From Alcanivorax sp. (GTDB lineage: Bacteria > Pseudomonadota > Gammaproteobacteria > Pseudomonadales > Alcanivoracaceae), in contig JAIUME010000008.1 in the NCBI GenBank assembly GCA_022565695.1, forward strand, positions 1-64,000: a stretch of DNA of 64,000 nt, given 5' to 3'. Position 1 is the first letter of the stretch. Each line of letters opens with the position of its first letter. The notes under the pieces are model-generated. The model was not told the DNA's origin. It was given only the letters and a program-made list of their open reading frames with translations, and made no database searches. The translations under genes and the position numbers were made by a program. This document shows, piece after piece, positions 1-64,000 of the stretch.

Positions 1-63
1 GAGTGATGAGTGATGAGTGATGAGTGATGAGTGATGAGTGATGAGTGATGAGTGATGAGTGAT
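1..63. repeat. Heptanucleotide tandem repeat (GAGTGAT)9
   Basis: Nine perfect head-to-tail copies of GAGTGAT run from the first base of the window; the array probably continues to the left. It is followed by a short G-rich stretch (GGGGCAGGGGCAGGGG). The unit is 7 bp, so copy changes would alter a reading frame if it were translated, but no gene is seen across it. It sits at the edge of the Rhs remnant region. Confidence 0.95.
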
Positions 64-154
64 GCGGGGCAGGGGCAGGGGATCACACATGGTGCTGAGT
101 AAGGTATCAAATTTTTTAAAAGCTTCTAAAGTTGAGGGAAATTGTGGGTTTTGA

Positions 155-322
155 GGCCTGGCCTCGCTTCTCCCCCCTCGAGCCCAGCTGGTGGCAACTA
201 GGGGACTACCATTCCGACGAATCCGGACAGAGGAGTGTGACGGCGATACTGAAGAAGAACGATATCAAGAAGTGAAAAACGGATGCATTGAAGAATGTAG
301 CGATTTCTGGCACGCCATCTAG
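155..322 (+). pseudogene. Possible C-terminal toxin-tip remnant of an Rhs-type protein
   Basis: An open frame without a start runs from just after a TGA at 152 to a TAG at 320-322. Its last part is acidic and Cys-containing (EECDGDTEEERYQEV, then GCIEECSDFW). It resembles in style, not in alignable sequence, the two Rhs tips further right, and its stop overlaps the next start (TAGTG). This is an inference from position and composition only. The remainder of 64-321 holds nothing else recognisable. Confidence 0.25.
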
Positions 323-642
323 TGATGGAACGGGAGCCAGTTGCGTGCGAAACTGCATGGAATGGGAAAATTGTTTTAGTTTTTGAAACGAAAATTAATG
401 GTGGGTATATGATAGAGGATAGCGGTATAGCGAATCAGGTAGTCAAAATTCTAGATGGCTGCTCATCGAAGATAAATGAAACAATACGGTTTGTTCAGGA
501 TAACTGCAGCAATGAGGAGTTTGAGGAATATCGAAGAGCTGCCGGTTTTGTTATGGGATACATCTACACAGACGTAGTTGCACCCTTGTATCACAGGCAT
601 CCAGAATTGGAGCCGCCGGAGCTAAGAGAGGAGAGGTCCTGA
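322..642 (+). CDS. Small hypothetical protein, candidate immunity protein
   Basis: A 106-residue soluble, acidic protein with no signal peptide or membrane segment. It starts at GTG 322 or at the adjacent ATG 325. The middle is predicted helical (NEEFEEYRRAAGFVMGYIY) and the tail is Pro/Glu-rich (HPELEPPELREE). I do not recognise the family. Its position directly after a probable toxin-tip remnant and before an Rhs core remnant, its size and its acidic character are those of an immunity gene of a polymorphic toxin cassette. Low GC compared with the core genome suggests transfer. Confidence 0.55.
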   Translation: MMEREPVACETAWNGKIVLVFETKINGGYMIEDSGIANQVVKILDGCSSKINETIRFVQDNCSNEEFEEYRRAAGFVMGYIYTDVVAPLYHRHPELEPPELREERS

Positions 643-798
643 ATGTCATCAGGTCGTCCATGCTAGCGCTTCATCTGTCCCCATAATTTTGTGGCTGTGA
701 GACTTTCGCTGCACGGCGAATAAGAAGAAAAATGCGTCGCGACTGCGTCGCGACTGCGGCGCTAGCTGTTAGCGCCAGGCTCGCGTTAGAACCTGTAA

Positions 799-1573
799 CT
801 TGGTAAGGCGACCCAATGCCGGGCTGTGAATCCCGAAAAAGTCGCGGCGATTCTTGATGGCACGGTGTGTTGCCTGCACAACGACCATCTGGGTACGCCA
901 GGTGGCCACGGACCAGAATCAGGCGGTGGTCTGGATGGCGGACTACGAGCCCTTTGGTCGGGTCAGTGTCGATCCCGCTAGCAGTATCAGCCTGTTTTCG
1001 CGCTTTCCGGGCCAGTATCAGGATGATGAGACCGGGTTGTACTACAATTATTTCCGGGACTATGATCCTTCTATAGGGCGGTATATTCAAAGTGATCCGA
1101 TCGGGTTGGGTGATGGGCCGAATACCTACTCGTATGTCCACAATAATCCGTTGCGATATATTGATCCTACCGGTGAAGGTGCTGTTCTTTTATTGCATCC
1201 GGCTCCATGGGCTGCGCTTGGTAAGGCTACTGCTTATGTTGGTTCGGCGGGGGCTGCGGCATGGGGTGCGAATGAGGCAATTAATCACTACAACGAGTCT
1301 GCTTCATCTAATGACTCTGCAGAGAAGGCTAGGGAAAGAAAAGAGTACAGCCGAGTTTGCAAGACAGCCATTCCTCCGACAGGTGACCCTTGTACTGATG
1401 CTAGGAATAAATTGAATCGTCTTAGGCAATGCCTCCAGTTGCGCGAGAGATTTAGCCGCAAGTGGTTTAACGACGGTGATGTAGGCCATATGACTGAAAT
1501 TCAAAATACTCGGAGTGCTATCAGAAATCTTGAGGGCTGGATTCGTGATAATTGCGGTGACCAATGTGAATGA
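799..1573 (+). pseudogene. Rhs/YD-repeat protein, C-terminal core and toxin tip, 5'-truncated and frameshifted
   Basis: The conserved Rhs core is read in two frames. Frame one (open from 799) gives LHNDHLGTP ending at 900. The sequence then continues as QVATDQNQAVVWMADYEPFG in another frame from 899, which is best explained by loss of two bases near 900 (expected CCACAG, seen CCAG). Frame two carries the core signature (YYNYFRDYDPSIGRYIQSDP, then IGLGDGPNTYSYVHNNPLRY and IDPTG, about 1035-1178). The remaining 130 residues are a variable tip: a hydrophobic Ala/Gly segment, then a charged region with Cys residues ending at TGA 1571-1573. The rest of the large N-terminal Rhs protein is absent. 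Rhs tips are normally delivered toxins; here the frameshift and missing N-terminus make independent export unlikely. A small 7-bp-stem hairpin (758-776) precedes it. Confidence 0.85.
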
Positions 1574-1946
1574 TGAAAAAGCTAGAAAAGTGTTGGAGGA
1601 ATATGCTGCGCTTCCTGAGTATAGCAATGTGTCGGTTCCTGGCATTAATACCAGAAGCCTATTTGGTGACTATCCAATAAACATTGCGGCAACCCGTGGT
1701 CTTGTTGATGAGGTTACGGTATTGCTTAAGAATGGCGCTGATATTAATGCTGCAGGTGAACATGGCTACACGCCGCTGCATAATGCGGTTGAACAAGGGC
1801 ATATAGAAATTGTTAAGTTATTGATAAATTGTGGGGCAAATATGGCTATCATGAACGAAGATGGCGACTCGCCTATTGATTTGGCAATTTTGCTAAAAGA
1901 GGATAATATATTTAAAGTTTTTAATAAAAATGACGAATTTATTTAA
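1566..1946 (+). CDS. Ankyrin-repeat protein, candidate immunity protein of the Rhs tip
   Basis: Two clear ankyrin repeats are visible: a partial one (YPINIAATRGLVDEVTVLLK, then NGADINAAGEHG) and a full one (YTPLHNAVEQGHIEIVKLLI, then NCGANMAIMNEDGDSPIDLA). No signal peptide is seen. GTG 1566 overlaps the Rhs tip stop at 1573, as expected for a coupled toxin-immunity pair; GTG 1557 is an alternative start. Ankyrin proteins are known as immunity partners in polymorphic toxin loci; the pairing here is inferred from the overlap. About 126 residues. Confidence 0.7.
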   Translation: MNDEKARKVLEEYAALPEYSNVSVPGINTRSLFGDYPINIAATRGLVDEVTVLLKNGADINAAGEHGYTPLHNAVEQGHIEIVKLLINCGANMAIMNEDGDSPIDLAILLKEDNIFKVFNKNDEFI

Positions 1947-1975
1947 GTTGTAGCCGTCAGGGGAAAAGCTGTATT

Positions 1976-2398
1976 GGTTGGGGTGGGTTGAATAGCTATG
2001 GCTATGTGTTTTCTAGCCCCCTGCGGGCTGTTGATCCGCAGCGGCTTTCAGCTTTGGTTTTGGGTAGGCCCCTGCCTCCGCGTGTCGGCCCCTCGGTATC
2101 AAGGCCAGCCACTGATGGAGCGCCAACGACAGCGGTTCCTCAGAACCCATCTGTTCCGGTGAATCCATTTCCTCCGGCTAAGTATCCTTCGCCTGGTCGG
2201 TGCTCAATCCAGTTGAGAGAGGACTTGTTGGAATGTGATCTAGAATGCATGAGCGCTGTCGAAAAGGCTTGGTGTAAGACTAAAGCTTGGGGGCGTTGGG
2301 TCGGTTGTAGTGACCATCCCGGTCCTCCTAATGATCTCCCAGATCACGGGGGCGGGCCGTGGGGGCCAGGAGGCAATCCTGAGTGGTGGACCATCTAA
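1976..2398 (+). pseudogene. Second Rhs C-terminal tip fragment (orphan)
   Basis: The frame opens with GGLNSYGYVFSSPLRAVDPQ, which matches the end of the Rhs core (compare GDGPNTYSYVHNNPLRYIDP in the fragment at 1100-1170), but everything upstream of it is missing. The tip that follows is Pro-rich, then a Cys-rich segment (ECDLECMSAVEKAWC) and a Gly/Pro/Trp-rich end, stopping at 2398. An ATG at 1988 would give 136 residues but is inside the core motif, so it is probably not a true start. This is a displaced orphan cassette of the kind left by recombination at Rhs loci. Confidence 0.7.
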
Positions 2399-2407
2399 AG
2401 GAAATCT

Positions 2408-2875
2408 ATGATGCACGATTATTTTAATGCTAGTGGTGAGGCAGCAGAATGTGAGCGCATATTGTGTGCGGGCGGCGTTGCCGTTTTTTATCTCAGAAGG
2501 CGGCACGCTAAACTTTTAAGGATGCATATTCATAGATTTGACTCGAGCTTGAAAATGAGAGGCGGTAACAATTTTTTTAAGAGATGGTTATATTTTTCAT
2601 ATTCTATGTATGTTGTCTTTAGGGTATGGATGGTTTCTTTGAGAGTGAAAGAGATTGCTTTTCCCATGTTTGTTTACTCCACAAATAATTCTTGTATCAA
2701 GGCTACTCGAGGGGTAGAGACTAATGGTATTTTGGTGAAAGTTTTCTTTATAGGGAAAGGGTGCGAAGAAACAGATTTTCTTCGGACCACAGGTATAGAG
2801 GAATATGGGCTTAAGAGATTGAGGTCATTGAATTTGCTGGCTGAGTTTAATCATTATACCAAAATTAACTCGTAG
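2408..2875 (+). CDS. Hypothetical protein, candidate immunity protein
   Basis: A 155-residue basic protein starting at ATG 2408 (or 2411) behind AAGGA at 2397-2401, ten bases after the stop of the second Rhs tip. It has a hydrophobic/aromatic centre (WLYFSYSMYVVFRVW, about residues 61-75), possibly one membrane segment. I do not recognise the family. Placement right after an orphan tip suggests an immunity role; this is inference only. Codon use is AT-rich compared with the core genes. Confidence 0.5.
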   Translation: MMHDYFNASGEAAECERILCAGGVAVFYLRRRHAKLLRMHIHRFDSSLKMRGGNNFFKRWLYFSYSMYVVFRVWMVSLRVKEIAFPMFVYSTNNSCIKATRGVETNGILVKVFFIGKGCEETDFLRTTGIEEYGLKRLRSLNLLAEFNHYTKINS

Positions 2876-2973
2876 GCGCGGAACGAAAAAATATGAGGTA
2901 TCCACATACAATATCCTGCTTGTTATTGTACGACGCGCACCTATTGTATGGGGCTGTAAAGGCAGGGTTTTTC

Positions 2974-3387
2974 ATGAGTTATCCAAATAAGTACAGGTTC
3001 GCTATTTTATCTATTTTTATGTTAGAGGTCCTATATTCATCTCTGCCTTGGGGTTGGGCATACTTTGGGCATCAGGACGTTCTATTCTGGGTGGGGGCGG
3101 GTTCTACTATCCCCAAGGCTATAGATATAGCCATAACCTACGCAATATCTGGCGGCTTTCTACTTTCCTATGCCGGGTTATTTTTCTTTCAGAACTGGGC
3201 AAGGTATCTGCTATTGGTTACTACTGTGAGCGCGGTGGTTGCCACACCATTTTATGGCGTAGCAGTGAGTTCCGGGATTGAGTCAATGGTCGGTTTTCTG
3301 CTCGGTGTTGCTGCCGGATTTATATTGGCGATATCGTTTTTCTCGGAATTTTCCCTGTTCTTCAAGGGGGAAGCCAAAGCGGATTAG
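2974..3387 (+). CDS. Small integral membrane protein, unknown function
   Basis: From ATG 2974 the protein is 137 residues and mostly hydrophobic, with about four membrane segments (around residues 8-27, 46-68, 73-93 and 103-128). An earlier in-frame ATG at 2893 would add 27 residues of unlikely character (CLLLYDAHLLYGAVKAG). No catalytic motif is visible. It ends the Rhs-associated low-GC block and converges on the transporter gene on the other strand. It could be an immunity protein to a membrane-acting tip or an unrelated membrane protein. Confidence 0.6.
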   Translation: MSYPNKYRFAILSIFMLEVLYSSLPWGWAYFGHQDVLFWVGAGSTIPKAIDIAITYAISGGFLLSYAGLFFFQNWARYLLLVTTVSAVVATPFYGVAVSSGIESMVGFLLGVAAGFILAISFFSEFSLFFKGEAKAD

Positions 3388-3436
3388 GTGCTGTAAGGTC
3401 ATTGAGGCGCCGGCGTCTTATATTGCCTGTGGGTAT

Positions 3437-4333
3437 TTACGGCAGAACATGATTGAACAGCGGCACGGTGATCAGTGATATCACGATACCGATGCCGACA
3501 ATGCGGCTGGCCAGACCCGGTGCCAGCCCATGTTGCTGCGCCAGAATGCCGGCCGTGATCATCGGCGCCATGGCGCCTTGAAGCACGGCGATGGACAGTG
3601 CGTCCCCGGTGACATTCAGGCTTGTTGCCAACCCCCAGATAATCAGTGGTGCCAGCAGCAGCTTCCAGCCCAGGCCCCAGGCCATCGGGCCGGCCTCGTT
3701 GCCCGGCAGTTTCAGCTTCAGTTGCATGCCTACCGAGAACAGCGCCAGTGGCGTCAGGGTGGAGCCCAGGCGGGCGGCTACCTCACCCAGGGGTTCCGGC
3801 AGCCCGCCGATACTGCGCAGCGCAAACGCGGCGATCAGCGCGATAAACGCAGGAAACAGGAGGACGCGCCGGGCCAGCTGCCGGGGAGCAATGTGCTGCC
3901 CCGAGTACAGGGCGGCGACGATGACACCCAGGGAGGAGAGCACGAGGAAAGAGCCGAGCTGATCGGCGATCACCGCCGTGCCCAGCGCCTCGGTGCCGCG
4001 CAGCGCTTCGATCAATGGATACCCGACGAACGCGGTATTGCCCAGGCCACAGGTCAACACCAGCGCGCCGATCTGGCCCCGACTCCAGCCGCGCCAGCGG
4101 CCCACCGCAGCGAGTAGTGCCCAGGCGCCAAGGAATACGCCCCACATGGCCAGCGCCGGAAACAGCATGCTGGCGGACCACTGCAGACGGGTGATCTGGT
4201 CCAGCACCAGGGCGGGCAGGGCGATATACAGCATCCACCAGTTCAGTGAGGCGGACAGGCCCTCAGGGTGCTTGAGTCGTGCGACCAGCACCCCGGCGCC
4301 AAGGCAGATCAGTACCAGCCAGAGCGCACTCAT
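3437..4333 (-). CDS. AEC (auxin efflux carrier) family transporter
   Basis: A 298-residue membrane protein with about ten hydrophobic segments, the size and pattern of the AEC/bile-acid-transporter-like fold. Typical AEC features are the Asn/Pro-containing helix break (LTCGLGNTAFVGYPLIEAL, residues about 93-111) and a C-terminal half repeating the first, with LQGAMAPMITAGILAQQHGL. The substrate cannot be read from sequence; family members export organic acids or similar anions. It is a single gene, convergent with the membrane protein to its left. Start ATG at 4333 gives the usual N-terminal hydrophobic segment. Confidence 0.85.
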   Translation of the reverse strand: MSALWLVLICLGAGVLVARLKHPEGLSASLNWWMLYIALPALVLDQITRLQWSASMLFPALAMWGVFLGAWALLAAVGRWRGWSRGQIGALVLTCGLGNTAFVGYPLIEALRGTEALGTAVIADQLGSFLVLSSLGVIVAALYSGQHIAPRQLARRVLLFPAFIALIAAFALRSIGGLPEPLGEVAARLGSTLTPLALFSVGMQLKLKLPGNEAGPMAWGLGWKLLLAPLIIWGLATSLNVTGDALSIAVLQGAMAPMITAGILAQQHGLAPGLASRIVGIGIVISLITVPLFNHVLP

Positions 4334-4635
4334 TACCGGGCCGCCCCACAGGGCAGCGATGGTGAGGGTCTTGTCAGGGAATAAGCGGTCGATCTGATCA
4401 CGCAGGCCTCGCCGGTAATGCTCTCGGAAGGCGCAAGTATAGAGCCTGGGGGCGATTACGGAAAATCCGCCCTTGGTATCAGTGGCGCTCGCAGAGGCGC
4501 CCGCCGCCTTGCCATGGAAGCCCTGTCTGGATGCCGGTTTACAGGCGGCTTACCCATTGCTGGCAGAGTGCCACCATTTTTTATTATAAAAAAAATATTC
4601 ATTGAAAGATTTTTTCTGCTCTGACATCGTCGTTT

Positions 4636-4674
4636 CTGTTTTCGCGATTTATCTTTTTTAAAAGGCGAAAACAG
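4636..4674. promoter_or_regulatory. Inverted repeat, 10-bp perfect arms
   Basis: CTGTTTTCGC (4636-4645) and GCGAAAACAG (4665-4674) are exact reverse complements separated by 19 AT-rich bases. It could be an operator with two half-sites or a hairpin. It abuts the next inverted repeat upstream of the lipoprotein gene. Confidence 0.5.
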
Positions 4675-4723
4675 GCAATATGGCTGCTCTCCACTATTTA
4701 AAGTGATGTCATATTGCCATCAC
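4674..4723. promoter_or_regulatory. Overlapping inverted repeats upstream of lipoprotein gene
   Basis: GGCAATATG (4674-4682) pairs with CATATTGCC (4710-4718) around a 27-base loop. The right arm is itself inside a second, tighter dyad, GTGATG (4703-4708) with CATCAC (4718-4723), 21 bp in total with 8 of 10 base pairs symmetric. The tight dyad 20-60 bp before the start codon looks like a repressor or activator operator; the alternative is a set of mutually exclusive hairpins in the leader RNA. Confidence 0.45.
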
Positions 4724-4760
4724 AAAAACAGGAAATAATAATGACATGGGGGTCAGAAAA

Positions 4761-6389
4761 ATGAAAAACCTACTCAAAGTGGCCGGCATTTCGGTGTTGG
4801 CTGCGGCACTTGGTGCCTGTAGCGCTGAAGACGGTGCCGGGCCGGATCAGGCTGCCAGGGTCCAGGGGGCAGCATCTCCGGAGGCCGCAGCAGTGCAAAC
4901 GCCACCACCGGGATCGTATCGGCTCAGTTGCAATAACCTTTCGGTGAACGACGACGTGTTGTACGCATCCTGCAGGAAGCTGGACGGCGGCACCGCCTCT
5001 GCCCGGCTCAGTAATGTCAGCGGGTGTCTCGGTCAGGTCATGAATGGCGGGGATATCGGCAATATCGATGGCAGTCTGATCTGCATTCCGGATCTGCCGA
5101 AGGCTGCGCCGGGTACCGTCTTTCCGGAGTCCGAGCTGACGATCAACGGCTGGGTCTACGGGGGAGATGAGCAGGCCATTCATCGCCATGCCTGGAATAT
5201 CTGGGCCGGGTTGACGCAGCAGGCGGGCACTGTGGACGGCCAGCCGGTACGCGCCTTTGAAACCTGGGCGACGCCGAGCAACATGATCTATCGCATGCAT
5301 AATGAAACGGCGCCCCCGCAGCGGCGTCTGGATCTGGAGCCAGCGCGGCAGTTGCGCAACGTGTCGCCGCAGGTGGCTGCCACCGCTGACGGCCAGGGCA
5401 GTGGTGATGTGAGCGCAGACGGTGATACACACATCGCCGTATCGGTGGCTTATAACCCGCCCGCCGCACGGCATGCGATCAATAACCGCCTTTTCCTGGA
5501 AAGCACGCTGAAGCAGCTGATCAAGGACGGTTACACGGATATCCCCAACTTCCCGGTCAACGCCATTACCATCAAGCCGGTCTACAAGGTGATCAATGCC
5601 GCGAATACCGTGAATGGCATTTACACCTTCCCGGGCTGGCCTGGTACACCGGAGCCGGCGAAGGCCTTCGGTGAATCCGACTGGGACGCCTGCGTGTATG
5701 TGGATGTCACCGGGTTAGGCCGTGGCGGCAACAGCATTGATGCCGGGTGCCAGGGGCGTAATGCCGACAATACCTTTTACCTGAATAACTTTATCCACCA
5801 CCCGGTCACGGCGGCGGATGCCGAGTACCTTGCGGCTCAGCTGAGCGTCAAGGTGGAAGCAGGTGATTACGTGATACTGGTCGGCATGCATGTGGCCACG
5901 CGGGAAATCAAGCGCTGGGCCTGGCAGACCTTCTGGTGGTCGGCGAATCCTGACGCGCCTTACCCGCCCAGCAGCCAGGCCATCGCGGCGGCACGCCCGG
6001 CGGTGCTGGATGAGGCGGCAGCGCACTATGCCATGAGCGTGGCGTACAGCATGGTGTCGCCCGCGCAACCGATTACCGGGGGTGAAAATGTGGGGCAGCC
6101 GGTGATCAGCTACAACCCGCATCTGGAAGCCGGTTTCGATCCGGGTGTGTTCCAGATATCACGGCCGATCAATGGCACAGACCGCTATGACTATGGCGTG
6201 CAGACCAACTGCATGACCTGCCATGGCCTGGCCGCCTACGACCCGACGGTGGATTACAGCAACGATGCCAATCGCGAGAAACCGTATGCCACGGATTTCT
6301 ACATGAGCCTGGATGATGCGGTCTTCGACGGCAAGTTGAAGCTGGATTTTGCCTGGTCGATCCTGGGTGTGATGGAGCTTGACAAGTAA
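4761..6389 (+). CDS. Lipoprotein with cyanovirin-N-like domain and C-terminal CxxCH motif
   Basis: Start ATG 4761 is preferred (MKNLLKVAGISVLAAALGAC, a lipoprotein signal with lipobox LGAC); ATG 4746 would add five residues. After the mature Cys comes a short Ala/Pro/Gln-rich linker. Next is a region with the CVNH pattern, from GSYRLSCNNLSV through VLYASCRKLDGG to GGDIGNIDGSLIC, with four Cys near residues 57, 71, 89 and 108. About 380 residues of unrecognised globular sequence follow. Near the C-terminus a CMTCH motif (6210-6224) could bind one c-type haem or simply be a Cys pair. CVNH domains are known carbohydrate-binding modules. The protein is expected to be anchored in the outer membrane facing the periplasm or surface. 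No operon partner is seen; sufE is convergent downstream. The function is unknown. Confidence 0.75.
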   Translation: MKNLLKVAGISVLAAALGACSAEDGAGPDQAARVQGAASPEAAAVQTPPPGSYRLSCNNLSVNDDVLYASCRKLDGGTASARLSNVSGCLGQVMNGGDIGNIDGSLICIPDLPKAAPGTVFPESELTINGWVYGGDEQAIHRHAWNIWAGLTQQAGTVDGQPVRAFETWATPSNMIYRMHNETAPPQRRLDLEPARQLRNVSPQVAATADGQGSGDVSADGDTHIAVSVAYNPPAARHAINNRLFLESTLKQLIKDGYTDIPNFPVNAITIKPVYKVINAANTVNGIYTFPGWPGTPEPAKAFGESDWDACVYVDVTGLGRGGNSIDAGCQGRNADNTFYLNNFIHHPVTAADAEYLAAQLSVKVEAGDYVILVGMHVATREIKRWAWQTFWWSANPDAPYPPSSQAIAAARPAVLDEAAAHYAMSVAYSMVSPAQPITGGENVGQPVISYNPHLEAGFDPGVFQISRPINGTDRYDYGVQTNCMTCHGLAAYDPTVDYSNDANREKPYATDFYMSLDDAVFDGKLKLDFAWSILGVMELDK

Positions 6390-6405
6390 CGCTGATGGGC
6401 TTTGC

Positions 6406-6432
6406 ACAGGGCGCGCGCGTTGCGCGCCCTGT
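6406..6432. terminator. GC-rich hairpin between convergent genes
   Basis: ACAGGGCGCGC (6406-6416) and GCGCGCCCTGT (6422-6432) form a perfect 11-bp stem with a 5-base loop, lying between the convergent lipoprotein gene and sufE. There is no clear T tract on either strand, so it may act bidirectionally but weakly, or mainly stabilise 3' ends. Confidence 0.6.
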
Positions 6433-6437
6433 CAGCA

Positions 6438-6911
6438 TCAGAGGCGAGAGCGTGCTTCGTTCTGGATGCGGCTGACCATGGCGCGCACGCCGTTGCCGCG
6501 TGTCGGGCTGAGGTGCTTGAGCAGGTCGATTTTTTCAAAATAATCGGCCATATCGTAATCGGCGATCTGTTGCGGTGTCTTGTGGTTCAGCGCTGCCAGA
6601 ACAATGGCGGCGAGCCCGCGAACAATCAACGCGTCGCTGTCCACGGCCATATGCAGGCAACCATTGCCGGCGTCATGCTGGAGTTCGAGCCAGACCTGGC
6701 TCTGGCATCCACGAATGAAGCGATCTTCGGTTTTCAGTGCATCGGGAAAGGGCGGCAGTTGCTTGCCAAGATCGATGATGTACCCGTAACGCTCTTCCCA
6801 GTCATCGAAGAACGACAGGTTGTCCACCACATCGTCGGCAGTGATATCACGGCCCAGGCCGAGATTGGCCATGTCGAGATCGGGGGTGGAGCTGGAAGTG
6901 GGAGAGGTCAT
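6438..6911 (-). CDS. sufE: SufE sulfur acceptor for cysteine desulfurase
   Basis: A 157-residue SufE-family protein. The acceptor cysteine lies in RGCQSQVWLEL (about residue 69), which matches the conserved SufE motif; the family C-terminal helix ends in MVSRIQNEARSRL. SufE takes persulfide sulfur from SufS and passes it to SufB. It is the last gene of the suf operon, 46 bp after sufT. An N-terminal Ser/Thr/Pro extension of about 15 residues is likely disordered; an internal start is possible. Confidence 0.93.
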   Translation of the reverse strand: MTSPTSSSTPDLDMANLGLGRDITADDVVDNLSFFDDWEERYGYIIDLGKQLPPFPDALKTEDRFIRGCQSQVWLELQHDAGNGCLHMAVDSDALIVRGLAAIVLAALNHKTPQQIADYDMADYFEKIDLLKHLSPTRGNGVRAMVSRIQNEARSRL

Positions 6912-6957
6912 GCAGAAGATATCCTGTGTCGAGGCTGTGGCATAGGGATGCGGACGC

Positions 6958-7506
6958 TCAGAAAATGCCCAGTTCCACCTGCGCTTCTTCGCTGATCATG
7001 TCACGGCTCCAGGGCGGATCGAACAGCAGCGCGACTTCCACCTTGTCCACGTTCGGCACCCGTGCCAGACGATACTCGACATCGCTCACCAGCACCGGGC
7101 CCATGCCGCAGGTCGGCGCAGTCAGCGTCATGCGCACCTGCACCACATTCTGCTCATCGCGACGAATGATGTCGTAGCCGTACACCAGCCCCAGCGACAG
7201 AATGCTGACCGGAATTTCCGGGTCATAAATGGTATCCAGCGTGCGCTGGATGTCGTCCTTGCGCACACTGCCGTCGGCTTCCGGCGGATCAAAACTCAGT
7301 GAGAGAGGTTCCATGCCGATGGCATCGGCATCCGTGCCATCAATGCGCAGCATGTTGCCGTTCCAGGTCACGGTAAAAGTGCCGCCCAGTGCCTGGCGCA
7401 GATTCACGAAACTGTTTTTCGGGATAGTCACGGGGGTGCCGGCAGGCACGCGCCGTGCGGGCACGTCGCGGGCGACGACGACAGTGCGCTGTTCCTGCTG
7501 GCTCAT
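6958..7506 (-). CDS. sufT: SufT-type Fe-S assembly factor (DUF59/MIP18 family)
   Basis: From ATG 7506 the protein is 182 residues ([20 protein letters not shown]). Its C-terminal half is a DUF59 domain: [20 protein letters not shown], then [10 protein letters not shown] and [20 protein letters not shown], with the family's conserved Cys and the DPEIP motif. The start overlaps the sufA stop by four bases (ATGA), indicating translational coupling. SufT proteins support maturation of Fe-S proteins. An earlier in-frame ATG at 7539 lies inside sufA and is not used here. Confidence 0.9.
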
Positions 7507-7865
7507 ACGCTGACCGAAAAACTTTCGCCGCAACCACACTCGCCTTCAGCGTTCGGGTTGCGGAACTTGAAGAAGCGGTTCACCCCTTCGGTTACGTAAT
7601 CAATTTCGGTGCCGTTGACCATGGGCAGGCTTTTCGCGTCCACGTAGACGGCAACATCGGTGGCAATGGTGACCTGATGATCGTCGCCAGCGGGTTCGTG
7701 CACGTATTCCAGTACGTACTTGTAGCCGGAACAGCCGGAAGGTTTGACCGCCAGACGCAGACCACGGGCGTGCTCACGCTGCAGCTCATGGCGTGCCTGC
7801 TGCTCCGCGCTGGCTGTCATGGAGATGCGCGGCTGGCCGGGTACGAATTGCTGTACTGAGGTCAT
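7503..7865 (-). CDS. sufA: A-type Fe-S carrier protein SufA/IscA-like
   Basis: A 120-residue HesB/IscA-fold protein with the three conserved cysteines: one in [14 protein letters not shown] and two in the C-terminal GECGCGESF. These residues bind Fe or a transient cluster that is handed to apo-proteins. An N-terminal extension of about 20 residues before the fold is unusual but modest ([17 protein letters not shown]); ATG at residue 16 is an alternative start. It sits between sufS and sufT, overlapping sufT by four bases. Confidence 0.9.
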
Positions 7866-7887
7866 AGCATGCTCTCAAAAAAGGCTG

Positions 7888-9177
7888 TCACAAAAAGCGC
7901 CGGACTTTTTCCAGCGCGGCGAACAGCCGGTCCACATCATTGCGGGTGTTGTAAGGCGCAAAGGCTGCACGGACCGTGCCGGGAATGCCGAGGGCATCCA
8001 TCAGCGGCATGGTGCAGTGGTGGCCGGTGCGCACGGCAACGCCCTGTTGGTCGAGCAGTGTCCCCACGTCATTGGGGTGGCCGCCCTCCAGAAGAAAGGA
8101 TAACACGGCTACCTTGTTCGGGGCGTCGCCAATGATTTTCAAGCCCGGGAAAGCCCTTGCCTTTTGTGTGGCATAGGCCAGCAGATCGGCTTCATGAGCG
8201 GCCATGGCGGCGCGGTCCCGGGCGGCAAACCAGCGCACGGCGGCGCCGAAGGCAATAACACCACCAATGTTCGGCGTGCCGGCCTCGAATTTATAGGGCA
8301 GCTGATTCCAGGTGCTTGCTTCGAAGGTCACTTTCTCGATCATCTCGCCGCCGGTCTGGAAGGGCGGCATGGCCTCCAGCAGTGCGCGGCGACCGTACAG
8401 CACGCCGACCCCTGTAGGGCCAAACAGTTTGTGCGCCGAGAAGGTGTAGAAATCACAGTCCAGTGCCTGCACATCCACGGGAAAGTGAGACACCGCCTGA
8501 GCGCCATCCACCAGCACCGTGGCGCCCACGGCACGGGCGCGGGCAATAATGTCCTGCACCGGATTGATGATGCCGAGGGCGTTGGACACATGCACGATGG
8601 CGACGATGCGCGTGCGCGCTGTGATCAACTGATCGAGGGTGGACAGATCCAGCTCACCGTTGTGCTCAGGCTTCAGCGGGATCACGCGCAACGTGGCGCC
8701 GGTGCGGGCACAGACCTGTTGCCAGGGCACGATATTGGCGTGGTGCTCCAGGCTGGAAATCACGACGTCGTCGCCAAGCTTCAGTGTGCTGCCGCCGTAA
8801 CTCTGTGCCACCAGGTTGATGGCTTCGGTGGTGCCCCGGGTCCAGATGATTTCTTCGCGGCTGGCGTTGAGTAACGTGGCAACGTTTTCGCGGGCTTCTT
8901 CAAACGCCGCTGTCGCGCGTTCGGCGAGACAATGGGCGCCGCGATGCACGTTGCTGTTGTCGTGCAGGTAATAGTTCGCCAGGGCATCAATGACCACCTG
9001 CGGCTTCTGCGTGGTGGCGGCATTGTCCAGGTACACCAGCGGTTTGCCGTAGGGCTTTTCGCCCAGGATCGGGAATTCGGCACGCAGTGCTTCGGCGTCA
9101 AAGCTGACGGCCGGCGCTCCGGCGGCCGGCGCTCCGGCGGTCGGTAAACCGTTGTCTTGGGACTCAGTGCCGGTCAT
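7888..9177 (-). CDS. sufS: Cysteine desulfurase SufS
   Basis: A PLP enzyme of aminotransferase class V. The cofactor lysine is in TFSAHKLFGPTGVGVLYG, the persulfide-forming cysteine in RTGHHCTMPLM, and DNAATTQKP marks the N-terminus of the fold. Start ATG 9177 (MTGTESQDN) leaves a 5-bp gap to sufD; an upstream in-frame ATG at 9234 would overlap sufD by 52 bp and is less likely. The N-terminal 25 residues contain a small Gly-Ala-Pro repeat (AGAPAAGAPA). Length 429, slightly longer than usual because of this tail. It supplies sulfur through SufE to SufBCD. Confidence 0.95.
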   Translation of the reverse strand: MTGTESQDNGLPTAGAPAAGAPAVSFDAEALRAEFPILGEKPYGKPLVYLDNAATTQKPQVVIDALANYYLHDNSNVHRGAHCLAERATAAFEEARENVATLLNASREEIIWTRGTTEAINLVAQSYGGSTLKLGDDVVISSLEHHANIVPWQQVCARTGATLRVIPLKPEHNGELDLSTLDQLITARTRIVAIVHVSNALGIINPVQDIIARARAVGATVLVDGAQAVSHFPVDVQALDCDFYTFSAHKLFGPTGVGVLYGRRALLEAMPPFQTGGEMIEKVTFEASTWNQLPYKFEAGTPNIGGVIAFGAAVRWFAARDRAAMAAHEADLLAYATQKARAFPGLKIIGDAPNKVAVLSFLLEGGHPNDVGTLLDQQGVAVRTGHHCTMPLMDALGIPGTVRAAFAPYNTRNDVDRLFAALEKVRRFL

Positions 9178-9182
9178 GGGCT

Positions 9183-10517
9183 TCACGCCTGTGCGGCCTC
9201 GGTCAGTGCGCTCTCCAGCCAGGGGCGGGCCCATTCGGCCACCGCGGCATCGGGCAGGGCGGCGAGCAGTTCGTTGACGAAACCGAACGCCAGCATGCGT
9301 TTGGCTTCCGGCTCGGCGATGCCCCGGGAGCGAAGGTAAAACAGCGCCTGGGCGTCAAGCTGGCCACACGTAGTCCCGTGGCTGCACTTGACGTCGTCAT
9401 TGTAGATTTCCAGCTCCGGCTTGGTATCCACTTCCGCGCCGGGGGAGAGCAGCAGATTCTTGTTGCTCAGTTCGGCATTGGTGCCCTTGGCACCGGCAAA
9501 GATATGAATGCGGCCGTTGAATACCAGGCGTGCCTTGTCACCGGCCATGCCCTTGAACAACTGATCACTGACGGCATGGGGCACGCGGTGCTCGATGCAG
9601 ATCTGGTTGTCGGTATGGGTGTTGCCACGGCCGACAAAAATGCCGTTCAGCGAGGCACTGGCGCCACTGTGGGCCATCAGTACGCGCACGTCGTTGCGCC
9701 GCAGGGCGTTGCCCTGCATCAACTGGAAGCTGGTGGCGCGGCTGTCACGGCCGGGGACCAGAATCAGTGAACCGATATGCAGTGTGTCGGCGGCCTCGGC
9801 CTGCAGGCGGTAGTGCACCAGATCGCTGTTGTCGCCAGTGACCAGTTCGGTCACGGCGTTGGTGAGCACCGGCCCCTGACCGATGTAGCGTTCGATCAGG
9901 GTGGCGCGGCTGCCGGCACCCAGTTGCAGGCGCAGCCGGGTGTGGCAATGGCTGGCGGCCTCGGCGCTGCCAAGCAGCAGGACTTCGATAGGCGCATCAA
10001 GGGCCACGCCGTCGGCAACGGTCAGCAACAGGCCATCCTGCAGTGCCGCGCTGTTGAGCCAGGCAAATGGCGTGCGCAGCCCGTCTTCGGCGACACTCAG
10101 TGGCGCCTCCAGTGGCGCCTCGGCGCTGCCGTCCAGACGTGTCAGGGTGACGCCCTGCGGTGGCAGTTGCGACAGTTCTGCGTGATAGCGCCCGTTAATC
10201 AGCACCAGGCGCCAGGGCGCCAGCGGTTCCGGCAATGTCTGTGAAGGTGCCTGGTCCGGGGCCTGCGCGGTCAGGTGCCCGGCGTCCAGCGCCATCAGGC
10301 TGGTGTACTTCCACTGTTCGGTCTTTTTGCTCGGGAACGGCAGCGCGGCCAGCTGCGCCAGCGCAGCCTGGCGCCAGGCGCTCAGGGCATCGGACTGTGC
10401 AGCCGCCTGCTCAGCCAGGCTGAGCGCCTGGGCGGCCAGTTTGTGCGCCAGCGGCTCGGCCACGGGGGCGGGCCGGGCGGCGGCGCGTTGCGCGGTGCTG
10501 GTCACGGCGTCAGTCAT
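9183..10517 (-). CDS. sufD: Fe-S scaffold subunit SufD
   Basis: A 444-residue SufB/SufD-family beta-helix protein. The C-terminal core is well conserved (HIFAGAKGTNAELSNKNLLL, then KCSHGTTCGQLDAQALFYLR and SRGI), including the His of KCSHG that takes part in iron acquisition in the SufBCD complex. The N-terminal third is Ala-rich and variable. It overlaps sufC by four bases and is followed by sufS after 5 bp. It acts in the cytoplasm with SufB and the ATPase SufC. Confidence 0.95.
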   Translation of the reverse strand: MTDAVTSTAQRAAARPAPVAEPLAHKLAAQALSLAEQAAAQSDALSAWRQAALAQLAALPFPSKKTEQWKYTSLMALDAGHLTAQAPDQAPSQTLPEPLAPWRLVLINGRYHAELSQLPPQGVTLTRLDGSAEAPLEAPLSVAEDGLRTPFAWLNSAALQDGLLLTVADGVALDAPIEVLLLGSAEAASHCHTRLRLQLGAGSRATLIERYIGQGPVLTNAVTELVTGDNSDLVHYRLQAEAADTLHIGSLILVPGRDSRATSFQLMQGNALRRNDVRVLMAHSGASASLNGIFVGRGNTHTDNQICIEHRVPHAVSDQLFKGMAGDKARLVFNGRIHIFAGAKGTNAELSNKNLLLSPGAEVDTKPELEIYNDDVKCSHGTTCGQLDAQALFYLRSRGIAEPEAKRMLAFGFVNELLAALPDAAVAEWARPWLESALTEAAQA

Positions 10518-11272
10518 GCCGGGACATCCTCCTGATCGGTGAGCCAGCCGTAGCCTTTCTGTTCCAGCTCCAGCGCCAGTTCCTTGCCACCGGATTTGAG
10601 AATCCGGCCGCCGGCCAGCACATGCACGTGATCCGGGACGATATAGTCCAGCAGTCGCTGGTAGTGGGTCACCAGCACGATGGCGCGATCCGGGCTGCGC
10701 AGGGAGTTGACGCCGCGGGCAACCACCTGCAGGGCGTCGATGTCCAGGCCGGAATCGGTTTCATCCAGCAGCGCCAGCCGTGGCTCAAGCAGCAGCATCT
10801 GCATGATTTCGTTGCGCTTTTTCTCACCACCGGAAAAGCCTTCGTTGACCCCGCGCTTGAGGAACTGGGGGTCGAGATCCACCTGCTTGCAGGTTTCGCG
10901 GGCTTTTTTCAAGAGCGTTACAGCGTCCCAGGGCTCCTTGCCCTGGGCCTTGCGTGTGGCTTCCAGAGAGGCCTTCAGGAACTCCAGATTGCTGACGCCG
11001 GGGATCTCCACCGGATACTGGAACGCCAGGAACATGCCGGCGTGGGCCCGTTGCTCCGGGTCCAGTTCGCTGACATCACGGCCGTCGAACAGGGCCTGGC
11101 CACCGGTGATCTCATAGCCGTCACGGCCAGAGAGTACATTGGTCAGGGTGCTCTTGCCGGAGCCGTTGGGGCCCATGATGGCGTGCACCTCGCCGGCTTT
11201 CACCGACAGATTGAGGCCCTTGAGAATGTCCTGGCCCGCCACACTGGCGCGCAGATCCTTGATTTCCAGCAT
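10514..11272 (-). CDS. sufC: Fe-S assembly ATPase SufC
   Basis: A 252-residue ABC-type ATPase. Walker A is GPNGSGKST, the signature is FSGGEKKRNE, Walker B is LALLDETDSGLDID. The DETDSGLDID form is specific to SufC. It energises the SufB-SufD scaffold. The gene lies 56 bp after sufB and overlaps sufD by four bases. Confidence 0.97.
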   Translation of the reverse strand: MLEIKDLRASVAGQDILKGLNLSVKAGEVHAIMGPNGSGKSTLTNVLSGRDGYEITGGQALFDGRDVSELDPEQRAHAGMFLAFQYPVEIPGVSNLEFLKASLEATRKAQGKEPWDAVTLLKKARETCKQVDLDPQFLKRGVNEGFSGGEKKRNEIMQMLLLEPRLALLDETDSGLDIDALQVVARGVNSLRSPDRAIVLVTHYQRLLDYIVPDHVHVLAGGRILKSGGKELALELEQKGYGWLTDQEDVPA

Positions 11273-11328
11273 CTGTGTTGATTCCTGCTCTCTGCGTTCT
11301 GTAAAGGGTGCTGGCGAGGGTGGGCAGG

Positions 11329-12771
<1,443 letters not shown>

Positions 12772-12878
12772 GGAACGACCCTTGTTTGTCCCGGTACGTG
12801 ATGCCGGTAAGCGCGGCGCCCGGCCGCAGGAATTGCTGTCTGGTTGTCCGTTGATGCCATGACAATGCGATAGTAGCA

Positions 12879-12903
12879 ATACCAGAGTAAAACGGTCGGG
12901 TAT
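12879..12903 (-). promoter_or_regulatory. IscR type 1 operator-like site in the suf promoter
   Basis: Read on the minus strand, this 25-bp site begins ATACCCGACC and ends TCTGGTAT. Compared by eye with the E. coli IscR type 1 consensus (ATASYYGAC, centre RWWWYA, then GTCRRSTAT) it matches at 22 of 25 positions; the mismatches are at positions 10, 17 and 20. It overlaps the 3' part of the -10 box and the expected transcription start, a repressor position. Type 1 sites bind the [2Fe-2S] form of IscR, so suf would be repressed when clusters are plentiful. No iscR gene is in the window. Confidence 0.75.
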
Positions 12904-12931
12904 TATATGCCATTGCCGGAACGATTGAAAA
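12902..12931 (-). promoter_or_regulatory. suf operon promoter
   Basis: On the minus strand a perfect -10 box TATAAT (12907-12902) is preceded at 18 bp by a weak -35 TTTTCA (12931-12926). The predicted start near 12895 leaves an untranslated leader of about 120 bases before sufB. The weak -35 with a strong -10 fits a regulated promoter. Confidence 0.65.
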
Positions 12932-13263
12932 TGACCCCTGTCTCTGTCGTTGCCAGAAGGCGTTGCCAGAGCGACCCCATTGACGACCGCTGCCCCGGCC
13001 CTGTCACCGCTGGGGTTATTGCGGCGCGTGTGCGCCATAGCGGTGCGTGCCGCCCTCGGTAACGGGGTGTGTCAGTGCTTACTTGCTTCCGGCGCTGCGC
13101 CAGTGTTCGGCACAGTGGTTGGCGTCAGGGCTGGCGACACGGCTGCCTGCGGCGGCGCAACGGTATCATATTACGCCCGTGATGCGTATAATCCGGCGCC
13201 TCTGGCGGCCTTCAGGGCGCCGTATTCACCCATTGTCCAATGTTATGTGGAGTTGATAGTCCG

Positions 13264-13695
13264 ATGGCTGTTGAGCGTACCCTTTCCATCATCAAACCCG
13301 ATGCTGTGGCCAAGAATGTAATTGGTCAGATCGCAACCCGTTTCGAGAGCGCTGATCTGCGTCTGGTCGCCATGAAAATGGTCCAGCTCAGCCGCGAGCA
13401 GGCAGAAGGCTTCTATGCCGAGCACAAAGAGCGTCCCTTCTTCGGTGATCTGGTGGCGTTCATGACCAGTGGCCCGGTTGTGGTCCAGGTGCTCGAGGGT
13501 GAAGATGCCATCAGCAAGAACCGTGATCTGATGGGGGCTACCAACCCGAAAGACGCCGCAGCTGGCACGATCCGTGCTGATTTTGCGGTGAGCATTGACG
13601 AGAATGCGGTACACGGCTCCGACTCGCCGGCATCTGCCGAGCGTGAAATCGCCTACTTCTTCAAACAGGAAGAAGTCTGCGCACGTATTCGCTGA
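13264..13695 (+). CDS. ndk: Nucleoside diphosphate kinase
   Basis: 143 residues from ATG 13264 ([18 protein letters not shown]), preceded by GGAG at 13249. The phospho-accepting His is in [20 protein letters not shown], and the whole chain matches the family in length. The enzyme moves gamma-phosphate from ATP to other NDPs to balance NTP pools. It starts the conserved run ndk-rlmN-pilF-rodZ-ispG-hisS. Confidence 0.97.
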
Positions 13696-13713
13696 TTAAA
13701 GGTCGAACCCCTC

Positions 13714-14862
13714 ATGAGTGCTGAAGAGAAGGTCAACCTGCTGGGATATTCCTACCCCGAGATGGAGGCGTTCTGCCTGGACATCGGGGAGAAGAAATTC
13801 CGTGCCCAGCAATTGCTGAAATGGATCCACCATCATCAGGTGGACGATTTCGAGCAGATGACCGATCTCGGCAAGGCGCTGCGCACCAAACTGGCCCGGC
13901 TGGCGGAAATTCGCCCGCCGGAGGTGCTGCATGAGGGGATTTCCCGGGACGGCACCCGCAAATGGGTGTTCAAGGTGGACGGCGGTGGGGCGGTGGAAAC
14001 CGTGTTCATCCCCGATGGTCGCCGTGGCACCCTGTGTGTGTCGTCCCAGGTCGGCTGCGCGGTGGATTGCAGCTTCTGCTCCACCGGCAAGCAGGGCTTC
14101 CAGCGTGACCTGAGCAGTGCCGAGATCATCGGCCAGGTCTGGTTGGCCAGCAAGGCGTTCGGCCCGCGCCGCAATCTCGGCCAGCACCCGGTCACCAATG
14201 TGGTGATGATGGGGATGGGCGAGCCGCTGCTGAATTATGACAATGTGGTGCGCGCCATGCGCATCATGAAGGACGACTTCGGATACGGGATATCCAAGCG
14301 TCGCATCACCCTGAGTACCTCGGGCGTGGTGCCCATGATCGACAAGCTCAGCGAAGAGATGGACGTGTCCCTGGCGATTTCGCTGCATGCGCCTAATGAT
14401 GCGCTGCGCAATGAGCTGGTGCCGCTCAACCGCAAGTACCCGCTGGAGGTGCTGCTGGCCTCCTGCAAGCGTTACAGCGAGAGTGTGCCGCACCGCCACA
14501 AGTCGATCACCATGGAGTACGTCATGCTCCGGGGCATCAATGACCAGATCGAGCATGCCCGGCAGCTGGTCAAGCTGCTGCGTAATACCTTCCCGGTGAA
14601 GGTCAACCTGATCCCGTTTAACCCGTTTCCCCATTCCGGTTACGAACGCCCGGCGAAGCCGGACGTGCTGGCATTCCATAAGTACCTGAATGACAATGGT
14701 TTGATGACTACCATCCGCACCACGCGCGGCGATGATATCGACGCGGCCTGCGGGCAGCTGGTAGGCGAGGTAATGGACCGCACCCGGCGCAGTGAGCGCT
14801 GGCAGCAGTCGGTTTTCCTGCGCAGTCACTCACCAGGCGATGAGGTTACTCCAGCGCAATGA
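13714..14862 (+). CDS. rlmN: Dual-specificity 23S rRNA/tRNA adenine-C2 methyltransferase RlmN
   Basis: A 382-residue radical SAM enzyme. The CX3CX2C cluster motif is [19 protein letters not shown], the [12 protein letters not shown] motif binds SAM, and a C-terminal cysteine in DIDAACGQL serves as the second methylating Cys. It methylates A2503 of 23S rRNA and A37 of several tRNAs. It follows ndk by 18 bp and overlaps pilF by four bases. Confidence 0.97.
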
Positions 14863-15641
14863 CAACAAGACTCGGGCAATACGGCGCAATGGCGGCAGCC
14901 CTGCTGCTGGTGGGCTGCATGACAGCGGTGCCGCAGCGTGAGGTGAGGACCGCTGACGCCGTCCAGCATCGCATCGCGGCGGGCATGGAATATCTGCAGA
15001 TGGGCAAGCCGAATGAGGCGCGCCAGCACCTGTCCCGTGCTGTCGAGCTTGATAATCGCAATGCGCCGGCGCACAACGCCATGGCGCTGCTGTACAAATA
15101 CGAAGGCGACGACGAGCGCGAAGCCTATCACTACCGGCAGGCGTTGCGTGCCGACAAGAACTTCTCCCCGGCGCGGAATAATCTGGGCATCCTCATGTAC
15201 CAGAAGGGCGACTATCGTCGTGCTTTGCGGGAGTTCGAGCGTGCGGCCAATGATCCCGGCTACAACAATCGGGGCGCTGCGTTTGAAAACATGGCGCGCT
15301 GCCACCTGGCACTGGGAAACCGGCTGGAGGCTATCGAGTATTTCAATCGCTCCCTGCGGCTGACGCCGGATGTGTCCACCACCCTGGTGGAACTGGGCAA
15401 TCTGTATTTGTTAGAAGACAATCCGCGCATTGCCCGCCGTTATATGGATCAGTATGACCGGGTCGTGCAGACCCCCAGCGCCAGCGCGCTGTGGCTGGGG
15501 GTCCGGCTGGCGGCGAAAGAAGGTGACAGCGCCCGGCAGGCCGAGCTGGAGCGCAAGCTCAGTGAAAACTTTCCCAATTCCGCCGAGACTCGCGCCTGGC
15601 GAGCCTGGCGCGATGACATGGCCCGGGGGGCTGCTGGATGA
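14859..15641 (+). CDS. pilF: Type IV pilus biogenesis/stability lipoprotein PilF (PilW)
   Basis: 260 residues with a lipoprotein-like leader ([20 protein letters not shown], Cys at about 20) and several TPR units ([60 protein letters not shown]). PilF is the pilotin that carries secretin PilQ to the outer membrane. The start ATG overlaps the rlmN stop, and its end overlaps rodZ, the usual arrangement in this class. Confidence 0.9.
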
Positions 15642-16459
15642 GTGACGAAATGAATCTGCCCGGCCAGCGCCTCAAGGCCGAACGCACACTGAAAGGGCTG
15701 TCGGAGCAGGATGTTGCTGCGCGGCTGCACCTGTCGATGACCTATCTGCGGGCACTGGAAGCGGATGATTACGACAAGCTGCCGGAAGCCGCGTTCGTCA
15801 AGGGCTACGTGCGCAACTATGCGCGCCTGCTGGGGATGCCGGCGGAAGAACTGGTCAACCAGTTCAAGGCGCTGGTGGCTGATGAACAGCGGGAACAACT
15901 GATTTCGCCGGTGCACACCATGCATCCGGCCGGCAGGCCTTTCTGGCTGATCCCGGTGTTGGCCATCGCGATTGTGGCGGTAATCGGTTTCAGCTGGTGG
16001 GCAACCCGTCCGGGTGATGCGGATGGGGTGCAGACGACAGTGGAACGCCCGGCGGAGATCACCGTGGTGCCGCCTGAAGAGCCGGATATGCCGGATGACG
16101 AGGCGGTCCTGGCTGCCACACAGGACAACCCGGCACCGGAACTGGCGCCGGGCACGCCGACGGGCGAGCCCGAACCCGTGGGTGAACCGCCTGCGGTGGT
16201 GACCCCGAGTGAGCCAGTCATCGACCGGCTTCAGATCAGCTTTTCTGCCGAGTGCTGGGTGGAGGTCAGCGACGCCGCCGGCGAGCGCCTGTTTCAAGGC
16301 AAGCGAAATGCCGGTGACGCCCTGTCCCTGCGCGGTGAAGCGCCGTTCAGCGTGACGCTGGGTAATGCCGCAGCCGTCACCCGGTTGCAATTCAATGGTG
16401 AGACGATGTCGCTACCCCAGGGGGCACCCGGGCGGGTAGTGCGCATCGCAGTCCCCTGA
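15638..16459 (+). CDS. rodZ: Cytoskeletal protein RodZ
   Basis: 273 residues. The N-terminus is the RodZ helix-turn-helix ([20 protein letters not shown] to [20 protein letters not shown]), about residues 10-75. One membrane segment lies near 107-127 ([20 protein letters not shown]). A Pro/Glu-rich periplasmic linker and a C-terminal DUF4115 beta domain ([16 protein letters not shown]) follow. RodZ links MreB to the cell-wall elongation machinery. It overlaps pilF by four bases and precedes ispG. Confidence 0.93.
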
Positions 16460-16502
16460 TACGCGAGGTATGCCGGTCAGCCCCGGCCTGGAAGTGAACG
16501 CT

Positions 16503-17645
16503 ATGGACATGGAGCCGGAACTCACAATTCCGCGTCGCAAGACGCGGCAGATCATGGTTGGCACCGTGCCCGTGGGCGGTGATGCACCCATTGCGGTGCA
16601 GAGCATGACCAACACCGAAACCTGCGATGTCGACGCGACGGTGGCCCAGATACAACGCCTGGCTGATGTCGGTGCAGACATCGTGCGGGTGTCCGTGCCC
16701 AGCATGGAAGCCGCCGAGGCCTTCGGCAAGATTCGCAAGCGCGTCAGCGTGCCGCTGGTGGCAGACATTCATTACGATTACCGCATTGCATTGAAAGTCG
16801 CCGATGAGGGCGCGGATTGCCTGCGTATCAATCCCGGCAATATCGGTCGCGAAGACCGGGTGCGCGCGGTGATTCAGTCAGCACGTGACCACGGCATTCC
16901 GATTCGCATTGGCGTTAATGCCGGCTCGCTGGAAAAAGAACTGCAGCGCAAGTATGGCGAGCCCTGCAGTGACGCGCTGGTGGAGTCTGCCTTGCGTCAT
17001 GCCGAAATTCTGGATGCGCACGATTTCCAGGACTACAAGATCAGCGTCAAGGCCTCCAACGTGTTCATGACCGTGCAGGCCTACCGCAAGCTCTCCGCGC
17101 AGATCGAACAGCCGTTGCACCTTGGCGTGACCGAAGCCGGTGTGTTCCGCTCCGGCACCGTGAAATCGGCGGTGGCCATGGGCATGCTGTTGATGGAAGG
17201 CATCGGTGACACCATTCGGGTATCGCTGGCGGCGGACCCGGTGGAAGAAATACGCGTGGGCTTCGATATCCTCAAGAGCCTGAATCTGCGCAAGAAAGGC
17301 GTCAACATCATCGCCTGCCCGAGTTGTTCACGGCAGAATTTCGATGTGATTGCTACCGTCAACGAGCTGGAAGCCCGGCTTGAAGATATCAATGAATCGG
17401 TTGATCTGGCGGTGATCGGCTGCCTGGTCAATGGCCCGGGGGAAGCCCGGGAAGTGGATGTCGGTCTGACCGGTGGCACACCGAACAACCTGTCCTATGT
17501 GGATGGCGAGAAAAGCCACCATATTCGCGCCGAGGATCTGGTCAACGAGCTGGAACGCATGGTGCGTGACAAGGTTGAACGGATGCGCGCGGATGAAAAA
17601 GCCGGCGTGATTTTGCGCAGCGGCAGCAACGACCTTCCGCGCTGA
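16503..17645 (+). CDS. ispG: 4-hydroxy-3-methylbut-2-enyl diphosphate synthase IspG
   Basis: 380 residues from ATG 16503, which has GGAAG at a good distance; an in-frame ATG at 16470 is possible but adds an atypical 11-residue tail. The [4Fe-4S] ligands are in [14 protein letters not shown] and [12 protein letters not shown]. The enzyme makes HMBPP from MEcPP in the MEP isoprenoid pathway and depends on Fe-S assembly. It is part of the core operon between rodZ and hisS. Confidence 0.96.
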
Positions 17646-17674
17646 CCCTCCGCGCTGATGCCCAGGAGTTTCGA

Positions 17675-18958
17675 TTGAGCAGGAAAATTGCCTCCGTCCG
17701 GGGGATGAACGACATTCTTCCGGCGCAGACGCCCTTGTGGCAGTGGCTGGAAAGCCGCGTGAGCAGTGTGCTCGATGCCTACGGGTATAACGAGATCCGC
17801 ATGCCCATCGTTGAACCGACCGAGCTGTTCAAACGCTCGATCGGTGAAGTGACCGACATCGTCGAAAAAGAGATGTACACCTTCGATGACCGCAATGGCG
17901 ACTCGCTGACGTTGCGGCCCGAAGGCACAGCCGGGTGCGTGCGGGCCTGCGAGCAACATGGCCTGCTGTACAACCAGACCCAGCGGTTATGGTATCGCGG
18001 CCCGATGTTCCGCTATGAGCGGCCCCAGGCCGGGCGCTACCGCCAGTTCCACCAGATCGGGGTGGAGGCCTTTGGCATGGCGGGGCCGGATATTGATGCG
18101 GAAATGATCCTGCTGACCGCGCGCCTCTGGCGCGAGCTGGGGCTGCTGGATCAGGTGACCCTGGAACTTAACAGCCTGGGGTTGTCGGAAGACCGGGCGG
18201 CGTACCGCGAGGCACTGGTGGCGTACCTGCGCACCCACCAGGACCAGCTGGACGAAGACAGCCTCCGGCGCCTGGAGCGCAACCCGCTGCGGGTGCTGGA
18301 CAGCAAAGACCCGGGAACCCGGGCTGTGCTGGAGAATGCGCCGCAGCTGAGTGACTATCTGGGCGAGGAAGCACGCAGCCATTTTGAGGGCCTTCGTGCA
18401 TTGCTGGATGCGGCGGGCATTGCCTATCGCCTCAATCCGGGCCTGGTACGTGGGCTGGATTATTACGGTAAAACCGTGTTTGAGTGGGTCACCGAGGCAC
18501 TGGGTGCCCAGGGCACAGTCTGTGCTGGCGGCCGTTACGACGGGCTTGTGGCCCAGCTCGGCGGCAAGCCGAGCCCGGCAGTGGGCTTCGCCATGGGCGT
18601 CGAGCGCCTGATTCTGTTGCTGGCGCAGCGCCAGCCGGAACTGAGGCCGGATGCGGAACTCTATATTGTCTCCAGTGATGCCCCGGCAGCGCTGAGGTTG
18701 GCTGAAAGCCTGCGCGATACGCTGCCAGGCCGTCGTGTGCGTTGCCATTGTGGTGGCGGCAGTTTCAAGAGCCAGATGAAGAAAGCGGATCAGAGCGGTG
18801 CCTTGTATGCGCTGATCCTCGGAGAAAGCGAGCTGGCCGAAGGGCTGGTCATGGTCAAGCCACTGCGGCAGGATGGCGAGCAGCGGCAAGTGCCGCAGGC
18901 CGACGTTGCTGCCCTGGTGGGTGGTTTATTAACGCAGATCGAAACAGAGATCGGGTGA
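17675..18958 (+). CDS. hisS: Histidyl-tRNA synthetase
   Basis: 427 residues, class II aminoacyl-tRNA synthetase. The start is TTG 17675, fixed by AGGAG at 17663-17667 and by the usual N-terminus [15 protein letters not shown]. Motif 2 is [20 protein letters not shown], the histidine-binding motifs are [17 protein letters not shown] and AGGRYDGL, and the C-terminal anticodon domain begins near ELYIVSSD. It is 29 bp after ispG and followed by yfgM. Confidence 0.97.
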
Positions 18959-18970
18959 GGAGAGTCGCAG

Positions 18971-19615
18971 GTGCGCAGCGAAGAAGAACAAGCGGAAATT
19001 CTGAGAGAGTGGTGGGAGAAGAACGGCCGAACCCTGATCATCGCCATTGTGTTGAGCGTGGTAGCACTGCTTGGCTGGCGTCAGTGGAATATCAGCCAGG
19101 ATGCCAGTGCTGAAAATGCCTCCGTCATTTATGAAAACATGATGAGCGCATTGGAGCGCACCGGTGCCGGTGAAGATACGGACGCCATGGCCGCTGCCCG
19201 CGAGCAGGCTGAGAAGTTGACGGACGAATATCCGCGCAGCAGCTATGCCGGCCATGCCCGACTTGCTTTGGCACGTCTGGCGGTGATGGACGGCGACTAT
19301 GACGCGGCCGCAGAACAACTGCGCGCGGTAGTGGATCGCAGCCCCACGCGCGCCCTGGAATATACCGCGCGTTTGCGTCTGGCACGTGTGCTGCTGCAAA
19401 GCGGCGACACCGACGCAGCGCTGGCGCAGGTAAAGCGTAACTATCCTGATGCCTGGCAAGCCCAGGCTCTGGAAGTGAAGGGCGATGCGCTGCGTCAGGA
19501 CCAGCCAGCGGCAGCACGGGATGCGTACCGTGCCGCACTGGATGCCATGCCCGCCGGCGACAGTGGCCGTGACCGGGTACAAATGAAACTCGACGATATG
19601 ATGTCTGCCTCGTGA
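18971..19615 (+). CDS. yfgM: YfgM-family TPR membrane protein (SecYEG ancillary)
   Basis: 214 residues from GTG 18971. The N-terminus is cytoplasmic (RSEEEQAEILREWWEKNG), followed by one membrane segment (RTLIIAIVLSVVALLGW, residues 20-36), then TPR-like helices in the periplasm. In E. coli YfgM works with PpiD at the SecYEG translocon and affects the Rcs stress system. It is between hisS and bamB as usual, and overlaps bamB by four bases. Confidence 0.9.
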   Translation: MRSEEEQAEILREWWEKNGRTLIIAIVLSVVALLGWRQWNISQDASAENASVIYENMMSALERTGAGEDTDAMAAAREQAEKLTDEYPRSSYAGHARLALARLAVMDGDYDAAAEQLRAVVDRSPTRALEYTARLRLARVLLQSGDTDAALAQVKRNYPDAWQAQALEVKGDALRQDQPAAARDAYRAALDAMPAGDSGRDRVQMKLDDMMSAS

Positions 19616-20754
19616 AAAAACTTCTCGTCCTCGCCTGCAGCCTGCTGATCATCGCAGGTTGCAGCAGCAATCCGCATGCCATCGAGCCCAACCCGTTGCC
19701 GGAATTTGATTCCGAGTACAAGGTAAAGCGGCTCTGGTCGCGCAATGTGGGCAAAGGTATTGGCAAGGCGTACCTGCATCTTTCCCCCGCAGTGACCCAC
19801 CGTGCCGTGTACGCTGCGGATCTGGAAGGACGGGTCATGGCGTTCAGCCATGAGCGTGGTCGTCGCCAGTGGCGCAGCAATACCGATGATCGCATCAGCG
19901 GTGGTCTCTATGCCGGTTACGGCATGGTGATATACGGCACCCGCGAGGGTGATGCGGTGGCGCTGTCCGAGGACGATGGTAGCGAGCTCTGGCGCGTGCG
20001 CCTGAGCAGCGAAATCCTGGCGGCGCCTGCCGCCAATGCGGATCTGGCCATTTTCAAGACGCTGGATGGCCAGGTCATTGCACTGAATCTCGAGGACGGC
20101 ACAGAACAGTGGCGATTCGACGATCCGGTGCCGATTCTGGTGCTGCGCGGCGCGGCGCGCCCCACGATTGTGGGCAACCGGGTCTATGTGGCCTTTGCCA
20201 GCGGCAAGGTTGCTGCACTGGATATCGCCAATGGCGTGCCGGTGTGGGAGCGTCGCGTGGCAGAGCCGACCGGGCGCTCGGAGCTTGAGCGTCTGGTGGA
20301 CATCACCAACAATCTGATCGTGGAAGGCGGCGGTGTATTTGCGGCGTCTTTCCAGGGCCAGGTGGCCGTGCTGGACGAGGAAAATGGCCGCCCATACTGG
20401 GGCAAGGAACTGTCCAGCTACGGCATGATGGCCTCCCGCCAGGGATCACTGTTTGTCAGTGATGCCACCGGCCATGTCTGGGCCATTGATCAGCGCACGG
20501 GCAATTCCCTCTGGAAGCAGGACCTCCTTTATGGTCGTCAGCTGACGGGTGCTGCGGTGCAGAACAGCCAGGTGGTGGTGGGCGACAAGGAAGGCTATCT
20601 GCACTGGCTGGATGGCGCCACCGGGCACATTACAGCCCGCCGCCGGCACCACCGCAAAGGCTTTGCGGCCGCGCCGGTAGCCCGTGATGATGTTGTTTAT
20701 GTATTTGGCCGACGTGGCCGATTGGCGGCTTACACGATTGAGCCCCGCGACTGA
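19612..20754 (+). CDS. bamB: Outer membrane assembly lipoprotein BamB
   Basis: 380 residues from GTG 19612, which overlaps the yfgM stop (GTGA). The signal ends in a lipobox ([11 protein letters not shown]). The rest is an eight-bladed beta-propeller with repeated quinoprotein-like motifs ([60 protein letters not shown]). BamB is part of the BAM complex that inserts beta-barrel proteins. It is followed by der after 11 bp. Confidence 0.95.
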
Positions 20755-20765
20755 GACCTGCTTCG

Positions 20766-22154
20766 ATGAAACCCGTACTGGCACTGGTGGGCCGCCCCAA
20801 TGTGGGCAAGTCCACCCTGTTCAATCGCCTGACCCGCACCCGTGACGCGCTGGTGGCAGATTTTCCCGGCCTCACCCGGGACCGCAAGTACGGCATGGGC
20901 CGTGTTGGCGAACGCCCTTATGTCGTCATTGATACCGGGGGTATCGGTGAGGGACTCGAGGGTGTTGAGGCACCGATGACCGAGCAGGCCAGTGCTGCGT
21001 TGGGGGAAGCCCACGCCGTACTGTTTCTGGTGGACGGCCGTGCCGGCCTGACGGTGGCAGATCAGCAACTGGCCAAGGATATGCGCGCGCTGAACAAGCC
21101 GGTGCACCTGGTCGTGAACAAGACCGACGGCGTTGACGAAGACGCCGCGATGGCAGAATTCTATTCCCTGGGCCTGACCTCGGTGCACGCCATCGCGGCC
21201 GCACCCGGACGCGGTGTGCGCCGCATGATGGACCAGATTCTGGCAGCGTTTCCCGCCTCTGAGGAGCCTGAACCGGCCTCGGAAGAGGACGGCATCCGGG
21301 TCGCCATCCTGGGACGCCCCAATGTGGGGAAATCCACCCTGGTCAATCGCCTGCTCGGAGAAGACCGGGTGGTGGTCTATGACCTGGCGGGCACCACCCG
21401 TGACACCATTTCCATTCCGTTCGAGCGGCAGGGCCGCCGTTATACCCTGATTGATACCGCAGGTATTCGGCGCCGGGGCAAGGTCTTTGAAGCGGTCGAG
21501 AAGTTTTCGGTCGTCAAGGCCATGCAGGCCATCGAGGATGCCCATGTGGTGTTGCTGGTGGTGGACGCCAGTGAGGGGCTGACGGAGCAGGACCTGCATC
21601 TGCTGGGCTACATCATCGAAGCGGGCCGCTCTGTGGTCATGGCGGTGAACAAGTGGGACGGCCTCAAAGCCGACTACCGGGAACAGGTCAAGGTGGAGAT
21701 CAAGCGGCGCCTGCAGTTCGCGCCCTGGATTCGCACCCACACCATTTCTGCGCTGCATGGCACTGGCGTGGGTGATCTGTATCCGTATATCCACCGTGCC
21801 TATGATTCCGCATTCCCGAAGATCAGCACCGGCCATCTGACCCGTATGATGGAAGAGGTGGTGGCCAAGCATCAGCCGCCGATCGTCGGCCGCAATCGTA
21901 TCAAGCTGCGGTATGCGCACATCGGTGGCGGTAATCCGCCGCGCATCATCATCCATGGCAGCAAGGCAGATTCGGTGCCGGCGTCCTACCAGCGTTATCT
22001 GGAGAACCGCTTTCGCGAGCTGCTCAAACTGGAAGGGACGCCGGTGCGGGTGGAGTTCAAGAGCGGGGACAACCCGTTCGAAGGCAAGAAGAACACGCTC
22101 ACCGAGCGCCAGATCCGCCGCAAGAAACGGCTGATGAAGCACGTCAAGAAGTAG
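20766..22154 (+). CDS. der: Ribosome assembly GTPase Der (EngA)
   Basis: 462 residues with two tandem GTPase domains, each with a [10 protein letters not shown]-loop (about residues 8-16 and 184-192), DTGG/DTAG switch motifs, NKTD and NKWD guanine-specificity motifs, and a C-terminal KH-like domain ending in [12 protein letters not shown]. It is required for 50S subunit maturation. It is the last gene of the core block. Confidence 0.97.
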
Positions 22155-22266
22155 CACCAGCGCCTCTGCCCCGATCTGCGCCCTGCCATAACCTGCACGA
22201 TGCAATGAAGCGCGCAGCCGGGTATTCTGATGGCCGCAAGGTGGTCTGATGGCTACGGGGGGCTTG

Positions 22267-24396
22267 ATGAGATTTCGGGGGATCCTGGCACTGTTGGTGC
22301 TGATAGCGCTGACAGGCAATCTGCATGCGACGGACCTGGTCTGGGTGCCGGAAGGCGCCAGCGATATTCCTGTTGTGCTGACACCCGCCCGGCTGCGCCA
22401 GCCGCAATCTGAAGTGCCCGCCAGTGTGACCGTGATCGATCGCGAGCTGATCGAAGCCAGCGGCGCCCGCGAATTGTATGAGGTCATGCGCCTGGTACCG
22501 GGGATGTCTGCGGTCAAGGCGGATGGCAATGTCCCCACCGTGGCCTATCACGGCACACAAGCCCGTGACTCACGCCGTATGCTGGTGCTGGTGGATGGCC
22601 GCTCGGTCTATCAACCCGCCTTTTCCAGGGTGCTCTGGAACGACATCCCCGTGGCCGTCAGCGATGTGGAACGCATCGAAGTGACTCGTGGCCCCAACGC
22701 CGCCTCCTATGGCGCCAATGCGGTCACCGGCATCATCAACATCATCACCCGCCATCCCCAGGACACCCCCGGCAGCAGCGTTATGGTGCGCGGTGGCAAT
22801 AACGGCGTGAGTGATGCCCGTTTGACCGACGTGCGCCGCTGGGAGCAAGGCGCACTGCGGACCACGGTGGCCCGGCGCGCCGACGACGGTTACGACAAAC
22901 CCTTCCGGGGGCGTGAGATCCGCGATGCCAAGCTTGTTGAAACGCTGGATATGCGACTGTCCCATGATCTGACAGAGCGCGATACGCTGGAGGTGTTTGC
23001 CGGCGGAGCCCTGTCCGAAGTCGAGCGCCTGGAGGAGGGTGCGTTGCTGGACTTCTCCACCGTATATGGGCCTCCGGACGAGGAGGCACGCAGCGGCTTC
23101 GGGCAAGTGCGCTGGCAGCGGCAGTGGTCGCCGGATCATGCCCTGAAAGTCCAGTTTTATGCCCAGCACCTGGATGGCACGCAGCGTGCGGAACTTTGCG
23201 CGCACGACCCTTTGACGGGGGAGATGGGACCCGGCGGCGGACTGCTTTACAGCCGCGAGCTACGCGAACTGTACGAGGCCAACAACCGTGACGTGGATGC
23301 CACACTCGCCGCTGCGGGGTCTGACCCCGCCGTTGTGCAACGTTACATGACGTTGATCAATAGCGGTGCGGGGCCTTTCTGTCATCGTCTCAAACAGGAC
23401 GTTCAGGAACAGCGCCTGGATTTCGAGATCGAGGATACCCTGCGGCTCAACGACCGGGTGAGACTGGTTACCGGCGCCAATGTGCGCCATGACCGCGGTA
23501 AATCCGTTGCCTTGCTCAATGGCAGTGCGCACAACAACAGCTATGCGCTGTTCGGCAATCTGGAGCTGATTCCCTTACGAGCTCTGCACGTTAACCTTGG
23601 CGGCTTCTGGCAGTGGGACCAGATCAACAGTGCCCGTTTCAGCCCTCGTGCTGCCGCGATCTGGCGTCTGGCACCAGGACACGGTGTGCGGCTGGTGTAC
23701 TCGGAAGCGGTGCGCAATATCGACCTGTATGAAGAAAAGGCAGATACCAGGCTGCGCGCCTACAACATGCCCGCCACGTTTCGTGCAGATACCCTCGGCT
23801 TGCTCGGTTGGGATAATCCGGAGTTGTTCGTCACCCAGACTGCTGGCGGGGATCTGAAGCCAGAGCGGGTGCGCTCTCGGGAGATCGGTTATTTCGGTCG
23901 CTTCATGCAGTTCGAGGTGGACTTGCGCGTCTACGAGGAATCACTGCGCGATCTGATCAGTGAGCCGACCAATCCCTTCCGGTTTGATGCGACCAATGAC
24001 AATCAGGTCAGTCATCGCGGGTGGGAGGCGCAGGCCAGCTGGCGCCCGCATCCGCAACATTTGCTGCGCGGCACCTATGCCCGACGCCATACGGAGGCTG
24101 ACATAGATCCGGAAAGGCGCCTCGCCGCACGCCATATCAGCAGTATGCTATGGCGGTACGATTTTCGGGAGGGCTGGATGTTTTCAAGTGCCTACTATCT
24201 GGCCCGCAAGTACAGCAACAACCGGTTCTACGAGCAGGCGACGGCGCAGCTGACGCGTAACGTCCCATTGGCTCGCGGCGAACTGGCGCTGAGTGCGCAA
24301 CTGGAGCACAACGTATCCGGGGACGCCGTGGTATTTCGTCGAAATGATTATCTGGATCGCAGCCGCTACTGGCTCAGCGCGGCGCTGAATTTCTGA
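22267..24396 (+). CDS. TonB-dependent outer membrane receptor
   Basis: From ATG 22267 the protein has a signal peptide (MRFRGILALLVLIALTGNLH) and about 709 residues. A plug domain follows (VPASVTVIDRELIEASGARE, PNAASYGANAVTGIINIITR), then a 22-strand type barrel ending in a typical aromatic-terminal strand (SRYWLSAALNF). The segment DIPVVLTPARLRQ may be the TonB-contact region. The ligand cannot be read. It shares its stop region with a periplasmic binding protein gene and then a sensor kinase, so the receptor may act in sensing as well as uptake. Confidence 0.88.
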   Translation: MRFRGILALLVLIALTGNLHATDLVWVPEGASDIPVVLTPARLRQPQSEVPASVTVIDRELIEASGARELYEVMRLVPGMSAVKADGNVPTVAYHGTQARDSRRMLVLVDGRSVYQPAFSRVLWNDIPVAVSDVERIEVTRGPNAASYGANAVTGIINIITRHPQDTPGSSVMVRGGNNGVSDARLTDVRRWEQGALRTTVARRADDGYDKPFRGREIRDAKLVETLDMRLSHDLTERDTLEVFAGGALSEVERLEEGALLDFSTVYGPPDEEARSGFGQVRWQRQWSPDHALKVQFYAQHLDGTQRAELCAHDPLTGEMGPGGGLLYSRELRELYEANNRDVDATLAAAGSDPAVVQRYMTLINSGAGPFCHRLKQDVQEQRLDFEIEDTLRLNDRVRLVTGANVRHDRGKSVALLNGSAHNNSYALFGNLELIPLRALHVNLGGFWQWDQINSARFSPRAAAIWRLAPGHGVRLVYSEAVRNIDLYEEKADTRLRAYNMPATFRADTLGLLGWDNPELFVTQTAGGDLKPERVRSREIGYFGRFMQFEVDLRVYEESLRDLISEPTNPFRFDATNDNQVSHRGWEAQASWRPHPQHLLRGTYARRHTEADIDPERRLAARHISSMLWRYDFREGWMFSSAYYLARKYSNNRFYEQATAQLTRNVPLARGELALSAQLEHNVSGDAVVFRRNDYLDRSRYWLSAALNF

Positions 24397-24446
24397 TGGC
24401 GATATGCCGGTTTCCACAGGCCGGCCAGGGAGATGACAAGGCCTCT

Positions 24447-25370
24447 ATGCAGCCCATTCATTCTGCACGACACGGAATGTGGCTTACCGCAACAATCGCT
24501 GGCGTGCGCGCGGCGATGTTGGGGGTCGTGTTGTGGACGGCGTTGTGGGTCGGTGTCGCCCAGGCCGACAAGGGCATCGGGCTGGCATTGTCTGGCGCAG
24601 GGGACACATTCCAGGCGCGCTTCGGTGACGCGCTGTCTGCACGCCTCGAAGAAAAGGGCGAACGCCCGCTATGGCGCACGCCTGAGCGCAGCGAGTTGCT
24701 GATTGCCCTGGGCGACGATGCATTTCGTCGCGCACTGTCGTTGCAACGCCCGGTGCTGGGCGTGTTTGTCAGCCGTCAGGTGGCACTGGATGCCTACGCC
24801 TCGGGTTGCGCCTGCAGCGCCTTCTTTCAGGAGGCGGACCCGGTGCGTCAGTTGCGTCTGGCGCGGATTCTTTTCCCGGCGGCGCGGCGCATTGCCCTGG
24901 TCACCAGTCCGCACTCTGCCTGGAATGCCGGGCTGCTGCTGGCACATGCCGAGAGCCAGGACCTGGTGATCGAGCATCATACGGCCGCCAACGCCGCTGA
25001 ACTGGCGCGTTCGCTGCCGCGCTGGCTGGCGCAGGCTGATCTGTTGCTGGCGGTGCACGACCCGGAACTGTACAGCCCGGATACGGCGAGGCTGGTGCTG
25101 CTGACCAGCTATCGCCAGAGCAAGCCGGTCATCGGGCCGGATGAGTTCTTTGTCCAGGCCGGCAGCGTTGCCAGCAGTTATACCTCCGGCGCGGACATGG
25201 TGGATCAGGTGGCTGCTGCGGTGGTGCGTTTTCGCCAACGCGGGCGCTTGCCGCCGCCGGATTTCAGTGATCATGTTTCTGTCCGGCTCAACGAGCATGT
25301 GGCACGTACCTACGAGGTGCCATTGCAGGCTCCGGAAAGCCTGGCACGACAACTGGAGACACAGCAGTGA
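24447..25370 (+). CDS. Periplasmic substrate-binding-like protein (ABC_sub_bind type)
   Basis: From ATG 24447 (AAGG six bases upstream) the protein is 307 residues with a long signal sequence ending near VGVAQADKG. Two alpha/beta lobes resemble the ABC_sub_bind/TrpX family (LLIALGDDAFRRALSLQRPV, ARRIALVTSPHSAWNAGLLL, LLAVHDPELYSPDTARLVLL, and GPDEFFVQAGSVASSYTSGA). No ABC permease or ATPase follows; instead the stop codon overlaps the start of a hybrid kinase. That suggests a sensory binding protein. The starts at 24396 and 24477 are alternatives. Confidence 0.75.
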   Translation: MQPIHSARHGMWLTATIAGVRAAMLGVVLWTALWVGVAQADKGIGLALSGAGDTFQARFGDALSARLEEKGERPLWRTPERSELLIALGDDAFRRALSLQRPVLGVFVSRQVALDAYASGCACSAFFQEADPVRQLRLARILFPAARRIALVTSPHSAWNAGLLLAHAESQDLVIEHHTAANAAELARSLPRWLAQADLLLAVHDPELYSPDTARLVLLTSYRQSKPVIGPDEFFVQAGSVASSYTSGADMVDQVAAAVVRFRQRGRLPPPDFSDHVSVRLNEHVARTYEVPLQAPESLARQLETQQ

Positions 25371-27337
25371 TAGGGCGGCACTCGATCAGGCAGCAGCTGC
25401 GTTGGCTGGGCATTCTCCCGGCGGTGATTCTGTTGCTGCTGCTGTTGGGCTTGCTGACCTGGCAGCGCTTTGGCGATGCCGAGGCAGAACTGTCCGGCAA
25501 GGGGCAGTTCATGGTGCGGCAGCTGGCGATGGCCTCGGAATACGGCGTCCTCTCCGGCAATCATGAGGATCTGCGTCAGCAGGCACAGCTGGCATTGCAG
25601 GATGCCGATGTGCGTTATGTGCTGTTCGTGGATGCCGGGGGTGACACGCTCCTGTATCAGGGCGTGGCGGGCGCCATGGATGCCGATGGTGCTGACGGTG
25701 CCGACGGGTCCAGGTTGCGAGAATTGTTGCGCGAATTCCGCGCCCCGATCGTCCGGCAGCCGCTGACATTACTGTCCCCTGATGATGAGGCGATGGATCC
25801 GGACAGCCTGTCGTTGAGGTCGCGCATGCAGCGCTCGGAGGTCGTCGGTGAGGTGCGACTCGGTTTGTCGGGGGCATCGGTCGCCCGGCGCCAGCGGGAG
25901 ATTCTGCTGGCCAGCCTGGGCCCGGCGCTGGCGGCGGTGTTTGCGGCCCTCTGGATTGCCGGGCGCATGGCGCGCTCCCTGTCAGAGCCGATTACGCGAC
26001 TCTCGCGGCTGGTGCGGGTGATTCGCGGCGGTGGCTACCATGTGCGCGGGGCGACGCCCCTGCGTGGCGAACTGGGCGCCTTGCAGCAGGATATCAACGA
26101 GCTGGCCGCCGCACTGGAGCGTGCCCGCCGCGAGCAGGATGCGGCGATGGACGACCTGCGTGATGCCCGCCATCGCGCCGAGGCAGGCAGCCAGGCGAAA
26201 AGCGAATTCCTGGCCATGATGAGCCATGAATTGCGGACCCCGATGAATGGCGTCCTCGGCATGCTGCAACTTCTGGCGGTCACATCGCTGAGCAAGGAGC
26301 AGCAGGAGTATGCGAGTGCGGCGGTCGAATCCACCAACCATCTGCTGGAAGTGATCAACGATATTCTGGATTTCTCCCGCATAGAATCCGGGAGAATGGA
26401 GCTTGAACAGCTGTTTTTCTCCCCGGAAGACATGCTGCATAACTGCCTGGCAAATTTCCGCTCCCTGGCAGAACAGAAGCAGCTGACGCTGACCCTGGAA
26501 GGTGTCGAGGCGCTGAGTGGCCTGGAGGTGCGTTCGGACCCCACGCGGATGCGTCAGGTGTTAAGCAACCTGGTGGCCAACGCCATCAAGTTCACCGAGC
26601 AGGGCCGTGTGACCGTGCGGGTGGACTGCCAGGCTATCCCGGACAGCAGCCGTACCGAGTTGTCCCTGGCCGTGGAAGATACCGGTATCGGCATCGCCCC
26701 GGACAAGCTGCCCGGGCTGTTCAATGCGTTTTCCCAGGTGGATTCCTCCACCTCCCGGCGTTTCGGCGGTGCCGGGCTGGGCCTGGCGATTTCCCGGCGC
26801 CTGTGCAGCATGCTGGGGGGCCAGCTGACGGTGTCGAGCAAGCCCGGCAAGGGGACCTGCTTTACCGCCGTGTTCATGCTCGACAGCCGCACCGGTGCCC
26901 TGCGCGCAAAGGCGGCGCCCGCAGTACAGCCGCTGGCCCTGAGCGGTCAGGTGTTGCTGGTGGAAGACAATGACGTCAATCGCATGGTGGCCGAGCACAT
27001 GCTCAGCGGTACCGGTGTGCAGGTCGTGACCGCCGAGCACGGCGACGAAGCCCTCACGCTCCTGCAAAGCCGGCATTTCGACTGTGTGCTGATGGATGTG
27101 CAGATGCCGGTGCTGGATGGCCTCGCGGCGACGCGGCGCTGGCGTCAACACGAAGCCGAGTCCGGGCTGCCACGGGTACCGATTATTGCCCTGACCGCCA
27201 ATGCGCTCTCCGGTGAGCGTGAGCGTTGTCTGGCGGCGGGCATGGACGATTATCTGGCCAAGCCGTTCCAGCGCCAGGCGCTGCTCAGTCTGGTGGCACG
27301 GTATTTGGGCAAGGACCGCGCTGATCCGGGCGTGTGA
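25367..27337 (+). CDS. Hybrid sensor histidine kinase with receiver domain
   Basis: 656 residues from GTG 25367 overlapping the previous stop (GTGA). Order: membrane segment 13-33; periplasmic sensor about 34-175, short and without a recognised fold; membrane segment about 178-198; HAMP and coiled linker to 270; HisKA with phospho-His 287 in MMSHELRTPMNGVLGML; HATPase with DTGIGIAPDKL and FGGAGLGLAISRRL; C-terminal receiver with LLVEDNDVNRMVAEHML and phospho-Asp 577 in VLMDVQMPVLDG. There is no HPt domain and no separate response regulator nearby, so phosphotransfer partners must be elsewhere. Confidence 0.9.
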   Translation: MIGRHSIRQQLRWLGILPAVILLLLLLGLLTWQRFGDAEAELSGKGQFMVRQLAMASEYGVLSGNHEDLRQQAQLALQDADVRYVLFVDAGGDTLLYQGVAGAMDADGADGADGSRLRELLREFRAPIVRQPLTLLSPDDEAMDPDSLSLRSRMQRSEVVGEVRLGLSGASVARRQREILLASLGPALAAVFAALWIAGRMARSLSEPITRLSRLVRVIRGGGYHVRGATPLRGELGALQQDINELAAALERARREQDAAMDDLRDARHRAEAGSQAKSEFLAMMSHELRTPMNGVLGMLQLLAVTSLSKEQQEYASAAVESTNHLLEVINDILDFSRIESGRMELEQLFFSPEDMLHNCLANFRSLAEQKQLTLTLEGVEALSGLEVRSDPTRMRQVLSNLVANAIKFTEQGRVTVRVDCQAIPDSSRTELSLAVEDTGIGIAPDKLPGLFNAFSQVDSSTSRRFGGAGLGLAISRRLCSMLGGQLTVSSKPGKGTCFTAVFMLDSRTGALRAKAAPAVQPLALSGQVLLVEDNDVNRMVAEHMLSGTGVQVVTAEHGDEALTLLQSRHFDCVLMDVQMPVLDGLAATRRWRQHEAESGLPRVPIIALTANALSGERERCLAAGMDDYLAKPFQRQALLSLVARYLGKDRADPGV

Positions 27338-27342
27338 GCGGC

Positions 27343-28749
27343 TCAGGTGTTGCCGGGTGATGTCTCGGTTGGCGTGTCAGGCAGCACTTCAGACAGGATG
27401 TCGCCATCTGCGAGACGCGTCCGCAGTTGCGTGCCGGGTACGACATCCCGGACGGAACGTAACGCCTGCCCCCCGGCAAGTAGGTCGCCGGCGAAGGTGA
27501 TGCTGTAGCCCCGGGCCAGGGTGGCCAGCGGGCTGGCGGTATGCAGGCGCTGCCCCAGCTGCCCCAGGGTGCGCTGGGTATCCTGCAGCGCACGGGGAGC
27601 GGGCAACCGCAGCCGCCGCGCCAGGGAATCCAGTTGCTGCCGGTGGCGCTGTACCAGCGCCGCCGGATTCTGGGCCCGCAGCCGCTGGCCCAGTTGGTGC
27701 TGGCGCTGGTGCTGCATGGCCAGCTGGTGTTTTAACTGACGCCGCAGGCGCGCATCCAGCTCATCGAGCTGCTGGGCATACTGCTCCAGTTGCTGATTCG
27801 GGTGCCGGATACGGCGTGACAGCGCGGTGACCCGCTCGGCGGCCAGCGCGAGATGCTGGCGCATCTGCCGCACCAGCCGGCGTTGCAGGGTGCGCAGCAA
27901 CTCGCCGGAGAGGCTCAGATCCGGGCCCACCAGCTCCGCAGCGGCAGATGGCGTCGGTGCCCGCAGGTCGGCAGTGAAGTCGGTCAGCCCGGTGTCGATC
28001 TCGTGGCCCACGGCGGACACCACAGGAATGGCGCTGGCCGCCACATCCCGGGCCAGTTGTTCATCGTTAAAGGCCCACAGATCCTCCAGCGAGCCGCCAC
28101 CCCGGGCCAGAATCAACACATCGCAGTCCTCGCGGGCATTGGCCAGCGCCAGGGCGGCGCGCAGCTGCCCTGGCGCGTCCCGGCCCTGTACCGCGGCAGG
28201 GTAGATCAGCACCGGTATCTGCGGGCAGCGACGTTGCAGCACCTGCAGGATGTCTCGCACCGCCGCGCCGCTGGGCGAGGTGATGATGCCGATCTGGCGG
28301 GGCATGGCGGGCAGCGGGCGTTTGCGCGCCGGATCAAACAGCCCCTCGGCGCGCAGCTTCTCCTTGAGCATCTCGAACTGCTGGCGCAGGCGGCCTTCGC
28401 CGGCCTCCTCCATATGCTCGATGATCAGCTGGAAGTTGCCGCGCGGCACGTACAGGCTGATACGCGCCCGCACCAGCACCTGCAGGCCATTGCGCGGCTG
28501 GAAGCGCAGCATCTGGTTACGGTTGCGGAACATGGCCGCATTGACCTGGGCGCGGTCATCCTTGAGGCTGAAATACAGGTGGCCAGAGCCGGGGCGGGAC
28601 AGATTGGACAGTTCGCCCTCCAGCCAGACCAGCGGAAAGCTGCCCTCCAGCAGCCCCTGGGCCTCCAGATTCAGCCGGCTGACGCTGTATACATGGCGTT
28701 CACCGCCGGGGATGGGTGTCGTCGGGGGAGAATTGATCATGGAGGGCAT
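27343..28749 (-). CDS. xseA: Exodeoxyribonuclease VII large subunit
   Basis: 468 residues. An OB-fold N-terminus ([40 protein letters not shown]) precedes the catalytic domain ([60 protein letters not shown]) and a long Gln/Arg-rich coiled coil. It degrades single-stranded DNA with XseB, whose gene is not in the window. ATG 28740 is an alternative start nine bases inside. It is divergent from guaB. Confidence 0.95.
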
Positions 28750-28759
28750 ACTACTGACA

Positions 28760-28788
28760 TTTACCCGACACGCGCCAGCGCCTATAAT
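28760..28788 (+). promoter_or_regulatory. guaB promoter
   Basis: -35 TTTACC (28760-28765) and a perfect -10 TATAAT (28783-28788) with 17 bp spacing, 40 bp before the guaB start. It overlaps the leader of divergent xseA. Confidence 0.65.
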
Positions 28789-28827
28789 TGCCCGCTTAAT
28801 TTTCGTTCATCACCTACGGTGCCTTTT

Positions 28828-30297
28828 ATGCTCAGAATTGTGCAAGAAGCACTGACATTCGACGACGTTCTTCTGGTACCCGCCTACTCCGAAGTCCTGC
28901 CCAAGGATGTCTGTATCAAGACGCGTCTGACCCGTGACATCAGCCTGAACACCCCGCTGGTGTCGGCGGCCATGGACACGGTGACCGAGCATCGCCTGGC
29001 CATCGGTATGGCGCAGGAAGGCGGGATCGGTATTCTGCACAAGAGCATGGACGCGGAAGATCAGGCTCGCCACGTGCGCATGGTCAAGAAGTACGAGAGT
29101 GGCGTGGTGAAGGACCCGATTACTGTCGGCCCGGATACCACCGCGGCAGAGCTTCTGCGGATTACCCAGGCGCACAATATTTCCGGTGTCCCGGTGGTGG
29201 ATGGCGACAACGTGGTCGGCATTGTCACCAGCCGGGATACGCGCTTTGTCACCGAGTACAACCAGCCGGTGTCGGCGGTGATGACAACCAAGGATCGTCT
29301 GGTGACCGTGCAGGAAGGCGCCGGCGCTGAAGAAGTGCAGGCACTGCTGCATCGCCATCGCATCGAAAAAGTGATCGTGGTGAACGAAAGCGGCGCGCTG
29401 CGTGGTCTGATCACGGTGAAAGATATCGAGAAAGCCACCAATTACCCGAATGCGTGCAAGGACTCCCAGGGGCGCTTGCGTGTGGGCGCCGCCGTGGGCA
29501 CCGGTGCCGATACCGAGCACCGTGTGCGGGCACTGGTTGAAGCCGGCGTGGATGTGATCGTGGTGGACACCGCCCACGGCCATTCCCAGGGCGTACTGGA
29601 CCGCGTGGCCTGGATCAAGAAAACCTTCCCGGATATTCAGGTCATCGGCGGCAATATCGCCACAGCTGACGCCGCGCGGGCGCTGGCCGAGGCGGGCGCT
29701 GATGCAGTGAAAGTCGGTATTGGTCCCGGTTCCATCTGCACCACGCGTATCGTTGCAGGTATCGGTGTGCCGCAGATCACAGCAATTTCCGAAGTGGCTG
29801 ACGCACTGCTGAAATACGACATCCCGTTGATCGCAGACGGCGGTGTCCGGTTCTCCGGTGATGTGTCCAAAGCCATCGCTGCGGGCGCCAGCTGCATCAT
29901 GATTGGCTCCCTGCTGGCGGGTACCGAAGAGGCACCGGGCGAGGTCGAGCTTTTCCAGGGCGGGTATTACAAGGCCTACCGCGGCATGGGTTCACTGGGC
30001 GCCATGGCCGGCAAGACCGGTTCCAGCGACCGGTATTTCCAGGACGCTGCGGCCGGCGTGGAAAAACTGGTGCCGGAAGGCATTGAAGGTCGCGTCCCGT
30101 ACAAGGGCCCGATGACCAATATCGTGCATCAGCTGATTGGCGGCCTGCGTGCCTCCATGGGCTACACCGGCTGCCGCGACATCAACGAAATGCGCACCAA
30201 GCCGTATTTTGTGAAGGTCACCAGTGCCGGCATGAAAGAGTCTCACGTGCACGACGTTACCATCACCAAGGAAGCACCCAATTACCCAGTGGGGTAA
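28828..30297 (+). CDS. guaB: IMP dehydrogenase
   Basis: 489 residues from ATG 28828 ([20 protein letters not shown]). The catalytic Cys is in [20 protein letters not shown]. Two CBS domains are inserted at about residues 95-205 ([22 protein letters not shown]). It oxidises IMP to XMP, the first step of GMP synthesis. The open frame extends far upstream across xseA antisense, but that part is not coding. It is followed by guaA. Confidence 0.97.
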
Positions 30298-30321
30298 TCG
30301 TTTGGCACGATCACGATCAAC

Positions 30322-30350
30322 GGCCGGCAATCTTGCCGGCCTTTGTGTTT
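30322..30350 (+). terminator. Rho-independent terminator after guaB
   Basis: GGCCGGCA (30322-30329), loop ATCT, TGCCGGCC (30334-30341), followed by TTTGTGTTT. It lies 25 bp after guaB and before guaA, so it may be attenuating rather than absolute. Confidence 0.75.
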
Positions 30351-30400
30351 GATACCGAATCATTCATACCGGGCGACACCAGCCCCGAGCGGACAACGCC

Positions 30401-31972
30401 ATGAAAGATATTCACTCCCAGCGCATCCTGATTCTGGATTTCGGCTCCCAGTACACCCAGCTGATTGCTCGCCGCGTGCGAGAGATCGGTGTCTACTGTG
30501 AAATTCGTGCCTTCGATATGGACGATGCCGAAATTCGGGCGTTTGATCCCACCGGGGTGATTCTGTCCGGCGGCCCGGAAACCGTCACCATGACGGAAAC
30601 ACCCCGGGCCCCGCAGCGCGTGTTCGAACAGGGCGTGCCGGTGCTGGGTATCTGCTACGGCATGCAGACCATGGCATCCCAGCTGGGCGGCGCAGTGATT
30701 CACGGCGAAAAGCATGAATTCGGCTATGCCCGCGTGCAGAAAACCGGCGGTAGCCGCCTGCTGGACGGCATCACCGATCACGAAGAAGACGGCCATGATT
30801 TTCTGGATGTCTGGATGAGCCACGGCGACCGGGTCGACAGCGCCCCGGAGGGCTTCCTCGTCACCGCCAGCACCGACTCCTGCCCGGTGGCCGGCATGGC
30901 CGATGATGAGCGCGGCTTCTATGGCGTGCAGTTCCACCCGGAAGTGACCCATACACTGCAAGGTGGCCGCTTGCTGGAGCGTTTCGTGCGCGACATCTGC
31001 GGCTGCGAAAAGCTGTGGACGCCGGACAACATCATTGAAGACGCCATCGAGCAGATCCGCGAACAGGTGCGCGATGAAGAAGTGATCCTGGGCCTCTCCG
31101 GCGGCGTGGATTCCTCAGTGGTCGCGGCACTGCTGCACAAGGCGATTGGCGACCAGCTGACCTGCGTGTTCGTTGATAACGGGCTGTTGCGTCACCGCGA
31201 AGGTGATCAGGTCATGGAAATGTTTGCCGAGAACATGGGCGTCAAAGTCATTCGCGTTGATGCGGAAGACCTGTTCCTGGGCAAGCTGGCCGGCGAAGAA
31301 GACCCCGAGAAAAAGCGCAAGATTATCGGCAACACCTTCATCGATATCTTCGATGACCAGGCCTCGAAACTGACCAACGCCAACTGGCTGGCCCAGGGCA
31401 CCATCTATCCTGACGTCATCGAATCCGCTGCCAGCAAGACCGGCAAGGCCCATGTGATCAAATCACACCACAATGTGGGCGGCCTGCCAGAACACATGAA
31501 GCTGAAACTGGTAGAACCCCTGCGCGAACTGTTCAAGGACGAAGTGCGCAAGATCGGCCTGGAGCTGGGCCTGCCCTACGACATGGTCTACCGCCATCCC
31601 TTCCCCGGCCCCGGCCTGGGCGTGCGCATCCTCGGTGAAGTGAAAAAGGAATACGCCGACACCCTGCGCCTGGCAGACGACATCTTCATCACCGAACTGC
31701 GCGCGGCTGGCTTGTACCACAAGACCAGCCAGGCTTTCACTGTCTTCCTGCCAGTGAAATCCGTCGGCGTCGTGGGCGATGCACGCCGCTATGAATACGT
31801 GGTAGCCCTGCGCGCCGTGGAAACCATCGACTTCATGACCGCTCGCTGGGCGCATCTGCCCTATGATTTCCTCGAAAAAGTTTCCAGCCGCATCATCAAT
31901 GAAATCCCGGGGATCAGCCGGGTGACCTATGATATTTCGTCAAAGCCGCCTGCCACGATTGAGTGGGAGTGA
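30401..31972 (+). CDS. guaA: GMP synthase (glutamine-hydrolysing)
   Basis: 523 residues. Class I amidotransferase triad: Cys in GICYGMQTM, His in [11 protein letters not shown]. The ATP pyrophosphatase P-loop is [16 protein letters not shown]. The C-terminal dimerisation domain ends in the conserved PPATIEWE. It aminates XMP to GMP. Its last codons (ATTGAGTGGGAG) are repeated 5.6 kb downstream, marking it as the attachment site of an inserted island. Confidence 0.97.
31958..31969 (+). repeat. Putative left attachment repeat at the guaA 3' end
   Basis: ATTGAGTGGGAG encodes the last four GuaA residues (IEWE) and recurs in the same orientation at 37592-37603. The 3' end of guaA is a known integration site for genomic islands. 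The interval between the copies is low in GC and holds only accessory genes. Confidence 0.7.
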
Positions 31973-32025
31973 AGAAATGCTACTGTAGTAGATGGAAGCG
32001 GTTGGGCTCTTATGGAGTGCTATGA

Positions 32026-33060
32026 ATGACTGGGTTGATTATAAATTATTATCTTCATTCAGGGGTGGGACAAGCGGTAGACGAAGGAGTGGGTGGCAGG
32101 TTGCTTGGTGTTGAACGTTTTGAGGGTATCAACGAGAAGCTGCTTCCTAGTTATGATGAGAATGGGCATAAGGTATCGGTTACTAAATTTTTCGAAGGTT
32201 ATGAAGATCATCGATGGTTAGTTAAGGGCTTGGTTTATATTTCTACAATAGAGACTTCTGTTTACTTAGAGCCTTGGAAGAGCAGCCAGAGAGAGGAGTT
32301 TTTAAGCCAAACAAAAAAATCTAACCATACGGTTATTGGGAGGCTGCATTTTGGTACATTGGTTGAAGTTGAGTTTGGCTTTATCCCGAGGGTAAGGAAA
32401 CTTAACGGCGATGTTAGGAGTAATAAGCGCTACCCAGATACGGTTCATAACGGTGAGATGCATAAGCGTCGTTTGTGCATAGTGGTCAAGGCCGATAACG
32501 CTAGAGCGCAGGTGGTGCCGTTAACATCGCAGGCGCCAGAGTCCCCTGGTGATCGGTCGTTGTGCCCAATTGGTGCAGGCTCGTTGTCTGATTTGGTCAG
32601 TTATAATGATCCAACGATTCCTAGCTACGCTATTTGTCGTATGATTAAAACGGTTGCGCACAGCCGAATCTTGCCGCCTTTGTCAAAACAACGAGGCGCA
32701 ACAAAACCGTTTCGTGATAATAGGTACTCCAAGAAGTTAAATTCCGCTGACCGAGCGACGTTCAAGCAGGCTTTGTCCCATGCCGTAGGTCTGGCTGATT
32801 ATTATGATGTGAAAGAAAAGGTCAGCGATTATTATCGGAAGTTGGAGGCTGCAAACCATGAGAATGAAAACTTGGCAGAACAGGTGGTCCGGTTAACTGC
32901 AGAGCAAGCCAGGGTCGAGGCTGTTGCCTCGCGTTGCGAGGCCTTGCTCGAAATTATGATTGATTGGCGTAGGGGCGTTTCCGAAGATTCACTTGAGCAG
33001 GCTAGGGCCTACATTGAGACGGAACTCACTGACTATATGGCTATTCTCAGCGGGGATTGA
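32026..33060 (+). CDS. PemK/MazF-like protein with N-terminal extension and coiled-coil tail
   Basis: 344 residues. The region about 108-225 resembles the PemK/MazF fold: FGTLVEVEFGFIPRV, HKRRLCIVVKADNARAQVVP followed by LTSQAP, then YAICRMIKTVAHSRILPPLS. Family members are mRNA interferases about 110 residues long, so this protein is three times longer. The first 105 residues are unrecognised, and the tail (about 265-310, EKVSDYYRKLEAANHENENL) is predicted coiled coil. ATG 32026 is at a better distance from GGAG than ATG 32022, which reads a 30-codon frame. No antitoxin is adjacent. A strong terminator follows. Confidence 0.6.
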   Translation: MTGLIINYYLHSGVGQAVDEGVGGRLLGVERFEGINEKLLPSYDENGHKVSVTKFFEGYEDHRWLVKGLVYISTIETSVYLEPWKSSQREEFLSQTKKSNHTVIGRLHFGTLVEVEFGFIPRVRKLNGDVRSNKRYPDTVHNGEMHKRRLCIVVKADNARAQVVPLTSQAPESPGDRSLCPIGAGSLSDLVSYNDPTIPSYAICRMIKTVAHSRILPPLSKQRGATKPFRDNRYSKKLNSADRATFKQALSHAVGLADYYDVKEKVSDYYRKLEAANHENENLAEQVVRLTAEQARVEAVASRCEALLEIMIDWRRGVSEDSLEQARAYIETELTDYMAILSGD

Positions 33061-33162
33061 CCTGAATCTGATTGAATCATACAATGTTTGTCATCTGGTG
33101 AGAGTTCTGGGACGGCCTCCAGTCTCACGACGCTGTAAAAAGCTTAGCCGACGTGTAACAAC

Positions 33163-33190
33163 AAAAAAACCGCTATAAGGCGGTTTTTTT
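33163..33190 (+). terminator. Bidirectional rho-independent terminator
   Basis: AAAAAAACCGC (33163-33173) pairs perfectly with GCGGTTTTTTT (33180-33190) around a 6-base loop. The T7 tract on the plus strand suits termination of the PemK-like gene, and the A7 tract on the left gives the same on the minus strand. Confidence 0.85.
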
Positions 33191-33522
33191 GTGTCCGTGA
33201 GAAGTTGTCATTCAATTAAGTGTTTGATTTTAATGCTATTTTTCCTTCTCCGCTATGGCTGAGATTCCTCCTTCGCCTGGCCAGTCTACGCTGCTTTCTT
33301 GGGGTTGCTGGCGACGACTTGGGCGGAGTTTCACATTGCGCGGTGTTCGCTGATAGCTCGAATGAACCGCAAATGCGGGCCGAGACCTACCGATACGGTA
33401 TGGCGCCCAGTCGTGAACCACCCTCAGCGTGAGCAACTTCGAAGCCCAGATAGCTATTATGTGTTGCCATGCTAAGGGGGTAACCCCGGAAGTAGCCGTA
33501 TCGTCATGATGAGCAATCGGGC

Positions 33523-33566
33523 GGGGGGGGGGGCAGATTTTTTCAGAAAACGGTGGTTTTATGAAC
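33523..33566 (+). mobile_element. Possible Tn3-family transposon terminal repeat remnant
   Basis: An 11-G run followed by CAGATTTTTTCAGAAAACGG. Tn21-group ends start GGGGGCA and contain CAGAAAACGG, both of which are seen here but with a few extra bases between them. A Tn3-type resolvase gene starts 80 bp inside. No transposase gene and no convincing opposite end are visible, so this would be a remnant. Confidence 0.3.
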
Positions 33567-33645
33567 ATGTTGTGTTCCTCATTCTTTTATCGCCGAAACC
33601 GCTGAGGGGTGTTAATATTCTCGTCAAGTTTTCAATGTTTAGATT

Positions 33646-34221
33646 GTGTCAATGAATCAGCGCATAGGATACGCTCGGGTATCAGCTGAAGACCCGCACC
33701 TGGACCAGCAGCGCACTGCGCTCAAGCAGGCCGGATGTGGCGTGATCTACGAAGAAGCTGCTAGCGGCAAGAATATGGCGCGGCCGGAATTCGAACAATG
33801 TCGGAAGACGCTACGAACGGGGGATGCTCTTGTTGTTTGGCGGTTAGATCGGCTTGGCCGCAGTTTGCCCGATCTTGTGCAGATAGTGGCGGATTTTGAG
33901 CGGCAAGGCGTAGGCTTTGAGAGCCTGACAGAAAACATTGAAACTGCCAGTGAGGTAGGGAAGCTCGTTTTTCGTGTGTTCGTGGCTCTGGCTGAGTTCG
34001 AGCGTAGTTTAATCCGTGAACGCACGCAGGTGGGGCTTGCAGCAGCTCGCGCCAGAGGCCGTGCCGGCGGTCGTAAGCCAAAACTGGACGAACAGCAGGT
34101 CCGTGAAATCAAGGAGCTATTGCGCGATCCTGACATTCGAGTGACAGATGTGGCCCGTCAGTATGGCGTGTCGCGAACAACCCTTTACAAGCACGTTGGC
34201 GTCATTGAGCCACGTCAATGA
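33646..34221 (+). CDS. Tn3-type serine recombinase (resolvase/invertase)
   Basis: 191 residues from GTG 33646 or ATG 33652. The catalytic domain starts RIGYARVSAEDPHLDQQRTA with the active Ser in ARVS. RLDRLGRSLPDLVQIV and FVALAEFERSLIRERTQVGL are typical; the C-terminal helix-turn-helix is VTDVARQYGVSRTTLYKHV. These enzymes resolve cointegrates or invert segments. No transposase accompanies it; it lies in the island between the guaA repeats and just upstream of the sce7726-sce7725-RES operon. Confidence 0.93.
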   Translation: MSMNQRIGYARVSAEDPHLDQQRTALKQAGCGVIYEEAASGKNMARPEFEQCRKTLRTGDALVVWRLDRLGRSLPDLVQIVADFERQGVGFESLTENIETASEVGKLVFRVFVALAEFERSLIRERTQVGLAAARARGRAGGRKPKLDEQQVREIKELLRDPDIRVTDVARQYGVSRTTLYKHVGVIEPRQ

Positions 34222-34379
34222 GGACATAGCAGGATGTTCGCAAAGCTACATGCCTCAGATTATTCTGCAGTTTCAACCACAAGAGATTGTAATCATTCAT
34301 CGACTATGTACTGCTGGCCAAAGCTGGGGCAAACTACAATATACAGCTTGGCAGCATTTAGGGCGGTTCAGGTGGGGGC

Positions 34380-35270
34380 ATGAAAATTTACAGCACGGCG
34401 CAACTGTCTGCTTTGACTCGGCTGTTCTCTGCCACCGTTTTCCGTGAAATGGCGAAGAAGGGTCGGTCTGGTTTATTTTGTCGTCTAGTCAGTCAGACCG
34501 ATCTGATCAAGCATGCCGGGCCACACGCAACTGTCGGTGATGCTTTCAACTCCGCATTCGAGATTTTGAAAGTCGCAGGACGCCGTGATGAATATATTTA
34601 TAGGGCGGCAATCAGTCAGAAGGTGTTGACGGGAACGCATTCGCTCCGCACGGCCTCTATGCTCAATGAGTTTCGTGTAGGCAGCAGCAAAGCGGATCTC
34701 GTGATTTTGAATGGCACCGCGACTGTATATGAAATTAAATCGGAGCGGGATTCGCTAGCTCGGCTTGCCAGCCAGGTCGAAAACTATAAGCGTGTTTTTG
34801 CCAAGGTGAATGTCATCGCGAGTGAAGGCCATATCGAAGGCATTCTGGAAAAAGTTCCGCGCGATGTGGGGGTGATGTGCCTTTCAAGACGCTACCGAAT
34901 TACGACTGTGCGCGAAGCGGTAGACTGTCCAGCGCGAATCTGTCCGGCCACTGTCTTTGATTCGTTGCGTATGGGTGAAGGTGTTGCCATTTTGCAGGCG
35001 ATGGGGGGCTCAGTGCCGGAGGTCCCCAATACTCAGAGATACGCGGCGTTGCGTGACCTTTTTGCTGCGCTTGACCCGGTTGCGCTACACGTAGAGATGG
35101 TTCGGACGCTTAAGCGGACACGGGATCTTGCACCGCTAGGCGGCTTTATCGATCGTTTGCCTGGGTCTTTGCAAGCTGCGGGGCTGTCAGTGTCAGTGCG
35201 CCGTTCTGATCATCCGAAACTGATCAACGCCATTGAAACTCCGCTGCATGCGGCCATGACCTGGAGCTGA
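34380..35270 (+). CDS. sce7726-family protein with PD-(D/E)XK-like core
   Basis: 296 residues. The central part (about 90-150) matches the sce7726 family: RTASMLNEFRVGSSKADLVI, then VYEIKSERDSLARLASQVEN and YKRVFAKVNVIAS. E97, D106, E118 and K120 have the spacing of a restriction-endonuclease-like active site. The family has no established function; nuclease activity is inferred from this motif. The N-terminal 80 residues are helical, and the C-terminal part is unrecognised. The start ATG follows GGTGGGGGC. It is the first gene of a tight three-gene operon with sce7725 and a RES-domain protein. Confidence 0.8.
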   Translation: MKIYSTAQLSALTRLFSATVFREMAKKGRSGLFCRLVSQTDLIKHAGPHATVGDAFNSAFEILKVAGRRDEYIYRAAISQKVLTGTHSLRTASMLNEFRVGSSKADLVILNGTATVYEIKSERDSLARLASQVENYKRVFAKVNVIASEGHIEGILEKVPRDVGVMCLSRRYRITTVREAVDCPARICPATVFDSLRMGEGVAILQAMGGSVPEVPNTQRYAALRDLFAALDPVALHVEMVRTLKRTRDLAPLGGFIDRLPGSLQAAGLSVSVRRSDHPKLINAIETPLHAAMTWS

Positions 35271-35277
35271 CTTGCGT

Positions 35278-36213
35278 ATGTACCATCCCTATTTTCGTGG
35301 AAAACTATTCGAGCTCATCACCATCCGTGAAATGGCAAAGTTGTTCGCCGACCAAAACTTTGTACCTGTGATCGAGCCGGTGCGAGAGTCCCTCGGCGGT
35401 CTCAAGAAAACTTTGAGTGCGGTACGTGAGGCTGGTGGCCGCGCAATTGTCATCGTGAATCCTTATCACGGTGATCATCAGGACAACGGGTCGAGCATCA
35501 CACGCCTTCTTCAAGAAGAATTTAGGGATGTTGACACTATATCAGCTGGCATCCTGCTTCGTAATGACATGTCTGTCGAGGAAGTGATGGCCTGCTATAC
35601 GCAGCATGCTCAGCATCACCCTGCGCTAGTCCACGCGGGCTTTACCGAACCTAAGGCGCTGGCGGCAGCGCTGGGTGATGGCCTGCCCGGGCTCACCAAT
35701 GTTTTTGTCGAGGATCATGCAAAGCTGCTTTATCGGAAACATTTCGAACAGAGCACGCGTATCCTCGTGCGCGACGGCTTTAAGCGGCAACGCAATGCTG
35801 ATTATGTGGTAATGGAGGAGTTTTCCGATCTTCATGTTACCTTTGGCGATCTCGGGATGGCGGGTTTTGGTGATTTTCTAATGGTCGGTGACGCCTACAC
35901 TGAGGGTGGAGGCCCAGCCTATGCCGTCGCGATCCACCTTACCTTCATCGATCCTGATAAGGACGATGTTATGTACATCTACCACTTCGTCTCAGACACG
36001 AAGGACACTCCGACCGATCCTGCAGGAAAATTCGCCCAAGCACTCGCGAAACTTATTGCGAAACTGGACAGCGGCACCTCCCATATTCTCGAAACCGAGG
36101 CGATCAAAGAGTTCAGGGCCCTTCATGCGAAAGGTCACTTCCCGGGTCTAGGCTACATCAAAAAACTTTCGATGAAGCATCATATCGAGACGCTTGCTGA
36201 TTATCTTGGGTGA
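35278..36213 (+). CDS. sce7725-family protein (beta-protein-like)
   Basis: 311 residues from ATG 35278 (MYHPYFRGKLFELITIREMA); TTG 35272 is possible. The N-terminal signature with PYxRGKxFEL and the following VIEPVRES are typical of the sce7725 family, usually encoded next to sce7726. The chain alternates short strands and helices (AIVIVNPYHGDHQDN, HPALVHAGF, GLTNVFVEDHAKLLYRK), suggesting a TIM-barrel-like fold, but no catalytic set is assigned. It begins 7 bp after sce7726 and its stop overlaps the next start. Function unknown. Confidence 0.8.
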   Translation: MYHPYFRGKLFELITIREMAKLFADQNFVPVIEPVRESLGGLKKTLSAVREAGGRAIVIVNPYHGDHQDNGSSITRLLQEEFRDVDTISAGILLRNDMSVEEVMACYTQHAQHHPALVHAGFTEPKALAAALGDGLPGLTNVFVEDHAKLLYRKHFEQSTRILVRDGFKRQRNADYVVMEEFSDLHVTFGDLGMAGFGDFLMVGDAYTEGGGPAYAVAIHLTFIDPDKDDVMYIYHFVSDTKDTPTDPAGKFAQALAKLIAKLDSGTSHILETEAIKEFRALHAKGHFPGLGYIKKLSMKHHIETLADYLG

Positions 36214-37241
36214 TCCCTATGCCTAGACGTTTCTGTTGCCCGGAGTGCTTCGGCGACCGCGGCTTGCGCGATCAGCTTTTCCCGGCGCTTGATCCCAGCC
36301 AAGGGACGTGCGATTTCTGTGGGACCACGGATGTCCAGCTCGTTGAGCCGAGAAAGCTGGCTGACTATTTTGAGCTTCTGGTTAATGTGTACGAGCCGAG
36401 CGAGAATGGGAGGTCGCTGGTCGAATGGATGAAGGAAGACTGGCAGTTATTCAGCCATCAGCGCATGGATGCTGCCCACGCTAAGGAGTTGCTTGGTGAG
36501 ATTCTCAATGATGGTGAGATCGTACGGCGCAGTTTCGCCCCGTCGGCTAGCTATATCAGCGAGGGGCTCGCGCAGTGGGACAAGCTGCGCGATGAAATGA
36601 TGTATGGCAATCGTTGGTTCCTCGACGTTGCCATCGATGAGGACCGTCTCAAACAGCTGCTCGACATGCTGATAGCGCCGCCACTACCCAGGAAATGGCA
36701 TCGCGCTCGCATCCGCACAGATGATGAGATTTTCCCGATTGAGGGAATGGGGGCACCTCCGAGGCGGCGCTCGTCAAATGGCCGGGCCAATCCTGCCGGA
36801 ATCCCCTATCTCTATCTGGGGTCGCTTCCCGATACAGCTGTGGCTGAAACCAGACCTCATACTGGTGAAGTTGCTTGCGTTGCGGATTTCACGATTCCCG
36901 ATATCAAGGCTGTTGACTTACGCAACCCGCGGAAGCTCGTTTCACCTTTGATCTTGACTGACGCCGGCGAGATTGGCCAGCTGCGCGCTGACCTGCCATT
37001 CCTGGAACGTCTAGGCGAGGAGTTGACGCGACCGGTGCAGCCGTCAGGTGCGGCGATCGACTATATTCCGAGCCAATACTTGTGTGAGTTCATTAAGAAG
37101 AAGGGTTTCGATGCTGTGGTCTATCGTAGCTCTGTCAGCGATGGTATCAATCTCGCGCTGTTCGATCCTGAGCAGGCGGTCGGTGGGAGTGTGACACTCT
37201 ACAATGTAACTAAGGTGTCGGTGGACGTAAATGCTTCTTGA
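36210..37241 (+). CDS. RES-domain protein with N-terminal zinc-ribbon-like/HEPN-associated region
   Basis: 343 residues from GTG 36210 (overlapping the previous stop, GTGA) or ATG 36219. Residues 10-37 hold two CxxC pairs (C10/C13 and C34/C37), followed by a helical region to about 155 resembling the HEPN-associated N-terminal part found on some RES proteins. The RES fold follows: R165 in WHRARIR, SSNGRANPAGIPYLYLGSLP, E213 in TAVAETR, and YRSSVSDGINLALFDPEQAV at 305-324. Classical RES toxins degrade NAD+ by phosphorolysis; the same is inferred here since the Arg, Glu and Ser/Asn positions are kept. No Xre/MbcA antitoxin is encoded beside it; instead it is coupled to sce7725-sce7726. Confidence 0.8.
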   Translation: MIPMPRRFCCPECFGDRGLRDQLFPALDPSQGTCDFCGTTDVQLVEPRKLADYFELLVNVYEPSENGRSLVEWMKEDWQLFSHQRMDAAHAKELLGEILNDGEIVRRSFAPSASYISEGLAQWDKLRDEMMYGNRWFLDVAIDEDRLKQLLDMLIAPPLPRKWHRARIRTDDEIFPIEGMGAPPRRRSSNGRANPAGIPYLYLGSLPDTAVAETRPHTGEVACVADFTIPDIKAVDLRNPRKLVSPLILTDAGEIGQLRADLPFLERLGEELTRPVQPSGAAIDYIPSQYLCEFIKKKGFDAVVYRSSVSDGINLALFDPEQAVGGSVTLYNVTKVSVDVNAS

Positions 37242-37646
37242 GAAGACAGATATTTAACGGCTGATCAGGCGAATTACAGGCTTGTGGAGGCTGTGGGGAA
37301 TTTTTTGAGTGGTCGTGATAGGGTGCATTGCTATTGAGTTTTTGTCGTTGCTTTAAGAGTTGTTTTCCTTGGTTTCCTGCCTATTCGTAAATAACTACTC
37401 GCGGTCTATCATGGTATGAGGTTCTATGATTCTGGCCCCATTTTGACTGGTTTGGCTATTACTATAAATGCGACGGGCTTACTTAATTGTTTGCGTCGGA
37501 TAAAAATATGGAGCACGGATGTTTTCATTGTATATTTACTGGCTTATTTAACAGTATATTGAAATATAAGTAATGATGTTTTTTCTATGTAATTGAGTGG
37601 GAGCAAAAGGTGTTTGCTTTTTGCTGATGCTGCATGCCCCCCCCCG
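37242..37646. other. AT-rich non-coding stretch at the right island edge
   Basis: 405 bp with no credible gene, much richer in A+T than either side. It contains the right attachment-like repeat (37592-37603) and a run of nine C (37637-37645) directly before the end of the SDR gene. Confidence 0.6.
37592..37603 (+). repeat. Putative right attachment repeat of the guaA island
   Basis: Exact copy of ATTGAGTGGGAG from the guaA end, same orientation, 5634 bp to the right. Joining the two copies by excision would read on from GuaA IEWE as QKVFAFC and then a stop, so the inserted element now supplies the present TGA. Confidence 0.65.
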
Positions 37647-38465
37647 TCAGGACCGTGACACCCGGTCCTGATATTTTCTCGCATTTTCATTGTCTGCCGT
37701 GATCCGTTTTCTTGCACCGGCGACACGTTTGATCATCTCGCCGAATCGCTCCGGTAGCAGGTGTTCTACGGAGCCAATCGGTGCCAGCCAGCGTGGTAAC
37801 GTCACTTCAGCCTGGCCGTGAAGACAGGACGCGAGGACTTCGCGGGCTACTTCTTCAGGCGTGCATTTGGGGACGCCGCGGATATCGAGGCCGGCGCTGA
37901 GTTCGGTCTGTACTGCAGCGGGTAGCAGGGTGGTGATCGTCACACGGCTGTTGGCGATTTCTGCGCGTACCGCACGGGACAGACTGGCCACGCCGAATTT
38001 ACTGGCAGAGTACACCGCCGCACCAGGAACGGTCATTTTCCCCGCCATAGAGCTGATGTTGACGATATGGCCGCGATTGCGCGCCAGCATGTCCGGTAGT
38101 GTCAGGTGCATGCCGGTGATCACGCCGCCCAGATTGATCTGTATCTCGCGAAGCTGCATCTCCAGAGTCTGCGTAGTGAAATCGCCGGTGCGCTGAATGC
38201 CGGCGTTGTTGACCAGCAGATCCACCGGGCCTATGGCACGCGCCGCGTCGATAAAGGCGGTGAACGAGGCCGGGTCGGCCACATCCAGTCTGATTGCAGT
38301 GGCGTTCGGGCCGATGTCGCGAGCCACCTGTTGCGCAGGGTCTTCATCGATATCGCCGATCACCACGTGTGCGCCAGCGTTGGCCAATGCGCGGGCTGTG
38401 GCCTCACCGATACCACGTCCGCCGCCGGTGACGCAGGCAACCGCGCCCTTGAGTGTCATCGTCAT
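37647..38465 (-). CDS. Short-chain dehydrogenase/reductase (SDR)
   Basis: 272 residues from ATG 38465 (MTMTLKGAVACVTGGGRGIG). The NAD(P)-binding motif is TGGGRGIGEA, followed by LVNNAGIQ; the catalytic residues are Ser of NISSMAGK and YSASK (Tyr/Lys). The C-terminal 60 residues contain a Pro/Trp segment (LPRWLAPIGSVEHLLPERFG) seen in classical SDRs acting on lipids or alcohols. The substrate is unknown. The start lies one base after the stop of the gene upstream, so the two are coupled under the TetR-flanked palindrome promoter. Confidence 0.9.
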   Translation of the reverse strand: MTMTLKGAVACVTGGGRGIGEATARALANAGAHVVIGDIDEDPAQQVARDIGPNATAIRLDVADPASFTAFIDAARAIGPVDLLVNNAGIQRTGDFTTQTLEMQLREIQINLGGVITGMHLTLPDMLARNRGHIVNISSMAGKMTVPGAAVYSASKFGVASLSRAVRAEIANSRVTITTLLPAAVQTELSAGLDIRGVPKCTPEEVAREVLASCLHGQAEVTLPRWLAPIGSVEHLLPERFGEMIKRVAGARKRITADNENARKYQDRVSRS

Positions 38466-38466
38466 G

Positions 38467-39123
38467 TCAGACACCTCGCTGCGGCGAACGCAGGCCGAAG
38501 TAGCCGACCACTTTCCAGCTGTCGCCGCTGCGCAGGGTGGCGCGGCCGAGATAGACATCCGGAATGATCTGCACCAGTTCGTCGCGTGTGCGTGGCAGCA
38601 CCAATGGGTTGTTGTGCTGCGGTGCGTCGTATTTGATCGCGCGCACGTCCTGACAGGGCGCCAGCGGCGAGGGCTCAATGCTATGGAAAAAATCAAAGCC
38701 CACCAGTTCATCATCAACATGGCGGAATCGATAGCCCGGTATGGTCAGAAAGGCAGGAATACGCGTGCTGCGGCTCAGACGATTGTAGCCGGTGCCGTCG
38801 CTATTGAACGTCTTGCCGGTCCAGCCGATGCCGCCGAATAACTGACCCAGTCGCACCAGGCGATCAAGGCCGGACAGCCAGATCGAACCATAGAGGTTCA
38901 TCACGATACCCTCGCAGTCCCCCTCCGGCCCGGTGGGGGCGACACCTTCAGAGAACAGCCAGTCGAGGCGGCTCTGGGCCTGTGTTGATTGCAGCGTCTG
39001 GAACCACTCCCAGGCGGCCTGCCTGGCCTGAGCCGGGTCGGTTTTGCTGAGGCTGCGAAGGCTCTCCAGCAACAACACGTCCGGGGTGGTTGAGGTCAGC
39101 ATAGGGGTATGGGTCTGGCTCAT
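38467..39123 (-). CDS. Hypothetical protein, possible GXWXG/DUF4334-like fold
   Basis: 218 residues from ATG 39123 (MSQTHTPMLTSTTPDVLLLE), with GGAG seven bases before. An N-terminal helical part (about 1-60, LRSLSKTDPAQARQAAWEWF) is followed by a beta-rich part with GGIGWTGKTF, RAIKYDAPQHNNPLV and a C-terminal KVVGYFGLR. The GxGWxGKxF motif and the YDxP...GRA...YFGLR pattern faintly recall GXWXG/DUF4334 lipocalin-like proteins, but I cannot confirm it. It is transcribed with the SDR gene and divergently from a TetR regulator. Confidence 0.7.
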   Translation of the reverse strand: MSQTHTPMLTSTTPDVLLLESLRSLSKTDPAQARQAAWEWFQTLQSTQAQSRLDWLFSEGVAPTGPEGDCEGIVMNLYGSIWLSGLDRLVRLGQLFGGIGWTGKTFNSDGTGYNRLSRSTRIPAFLTIPGYRFRHVDDELVGFDFFHSIEPSPLAPCQDVRAIKYDAPQHNNPLVLPRTRDELVQIIPDVYLGRATLRSGDSWKVVGYFGLRSPQRGV

Positions 39124-39164
39124 TGGGGGCTCCTTACTCGCTATCAGTGGTGGTGAACAGTGGC

Positions 39165-39212
39165 GGTGAATGCCATTCTTGGTACAGATCGGTACCAAGA
39201 ATGGCATTCACC
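39165..39212. promoter_or_regulatory. 48-bp near-perfect palindrome, divergent TetR-type operator
   Basis: Two 21-bp arms (39165-39185 and 39192-39212) are exact reverse complements around AGATCG. Each arm contains its own small dyad: GAATGCCATTC (39168-39178) and GAATGGCATTC (39199-39209), whose centres are 31 bp apart, three helical turns; a third dyad, GGTAC/GTACC, is central. It lies in the 157 bp between the divergent SDR operon and the tetR gene and would fit two regulator dimers on one DNA face. Confidence 0.8.
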
Positions 39213-39280
39213 GAGGTTCGTCGTCAAGCGCCGGGCTGGCCAGCCCGGCAGTGAGGCGATACCCTGCATCGGAGACCACG

Positions 39281-39970
39281 ATGAGACTTGTCATGCCCAA
39301 ACCCGTCCGCCCTTTTCTGGGGGAGTCTGCCGAAAGCCGGGTGGCATCCCGCCGCCGTTTGTTGATGGACCAGGCTTTCCTCCTGTTGGCCGACGACCAG
39401 TGGCGCCAGACGTCGATTGCAGGGCTTTGCCGCGGGCTGGGTCTGAACAAGCGCTACTTTTATGAAAGCTTTGCCGACCTCGATGGGCTGGAAGATGCGG
39501 TGGTGGATGATCTGACGGCAACCCTGCTGCAATGCGGTCAGATGTCTGCCATCGAGGCGCAACAACAGGGTTTGAATACCGATGAGCTGGCACGCTACGT
39601 CCTTGGCGATTGTCTGGCCTGGTTGGTAGAAGAGCCGCGCCGTGGGCAAGTGCTGTTCGCCAAAACCCGTGACAATCCCCGCGCCCGTGATCAGCGTAAC
39701 AAGGTGATCACTCAGCTGGCCCATGCATTGGCCAGTTTTGGCGTGGCGTACCATCAGCCTCGTAACGATGCCGTCACCTTGACAGAATTCCACAATCAGC
39801 TGGCCGGGCTGGCGGCCTCAATGCTGATTGGCGGCTCTATTGAAAGCGTGCTGCGGTGGCTGGACAACCAGATCTCAATGCCATTCGACAGCTTCGTTGA
39901 TCATCTTGCGCGTTTCTGGGTGGTGTTGGGCAATGCTGCTGTGGATATGGCGCTGGGAAAGAAGCGCTAG
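39281..39970 (+). CDS. TetR-family transcriptional regulator
   Basis: 229 residues from ATG 39281 (GGAG six bases before). The N-terminal DNA-binding domain is RRRLLMDQAFLLLADDQWRQ, then TSIAGLCRGLGLNKRYFYES and FADLDGLEDAVV, a standard TetR helix-turn-helix with the YFY recognition helix end. The C-terminal ligand domain is not assigned. It is divergent from the hypothetical-SDR operon and probably binds the 48-bp palindrome between them, controlling both itself and that operon. Confidence 0.9.
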   Translation: MRLVMPKPVRPFLGESAESRVASRRRLLMDQAFLLLADDQWRQTSIAGLCRGLGLNKRYFYESFADLDGLEDAVVDDLTATLLQCGQMSAIEAQQQGLNTDELARYVLGDCLAWLVEEPRRGQVLFAKTRDNPRARDQRNKVITQLAHALASFGVAYHQPRNDAVTLTEFHNQLAGLAASMLIGGSIESVLRWLDNQISMPFDSFVDHLARFWVVLGNAAVDMALGKKR

Positions 39971-40013
39971 CCAGAAGCCCGTGACAGGACGACCTTCGAT
40001 CTCCGCACAGTTG

Positions 40014-40066
40014 ACTGTAACAATACAGTGGATTTAGACTGTATCTATCCACTGTAACAATACAGT
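40014..40066. promoter_or_regulatory. Repeated operator upstream of the RES-Xre toxin-antitoxin pair
   Basis: ACTGTAACAATACAGT occurs twice (40014-40029 and 40051-40066), 37 bp apart; each copy is an ACTGT/ACAGT dyad. Between them lies an extra half-site ACTGTAT (40038-40044), and GTGGAT/ATCCAC give the whole block a larger dyad. A TTGACT at 40011-40016 may be a -35 box. This is the expected place for autoregulation by the antitoxin or TA complex. Confidence 0.7.
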
Positions 40067-40101
40067 TTCGAGTGGAAATACGCGTTGCGAAGGAGGTAAG
40101 C

Positions 40102-40503
40102 ATGAGCGCCCAAGCCGAACAGCTGCTTCAACGTGGCGCCAGTGTTCCCGGTGCGCTGCTACCTGCGATTTTCAATATCTTCAGGCAGTGGCGCCTGACC
40201 GGTGCCCAGCAGATGACCCTGCTGGGGCTCAGTAATGAGAAGACCCTCTACAACTGGAAGAACCAGCCGGAAAAGGCCAAGTTGACGCGGGACTCGCTGG
40301 AGCGGGCCAGCTATATCCTCGGCATCTACAAGTCCCTCCAGATCCTGCTGCCCGATCAGGCACTGGCAGACCAGTGGCTGGCTACCGGCAATGACAACCC
40401 GCTGTTCAACGGCACTGCGCCGCTGGAGCGTTTGCTGGCTGGTCAGGTGGTTGATCTGGCCGTGGTCCGGGATTTCCTTGATGCCCAGCGGAGTGGCTGG
40501 TGA
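40102..40503 (+). CDS. Xre/MbcA/ParS-type antitoxin
   Basis: 133 residues from ATG 40102, with AAGGAGGT nine bases upstream. A degenerate Xre-like helix-turn-helix N-terminus (NIFRQWRLTGAQQMTLLGLS, NEKTLYNWKNQPEK) is followed by the MbcA/ParS (DUF2384) domain, whose signature WLATGNDNPLFNGTAPLERL is present near the C-terminus. The C-terminal tail normally blocks the RES active site. Its stop overlaps the RES toxin start by four bases. Confidence 0.9.
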   Translation: MSAQAEQLLQRGASVPGALLPAIFNIFRQWRLTGAQQMTLLGLSNEKTLYNWKNQPEKAKLTRDSLERASYILGIYKSLQILLPDQALADQWLATGNDNPLFNGTAPLERLLAGQVVDLAVVRDFLDAQRSGW

Positions 40504-41195
40504 TTCCAGTCGAAACTCTGCCCGGCAGCGAAGTGAATGAACCTGTCTATCGGGTCATTCTGGCGCGCTATCCGCAGGTCGATCTGTTCGAGCGCGTCGC
40601 CAGTCCACAGGACTGGGAGGTGCTCTACGCTGTCGAGTCCCTGACCAATCCCAGGCTACGGGATGAAGTGGGCGATATTCGCCTGGTGCCGCCGGAGGAC
40701 CGTGTGTATGGCGATGGCGCCTCCTGGATCATGGCGAGCTTCACCCATCCGCCGGTGGATGGTCGCGGTGGTCGCTTCAATCGCGATTTCGGGATTTATT
40801 ATTGCGCCGCCGATGAGGCGGTCGCCATCGCCGAATCGTCCTTCCACAGGGCGCGCTTCCTGCGGGAATCCAGAATTGGCAAGGCCACCCAGGAAATGCG
40901 TGTTATCCGCGCGCAACTGGGCCCAGTCACGCTGCATGACGTCCGGCACCTGGGCGGCCAGGCCATTTACCACCCTCATAACTACGCTGAAGCCCAGCAA
41001 CTCGGCTACGCGCTACGTGATGCCCGAAGCTACGGTGTTCACTACCAGAGCGTGAGAGCGGCAGGAGAGTGCTACGGCGTGATGCGGCCCCGGGCACTGT
41101 CTGACGCCATCCACTGGCGCTATTTGCGTTACCACTACGACCGGGAAGCCATCGTCGACGTGGCGTACCTGGATGGCAATGGCAAGCGGTTATGA
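40500..41195 (+). CDS. RES-domain toxin (NAD+ phosphorylase family)
   Basis: 231 residues from GTG 40500 (GTGA overlap with the antitoxin). RES motifs are VYRVILARYP, GRGGRFNRDFGIYYCAADEA with E112 in AIAESS, and the C-terminal part ending in VAYLDGNGKRL. RES toxins of RES-Xre modules deplete NAD+ when the antitoxin is lost. It is convergent with and overlaps by six bases the NAT gene. Confidence 0.88.
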   Translation: MIPVETLPGSEVNEPVYRVILARYPQVDLFERVASPQDWEVLYAVESLTNPRLRDEVGDIRLVPPEDRVYGDGASWIMASFTHPPVDGRGGRFNRDFGIYYCAADEAVAIAESSFHRARFLRESRIGKATQEMRVIRAQLGPVTLHDVRHLGGQAIYHPHNYAEAQQLGYALRDARSYGVHYQSVRAAGECYGVMRPRALSDAIHWRYLRYHYDREAIVDVAYLDGNGKRL

Positions 41196-42101
41196 CGGTT
41201 CGGATGCCAGGAGACGCCCCCCATCAATGAGCGCCCGCTGACTGCCTGGGCCGCAAAGGCGGGCCGAGACTTGCCGGCGGAGCAGGGTCTCCAGGCGGTG
41301 TGTCAACGCGGCAGTGTCCTGCAAGCGAATTCCCATGACATCGGATAACAGTGCCAGGATTGCCGTTGTGCCGCCTCGCAAATGCCGCTCGATGCGGCCA
41401 TCGGCATGGCGGCGTGTATAACGATCGTTATGCAGGATGTGCCGCACGCCACCGTCCACCCGGCTGGCGATAAGCTGGCCGACAAACGGTGACGACGGAT
41501 GGCAGGCCGTAAACCAGTTGGCCATCTCGTAATCTGCCTGCCCCACCGTTGCCATCGAGAAACGGTACAGGGCGCGCCAGATACCACCCTCAAGTGCTTC
41601 GACGACATACATGTCCTGATGCAGATCCTGATGCGCACGGATCCGGAACGTCTCATGCCGTGTCAATTGCAGGCCGCGCTCATGCAGCCGTAACGGCGCC
41701 ACGCCGGTCAGCGCGCCGAAGCCGATATCTACCACATAAGGTTCGTCCCCCAGCGTGACAAGCAGCAACTGATGCGTGGCGGCAGGGGTTGGTGCCTCGT
41801 CCGGTCGCCCCCAGAGGACGCGCGCCAACAGGGGGCGTACAGCAAACCCGAGCTGACGTAGCACCTGACCAAACAGCTGGGCATGCTCATGGCAGTAGCC
41901 GCCGCGTTGCTGGCGCACCAGCTTGGTTTCCAGATCGCCTGTGGACAGTGACACTGGCCTGCCCAGAAACGGGTTCAATGCCTCGAACGGAATCCGGTTG
42001 ACGTGGTGCCAGTGCAGCGCAGCGAGTGTTTCGAGAGAGGCGTCCAGCGCGCCGTCGTAGCCGATACGCGCCAGGTAAGCGGAGAGGTCCACGGCAATCA
42101 T
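41190..42101 (-). CDS. nat: Arylamine N-acetyltransferase
   Basis: 303 residues. The Cys-His-Asp triad is visible: Cys in QQRGGYCHEHAQLFGQVL, His in PAATHQLLLVTLG, Asp in YVVDIGFGALTG. The N-terminal helical bundle (LSAYLARIGYDGALDASLET, NRIPFEALNPFLGRPV) is typical. The enzyme moves acetyl from acetyl-CoA to arylamines or hydrazines. It is about 25 residues longer than many homologues at the C-terminus. It is a single gene, overlapping the RES toxin gene tail to tail. Confidence 0.93.
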   Translation of the reverse strand: MIAVDLSAYLARIGYDGALDASLETLAALHWHHVNRIPFEALNPFLGRPVSLSTGDLETKLVRQQRGGYCHEHAQLFGQVLRQLGFAVRPLLARVLWGRPDEAPTPAATHQLLLVTLGDEPYVVDIGFGALTGVAPLRLHERGLQLTRHETFRIRAHQDLHQDMYVVEALEGGIWRALYRFSMATVGQADYEMANWFTACHPSSPFVGQLIASRVDGGVRHILHNDRYTRRHADGRIERHLRGGTTAILALLSDVMGIRLQDTAALTHRLETLLRRQVSARLCGPGSQRALIDGGRLLASEPS

Positions 42102-42253
42102 GCGAAGCTCCTGTCAGTGGGTTAGCGAGCAGGTTAAATCCCTAACCATGGTTCAGGTAAAGCGCGATGGATGAAGATTGCGCCAATGGCTGCCATAGGT
42201 GCTGGTTATGACGCTTCAGCTTCGTCTTGGCTGTCCAGCCAAGGGTTTTGAGT

Positions 42254-42292
42254 CGTATATGAATCACAAGACGCCAATATGATTCATATACG
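42254..42292. promoter_or_regulatory. Inverted repeat with 12-bp perfect arms
   Basis: CGTATATGAATC (42254-42265) and GATTCATATACG (42281-42292) are exact reverse complements with a 15-base spacer. The site lies 153 bp upstream of the divergent nat start and 190 bp before the VOC operon. It could be an operator for either; there is no T tract for a terminator. Confidence 0.5.
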
Positions 42293-42400
42293 GATCATAA
42301 TATGCGTTCTGCGCCCGCTAAAATTTGTTCGCTGTGCAGGGCTTGCTGTCATGTCTACAGGGGCGCTAATGCGCAGTGACATATCCAGCCTTAAAAATTA

Positions 42401-42416
42401 AACCATATGGTTGAAT
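42401..42416 (+). promoter_or_regulatory. Palindromic operator overlapping a -35-like element
   Basis: AACCATATGGTT (42401-42412) is a perfect 12-bp palindrome whose end overlaps TTGAAT (42411-42416), a plausible -35; the -10 is not clear. It is the best candidate binding site for the ArsR-family regulator encoded as third gene of the operon. Confidence 0.5.
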
Positions 42417-42479
42417 ATTGAGGGAAAACGGTTTAGCCTCTTCTGATCCAATATGAATATGGTCTGAGGAGAAATGATC

Positions 42480-42860
42480 ATGGAACAGAAACAGGGGTTT
42501 GCCGGCGGTCGTAATATCGCCATGAAAGTGCCGGTGGCGCAGTACGCGCAAACGGTGGAATTCTATCGTGACGTGCTGGGCCTGCCGGAAATCACCGAGC
42601 ATGCTCCGCATGTGGTGTTTGCGTTCGGGGCCAACCAGCTGTGGATTGATCGTACCCCGGGGGTCGGGCAGTCGGAGGTGTGGCTGGAGCTGGTCACGGA
42701 CGATGCCGATGCTGCGGCGCATCTTGAGGCCCGGGGCTATGCGAAACAGGATGATCTGGAGCCTTTGCCCGACGGGTTTCAGGCGTTCTGGATCAGTAAT
42801 CCCGCGGCCGTCGTGCATCTGGTCAACGGCAGCGCCGCAGCGCAAGCGGGTGTGCAATGA
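42480..42860 (+). CDS. VOC/glyoxalase-fold protein
   Basis: 126 residues from ATG 42480 (GAGGAG 8 bases before; ATG 42474 is too close to it). The VOC pattern is VAQYAQTVEFYRDVLGLPEI followed by HVVFAFGANQLWIDR and the second half WLELVTDDADAAAHLEARGY. No obvious full metal triad is assigned. It is the first gene of an operon VOC-VOC-ArsR-SRPBCC; the stop overlaps the next start by four bases. Confidence 0.82.
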   Translation: MEQKQGFAGGRNIAMKVPVAQYAQTVEFYRDVLGLPEITEHAPHVVFAFGANQLWIDRTPGVGQSEVWLELVTDDADAAAHLEARGYAKQDDLEPLPDGFQAFWISNPAAVVHLVNGSAAAQAGVQ

Positions 42861-43255
42861 CGACAGCCTGCGTTGCTACGACCGCACTGATGTTTCAGGG
42901 GCAGGCGGAGGAGGCCATGTCGCTCTATGTGTCGTTGTTCCCGGGGTCGGGCATCGACGCCATGGAGCGCTATGCGCCGGGTGAGGCCGGTCAAGCAGGT
43001 TCCGTGAAGTTTGCGCGCTTTCATATCGGCGATCATCGCCTGCAATGTATCGATAGCCCGGTGGCGCATGGGTTCAGTTTTACGCCGTCGGTGTCCTTGT
43101 CGGTGCAGTGTCAGGATGCGGCAGAACTGGAAAAGATATATGCCGAGCTGTCCCGTGAGGGCGAGGTGTTGATGCCGCTGCAGGCCTGGGATTTCAGTCC
43201 GCTTTATGCCTGGATCACGGATCGTTTCGGTGTGTCCTGGCAGCTGAGTTTGTGA
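42857..43255 (+). CDS. PhnB-like VOC protein
   Basis: 132 residues. The PhnB/DUF1338-like VOC pattern is seen in LMFQGQAEEAMSLYVSLFPG, GSVKFARFHIGDHRLQCIDS, FSFTPSVSLSVQCQDAAELE and FGVSWQLSL. Members are often annotated as 3-demethylubiquinone methyltransferase-like without proof. It is coupled to the VOC gene before it (ATGA overlap). The stop codon lies in a tandem 15-bp duplication. Confidence 0.85.
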   Translation: MTTACVATTALMFQGQAEEAMSLYVSLFPGSGIDAMERYAPGEAGQAGSVKFARFHIGDHRLQCIDSPVAHGFSFTPSVSLSVQCQDAAELEKIYAELSREGEVLMPLQAWDFSPLYAWITDRFGVSWQLSL

Positions 43256-43281
43256 CGGGAAGGTCTGTGACGGGAAGGTCT
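43252..43281 (+). repeat. 15-bp tandem duplication
   Basis: GTGACGGGAAGGTCT is present twice in a row, and a third partial copy (GTGATGG) follows. It covers the PhnB-like stop codon and spaces it from the ArsR start. Confidence 0.9.
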
Positions 43282-43299
43282 GTGATGGAAGGAGCGGGG

Positions 43300-43659
43300 A
43301 TGAGCGGCATTGAGTCACCGGCGCTGGACCAGGTATTCCATGCGCTGGCAGATCCGACCCGGCGCGCCATGCTGCAGCGGCTCGCGGAAGGCGAGTTGCG
43401 TATCGGTGAACTGGCGGCGCCCTATGCCATGTCCCTGGCGGCGGCCTCCAAGCATGTCCGGGTACTGGAGCAGGCCGGGCTGGTGCAGCGGCGCGTGGCA
43501 GGGCGCACGCATGTCTGTCGTATCGAGGCGCAGCCTCTGCAGCAGGCGCAGGCCTGGATACAGTACTACTCGCGGTTCTGGGCCGGGCGCCTGGATACGC
43601 TGGCGGCGTTGCTGGAGGCGGACAGTAACGGCGAACAACCGGAAGGAGGTGGATCGTGA
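43300..43659 (+). CDS. ArsR-family transcriptional regulator
   Basis: 119 residues from ATG 43300 (GGAGCGGGG before it); ATG 43285 and GTG 43252 are upstream alternatives in the repeat. Winged helix: LDQVFHALADPTRRAMLQRL, ELRIGELAAPYAMSLAAASK, HVRVLEQAGLVQRRVAGRTH. No metal-binding Cys cluster is seen, so it belongs to the metal-free branch usually paired with SRPBCC/AHSA1 proteins. The stop overlaps the SRPBCC start (GTGA). Confidence 0.92.
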   Translation: MSGIESPALDQVFHALADPTRRAMLQRLAEGELRIGELAAPYAMSLAAASKHVRVLEQAGLVQRRVAGRTHVCRIEAQPLQQAQAWIQYYSRFWAGRLDTLAALLEADSNGEQPEGGGS

Positions 43660-44195
43660 GTGAGGCTGGCTGGGGGGAACTGATCGCCCCCGACACTGTA
43701 CGCTTCGAGCGTTGGCTGCCGGGTCCGCAGGAGCGGGTCTGGTCCTGGCTGGTGGAGGCCGACAAGCGGGCGCTATGGCTGGCCGGCGGCGATCTGCCGG
43801 CATTGCCCGGCGAGGACTTCACCCTGCATTTCGATCATCAGGCGCTGTCGCCTGTGCAGCAAGCGGCGCCAGAGCAGTATCGTCACTATGCGCGCGGTAT
43901 ACAGACGCGACATCGGTTGCTGGAATACGATCCGCCACATCGCCTGTGCATCAGTTGGGATGAGGGCGAGGCCGGATACTCCGAGGTCACCTTTGCGCTG
44001 ACAACCCATGCAGATCAGGTGCGGCTGGAGCTGACGCACCGCAAACTGGCGCCGGGCGATCGGGTCAATGTGGCCGGGGGCTGGCATGCCCATCTGCGTA
44101 TCCTGGTGGCGCGCTTGCGGGGCGAGCAGCCGCCAGCGTTCTGGGCTGCCTTCGATGGCATTGAGGCGGCTTACGCAGAGCGCATGGTTGACTGA
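43656..44195 (+). CDS. SRPBCC (AHSA1-like) protein
   Basis: 179 residues from GTG 43656. The START/AHSA1 fold is indicated by FERWLPGPQERVWSWLVEAD, LLEYDPPHRLCISWDE, EVTFALTTHADQVRLELTHR and GGWHAHLRILVARL. Such proteins bind hydrophobic ligands and are often controlled by the paired ArsR protein. It ends the operon. Confidence 0.88.
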   Translation: MSEAGWGELIAPDTVRFERWLPGPQERVWSWLVEADKRALWLAGGDLPALPGEDFTLHFDHQALSPVQQAAPEQYRHYARGIQTRHRLLEYDPPHRLCISWDEGEAGYSEVTFALTTHADQVRLELTHRKLAPGDRVNVAGGWHAHLRILVARLRGEQPPAFWAAFDGIEAAYAERMVD

Positions 44196-44228
44196 ACGAA
44201 TGGCTGAACGCCAGTCAGGGCGCGAGAC

Positions 44229-44258
44229 TTGACAGAAGATGCTTCGGAGGGCGATAAG
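44229..44258 (+). promoter_or_regulatory. Promoter of the doxX-family gene
   Basis: Perfect -35 TTGACA (44229-44234), 18-bp spacer, -10-like GATAAG (44253-44258), 39 bp before the start codon. Confidence 0.5.
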
Positions 44259-44296
44259 CTCTTGCATCATTCTGTTGAAAATAAAGGAAATCTCGC

Positions 44297-44680
44297 ATGC
44301 ACAATCCCGATATCGGCAAGCTGATCCTGCGTCTCACTGTGGGCGGGCTGATGCTGTTCCACGGCATTGCCAAACTCACCGGCGGCATTGCCGGTATCAA
44401 GGGCATGCTGGCCGCCAATGGCTTGCCCCAGTTTTTTGCCTACGGTGTCTTTGTCGGCGAGATCATCGCGCCGCTGATGCTGATCGTCGGGTTCTACAGC
44501 CGCATTGGTGCTGCACTGATCGTGGTCAACATGCTGTTTGCCATCGGTCTGGCACATACAGCGGAAATCTTCGCGCTCACGCCTCAAGGTGCCTGGGCGA
44601 TCGAGCTGCAGTTGTTCTTCCTGCTGACAGCGTTGGCGCTGATCTTTACCGGGCCTGGCAAGTACAAATACAAGCACTGA
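44297..44680 (+). CDS. DoxX-family inner membrane protein
   Basis: 127 residues with four membrane helices. The family motif is GKLILRLTVGGLMLFHGIAK, followed by FAYGVFVGEIIAPLMLIVGF and the basic tail GPGKYKYKH. DoxX proteins are linked to oxidative stress or respiratory side reactions, but the exact role of this subgroup is unknown. It has its own promoter. A 6-bp GC hairpin (44703-44717) follows, without a T tract. Confidence 0.9.
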   Translation: MHNPDIGKLILRLTVGGLMLFHGIAKLTGGIAGIKGMLAANGLPQFFAYGVFVGEIIAPLMLIVGFYSRIGAALIVVNMLFAIGLAHTAEIFALTPQGAWAIELQLFFLLTALALIFTGPGKYKYKH

Positions 44681-44846
44681 TGTTCCTGCAACCGGGTTGA
44701 TTGCGGGCTTTGCCCGCATCGCCCGTACGTGCAGGTGATGAGGCGCGCAAGTGATGTGGTGCCCGGGTGATGTGGTAGGCAGTACCGGCAGGTGAATTCA
44801 CGTAGCATGCGCCGTTGTTTTTCTTGCCTGGCGGGAGGGCGCTTGC

Positions 44847-47003
44847 ATGGATGGATTGGTGCTGATCAAGCTCATTGTGATCGTGATCATTCTGGGGACA
44901 TCATTATTCAGTTATATCGGCTACCGGAGTCGACGCGGCAGTTCGAAACGTGTGTTGTCGTCGGTACGGCAGTCTGCCGCGCCGTTGCGTCGGCTGTCAC
45001 CGGCGGAACGCCAGGCCATCGAACCCTTCCTGCATGATCCCTTGAAACCCGATGTTGCCGTACCGCTGGATAGCGACGAGGTGTTTGCGCTTGAGGGCGA
45101 GTACGAGCGCCATGGCCTCGAGGGCAACGGCCAGTCCACCTGGCACGATACGCTCGGCGGTGTCGAGGTTGTCCTGCCTTTCGACGCCGGTGTCTTTCTG
45201 GATCCTGTCAGCAACCACGCGGAAGTGGTCTTCACCGACCGCTTCGCGCTCGTGGTGCGGCTCAACGATGGCTTCGAGCTGTTGGCAGGTAGGGAACGGG
45301 ACGCGCGGCGGGAAACGCAGCAATCCCAGTGGGCCAGCGGTGGACGGGGTGCGTTGAAAGAGGTCTTCGTGAATGACACGGAGACGGCCGAGGCTGGTGA
45401 GCCGGATACCAGCTCGCGGGTTGATATTCTCGGGCAGCGGGACGAAACACCGGCGGAGATCGAACAGCGTCAGGGCCGCGGGGTGGGCCTGCTGTCCGGC
45501 GTCTTCTGGTTGCTGGCCTTCACCGCACTGGCCATCGCCAGCATGGATGATCTGGAGACGGGGCGTTACGTCTGGCTGGCGGTTGCCGGCGGGTTGGCCA
45601 TCGCCGGCCTCTGGTGCTTCTGGCGCGGCTGGCAGCCTGGTCCGGCGCAGAAAGTGAATCGTGTCGCGGGCGAACTGAACATCCTGGCCCTGCAGCATGA
45701 CGGCCATGACCAACAGGCTGTTACGCAACTGATGCTGGCGGACAAGATTCCCTTTACCTTGCCGCCGCACTGGCTGCCACACCTTGATCTGCGTACCGGC
45801 CAGCGTCTGGAAGCCGAGTTGCGGGTGGATGACTATTCCGCCGTGCGGCTGGGCCATCGCATGGCGCTGGACGATGAGATTCGCCGTTTCCCGCTGGCCT
45901 ATTGGGGCAAGCACCTGACCATGGCGATTGTGGCGGGCGGCGCACTCCTGTGGGTGCTGGCTGTGTCGCCGGGTGCCCGGGGTGATATCGCGCTGGCCAT
46001 CAACTGGCTCAGCGGGAACGAAGCGCAAGCGTTTAATGACGCGGCCGCACTGAGCGCTGCCGCGCCACGTGTGGGTGCCATGGTGGCGCTGACCGGGGAG
46101 GCGCGTTGTGAGGTACAACAGGCACAAACCCAGTGGGCCAATCCTGCGATTCGCTGTGATCTGTTGCGCTGGGGCGGGGAGAACATGGCTTTGGAACATG
46201 CCGGAGTCGATGACATCACCGCGCGGCTTGCCGCCGGTAGTTTCATCCAGACCCGCCGCGACCCCTACCTGGAGATGATGGCGCGGCTGCGTGCCGCCGG
46301 GCAGGATGCGCGCCACCGCCAGGCGACCCCGCTGGTCATCACCCGTCCCGACGAGATTGTGCACTTGGTAGATGCTGCCTGTGATGATGACACAGCGCCG
46401 CGACAGCGTTCCGCGTGCAGCCGGTTGCGGGACATCGTGCTCGGCGCCATGTATCTGACTGTCGAAAAGCAGCCCGAGAACTGGCAGGCCTTGCGGATGC
46501 TGATGAGTGAGAATGAAGAAATACCGGAAGCGGTGTCCGCCGAGCACCACATTAACGACATCAAACGTCAGGCACGGACGCTGGCCAATGAGCGCGCCAG
46601 CACGCAGCTGGATGACCTGGCAAAGCAGATCAGCGCGGCACAGCGCGGGGGTGTCGTCGTGGGCGTGCGGTCGCCGCGTGAAGCCACCTTGCCCTGGGAT
46701 GACCGGCAGCCGGGCTCCACCGTGCTGCTGTTGCAGCGGATGCTGACGTTGGCCGAGGATGACGGCGCGCAAGCGTTCAAGGTCAGCGGCATGGTGCATG
46801 CCCGGAGCCAGGATGACAGTGGCGCCGAGGTCGTGTGGGTGGATGCGTCGCGCACCCTGGCGCAACCCTGGCCAGCCACTGTGCGGGCCGTGTGGATAGT
46901 GCTGGCCGCTCTGCTGGTGCTGGTGCATGGTGTATTGTTTGCCGGGCGTTATCGAGCGGCGCGGCAGCGTGATGCTGCGCTGACGGCACATTACCGCCGC
47001 TGA
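44847..47003 (+). CDS. IgaA/UmoB/YrfF-like inner membrane protein
   Basis: 718 residues with five predicted membrane segments: about 6-25, 213-233, 241-260, 355-375 and 685-705. This topology and length match IgaA (about 710 residues, five segments), as does the N-terminal RRGSSKRVLSSVRQSAAPLR and LSPAERQAIEPFL. In enterics IgaA restrains the Rcs phosphorelay and interacts with RcsD. No rcs gene is nearby. The assignment rests on topology and pattern, not on alignment. It is followed by mtfA. Confidence 0.75.
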   Translation: MDGLVLIKLIVIVIILGTSLFSYIGYRSRRGSSKRVLSSVRQSAAPLRRLSPAERQAIEPFLHDPLKPDVAVPLDSDEVFALEGEYERHGLEGNGQSTWHDTLGGVEVVLPFDAGVFLDPVSNHAEVVFTDRFALVVRLNDGFELLAGRERDARRETQQSQWASGGRGALKEVFVNDTETAEAGEPDTSSRVDILGQRDETPAEIEQRQGRGVGLLSGVFWLLAFTALAIASMDDLETGRYVWLAVAGGLAIAGLWCFWRGWQPGPAQKVNRVAGELNILALQHDGHDQQAVTQLMLADKIPFTLPPHWLPHLDLRTGQRLEAELRVDDYSAVRLGHRMALDDEIRRFPLAYWGKHLTMAIVAGGALLWVLAVSPGARGDIALAINWLSGNEAQAFNDAAALSAAAPRVGAMVALTGEARCEVQQAQTQWANPAIRCDLLRWGGENMALEHAGVDDITARLAAGSFIQTRRDPYLEMMARLRAAGQDARHRQATPLVITRPDEIVHLVDAACDDDTAPRQRSACSRLRDIVLGAMYLTVEKQPENWQALRMLMSENEEIPEAVSAEHHINDIKRQARTLANERASTQLDDLAKQISAAQRGGVVVGVRSPREATLPWDDRQPGSTVLLLQRMLTLAEDDGAQAFKVSGMVHARSQDDSGAEVVWVDASRTLAQPWPATVRAVWIVLAALLVLVHGVLFAGRYRAARQRDAALTAHYRR

Positions 47004-47045
47004 CGTCGAAGGCTCGCCCGGATGTCTGCAAAAAAGGAATGGTGA

Positions 47046-47816
47046 GTGGGCATGTTGAGGCGATTGCGTCACTGGGTGGAAACTCGCCGTCTGCGGGACT
47101 CGCCGTTGCGTGCCCAGTGGGAACAGGCGGTGGCAGACTGGCCGGTGGCGGCGCGCTATCAGGGCGAAGCGCGTCAGCGCCTGCGCGAAATGGCGCTGCG
47201 GCTGATACTGCGCAAATACTTTCTCTCCGGCGGCGGCCTGCAGGTAACCGATACCATGCGCCTGCGTGTGGCGACCATGGCGGCGGTGCCGGTACTGGAG
47301 CTGGGGCTCGACTGGCTGCGTGACTGGAATGCCATTGTGCTCTACGAGGGCGCCTTCATTCCCGACCATGGCTGGCAGGATGAGGCGGGCGTGGTGCACA
47401 GCGGCGGCGAGCCGCTCAGCGGTGAAGCCTGGGAGCTGGGGCCGGTGATTCTGTCCTGGGAGGATGTGCTGGCGGCCTCTGCCGAAGATGGCTACAACGT
47501 CGTCATCCATGAAATTGCTCACAAGCTCGACATGCGTAGCAGTGGTGGCGCCAATGGGGCGCCGCCGTTGCATCGGGGCATGGATGCCCGTCTCTGGTAT
47601 GAGGTCATGACCGAGGCCTGGGAGGCGCTGGCAAGGGCTGAGGAGGCCGGTGAGCCGTTGCCAGTGGACGGCTATGCCTTGACCGAGGAAGCCGAATTTT
47701 TCGCGGTGCTGTCAGAGAATTTCTTCGAAGCACCGGACCGCTTGTCGCGGGCGCTGCCCCGGGTTTATCAGCAACTGGCGCTGTTTTACCGTCAAGACCC
47801 GGCGAAAATGCAGTAA
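47046..47816 (+). CDS. mtfA: MtfA-type zinc peptidase (M90)
   Basis: 256 residues from GTG 47046, or ATG 47052 which follows GGTGAG. The metal site is HEIAHKLDMRSS (HExxH) with downstream Glu residues in DGYALTEEAEFFAVLSENFF, the MtfA family pattern. In E. coli MtfA is a cytosolic aminopeptidase that binds Mlc and so affects glucose uptake. It lies 42 bp after the IgaA-like gene. Confidence 0.93.
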   Translation: MGMLRRLRHWVETRRLRDSPLRAQWEQAVADWPVAARYQGEARQRLREMALRLILRKYFLSGGGLQVTDTMRLRVATMAAVPVLELGLDWLRDWNAIVLYEGAFIPDHGWQDEAGVVHSGGEPLSGEAWELGPVILSWEDVLAASAEDGYNVVIHEIAHKLDMRSSGGANGAPPLHRGMDARLWYEVMTEAWEALARAEEAGEPLPVDGYALTEEAEFFAVLSENFFEAPDRLSRALPRVYQQLALFYRQDPAKMQ

Positions 47817-47836
47817 TTCAAACATTGCGTCCGGGT

Positions 47837-48478
47837 TCAGTGGGTCGCTTCGGTATCTGCTGCCGGCGCTTCATCGAACAGGCCTGCCGGCCACTGGGGA
47901 ACACCTTCCATATCGGGCAAGCGGTGTGCGATGCCTTTGTGGCAGTCGATGCAGGTCGCTTCGACGTCGCCGGAAAATGCCAGGTCATGCATGTGTTGTG
48001 CGGTGGGTGACTGCTGGCTGAAATCCATATATTCCAGTTCATGGCAGTTGCGACATTCCAGTGAGTCATTACCCTTCAGCCTGCGCCATTCCCGCTCGGC
48101 CATCACCCGCCGCTTGCCCTCGAATTTTTCCGGGGTGTTGATGGTGCCGAAAATCGAACCCCAGACTTCCTTGGAGGCCTCCATCTTTCTGCCGATCTTG
48201 TTGGTCCACTCGTGGGGAACATGGCAATCGGCGCAGGTGGCGCGCACCCCGGAACGGTTGTGATAGTGCACGGTGTATTTCAGTTCGGCATACACGTTGT
48301 CCTGCATTTCATGACAACCGATGCAGAAGGATTCGGTATTGGTGTATTCCATCGCGGTGTTGAACCCGCCCCAGAATATGATCCCGGCCACGAACCCACC
48401 CAGTACCAGAAACCCCAGCGAAAAATGCAGGCTGGGATTGCGGAAGATATGCCAGTAGCGGCTCAGCCAGCGGCGCAT
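47837..48478 (-). CDS. napC: NapC/NirT-type tetrahaem cytochrome c
   Basis: 213 residues. One N-terminal membrane anchor ([19 protein letters not shown]) and four CxxCH haem sites: CIGCH, CADCH, CRNCH and CIDCH. It passes electrons from the quinol pool to NapAB. It is the last gene of napEABC, 27 bp after napB. Confidence 0.96.
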
Positions 48479-48505
48479 GGGGGCTCCTTGTCAGTGATTG
48501 CCATG

Positions 48506-48919
48506 TCAGTAATTACCACGTAGTTGCGGCACATGGCAGGCGGTGCAGGGGTTGCGCGCCTCGGCCAGGGGTTCTCGGGGCTCCCCGTCGCGGTCCAGAT
48601 AATGGGACGGCGGCATGGGGGTTGCTCCGAGGCTTTGTCTGAGACTCTCCGGCGCATCGCGGCCATGACAGGTCAGGCAACGGTTATGTTGCCGGGTCAG
48701 CTGATGGCCGGTGATGCGGTGGGGAATGGTCGGCGCGCCCGTCGGGTTACCGGCCGGTCGGCGTGCCGGGTACCGATCCTCTTCCGGTGTCAGCAGGGGC
48801 GTGCGCAGGGGCTGGTCGATATAGGCAGCGGGATCGTCGCCGATGGCGGGCGCTCCCGGCAGCAATCCGATGGTCAGCAACGCGGCTGCGAGAAGGGTGC
48901 GGCGAAGGCTGCGGATCAT
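48506..48919 (-). CDS. napB: NapB dihaem cytochrome subunit of periplasmic nitrate reductase
   Basis: 137 residues from ATG 48919. A signal peptide ([20 protein letters not shown]) precedes two CxxCH sites, CLTCH and CTACH, and the conserved PPSHY. The start overlaps the napA stop by four bases. It receives electrons from NapC and hands them to NapA. Confidence 0.95.
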
Positions 48920-51426
48920 ACGCTCCCCCTTATGGGCCGTATCTGCACCGCACATTTCTTGAAATCGGTCTGCAGCGAGATCGGGTCCGTGGCATCCAGC
49001 GTGCAGGCATTCACCAGCCGCCCGGCATCGAAGAAGGGAACAAACACCATGCCTTGTGGCGGCCGGTTACGCCCTTTGGTTTCCACCCGAGCGCGCATTT
49101 TTCCTCGCCGGGAGCGGATTTCCACTTCGCTGCCCCGGCGCAGCGACAACTGTCGCGCATCGTCGGGGTGCATGTAGCACAACGCATGGGGCACGGCGCG
49201 ATGCAGTTCCGGGACCTGCTGCGTCATGGTGCCGGTGTGCCAGTGCTCCAGCACCCTGCCGGTGTTCAACCAGAACGGGTAGGTATCATCCGGGCGTTCA
49301 GGCGCCGGCTCATAGGGCAGCGCAAAAATGATGGCGCGGTTGTCCTTGTGGCCGTAAAAAGCGAATTGTGCGTCGTCTTCGGCATGGCTCTTTGCATGCG
49401 TTTTTGCATAGCCATCGAATTCGCTGTTATAGCGCCACCGGGTTTCCTGGCCGTCTACCACGGGCCAGCGCAAGCCGCCCCGTGTCTTGTGATAGACATC
49501 GAAGTCCGCCAGATCATGTGCCAGGCCGCGACCGAATCGGGCGTATTCCTCGAACAGTCCTTTCTGCAGATAAAACCCCAGCGCCTCGCTTTCCATGTTC
49601 GGGTGGTCTTTATCCAGTGGGAACTTGTCTACCTCACCATTGGCGAACAGCACCTGAAACAGGGTCTTGCCGCGCAGGGCCGGTGCCTTCGCCAGCAGTT
49701 CCTCCGGCCACACTTCATCCACCGTAAAGCGCTGGGACAGGGCAACCAGTTGCCAGAGGTCGGAGCGCGCGTCGCCAGGCGGTGTGACCAGTTGATGCCA
49801 GAATTGTGTGCGCCGTTCGGAATTGCCGAAGGCGCCTTCTTTCTCTACCCAGCTGGCGGCGGGCAGCACCAGATCTGCGGCCTGTGTCGACAAGGTGGGG
49901 TAGATATCCGAGACAATGATGAAGGTGTCATCCTTGCGCCAGCCGGGCAGGATCTCCTGGCTGACATTGGGGCCGGCCTGCATGTTGTTGGTGACCTGCG
50001 TCCAGTAGACCTTCAGCACGCCATCTTTCAATGCCCGGCTCTGGGCAACGGCGGAAAGCCCGGTCTCCGCGCGCAAGGTGCCGGCGGGCAGCTGCCAGAT
50101 GTCCTCGGCAAATTGCCGGTGTGCCGGGTTGGCGAGCAATTTGTCCGCCGGCAAGCGGTGGGAAAACGTCCCCACTTCCCGCGCGGTGCCGCAGGCTGAG
50201 GGCTGCCCGGTGAGGGAGAAAGGGCTATTGCCCGGCGTGGCAATCTTGCCTGTCAGCAGGTGCAGGTTGTAGATCATGTTGTTGCACCAGACACCCCGCG
50301 TGTGCTGATTGAAGCCCATGGTCCAGAAGGACATGACCCGTGTGTCCGGGTCGGCATAGATGCGCGCCAGCGCTTCCAGCTGGCTCTCGCGCAGCCCGGA
50401 TTCTCTGGCGGCATAGTCCAGTGTGTAGGTCGACAGGAACTCGCGGAAGGCATCGAAATCGATATCCTCCCCGCCACCGGGGTCATGCGCATTGGTGGCG
50501 GCAATCTGGCGCGGGTCTTCCGGGCGCAGGCCATAACCGATGTCGGCATTGCCGCGGCGAAAGCGCGCATGGCGGCGGACAAAATCGTGATCTACCTTGT
50601 CTTCTTCGATGAGGTAATGGGCGATGTAATTGAGAATGATCAGGTCGGTCTGCGGCGTGAAAATCATGGCCTGGTCGGCCATGTCGCAGGACCGGTTCTG
50701 CAGTGTCGAAAGCACGATCAGTTGCGCGCCATGCTGACGGCAGCGCTCGCTGACCCGGGTCCACAGAATCGGGTGCATCTCGGCCATGTTCGCGCCCCAC
50801 AGCACGAACGCATCGGCATGCTCGATATCGTCGTAGCAGCCGGGTGGCTCATCCATGCCGAAGGTGCGCATCATGCCCATCACAGCGGACGCCATGCAGT
50901 GGCGGGCATTGGGGTCGAGGTTGTTGCTGCGAAAGCCCGCCTTCATCAGTTTGTTGGCGGCGTAACCCTCCCAGATGGTCCACTGGCCCGAGCCGAACAT
51001 GGCAATGCTGTCGGGGCCATGCTCGCGCAGGGCGTCACGAAACTTGTCGGCCATGATGTCCATGGCCGTGTCCCAGCTCACGGGTGTCAGGGTGCCGCGC
51101 TTGTGGAATTTGCCGTCACGCATGCGCAACAACGGTTGGGTCAGGCGTTCCTCGCCGTAGAGAATGCCCGGCAGGGAATAGCCTTTAACGCAGGCCAGGC
51201 CGCGATTGACATCCACTTCCGGATCGCCGGTCGCCGCGACCACACGATTGTCGCGCACGCCGATCTGCATGCCGCAGCCGACACCGCAAAAGCGGCAGGG
51301 GGCCTTGTGCCAGGTAATGCCGGTGAGGTCGTCAGGGAGTGCGGCGGCCTGCACATTGGCGGGCAACGGTATGCCAGCGGCGGCGAGCGCGGCGGCCTGG
51401 AGACGAAGAAATGCGCGGCGGTCCAT
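48916..51426 (-). CDS. napA: Periplasmic nitrate reductase catalytic subunit NapA
   Basis: 836 residues from ATG 51426. The Tat-type leader is [20 protein letters not shown] (twin Arg). The [4Fe-4S] ligands are in [14 protein letters not shown] and [10 protein letters not shown]; the molybdenum Cys is in [14 protein letters not shown]. The Mo-bis-MGD domains continue to the C-terminal [13 protein letters not shown]. It reduces nitrate to nitrite in the periplasm. It starts two bases after napE; the maturation chaperone gene napD, usually between them, is missing. Confidence 0.97.
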
Positions 51427-51428
51427 GG

Positions 51429-51596
51429 TCAATGCCCGAAGGCATGGCTGAGCCATACCGCCAGGCCATAACTGCCGATCAGCGCGATGCTGAGGGCCGG
51501 GAACAGCACGACGCACAGAAACAGAAAGGTTGCCAACTCACGGGATGCCCGACGTGGCGGATCGGCGCAGGTGTGTGGCTCGCTGTCGTCAGCCAT
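51429..51596 (-). CDS. napE: NapE small membrane protein
   Basis: 55 residues ([10 protein letters not shown], then [20 protein letters not shown], then a second hydrophobic stretch to HAFGH). AAGGAGG lies just upstream of ATG 51596. The ELxxFLFLxVVLFPxLSxAL pattern and position at the head of the nap operon identify NapE, an inner-membrane protein of unknown role. It is too short for most gene callers with a 60-residue cutoff. Confidence 0.85.
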
Positions 51597-51672
51597 GCTT
51601 GCCTCCTTGCCGTGCAGAAAGAATTACCACACTAGCAAAGAGGCCGACCGGTTAATCCATGGCGCGTCCAGG

Positions 51673-51712
51673 AACAGGCGATAACTTGATCCAGATCAAG
51701 TTATCGCCTGTT
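51673..51712 (-). promoter_or_regulatory. FNR/Anr box inside a 40-bp perfect palindrome, nap promoter
   Basis: TTGATCCAGATCAA (51686-51699) is a full match to the FNR/Anr consensus TTGAT-N4-ATCAA. It is the centre of a longer exact dyad with 19-bp arms (51673-51691 and 51694-51712) around CA. The box centre is about 97 bp before the napE start, room for an activated promoter. The flanking arms, AACAGGCGATAAC and its complement, may also form a hairpin at the end of the gene to the right. Confidence 0.85.
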
Positions 51713-51721
51713 GGCGTGGCT

Positions 51722-52162
51722 TCAGGGTCTGCCGGCACCGCCCGCAGGACTCCCGGGGCCACCGGTGCCTGGTGCACCAGTGCCGCTGCGCCCGTCACGG
51801 CGGTTGCGCTCTTCCTCGCGCGCTTCGCGCTCCCGATCTTGCTCTCGTTGTTGCTGCTCAATCCGTTCGTCGGCCGTGGGCTCTCTGCTGCCCGGAGGTT
51901 GTCGCTGGTCATGGCCGGGATGTTGTGCATCAGGGGCGCCGGGTTGGGTGCCGGGTTGAGTGCCTGGCTGAGTTCCTGGTTGGGTTCCTGGTTGAGTACC
52001 CGGTTGGCCAGGCATCTGCGGTGGGCCGGGGCGCTGATCCTGGGGTGCTTCAGTGCCAGGTTGTGGGTTCATGCCCGGCCTGTCGCCGGGTTGCTGGGCC
52101 GCCTGGAGTGCCAGCGGTGTCAGCAGTAAAGGCATCAGGTAAATCAGTTTTGACGTTCGCAT
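51722..52162 (-). CDS. Secreted low-complexity protein with PGTQ repeats
   Basis: 146 residues from ATG 52162. A signal peptide (MRTSKLIYLMPLLLTPLALQ, then AAQQ) precedes a Pro/Gly/Gln-rich region with five perfect QPGT units and one QPGA (about 51929-52006). A highly charged Glu/Arg helix (EREAREEERNRR) and a Gly/Pro tail follow. No known domain. It would be periplasmic. It ends ten bases before the FNR-centred palindrome. Confidence 0.65.
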   Translation of the reverse strand: MRTSKLIYLMPLLLTPLALQAAQQPGDRPGMNPQPGTEAPQDQRPGPPQMPGQPGTQPGTQPGTQPGTQPGTQPGAPDAQHPGHDQRQPPGSREPTADERIEQQQREQDREREAREEERNRRDGRSGTGAPGTGGPGSPAGGAGRP

Positions 52163-52485
52163 CGGAGCTCTCCCTGGTCGTGATGTATCGTCTCCCACCG
52201 TAGCGTGTTCGGGGCCGCTGCTGTCCAGTGTCAGGCCTGTGATTTAGTGGTTTTTTACCCCAGTCGATCTGATGCAGGCCGACGCGGATTTTTCCCCGGC
52301 TGTAGTGGTCCAAGGCGTGGTCAAAAGTGATCAAATTCCTGGCAAGTTGATGAACGCCGTGCGAGCACCGTGGGGCCGTTGCGGTATGCTGTCGGGATAC
52401 CGGCGCTGCGCGTTGTCGGTTTGCCGACCAACCGGGTCGTGAGTCAGGCGCCAATCAGGACCAGGCGCGAACAGGAAAGGGAGCC
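52163..52485. other. Intergenic region before the ydbH-like gene
   Basis: 323 bp between divergent genes. Nothing recognisable is seen apart from the promoters that must lie here; no convincing -35/-10 pair or repeat was found. Confidence 0.5.
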
Positions 52486-55230
52486 ATGCCCCGCACATTG
52501 CATTTAATCCGTCGGATACTGTCATGGCTCGTGATAACGCTGCTGACAGTCTCCCTGTTGCTGCTGGCCCTGTTGTGGCTGGTATGGCCCACGGGTTTGC
52601 GTGTCGAGGGCGTCAGCTGGGCGCGGGATACAGGTCTGCAGGTGCAGCGGCTGACCTGGACGCAAGAGGACTGTCAGTGGCTCAAGGGCAGTCAGTTGCG
52701 GTTGTCCGGGGTGCGTCCGTTGACGGCGACCCTGGCACACCTTGTGGTGACGCCCTGTGCGGCGTCGACGCCGACGACGGCAGCCACGGAAGCCTCAGAG
52801 GGCGGCCTGTCGCTGCCCCGCTTGCCTCCGCTGACCATCACTATCGACGCCCTTCATCTGGACACGCCGGCGACAGCAGACCTGCCCGGCATTCAGGTCA
52901 CGGGCCGTCAGTCGGCGGGGCACTGGGCCCTGGAGGCCTCACAAGGCCGCAGTCAGGTGCAGGGCGTACTGGATGAGGCGGGGGAGTGGACGCTGGATGC
53001 CGCGCTGTTTCTGCCGGACTGGCATGCGGATCTGATTGGCCAGCTGCAGGTGCAGGGCAGTGGTGTCTTGACCGACACACATTGGGGCGGCGCATTGCTG
53101 CTGCAGGGGCGCGAACTGGGGCATGCCGCCCAGCCCCAGCGTGCTGCAGTCAGTGCCCGGTGGGAGGTCGAGCAGGGCGACTGGACGCTGCAGGCTTCGC
53201 TGGATGCGCCATTGGCGTTGACCGCTGGCTGGCATGTGCAGGCCCACGATGCACTGCGGGCGCGGGGTGACCTGACGTCGGTCACGGCGTTGGCCCTGGA
53301 CCTCACTGCGGAGGGGCCCCAGGGCGAGGTGGCGGTGCAGTTGAATACGGATGCCCCGGATGCGGCGGCCGGCGCCGGTATCGTGCGTCTGCAAGGCCCG
53401 GATATGCGTGGCGAGATACCACTGACCTGGGCGGACCAGACGCTCACGCTGGCGCCGGCCAGTGTCAGTTGGGGCGATGATCTGCGCGTCAGCTGGTCCG
53501 CCCCGCTGGCGTTGCCCCTGGCGGCGCAGGGCGCCACCGAGCTGTCCGCGCAGTTGCAGTATCAGGACCTGCAGGTGAGTACGCAGGACAGCAGGGTCAG
53601 CTGGCAGGGCACGGACTGGCGTTGGGCCGGGCTACTGCGTCTGACCGGCGACTATCAGGGTTATGCCCTGCGCGCCCACTGGCAGGGCGAAGTGGACCCG
53701 GAGGGATTATCCGGCGAGCCGGTGAGGGCAACGGTATCTGGTGATGATCTGGCACTGACAATCACAGCGCCGGTGTCCGCCATGCGGGCGCCGGAGTGGG
53801 CGACGCGGGCCAGTTTTTCTGGCCATTACCTTTCAAATCAGTCTTCAGATCAGTCCTCAAATCAGTCCCCGGACCAATCTCCGGATCAATCTCCGGATCA
53901 ATCTCCGGATCAGCCTGGCGCCTGGCCGTTGGCGGGCACGCTGGTGGCGTCGCAACGCAGTGGCGATTGGCGCGGGGTGCTGGCAGTGCGGTCACGATTG
54001 CCATTTTATGATCAGGGCGGCGAGATTGAGGCGAATGTGCCCTGGCGCCTTGAAGAGCAGTTTTCTATCGACCGCGGCGCGACGCTGCGGGTGGGTGAGG
54101 GTGTGATCAGTGAAGGGCTGGCGGATGCCGTGCTGATCCGGCCCCAGCACTATACCGCCAGCCGTGCGTTACGGCTGGACGCCGACGGGGTGCATGGCCC
54201 GGTGGCGGTGCGCGCCGAGGGGCTGACGGCAGCGCGTTGGGTGCTGCCAGTGGTGGACGGCACGCTGACATTGCAGGGCCTGGGTGGCGAAGCGGCTTTG
54301 TCGGTGGCGGCCTGGCAGTCGCAGTTGCAGCTGCGGGCTGATCCGGTGCCGGATGGTGGTTTTGCCGGCAAGGCCGTGCTGGATACGCCGCTGATGGCGG
54401 CCATGAGCCGGGGCCTGCCGGCGACGCTGACCCGCGGCCAGTTGAGCGCGGTGCTGGACTGGCAATGGCAGGATGCGCTGGCCGCTACTGGCTGGATGCA
54501 GGTGAATGATCTTGGGCTGGATATGGGCAGCATTACGGCCCGGGGTGGTGCCGGGCGGGTGAACCTGCAACTGCAGGATGGCGACGTGATGCTGGTCAGC
54601 GACGGGCCGTTGCATCTCGCGACACTGGACGTGGGCACAACGGTGCGCAATATTCGAGCAAAGGTTCGTACTGATCTGGATAGCTGGCAGCTTGCCGATA
54701 TCCGCGCCGAGGTGCTGGGCGGCGAAGTGCTGGCCCCGGCGCTGCACTGGCCAGCCGACGAGTTCCAGACGGTGGTGATCACGCGCATTGATATGGACCG
54801 CGTTGCCGCACTGCAACCGGACCCGGCGGTGCAACTGGCAGGCCGCGTGGGCGGTTATCTGCCCGTGCAGCTGGGACGCGATACGCTGGCGGTGCAGGGT
54901 GGCCGTCTGGCGAACGAAGAGATGCTCTCGCTGATGCTGCTGCCCGGCGCCAGTGTGCGCGCCATGAGCGAGTCGAATCGCGCGGTACAGATTGCCATGG
55001 ACGCATTGAGCACATTATTGATCAGCGAATTCAGTGCGCGTCTGGATATGACGGCAGATGGCTGGCTTGATGCGGCGGTCACGATTCGCGGCAATAATCC
55101 CCAGAAAAGGTTGCCGGTGGTGTTCAACTATACGCACAAGGAAAACATACTGGTGTTGTTGCGGAGCCTGCGTATCGGCGAAGACATACAACGCCAGTTC
55201 ATGGATCAGCAGCCCATGCCGGGCTGGTAA
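52486..55230 (+). CDS. ydbH: YdbH-family AsmA-like envelope lipid transport protein
   Basis: 914 residues. One N-terminal membrane helix (LSWLVITLLTVSLLLLALLW, about 13-32), then a long beta-rich periplasmic region as in AsmA-like bridge proteins; the C-terminus keeps the family pattern DMTADGWLDAAVTIRGNNPQ and FNYTHKENILVLLRSLRIGE. In E. coli YdbH, with YhdP and TamB, carries phospholipids to the outer membrane and works with YnbE and YdbL. Odd: a 26-residue Ser/Asp/Gln/Pro repeat (53835-53913). It heads a three-gene operon with ynbE and ydbL. Confidence 0.88.
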   Translation: MPRTLHLIRRILSWLVITLLTVSLLLLALLWLVWPTGLRVEGVSWARDTGLQVQRLTWTQEDCQWLKGSQLRLSGVRPLTATLAHLVVTPCAASTPTTAATEASEGGLSLPRLPPLTITIDALHLDTPATADLPGIQVTGRQSAGHWALEASQGRSQVQGVLDEAGEWTLDAALFLPDWHADLIGQLQVQGSGVLTDTHWGGALLLQGRELGHAAQPQRAAVSARWEVEQGDWTLQASLDAPLALTAGWHVQAHDALRARGDLTSVTALALDLTAEGPQGEVAVQLNTDAPDAAAGAGIVRLQGPDMRGEIPLTWADQTLTLAPASVSWGDDLRVSWSAPLALPLAAQGATELSAQLQYQDLQVSTQDSRVSWQGTDWRWAGLLRLTGDYQGYALRAHWQGEVDPEGLSGEPVRATVSGDDLALTITAPVSAMRAPEWATRASFSGHYLSNQSSDQSSNQSPDQSPDQSPDQSPDQPGAWPLAGTLVASQRSGDWRGVLAVRSRLPFYDQGGEIEANVPWRLEEQFSIDRGATLRVGEGVISEGLADAVLIRPQHYTASRALRLDADGVHGPVAVRAEGLTAARWVLPVVDGTLTLQGLGGEAALSVAAWQSQLQLRADPVPDGGFAGKAVLDTPLMAAMSRGLPATLTRGQLSAVLDWQWQDALAATGWMQVNDLGLDMGSITARGGAGRVNLQLQDGDVMLVSDGPLHLATLDVGTTVRNIRAKVRTDLDSWQLADIRAEVLGGEVLAPALHWPADEFQTVVITRIDMDRVAALQPDPAVQLAGRVGGYLPVQLGRDTLAVQGGRLANEEMLSLMLLPGASVRAMSESNRAVQIAMDALSTLLISEFSARLDMTADGWLDAAVTIRGNNPQKRLPVVFNYTHKENILVLLRSLRIGEDIQRQFMDQQPMPGW
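53835..53913 (+). repeat. 12-bp tandem repeat inside ydbH
   Basis: Units of the type GATCAATCTCCG (encoding DQSP) are repeated about six times, exact at the right end and more divergent at the left. It encodes a hydrophilic insertion in an otherwise beta-rich region and looks like recent slippage. Confidence 0.9.
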
Positions 55231-55244
55231 CGAGTGGAGCGTGG

Positions 55245-55475
55245 ATGATGAGGCGACAAGGTACAGGGGGCGCTCGCAGGGCGCCGGTGTGGCTGACGCT
55301 TGGGTTTTTATCGGTGCTATCGGTGCTCGCCGCGGGGTGCACCCCGCGGATCGCGCTGGAGGCTCCCAAGGAACCCATTACCATTAATCTGAACGTCAAG
55401 ATTGATCACGAAATCCGCCTGCGTGTGGAGCGTGATCTTGATCAGCTGTTCAGTGACGACAGCGACTTGTTCTAG
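55245..55475 (+). CDS. ynbE: YnbE-family lipoprotein
   Basis: 76 residues. The signal ends in a lipobox (SVLAAGCTPRIALEAPKEPI) and the mature part has the YnbE signature TINLNVKIDHEIRLRVERDL. YnbE is an outer-membrane lipoprotein that pairs with YdbH to bridge the periplasm. It is 14 bp after ydbH and followed at once by ydbL. Confidence 0.92.
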   Translation: MMRRQGTGGARRAPVWLTLGFLSVLSVLAAGCTPRIALEAPKEPITINLNVKIDHEIRLRVERDLDQLFSDDSDLF

Positions 55476-55486
55476 GAGTGATCAGC

Positions 55487-55810
55487 ATGAAACGATTTTC
55501 TGGCATGATCGCCGTGGCTCTGCTGATGTTGTCCGCAGGGGCGCTGGCGCTGGATCTGGACGGCGCCAAAAGTCAGGGGCTGGTCGGCGAACAACCCAAC
55601 GGTTATCTGGGGGTGGTCAAGGCAACGCCGGAGGCGGTGGAACTGGCGCAGGACATCAATACGCGCCGGCGTCAGGCCTACGAGCGCATCGCCCGGGAGA
55701 ACGGCATTACCATCGAACAGGTGGCTACCCTGGCAGGGCAGCGGGCCATCAGCCGAGCCGAGCCGGGCACCTATGTCCGGACACCTGAAGGGCAGTGGGT
55801 AGAGCGATGA
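55487..55810 (+). CDS. ydbL: YdbL-family (DUF1318) periplasmic protein
   Basis: 107 residues from ATG 55487, with AGGAG at a good distance; GTG 55478 is possible. A signal peptide (MKRFSGMIAVALLMLSAGAL) precedes the DUF1318 part (GLVGEQPNGYLGVVKATPEA, DINTRRRQAYERIARENGIT). YdbL modulates YdbH-YnbE in E. coli. The stop overlaps the next start. Confidence 0.92.
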   Translation: MKRFSGMIAVALLMLSAGALALDLDGAKSQGLVGEQPNGYLGVVKATPEAVELAQDINTRRRQAYERIARENGITIEQVATLAGQRAISRAEPGTYVRTPEGQWVER

Positions 55811-56181
55811 TGCACGAACCATTGCTGCCCCATGGTGCTGCGCCGGGGCCTGATGAGCGCAATCTTGCCACCGGCTGCCATCTGCTCGCGTTTGCCGGAA
55901 TGCTGTTTCCGTTTGGCAGCATTCTGGGGCCGCTGGTGCTCTGGTTGGTGAAACGCAACAGCAGCCATTATGTTGATCAGCAAGGGCGTGAAGCGGTGAA
56001 TTTCAATATCACCATGACACTGGCGTTGCTGATATCAGCGGCGCTGACCACGGTGCTGATCGGCTTCGTGCTGATGCCATTAGTGTTGGTGTTCTGGGTG
56101 GCGATGGCCATCGTGGCAGCAGTCCAGAGCAGTGGCGGCAAAGCCTACCGTTATCCGCTGACATTGCGGCTGGTGCAGTAG
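55807..56181 (+). CDS. DUF4870 membrane protein
   Basis: 124 residues from ATG 55807, overlapping the ydbL stop (ATGA). Motifs: ERNLATGCHLLAFAGMLFPF, VLWLVKRNSSHYVDQQGREA and VNFNITMTL, the DUF4870 pattern, with three membrane segments. Function unknown. It is the fourth gene of the ydbH operon by overlap. Confidence 0.88.
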   Translation: MMHEPLLPHGAAPGPDERNLATGCHLLAFAGMLFPFGSILGPLVLWLVKRNSSHYVDQQGREAVNFNITMTLALLISAALTTVLIGFVLMPLVLVFWVAMAIVAAVQSSGGKAYRYPLTLRLVQ

Positions 56182-56224
56182 CTGCTTTTTCTCAGTGCGG
56201 CCGGGGCAATGGACAGGGGGGGCA

Positions 56225-57253
56225 ATGACGACACGCACACGGCTTACCATCAAGGCCCTGTTGCTGCTGCTTGTGCTGAGCATTGTGGTGCTGGTGGTCC
56301 TGGCCAGCTGGCGACCCTCGCTGACGCGATGGCAGGCATTTCTGTTGCCTGCTCCGGCGCCGGCAACGCCATTGCAGATCACCTGGCTGGGCACCGCCAC
56401 GGTGCTGGTGAGTGATGGCGACAATGCCATCATGACCGATGGCTTTTTTTCCCGGCAGTCGCTGTTGCAGTTGGCCACCGGCGACATCGAACCTGATCTG
56501 GCGCGCATCGAAGCCGGCCTTGCGCGTGTCGGTCTCGATCGTCCCGGTGCGCTGGACGCAGTGGTGGTATTGCACTCCCACTACGACCACGCCATGGATG
56601 CCCCGGAGGTGGCACGGCGCACCGGGGCACGGGTGATCGGTTCGGAAAGCACGGCCAACGTGTCACGTGGCTGGGATCTGCCAGAGGTGCAGATTCATGT
56701 GCCGGAAGCCGGGGAAGTCATGCAGTTCGGCCGGTTCGAGCTGGAACTTGTACCCTCCGCCCACGTGCCCATGTTGCCGTTTATCGCGCGATTGACCGGG
56801 CATGGAGAAACCATCGACGCGCCACTGCGGCCCCCGGCACCCGTGTCGGCCTGGAAAGAAGGGCAGAGTTACGCGCTGGTAGTACGCCATCCCCAGGGGC
56901 GCCTGCTGATTCAGGGCAGTGCCGGTTTTGCGGGTGGAGAACTGGCTGGCCATGAGGTGGATGTGGCGTTGCTGTCCACCGGTTCCCTGGGCCGGCAATC
57001 ATCGCGTTACATCAGCCGCTACTTCGAGGAAACGGTGCTCACCACCGGTGCGCATACCGTCATTCCCATGCACTGGGACCATTTCTTTTCGATGCTGGAT
57101 CGCAATACCCATCCGCTGGGCCCGCTGCTGGATGATTTTCACGGCGCCATGGACGGGCTGCGCCAGCAGAGCGAACAGCATGAGAGAGATTTTCGCATGC
57201 TGGAACCCCTGGCCACCTTCGGTCTTGAAGACGGGCGGCTGACCGGGGACTGA
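56225..57253 (+). CDS. Membrane-anchored metallo-beta-lactamase-fold hydrolase
   Basis: 342 residues from ATG 56225. One N-terminal membrane helix (ALLLLLVLSIVVLVVLASW), then an MBL domain: ITWLGTATVLVSDGDNAIMT, metal motif VVVLHSHYDHAMDAPEVARR, a later His in VPSAHVPM, and PMHWDHFF near the end. The HxHxDH motif is kept. It resembles UlaG/NAPE-PLD-like lipid or nucleotide hydrolases; the substrate is unknown. Confidence 0.85.
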   Translation: MTTRTRLTIKALLLLLVLSIVVLVVLASWRPSLTRWQAFLLPAPAPATPLQITWLGTATVLVSDGDNAIMTDGFFSRQSLLQLATGDIEPDLARIEAGLARVGLDRPGALDAVVVLHSHYDHAMDAPEVARRTGARVIGSESTANVSRGWDLPEVQIHVPEAGEVMQFGRFELELVPSAHVPMLPFIARLTGHGETIDAPLRPPAPVSAWKEGQSYALVVRHPQGRLLIQGSAGFAGGELAGHEVDVALLSTGSLGRQSSRYISRYFEETVLTTGAHTVIPMHWDHFFSMLDRNTHPLGPLLDDFHGAMDGLRQQSEQHERDFRMLEPLATFGLEDGRLTGD

Positions 57254-57313
57254 GTTGTCGGGAGCTGCCAGTTACCCTGTGCATTGCTCGGGGTGTCAAG
57301 CAGGCTCTGAAGA

Positions 57314-57745
57314 TTACCAGGTGCTGCGTCCACGGCGCGCCAGGTACTGGTTGCGCTCTGAAATCTGACTGTTGAGGGTCCACAGGTCGTAGAGGTAACC
57401 CAGACCCAGCAGGCCGAAGGTCAGCAGATAGAGTACGCCAGTGATCCATTTGCCCATATACATGCGATGGATGCCGAAAAAGCCGAGGAACGTCAGCAGC
57501 ACCCAGGTCAGGCTGTAATGAATCTGTCCGGTGCGAAAGCGTCGGTCGGCCTGTCGGTCCATCGCCGGGATCAGGAACAGATCGATAATCCAGCCGACAA
57601 AAAACAGCCCCAGGGTGAAGAACCAGATGGTCCCGGTGATCGGCTTGCCGTAATAGAACCGGTGCGCACCAAAGAACCCGAAGATCCACAGCAGGTAGCC
57701 GATCGCCTTGCTGTGTGTGTCATTGTTCATGGTCATGCCGGTCAT
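57314..57745 (-). CDS. Double TM2-domain membrane protein
   Basis: 143 residues with two TM2 units: AIGYLLWIFGFFGAHRFYYG with KPITGTIWFFTLGLFFVGWI, and SLTWVLLTFLGFFGIHRMYM with GKWITGVLYLLTFGLLGLGY. Each has the GxHRFYxG turn. ATG 57730 is an alternative start. Function unknown. It is convergent with the MBL gene and 39 bp after purT on the same strand. Confidence 0.9.
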   Translation of the reverse strand: MTGMTMNNDTHSKAIGYLLWIFGFFGAHRFYYGKPITGTIWFFTLGLFFVGWIIDLFLIPAMDRQADRRFRTGQIHYSLTWVLLTFLGFFGIHRMYMGKWITGVLYLLTFGLLGLGYLYDLWTLNSQISERNQYLARRGRSTW

Positions 57746-57784
57746 ACGGTTTTGTCTCTCGTCAGTGTCAAAATAAATGTCAGA

Positions 57785-58972
57785 TCAGGGGGTAACACGA
57801 ATGGCCTGGCTGACCCGCAGTGCCTTGGCGACGGCCTTGTCGATGGACTCATCCAGCGCCAGCCCCACGCCCAGCCTCCGCTCGCCGCGCACCTCGGGTT
57901 TGCCGAACAGGCGCAAGTCTGTGTCTGCCTCAGACAACGCTTCGGACAGATTGCCATAGGTCATGCGGTCCGAGTCAGCCGCCACCAGTAGCACCGCGGA
58001 GGCGCTGGGGCCGTATTGGCGAATCACGGGGATGGGCAGGCCAAGGATCGCCCGGGCATGCAACTCGAATTCAGACAGGTTCTGGGAAATCAGCGTGACC
58101 ATACCGGTATCGTGGGGCCGTGGGGAGACCTCACTGAAGTAGACCTGGTCACCTTTTACAAATAATTCCACACCGAACAGCCCGCGCCCGCCGAGGGCCT
58201 CGGTGACGGCGGCGGCGATCCGCTGTGCCTCGGTCGTTGCCGGGTCGGACATGGCCTGGGGTTGCCAGGATTCGCGGTAGTCGCCTTTCTCCTGGCGGTG
58301 GCCGATGGGGGCGCAGAAAGCCGTGCCATCCTTGTGGCGCACGGTCAGCAGCGTGATCTCGTAATCAAAATCCACAAAGCCTTCGACGATGACGCGGCCT
58401 TTGCCTGCGCGACCGCCGGATTGTGCGTAGTCCCAGGCGGCCTGGATGTCGGCGTCGGTCTTTACGGTGCTCTGGCCTTTGCCGGAGGACGACATCACCG
58501 GCTTCACCACGCAGGGCAGACCGATCTCGGCGATGGCTGCCCGGTATTCGGCCTCTGATTCGGCAAAGCGATACGGCGAGGTGGCGAGCCCCAGCTCTTC
58601 GGCTGCGAGGCGGCGAATCCCTTCACGATTCATGGTCAGCTGCGCAGCGCGCGCGGTGGGCACCACGGTGAAGCCTTCCTGCTCCAGCGCCACCAGGGTG
58701 TCCGTGGCAATGGCTTCGATCTCCGGCACGATCAGGTGTGGCTGTTCCTGCTCCACAACACGACGCAGGGCATCACCGTCCAGCATGGAGATGACATGGC
58801 TGCGATGGGCCACCTGCATGGCCGGGGCATTGGCGTAGCGGTCCACGGCAATCACTTCACAGCCGAAGCGCTGCAGTGCAATGACCACTTCCTTGCCGAG
58901 TTCGCCGCTGCCCAACATCATGACGCGGGTGGCGGTAGGGGAAAGTGGTGTGCCGAGGATAGCGGTTGTCAT
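57785..58972 (-). CDS. purT: Formate-dependent phosphoribosylglycinamide formyltransferase
   Basis: 395 residues, ATP-grasp enzyme. Motifs: [51 protein letters not shown], and [20 protein letters not shown]. It uses formate and ATP to formylate GAR in purine synthesis. It is a functional neighbour of purL in the same window, though not in one operon. Confidence 0.96.
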
Positions 58973-59120
58973 GATCGGGTCTCTATGTGGTCTGTGGTCT
59001 ACATGATCAGTGTCGGGAGTTTACCTGTCCGGTGCGGGCTGTGTCGCCAGCCAGTATCAGCAGGCCTGTGGCGGAGCAGGGTTCGGGTTAGAATGGCGCC
59101 ATTGAGCACAGGAGCCGGTC

Positions 59121-59612
59121 TTGCATACTGATAATGAATTGCTGCCTGCCGACGCACGCAGACAGGACGACGAGCGCTGGATGGCGCAGGCATTGGCGCT
59201 GGCGGCTGAGGCGGCGGAGCAGGGCGAGGTGCCTGTGGGAGCGCTGGTGGTGCTGGATGGCGAGGTGATTGGCCGTGGCTGGAACCAGCCCATCAGCAGT
59301 CATGACCCCACTGCCCATGCCGAAATCGTGGCGCTGCGTGATGCCGCGCAGGCGCTGGGCAATTATCGCCTCTCCGGCGCGACGCTGTACGTCACCATCG
59401 AGCCCTGCACCATGTGTTTCGGGGCAATGATGCACGCGCGCATTGCGCGGCTGGTCTATGGTGCAACAGAGCCGCGGGCGGGCACCTGCGTCAGTCAGCT
59501 TCGCCTGCCGGAGCAGACCTTCTACAACCACCGTCTCGAGGTGGCCGGCGGCGTGCTTGCAGAACGCAGCGCGACGCTGCTGCGGGCCTTTTTTGCGCGT
59601 AAACGTCGGTGA
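59121..59612 (+). CDS. tadA: tRNA(adenosine34) deaminase TadA
   Basis: 163 residues from TTG 59121, supported by AGGAG seven bases upstream; ATG 59181 would remove part of the first helix. Zinc and catalytic motifs: DPTAHAEIVALRDAA (His, Glu) and IEPCTMCFGAMMHARI (PCxxC). It makes inosine at the wobble position. In related genomes it often lies close to guaA, while here it is 27 kb away. Confidence 0.95.
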   Translation: MHTDNELLPADARRQDDERWMAQALALAAEAAEQGEVPVGALVVLDGEVIGRGWNQPISSHDPTAHAEIVALRDAAQALGNYRLSGATLYVTIEPCTMCFGAMMHARIARLVYGATEPRAGTCVSQLRLPEQTFYNHRLEVAGGVLAERSATLLRAFFARKRR

Positions 59613-59625
59613 TGGGTCGGTGCTG

Positions 59626-59645
59626 GGACTGATCCGGATCAGTCC
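59626..59645. terminator. Perfect palindrome between convergent tadA and mltF
   Basis: GGACTGATCC directly abuts GGATCAGTCC, an exact 20-bp palindrome that includes the mltF stop codon. It could form a short hairpin in both transcripts; there is no T tract. Confidence 0.4.
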
Positions 59646-61051
59646 ACCATGGCCAGCATGGTACGGGTGTGGCGCTCGGAGGTGCCTGCCCAGACCAGGG
59701 TGTCATAGTAGCCCTTGATGGCGCGCACGTAGATCACGGCCTGGCCGCCGCCGCTGGCATAGCCGTGGCGTGCCTGCTCGTAATAACGGGCCTGGCGCAG
59801 CAGCGGCATGTGCCGTTCCACATCCGCCCAGGAGTCCGGGTTGCCGCCCTTGCGCTGTGTCAGGACGCGGGCATCTTCCATATGGCCAAAGCCGGCGTTG
59901 TAGGCTGCCAGGGCAAACCAGGTGCGGTCGGGCTCTGCGATACGCTCCGGGATGCGGTCATAAATCTTGCGCAGGTAGGCGGCGCCAGCATGAATGCTCT
60001 CGTAGGGATCGGTACGGTCTGCTACGCCCATTTCAGCGGCTGTGCGAAGGGTCAGCATCATCAGACCCCGCACACCCGTGGGTGAGACGGCGTTCGGGTC
60101 CCACATGGATTCCTGATAACCCAGGGCGGCCAGCAGGCGCCAGTCAAAGCCAGTGGCGTCTCCGGCATCCATGAAGGCCTGGGTGTACTGCGGCAGGCGA
60201 TCATCCAGATGGCGGATGAAAGAGCGTGCGGCGTACAGGTTGAAGTGTTCTTCGTGGCTGTAGAAGCGTTCTTCAAGACGCGCCACGGTGCCATTGGCCT
60301 TGGCCCGGGTCAGGTAGCGCTGGGCGCTGTGGCGCAGGCTGCCGTCGGCGTCGCGGCGGAACGCCCAGCCGAGCTTCGCCTGGCCGATGTCGAAACCGGC
60401 GATCAGCTCCGGGAACAGTGCCCGGTGGATGGCATAGGCGTTGGAGTCCACCAGGGTGTAGTCAAAATGTCCTTCATCCACCAGCGTCAGCAGACGCTCG
60501 GCGCTGGCGCCTTCCAGCGCCACGATATCCATGTCCGGCACCTCTTCCGCCAACAGCGCCAGCCGTTCCGCGTGGCTGCTGCCGGCAAGTACGACGATGC
60601 TCTTGCCGCTGAGATCATCGGCGCTGTTTGGGCGCGGGGTGCCGAGGCGGTAGATGACCTTCTCGTCCACGGTCTGATAGGCGGTGGAGAAGTCGAAAGA
60701 CTGGGAACGTGCCGGGGTGATGGACAGCCCGGCGGCGGCCAGATCGGCCTTGCCGCTGCGGACCAGCGCAAACAGCTCGTCCAGGGTGCCAGCTTCTATG
60801 ATGCGCAGATCAACACCCAGCTCGTTGGCGAAGCCGGCAGCCAGTTCGAAGTCCAGGCCTGTTTCGCCGTACTGGTCAACATAATAGGTGGTCGGCGCTG
60901 CCCGGGTGACAACGACGAGTTCCCCGCGGGCCAGCACCCGCTCCAGCGGCCCGGCGGCGGGCTGCATGGCGGTGGTGATGGCCACGACACCCATCAGGGC
61001 TGCCGGGATCAACAGGTACTTCAACTGGCGTATCAGTGCGCTCATATCCAT
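59639..61051 (-). CDS. mltF: Membrane-bound lytic murein transglycosylase F
   Basis: 470 residues. An N-terminal hydrophobic segment (LIPAALMGVVAITTAM) leads into a periplasmic substrate-binding-like domain (ELVVVTRAAPTTYYVDQYGE, LDFELAAGF) and a C-terminal SLT domain with catalytic Glu in LAALGYQESMWDPNAVSPTG and VRGLMMLTLRTAAEMG. It cleaves peptidoglycan to anhydro-muropeptides. Divergent from purL. Confidence 0.95.
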   Translation of the reverse strand: MDMSALIRQLKYLLIPAALMGVVAITTAMQPAAGPLERVLARGELVVVTRAAPTTYYVDQYGETGLDFELAAGFANELGVDLRIIEAGTLDELFALVRSGKADLAAAGLSITPARSQSFDFSTAYQTVDEKVIYRLGTPRPNSADDLSGKSIVVLAGSSHAERLALLAEEVPDMDIVALEGASAERLLTLVDEGHFDYTLVDSNAYAIHRALFPELIAGFDIGQAKLGWAFRRDADGSLRHSAQRYLTRAKANGTVARLEERFYSHEEHFNLYAARSFIRHLDDRLPQYTQAFMDAGDATGFDWRLLAALGYQESMWDPNAVSPTGVRGLMMLTLRTAAEMGVADRTDPYESIHAGAAYLRKIYDRIPERIAEPDRTWFALAAYNAGFGHMEDARVLTQRKGGNPDSWADVERHMPLLRQARYYEQARHGYASGGGQAVIYVRAIKGYYDTLVWAGTSERHTRTMLAMVD

Positions 61052-61448
61052 TCGTCCGTTGCTCTGTCATCGTTCTGGTGACAGGCCGGTACTGCCGCTT
61101 CCGACCATTTCCCCCGAGGGGGATGCGCGAGATCACACTGCCTTATGTGATCTGTATCACGACTTGGGCGCGGACTCTAGCATCGGTATAGCCATTTTGC
61201 CCGACTGTTTGTCGGACAATTGTGAGCGCGGGTAACCGGGCGGGCATTTTCAGGCGCATGGCGGGGATCACCCCTCGGAAGACCGGCTGAGAGAGTATGA
61301 GGGGCCTGCCCCCCATGCCTGAGAGGCTTCACGCAGTGGTCATACAGGCGAGCATTGCGACTGAGAGCGGCTGCCTTTGGCTGGCAAATCCCGTATCATG
61401 TGCGCCTTCCCAGATTCCTCCCGGAAACGGCTGAATATAAGGCGTCAC
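61052..61448. other. Intergenic region between divergent mltF and purL
   Basis: 397 bp with no gene. It contains a CRP-like site (61146-61161) and an imperfect hairpin ATGAGGGGC/GCCCCCCAT (61297-61316). TATCAT at 61394-61399 could be a purL -10 box but has no good -35. Confidence 0.5.
61146..61161. promoter_or_regulatory. CRP/Vfr-like binding site
   Basis: TGTGATCTGTATCACG matches TGTGA-N6-TCACA with one mismatch at the last base. It lies about 95 bp before mltF, so it would most likely act there; the distance to purL is about 290 bp. Confidence 0.5.
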
Positions 61449-64000
61449 ATGCTGATACTTCCCGGCTCTCCTGCGTTGTCTGCATTTCGTCAGGAAAAAC
61501 TGCTGCAATCCCTCCCTGGTGTGACCGCACTGGGTGCGCGATTTGTCCATTTTGTGGAAACCGCTTCGGCCAATGCGGGCGAAGCGCTGACAGCGCGTGA
61601 CCGCGATGTACTGGAACGGCTGATGACCTACGGCTCATCCGCACCGGCGAATCTGCCCGAGGGTCGGCTGTTTCTGGTGGTGCCCCGGCCCGGCACCATA
61701 TCGCCCTGGTCGTCCAAAGCCACCGACATTTGCCGCAACGCGGGCCTGAAAGGCATTCGTCGGGTGGAGCGGGGTATCGAGTACCGGGTGGTCTGCGATG
61801 ACACACCGGAGACCCTCGCGGCAGTCCGCGCAGCGCTGCATGACCGCATGACAGAAGTGGTGCTGGATGATCTGGACTCGGCCGAGCAGTTGTTCGCCCA
61901 CCAGTCGCCACGCCCGCTTGCCCGGGTCGATCTGCTGGCGGGCGGCCGTGAGGCCCTGGAACACGCCAACAGCGCACTGGGCCTGGCGCTGGCCGATGAC
62001 GAGATAGATTATCTGGTGGCGCAATTCCAGCGTCTGGGTCGTAATCCCAGTGATGCCGAACTGATGATGTTCGCGCAGGCCAATTCCGAACATTGCCGGC
62101 ACAAGATCTTCAACGCCGACTGGACCATCGATGGCGAATCCCAGCCACTGAGCCTGTTCGGCATGATCCGTAACACCTTCAAGACCCACCCCGGCCGCGT
62201 CCTGTCTGCCTACAAGGACAACGCATCGGTCATGCAGGGCTTTGATGCTGCTCGCTTCTACCCGGACCCGGACACTGCCGAGTACGGTTCGGTGGCCGAG
62301 CCGGTGCATATCCTGATGAAGGTGGAAACCCACAACCATCCCACCGCCATTGCCCCGCGCCCTGGCGCCGCTACCGGTGCCGGTGGTGAAATTCGTGATG
62401 AAGGCGCCACCGGACGCGGCGGCAAGCCGAAAGCCGGTTTGGCCGGGTTCTCGGTATCAAATCTGAATATCCCCGGCTTCGTGCAACCCTGGGAAGCCGA
62501 GTACGGCAAGCCGGAACGGATTGCGTCGGCTCTGGACATCATGATCGAAGGCCCGATTGGTGCAGCGGCCTTTAACAACGAATTCGGTCGCCCGAACCTG
62601 TGCGGCTACTTCCGCACCCTGGAAATCGAAGCGCCAGGTGTTGGCGGTGATGAAATGCGCGGCTACCACAAGCCGATCATGATCGCCGGCGGCCTGGGTA
62701 GCGTGCGTGACGGGCATGTTGAGAAAGAGCCCATTCCCCCCGGCGCAAAAATTATCGTGCTGGGTGGCCCGGCCCTGCTGATTGGTCTCGGCGGTGGTGC
62801 GGCGTCCTCCATGGCCTCCGGCGAAAGCGCCGAGGATCTGGATTTCGCCTCGGTGCAGCGAGACAACCCGGAAATGGAGCGCCGCTGTCAGGAAGTGATC
62901 GACCGGTGCTGGGCGCTCAATGAGCGCAATCCTGTCGTCTCGATTCACGACGTCGGCGCGGGCGGCCTGTCCAACGCGCTGCCGGAGCTGGTGCATGATG
63001 CCGCCCGCGGTGCGCGCCTGCAGCTGCGAGATATCCCCTGCGATGAGCCGGGCATGAGCCCGGTGGAAATCTGGTGCAACGAGGCTCAGGAGCGCTACGT
63101 GCTGGCGGTCATGCCCGACGACATGGCGCGCTTTGCGGCGCTGTGTGAACGCGAGCGTGCGCCCTATGCGGTACTGGGCGAAGCGACTGAAGACGAGCAC
63201 CTGCAAGTCGACGACAGCCATTTCAACGAGGCCGCCGTAGACCTGCCCATGGATGTGCTGTTCGGCAAGCCACCGAAAATGCTGCGCGAATTTGATCGCA
63301 GTGATTTCGAGCGCCAGGCTTTTGGCGTTGAGGGGATTGAACTCAAGGATGCCATCCAGCGGGTATTGAGCTTGCCTTCGGTGGCATCGAAAAGCTTCCT
63401 GATCACCATTGGTGACCGCAGCATTACCGGTCTGGTACATCGGGACCAGATGGTCGGCCCCTGGCAAGTGCCGGTGGCCGATTGCGCGGTCACCGCCGCC
63501 GGTTTCGATCACTATGTCGGCGAAGCCATGTCCATGGGGGAGCGTACGCCCATGGCCCTGACCGATGCAGCGGCGTCTGCGCGCATGGCCGTGACCGAAG
63601 CTATCACCAACATTGCCGGTACACGCATCGACAAACTCAGCGACATCAGCCTCTCCGCCAACTGGATGGCCGCAGCAGGGCACCCTGGTGAAGACCAGAA
63701 CCTGTTTGATGCCGTCGAGGCCGTCGGCATGGCATTGTGCCCGGCGCTGGGTATCAACATCCCGGTGGGTAAAGACTCCCTCTCCATGCGCACGGTGTGG
63801 CAGGACAAGGGCATCGACAAGCGGGTAACCGCCCCCATGTCGCTGGTCGTGTCAGCCTTCGCGCCCGTGATGGATATTCGCAAGACCCTGACGCCCCAGA
63901 TGCGCGCCGACCAGAACACCGTGCTGCTGCTGTTGGATCTGGGTGGCGGCCAGAATCGTCTGGCGGGCTCGGCATTGGCCCAGGTGTATAACCGCATCGG
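61449..64000 (+). CDS. purL: Phosphoribosylformylglycinamidine synthase, 5' part
   Basis: Starts ATG 61449 ([20 protein letters not shown]) and stays open to the window end, about 850 of the usual 1290 residues. Seen: N-terminal PurS-like domain, the linker with [20 protein letters not shown], the first synthetase domain ([20 protein letters not shown] with [20 protein letters not shown]) and the start of the second ([25 protein letters not shown]). The glutaminase domain lies beyond the window. It makes FGAM from FGAR in purine synthesis. Confidence 0.96.

Follow-up and report, generated by a model that had tools for sequence, protein, structure and literature searches.

A putative haem c lipoprotein of Alcanivorax joins a single CVNH repeat to a large domain with a predicted cytochrome P460/c'-beta-like fold

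The gene described here lies in an Alcanivorax sp. genome of 3.53 Mb, within a 64,000-nucleotide stretch of contig JAIUME010000008.1 (assembly GCA_022565695.1); this whole stretch is termed the window. The open reading frame from 4746 to 6389 on the plus strand encodes 547 residues, with the stop at 6389. Residue numbers follow this frame; subtracting 5 gives the numbers of the 542-residue protein that begins at 4761. Based on inspection of the upstream sequences of two relatives (L002 and L003), the equivalent of the ATG at 4746 meets a stop or sits out of frame, and a GGGGG tract usable as a ribosome-binding site is common to both. The start at 4761, as given in the preliminary description, is therefore preferred. 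The lipobox of the signal peptide is found in only some relatives, while others have an ordinary signal peptide, by inspection. The features of the gene are as follows:

4761..6389, plus strand: whole coding sequence, 542 residues from the likelier start at 4761 (547 from the ATG at 4746)
4748..4752, plus strand: GGGGG, likely ribosome-binding site, common to L002 and L003 by inspection
4761..4820, plus strand: lipoprotein-type signal peptide, with the lipobox LGAC ending at Cys25, by inspection
4908..5090, plus strand: single CVNH repeat, residues 55–115, from Pfam, NCBIfam, a PDB profile search and the predicted model
5088..6386, plus strand: large haem domain, residues 115–547, with a P460/c'-beta-like predicted fold, from conservation and the predicted model
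5574..5576, plus strand: Lys277, invariant, in a low-probability alignment with the P460 cross-linking lysine (Lys106 of 6amg)
5889..5906, plus strand: the stretch from His382 to Glu387 (HVATRE), both end residues invariant in the family alignments
6210..6224, plus strand: CMTCH haem c attachment motif, residues 489–493, the only one in the protein and conserved in the family

Among named organisms, Alcanivorax limicola comes closest at this gene, with 83% identity. Upstream, a palindrome, TGGCAGAGTGCCA, lies at 4561–4573 of the window between divergent genes, and similar forms stand upstream in L002 and L003. The upstream blocks TTGAAAGA and CTCTGACA are also shared, and ACATGGGGGTC stands just before the start; all of these were found by eye. 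The neighbors in the window, likewise named by eye, are genes for an AEC-type permease and for SufE-like and SufT-like proteins. The same genes adjoin it in L002, L003 and L040–L042, two of which are named Alcanivorax records; judged by their equal identities, L002 and L040, as well as L003 and L042, look like the same genomes, and the named records may not be independent. Of the six further genomes of the genus that were searched, three (G002, G004 and G005) keep the gene together with these neighbors. In an empty-site comparison aimed at a gain of the gene in Alcanivorax, the three loci of the same genus that lack it (L102–L104) extend only about 1.5 kb beyond SufE. No functional link to the gene follows from the permease, SufE and SufT neighborhood. 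Farther upstream in the window, an ORF at 854–1573 carries a C-terminal Ntox16 domain (Pfam, 8.1e-6) behind a stretch that looks RHS-like but reaches only 0.012 with Pfam RHS; an ankyrin-repeat ORF at 1515–1946 overlaps it, and an RHS-like tail without a Pfam match was recognized by eye at 1988–2398.

To look for partners of the gene, we compared 37 loci together with as much as 5 kb of flanking sequence. No neighboring family was common to at least three distant genera; the ORF clusters found in at least three genera consisted only of the gene itself, antisense ORFs and synteny internal to Roseobacteraceae. Simple FNR/NnrR and NsrR patterns gave loose matches in four of 26 upstream flanks, none of them conserved and none in the flank of the window, and an NO-responsive promoter was accordingly rejected. 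Given the lack of a conserved pattern of this kind and of a shared distant neighbor family, nothing ties the gene to nitrogen chemistry. The genome encodes CcmE of the cytochrome c maturation pathway, with a match over its cut-off.

The preliminary description had placed a cyanovirin-N-like lectin domain behind the lipoprotein signal. A CVNH-type module is indeed present there, but it consists of one repeat instead of the usual tandem pair: only residues 55–115 match, and the haem domain follows. When a profile of 13 CVNH modules was compared with the PDB, the best 12 rows were all cyanovirins; native CV-N was found at E 2.2e-4, and two designed tandem cyanovirin dimers were found at E 2.4e-7 and 4e-7. 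In the predicted model, the module aligns with 6x7h and 2pys at a VIA Z of 7.4 and an rmsd of 1.5–1.7 over 50 residues. Similarly, CVNH proteins fill the best 21 Foldseek rows for the whole-protein model (E 0.010 to 0.22). The aligned range on the cyanovirin target runs from residue 2 to 101 or 102, which we read as the range expected when a single repeat is predicted to form one pseudo-domain. The family models respond less clearly. Pfam CVNH matches the excised domain (residues ~53–123) at E 0.018 and 16.2 bits, under its cut-off of 24.5 bits, and gives no match on the whole protein; it matches only four of 38 members at E up to 1, at best 0.0023. The NCBIfam mannose-binding lectin model matches 13 of these 38 at E up to 1 (best 3.3e-5) and the window protein at E 0.026, with 15.2 bits against a cut-off of 80.

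Moreover, Cys62 and Cys76 of the module have the spacing of Cys8 and Cys22 in cyanovirin-N, and two further cysteines, Cys94 and Cys113, are present. The module also has an N-I-D-G turn like that of cyanovirin-N. In the tree, 15 CVNH-bearing rows form one clade, with a support of 100/100 as a split and 99/98 for the fork. The module is present in 14 of the 15 rows (in L045 by eye), and in L008 the contig ends within it. This single clade fits one gain of the module, which the support alone does not prove. Collectively, the profile and the predicted fold indicate that residues 55–115 are related to CVNH and amount to half a domain.

The remainder of the protein had been described as some 380 unrecognized residues with a CxxCH-bearing tail. 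Instead, it appears as one domain with a predicted P460/c'-beta fold, and by inspection this core occurs in many relatives without any lectin. Counting the window's own row, CxxCH is kept in 38/38 rows, in 50/50 after divergent members were added, and in 60/60 with the viral and plasmid members, for which 23 viral proteins were reduced to nine distinct ones; such constancy makes a chance motif unlikely. Among the 50 rows, 59 core columns are at least 90% identical and 21 are fully identical. In the 60-row alignment, which includes far-branching members, 16 of the 21 columns checked are identical in all rows: C489, C492, H493, H148, W150, W174, K277, M381, H382, E387, W391, W398, N457, P458, E461 and W537. 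Judged from these alignments, the conservation of the core is the pattern of an active site and not that of a linker. Because all 60 rows agree at CxxCH and at 13 further residues, haem c is very likely attached at CMTCH, and the single motif noted in the preliminary description is of the haem c type.

No model of Pfam or NCBIfam names the haem core family, and a literature search of titles and abstract starts, covering CVNH–cytochrome combinations, P460 in lectin fusions, in Alcanivorax or in phage, and phage c-type cytochromes, found no description of it. The earlier impression that the combination is not a described family is upheld to this extent. The only model found for the family is PHROG 19967, a phage family of unknown function, which matches residues 118–534 (numbered from 4761) at E 1.1e-29 and so belongs to the same core family; in contrast to the window protein, the viral members found here lack CVNH. 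Searched against the PDB, the window sequence alone gave no match, and the whole-family profile gave a single row at chance level (4gxz, E 0.14). For the alignments, L024 and L026 were started at a chosen non-ATG codon, the C-terminal extension of L004 was cut from one alignment, the 100-aa fragment L064 was left out, L047 was taken as its longest open frame (its match row reports one TAA), and set A3 used ten of 11 loci, without L066.

The haem core family is rare and patchy in the genomes sampled. It was found in five of 57 genomes of the genus, family and order and in six of 398 genomes of the phylum, the window's own genome being included in both counts, and in eight of 395 genomes of the phylum of Mesonia, including the center and one 100-aa fragment. 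It is also patchy in the family of the ammonia oxidizer Nitrosospira, with seven of 120 genomes, four of which were known beforehand. A genome of another genus in the same bacterial family as the window (G014, locus L043) holds a very divergent core copy with SNCMTCH and the invariant residues. Given this divergence, the bacterial family may have acquired the haem core on more than one occasion.

Viral contigs carry the core at 23 loci (L140–L162), where large contigs hold it as lipoprotein-type genes. Their nine distinct core proteins are 35–39% identical to the window protein over the best segment and lack CVNH. The haem motif and the FP...K motif are present in 23/23 loci, and Lys277 is aligned in 9/9 distinct proteins. 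The viral records span 14 to 348 kb. A terminase was found in four of nine representative records (154, 187, 288 and 348 kb), and none was found in the other five, of 14 to 150 kb. In one contig (L140:7935-9287), the haem core is flanked immediately by a phage endolysin on one side and a tail-collar-like gene on the other, and in another (L158:7875-9227), four small ORFs lie between the core gene and the endolysin. In the tree, the viral rows group with Flavobacteriaceae rows (fork 98/98), and a single origin of the viral rows is unsure, with a support of 78/40. The GenBank phage collection contained no match to the haem core.

Three Sinorhizobium meliloti plasmids carry a distant member that is 28–29% identical. 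Two of these regions were examined, and Nif11 and RiPP-maturation radical-SAM genes lie upstream in just one of them; on plasmid p_1 (L163:5899-7128), the distant member follows genes annotated as a Nif11 family and a RiPP-maturation radical-SAM protein. Furthermore, L024, L026, L028 and L058, which belong to a Flavobacteriaceae-type clade, have an oxidase upstream in the same open frame as the haem domain, and Pfam Amino_oxidase was confirmed in the two fusions tested, L024 and L028. A frame of this type (L024:2478-6257, ~1260 codons) comprises a flavin amine oxidase, an unassigned stretch, a hydrophobic segment whose end is lipobox-like, and the haem domain. By eye, L024 seemed to have a lectin of jacalin or griffithsin type between its amine oxidase and haem domain; this was rejected, as Pfam gave no match and griffithsin reached only E 0.93.

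To assess the fold of the core, for which a structure prediction had been suggested, we used AlphaFold models. The whole protein was predicted with a pLDDT of 84.4 and the core alone with a pLDDT of 87.0 and a pTM of 0.90. In VIA-align, which re-aligns only chains already ranked by Foldseek (998 for the core), the first 16 rows for the core model were all P460/c'-beta proteins, at Z 5.5–6.6 and rmsd 3.6–5.6, all below the Z of 8 under which the tool warns that a match may mean merely a common arrangement; the rmsd is also high. These alignments covered 126–142 residues of targets that are 135–160 residues long, and the next fold, a PNPOx-like protein, reached Z 3.6. With the whole-protein model, the same group appeared at Z 5.8–6.7. 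The best single match of this kind was the cytochrome c'-beta 7ead in both models, at Z 6.7 for the whole protein and 6.6 for the core. Foldseek itself gave no significant match for the core model; its best P460 row, 9hrk_A, ranked fifth, with E 2.6 and a probability of 0.08. At the sequence level, the Pfam Cytochrome_P460 model (PF16694) matched none of the 38 members at E up to 1 and nothing in the window's own genome. According to a 2025 review (PMC11928373), the P460 fold is unique to the cytochrome P460 and c'-beta classes. The distance to the next fold and the extent to which the targets are covered favor a true match to the five-stranded P460/c'-beta fold, the only one that stands out, and the models suggest at moderate strength that the core folds in this way.

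According to the same review, a lysine bonded to the haem edge is the defining feature of cytochromes P460, Lys106 being the cross-linking residue of 6amg (NsP460), whereas the solved c'-beta proteins have Phe or Met at this position; in c'-beta proteins, a lysine introduced there can form the haem bond (PMC11928373). We therefore compared the haem family with 32 of 33 P460-family rows, leaving out L096, in which a P460-type domain with an IKE lysine motif is joined to a multihaem N-terminal region with several further CxxCH. For the whole-family profile, L058 (973 aa) was cut to its last 430 residues, and hhalign kept 42 of 50 haem-family rows after its own filter. With this profile, FPVNAITIKPVYKV is displayed on FRDGTVIVKELTSV of L065, with Lys277 on its lysine, at a probability of 7.6%. 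L065 closely matches the solved P460 6amg, in which its aligned lysine corresponds to Lys106. When the core-only profile was used and the haem motif was left unmasked, the displayed region was CxxCH and not the lysine. The unmasked hhalign score is not specific: P460 reached 28.9, with 100 shuffles at or below 18.4 and the reversed profile at 10.9, and class I cytochrome c scored higher, at 30.4, so this score was rejected as proof of P460 kinship.

When CxxCH was masked in both profiles, the score against the 32 P460 rows was 22.9, in the region of Lys277. None of 200 column shuffles exceeded 19.3, class I cytochrome c scored 14.0, and the eight clusters of neighboring ORFs reached no more than 17.3. 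The hhalign probabilities for the family against P460 are 2–9%, and those of the alignments that place Lys277 on the P460 lysine are 2–8%. Later strands follow in P460 order only in a low-confidence unmasked path, which was not reproduced with the motifs masked. A lysine occupies the cross-link column in 17 of 32 P460-family rows, as compared with 60 of 60 haem-family rows for Lys277; the 15 rows without it indicate that the P460 fold tolerates both lysine and other residues. Glu387 and Glu461 are also invariant, and neither falls on the distal carboxylate column (Glu96/Asp102 of active P460s) in the low-confidence unmasked alignment. Collectively, the alignments suggest that Lys277 is likely, if unproven, the equivalent of the P460 haem-linking lysine.

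Based on these observations, we consider it an evenly balanced proposition that the protein is an envelope-anchored, P460-like haem enzyme or gas binder, acting on small N-oxides or gases, with a CVNH module that docks on glycans. The protein would be exported and then acylated at Cys25, which would anchor it to the cell envelope by lipid, and the Ccm machinery of the host would attach a single haem at C489 and C492. The 430-residue domain would fold around a P460/c'-beta-like sheet with large insertions, with Lys277 placed where the P460 lysine joins the haem edge, and a polar active site may be formed by the invariant His382, Glu387 and Glu461. Most likely, the protein would work at the cell surface, where it would oxidize or trap a small nitrogen oxide or a similar compound, for example hydroxylamine or NO, while the single CVNH repeat may tether it to a glycan. 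Because Lys277 is invariant, P460 chemistry is our leading guess. More tentatively, and with rather more doubt than confidence, the family may represent an undescribed, enlarged class of P460 with a lysine-bonded haem, lying beyond the small P460s of nitrifiers and methanotrophs, passed among bacteria, plasmids and large phages (beside endolysin and tail genes in one of these, as an envelope lipoprotein), and having in one clade acquired half a CVNH domain that docks on glycans.

The preference of both models for the c'-beta protein 7ead, together with the P460-family rows that have no lysine at the cross-link column, would also suit a haem c protein of the same fold that only binds NO or CO, as a carrier or sensor, without a lysine–haem bond or turnover. 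This is improbable in our view, as Lys277 is present in every row, an introduced lysine can form the bond in c'-beta proteins (PMC11928373), and the many invariant polar residues look catalytic in our judgment. Alternatively, the protein may be a monohaem c protein of unrelated fold, an electron carrier or oxidase partner, with the P460 match reflecting a common beta arrangement. The non-significant Foldseek result for the core, the unmasked profile score that does not exceed that of class I cytochrome c, and the oxidase in the same frame in the four Flavobacteriaceae-type members all point that way. However, no other fold comes near in the VIA lists of Foldseek-ranked chains, the masked match around the lysine beat the controls tried, and the invariant residues outnumber, as we judge it, the apparent needs of an electron carrier; we regard this alternative as rather unlikely.

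Finally, single CxxCH motifs also occur in proteins other than cytochromes, and the motif may form a disulfide or metal site in a haem-free, glycan-binding envelope protein. The two cysteines and the histidine are identical in 60/60 rows, and CcmE is present in the genome, both of which argue against this. As an exported family keeps the motif without exception, such a zinc or disulfide reading is a minor one, and we hold it to be highly improbable.

With regard to known systems, the protein resembles cytochrome P460 (PF16694; 2je2/2je3, 6amg and 6hiu) in the predicted fold of the core, as matched by VIA-align, in the C-terminal CxxCH and in a lysine at the probable cross-link column. In contrast, the haem domain comprises ~430 residues, about three times the 143–160 of the solved chains matched, and the family has its own invariant Trp, His and Glu residues and, in one clade, a lectin. 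Since the Pfam family model was applied and matched no member, the protein should not be filed as a cytochrome P460. Similarly, the likeness to cytochrome c'-beta (7ead, 6hih and 7s5o) lies in the predicted fold, with 7ead at Z 6.6–6.7, and the differences lie in the same size gap and in the Phe or Met that the solved c'-beta proteins have (PMC11928373) where the haem family probably has lysine. The module resembles CVNH (PF08881; 3ezm and 5k79) in one repeat, by sequence and by model, and in the Cys8/Cys22 spacing; it differs in having one repeat rather than two, in its two extra cysteines and in being joined to a haem domain. Since it lacks one of the two repeats, the module should not be classed as a complete CVNH domain. 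What is new here, as far as sequences and models indicate, is an enlarged P460/c'-beta-like haem domain that is joined in one clade to half a CVNH lectin.

In the 2025 review (PMC11928373), the lysine–haem bond is described as unique to the small cytochromes P460 and is tied to hydroxylamine and N2O chemistry. If our reading is true, Alcanivorax, flavobacteria, roseobacters, rhizobial plasmids and large phages would share in this chemistry through a larger and scattered family with the P460 lysine. It would in itself be unusual for a phage to carry a haem c lipoprotein next to a lysis gene, and the joined lectin would provide a natural example of half a CVNH domain.
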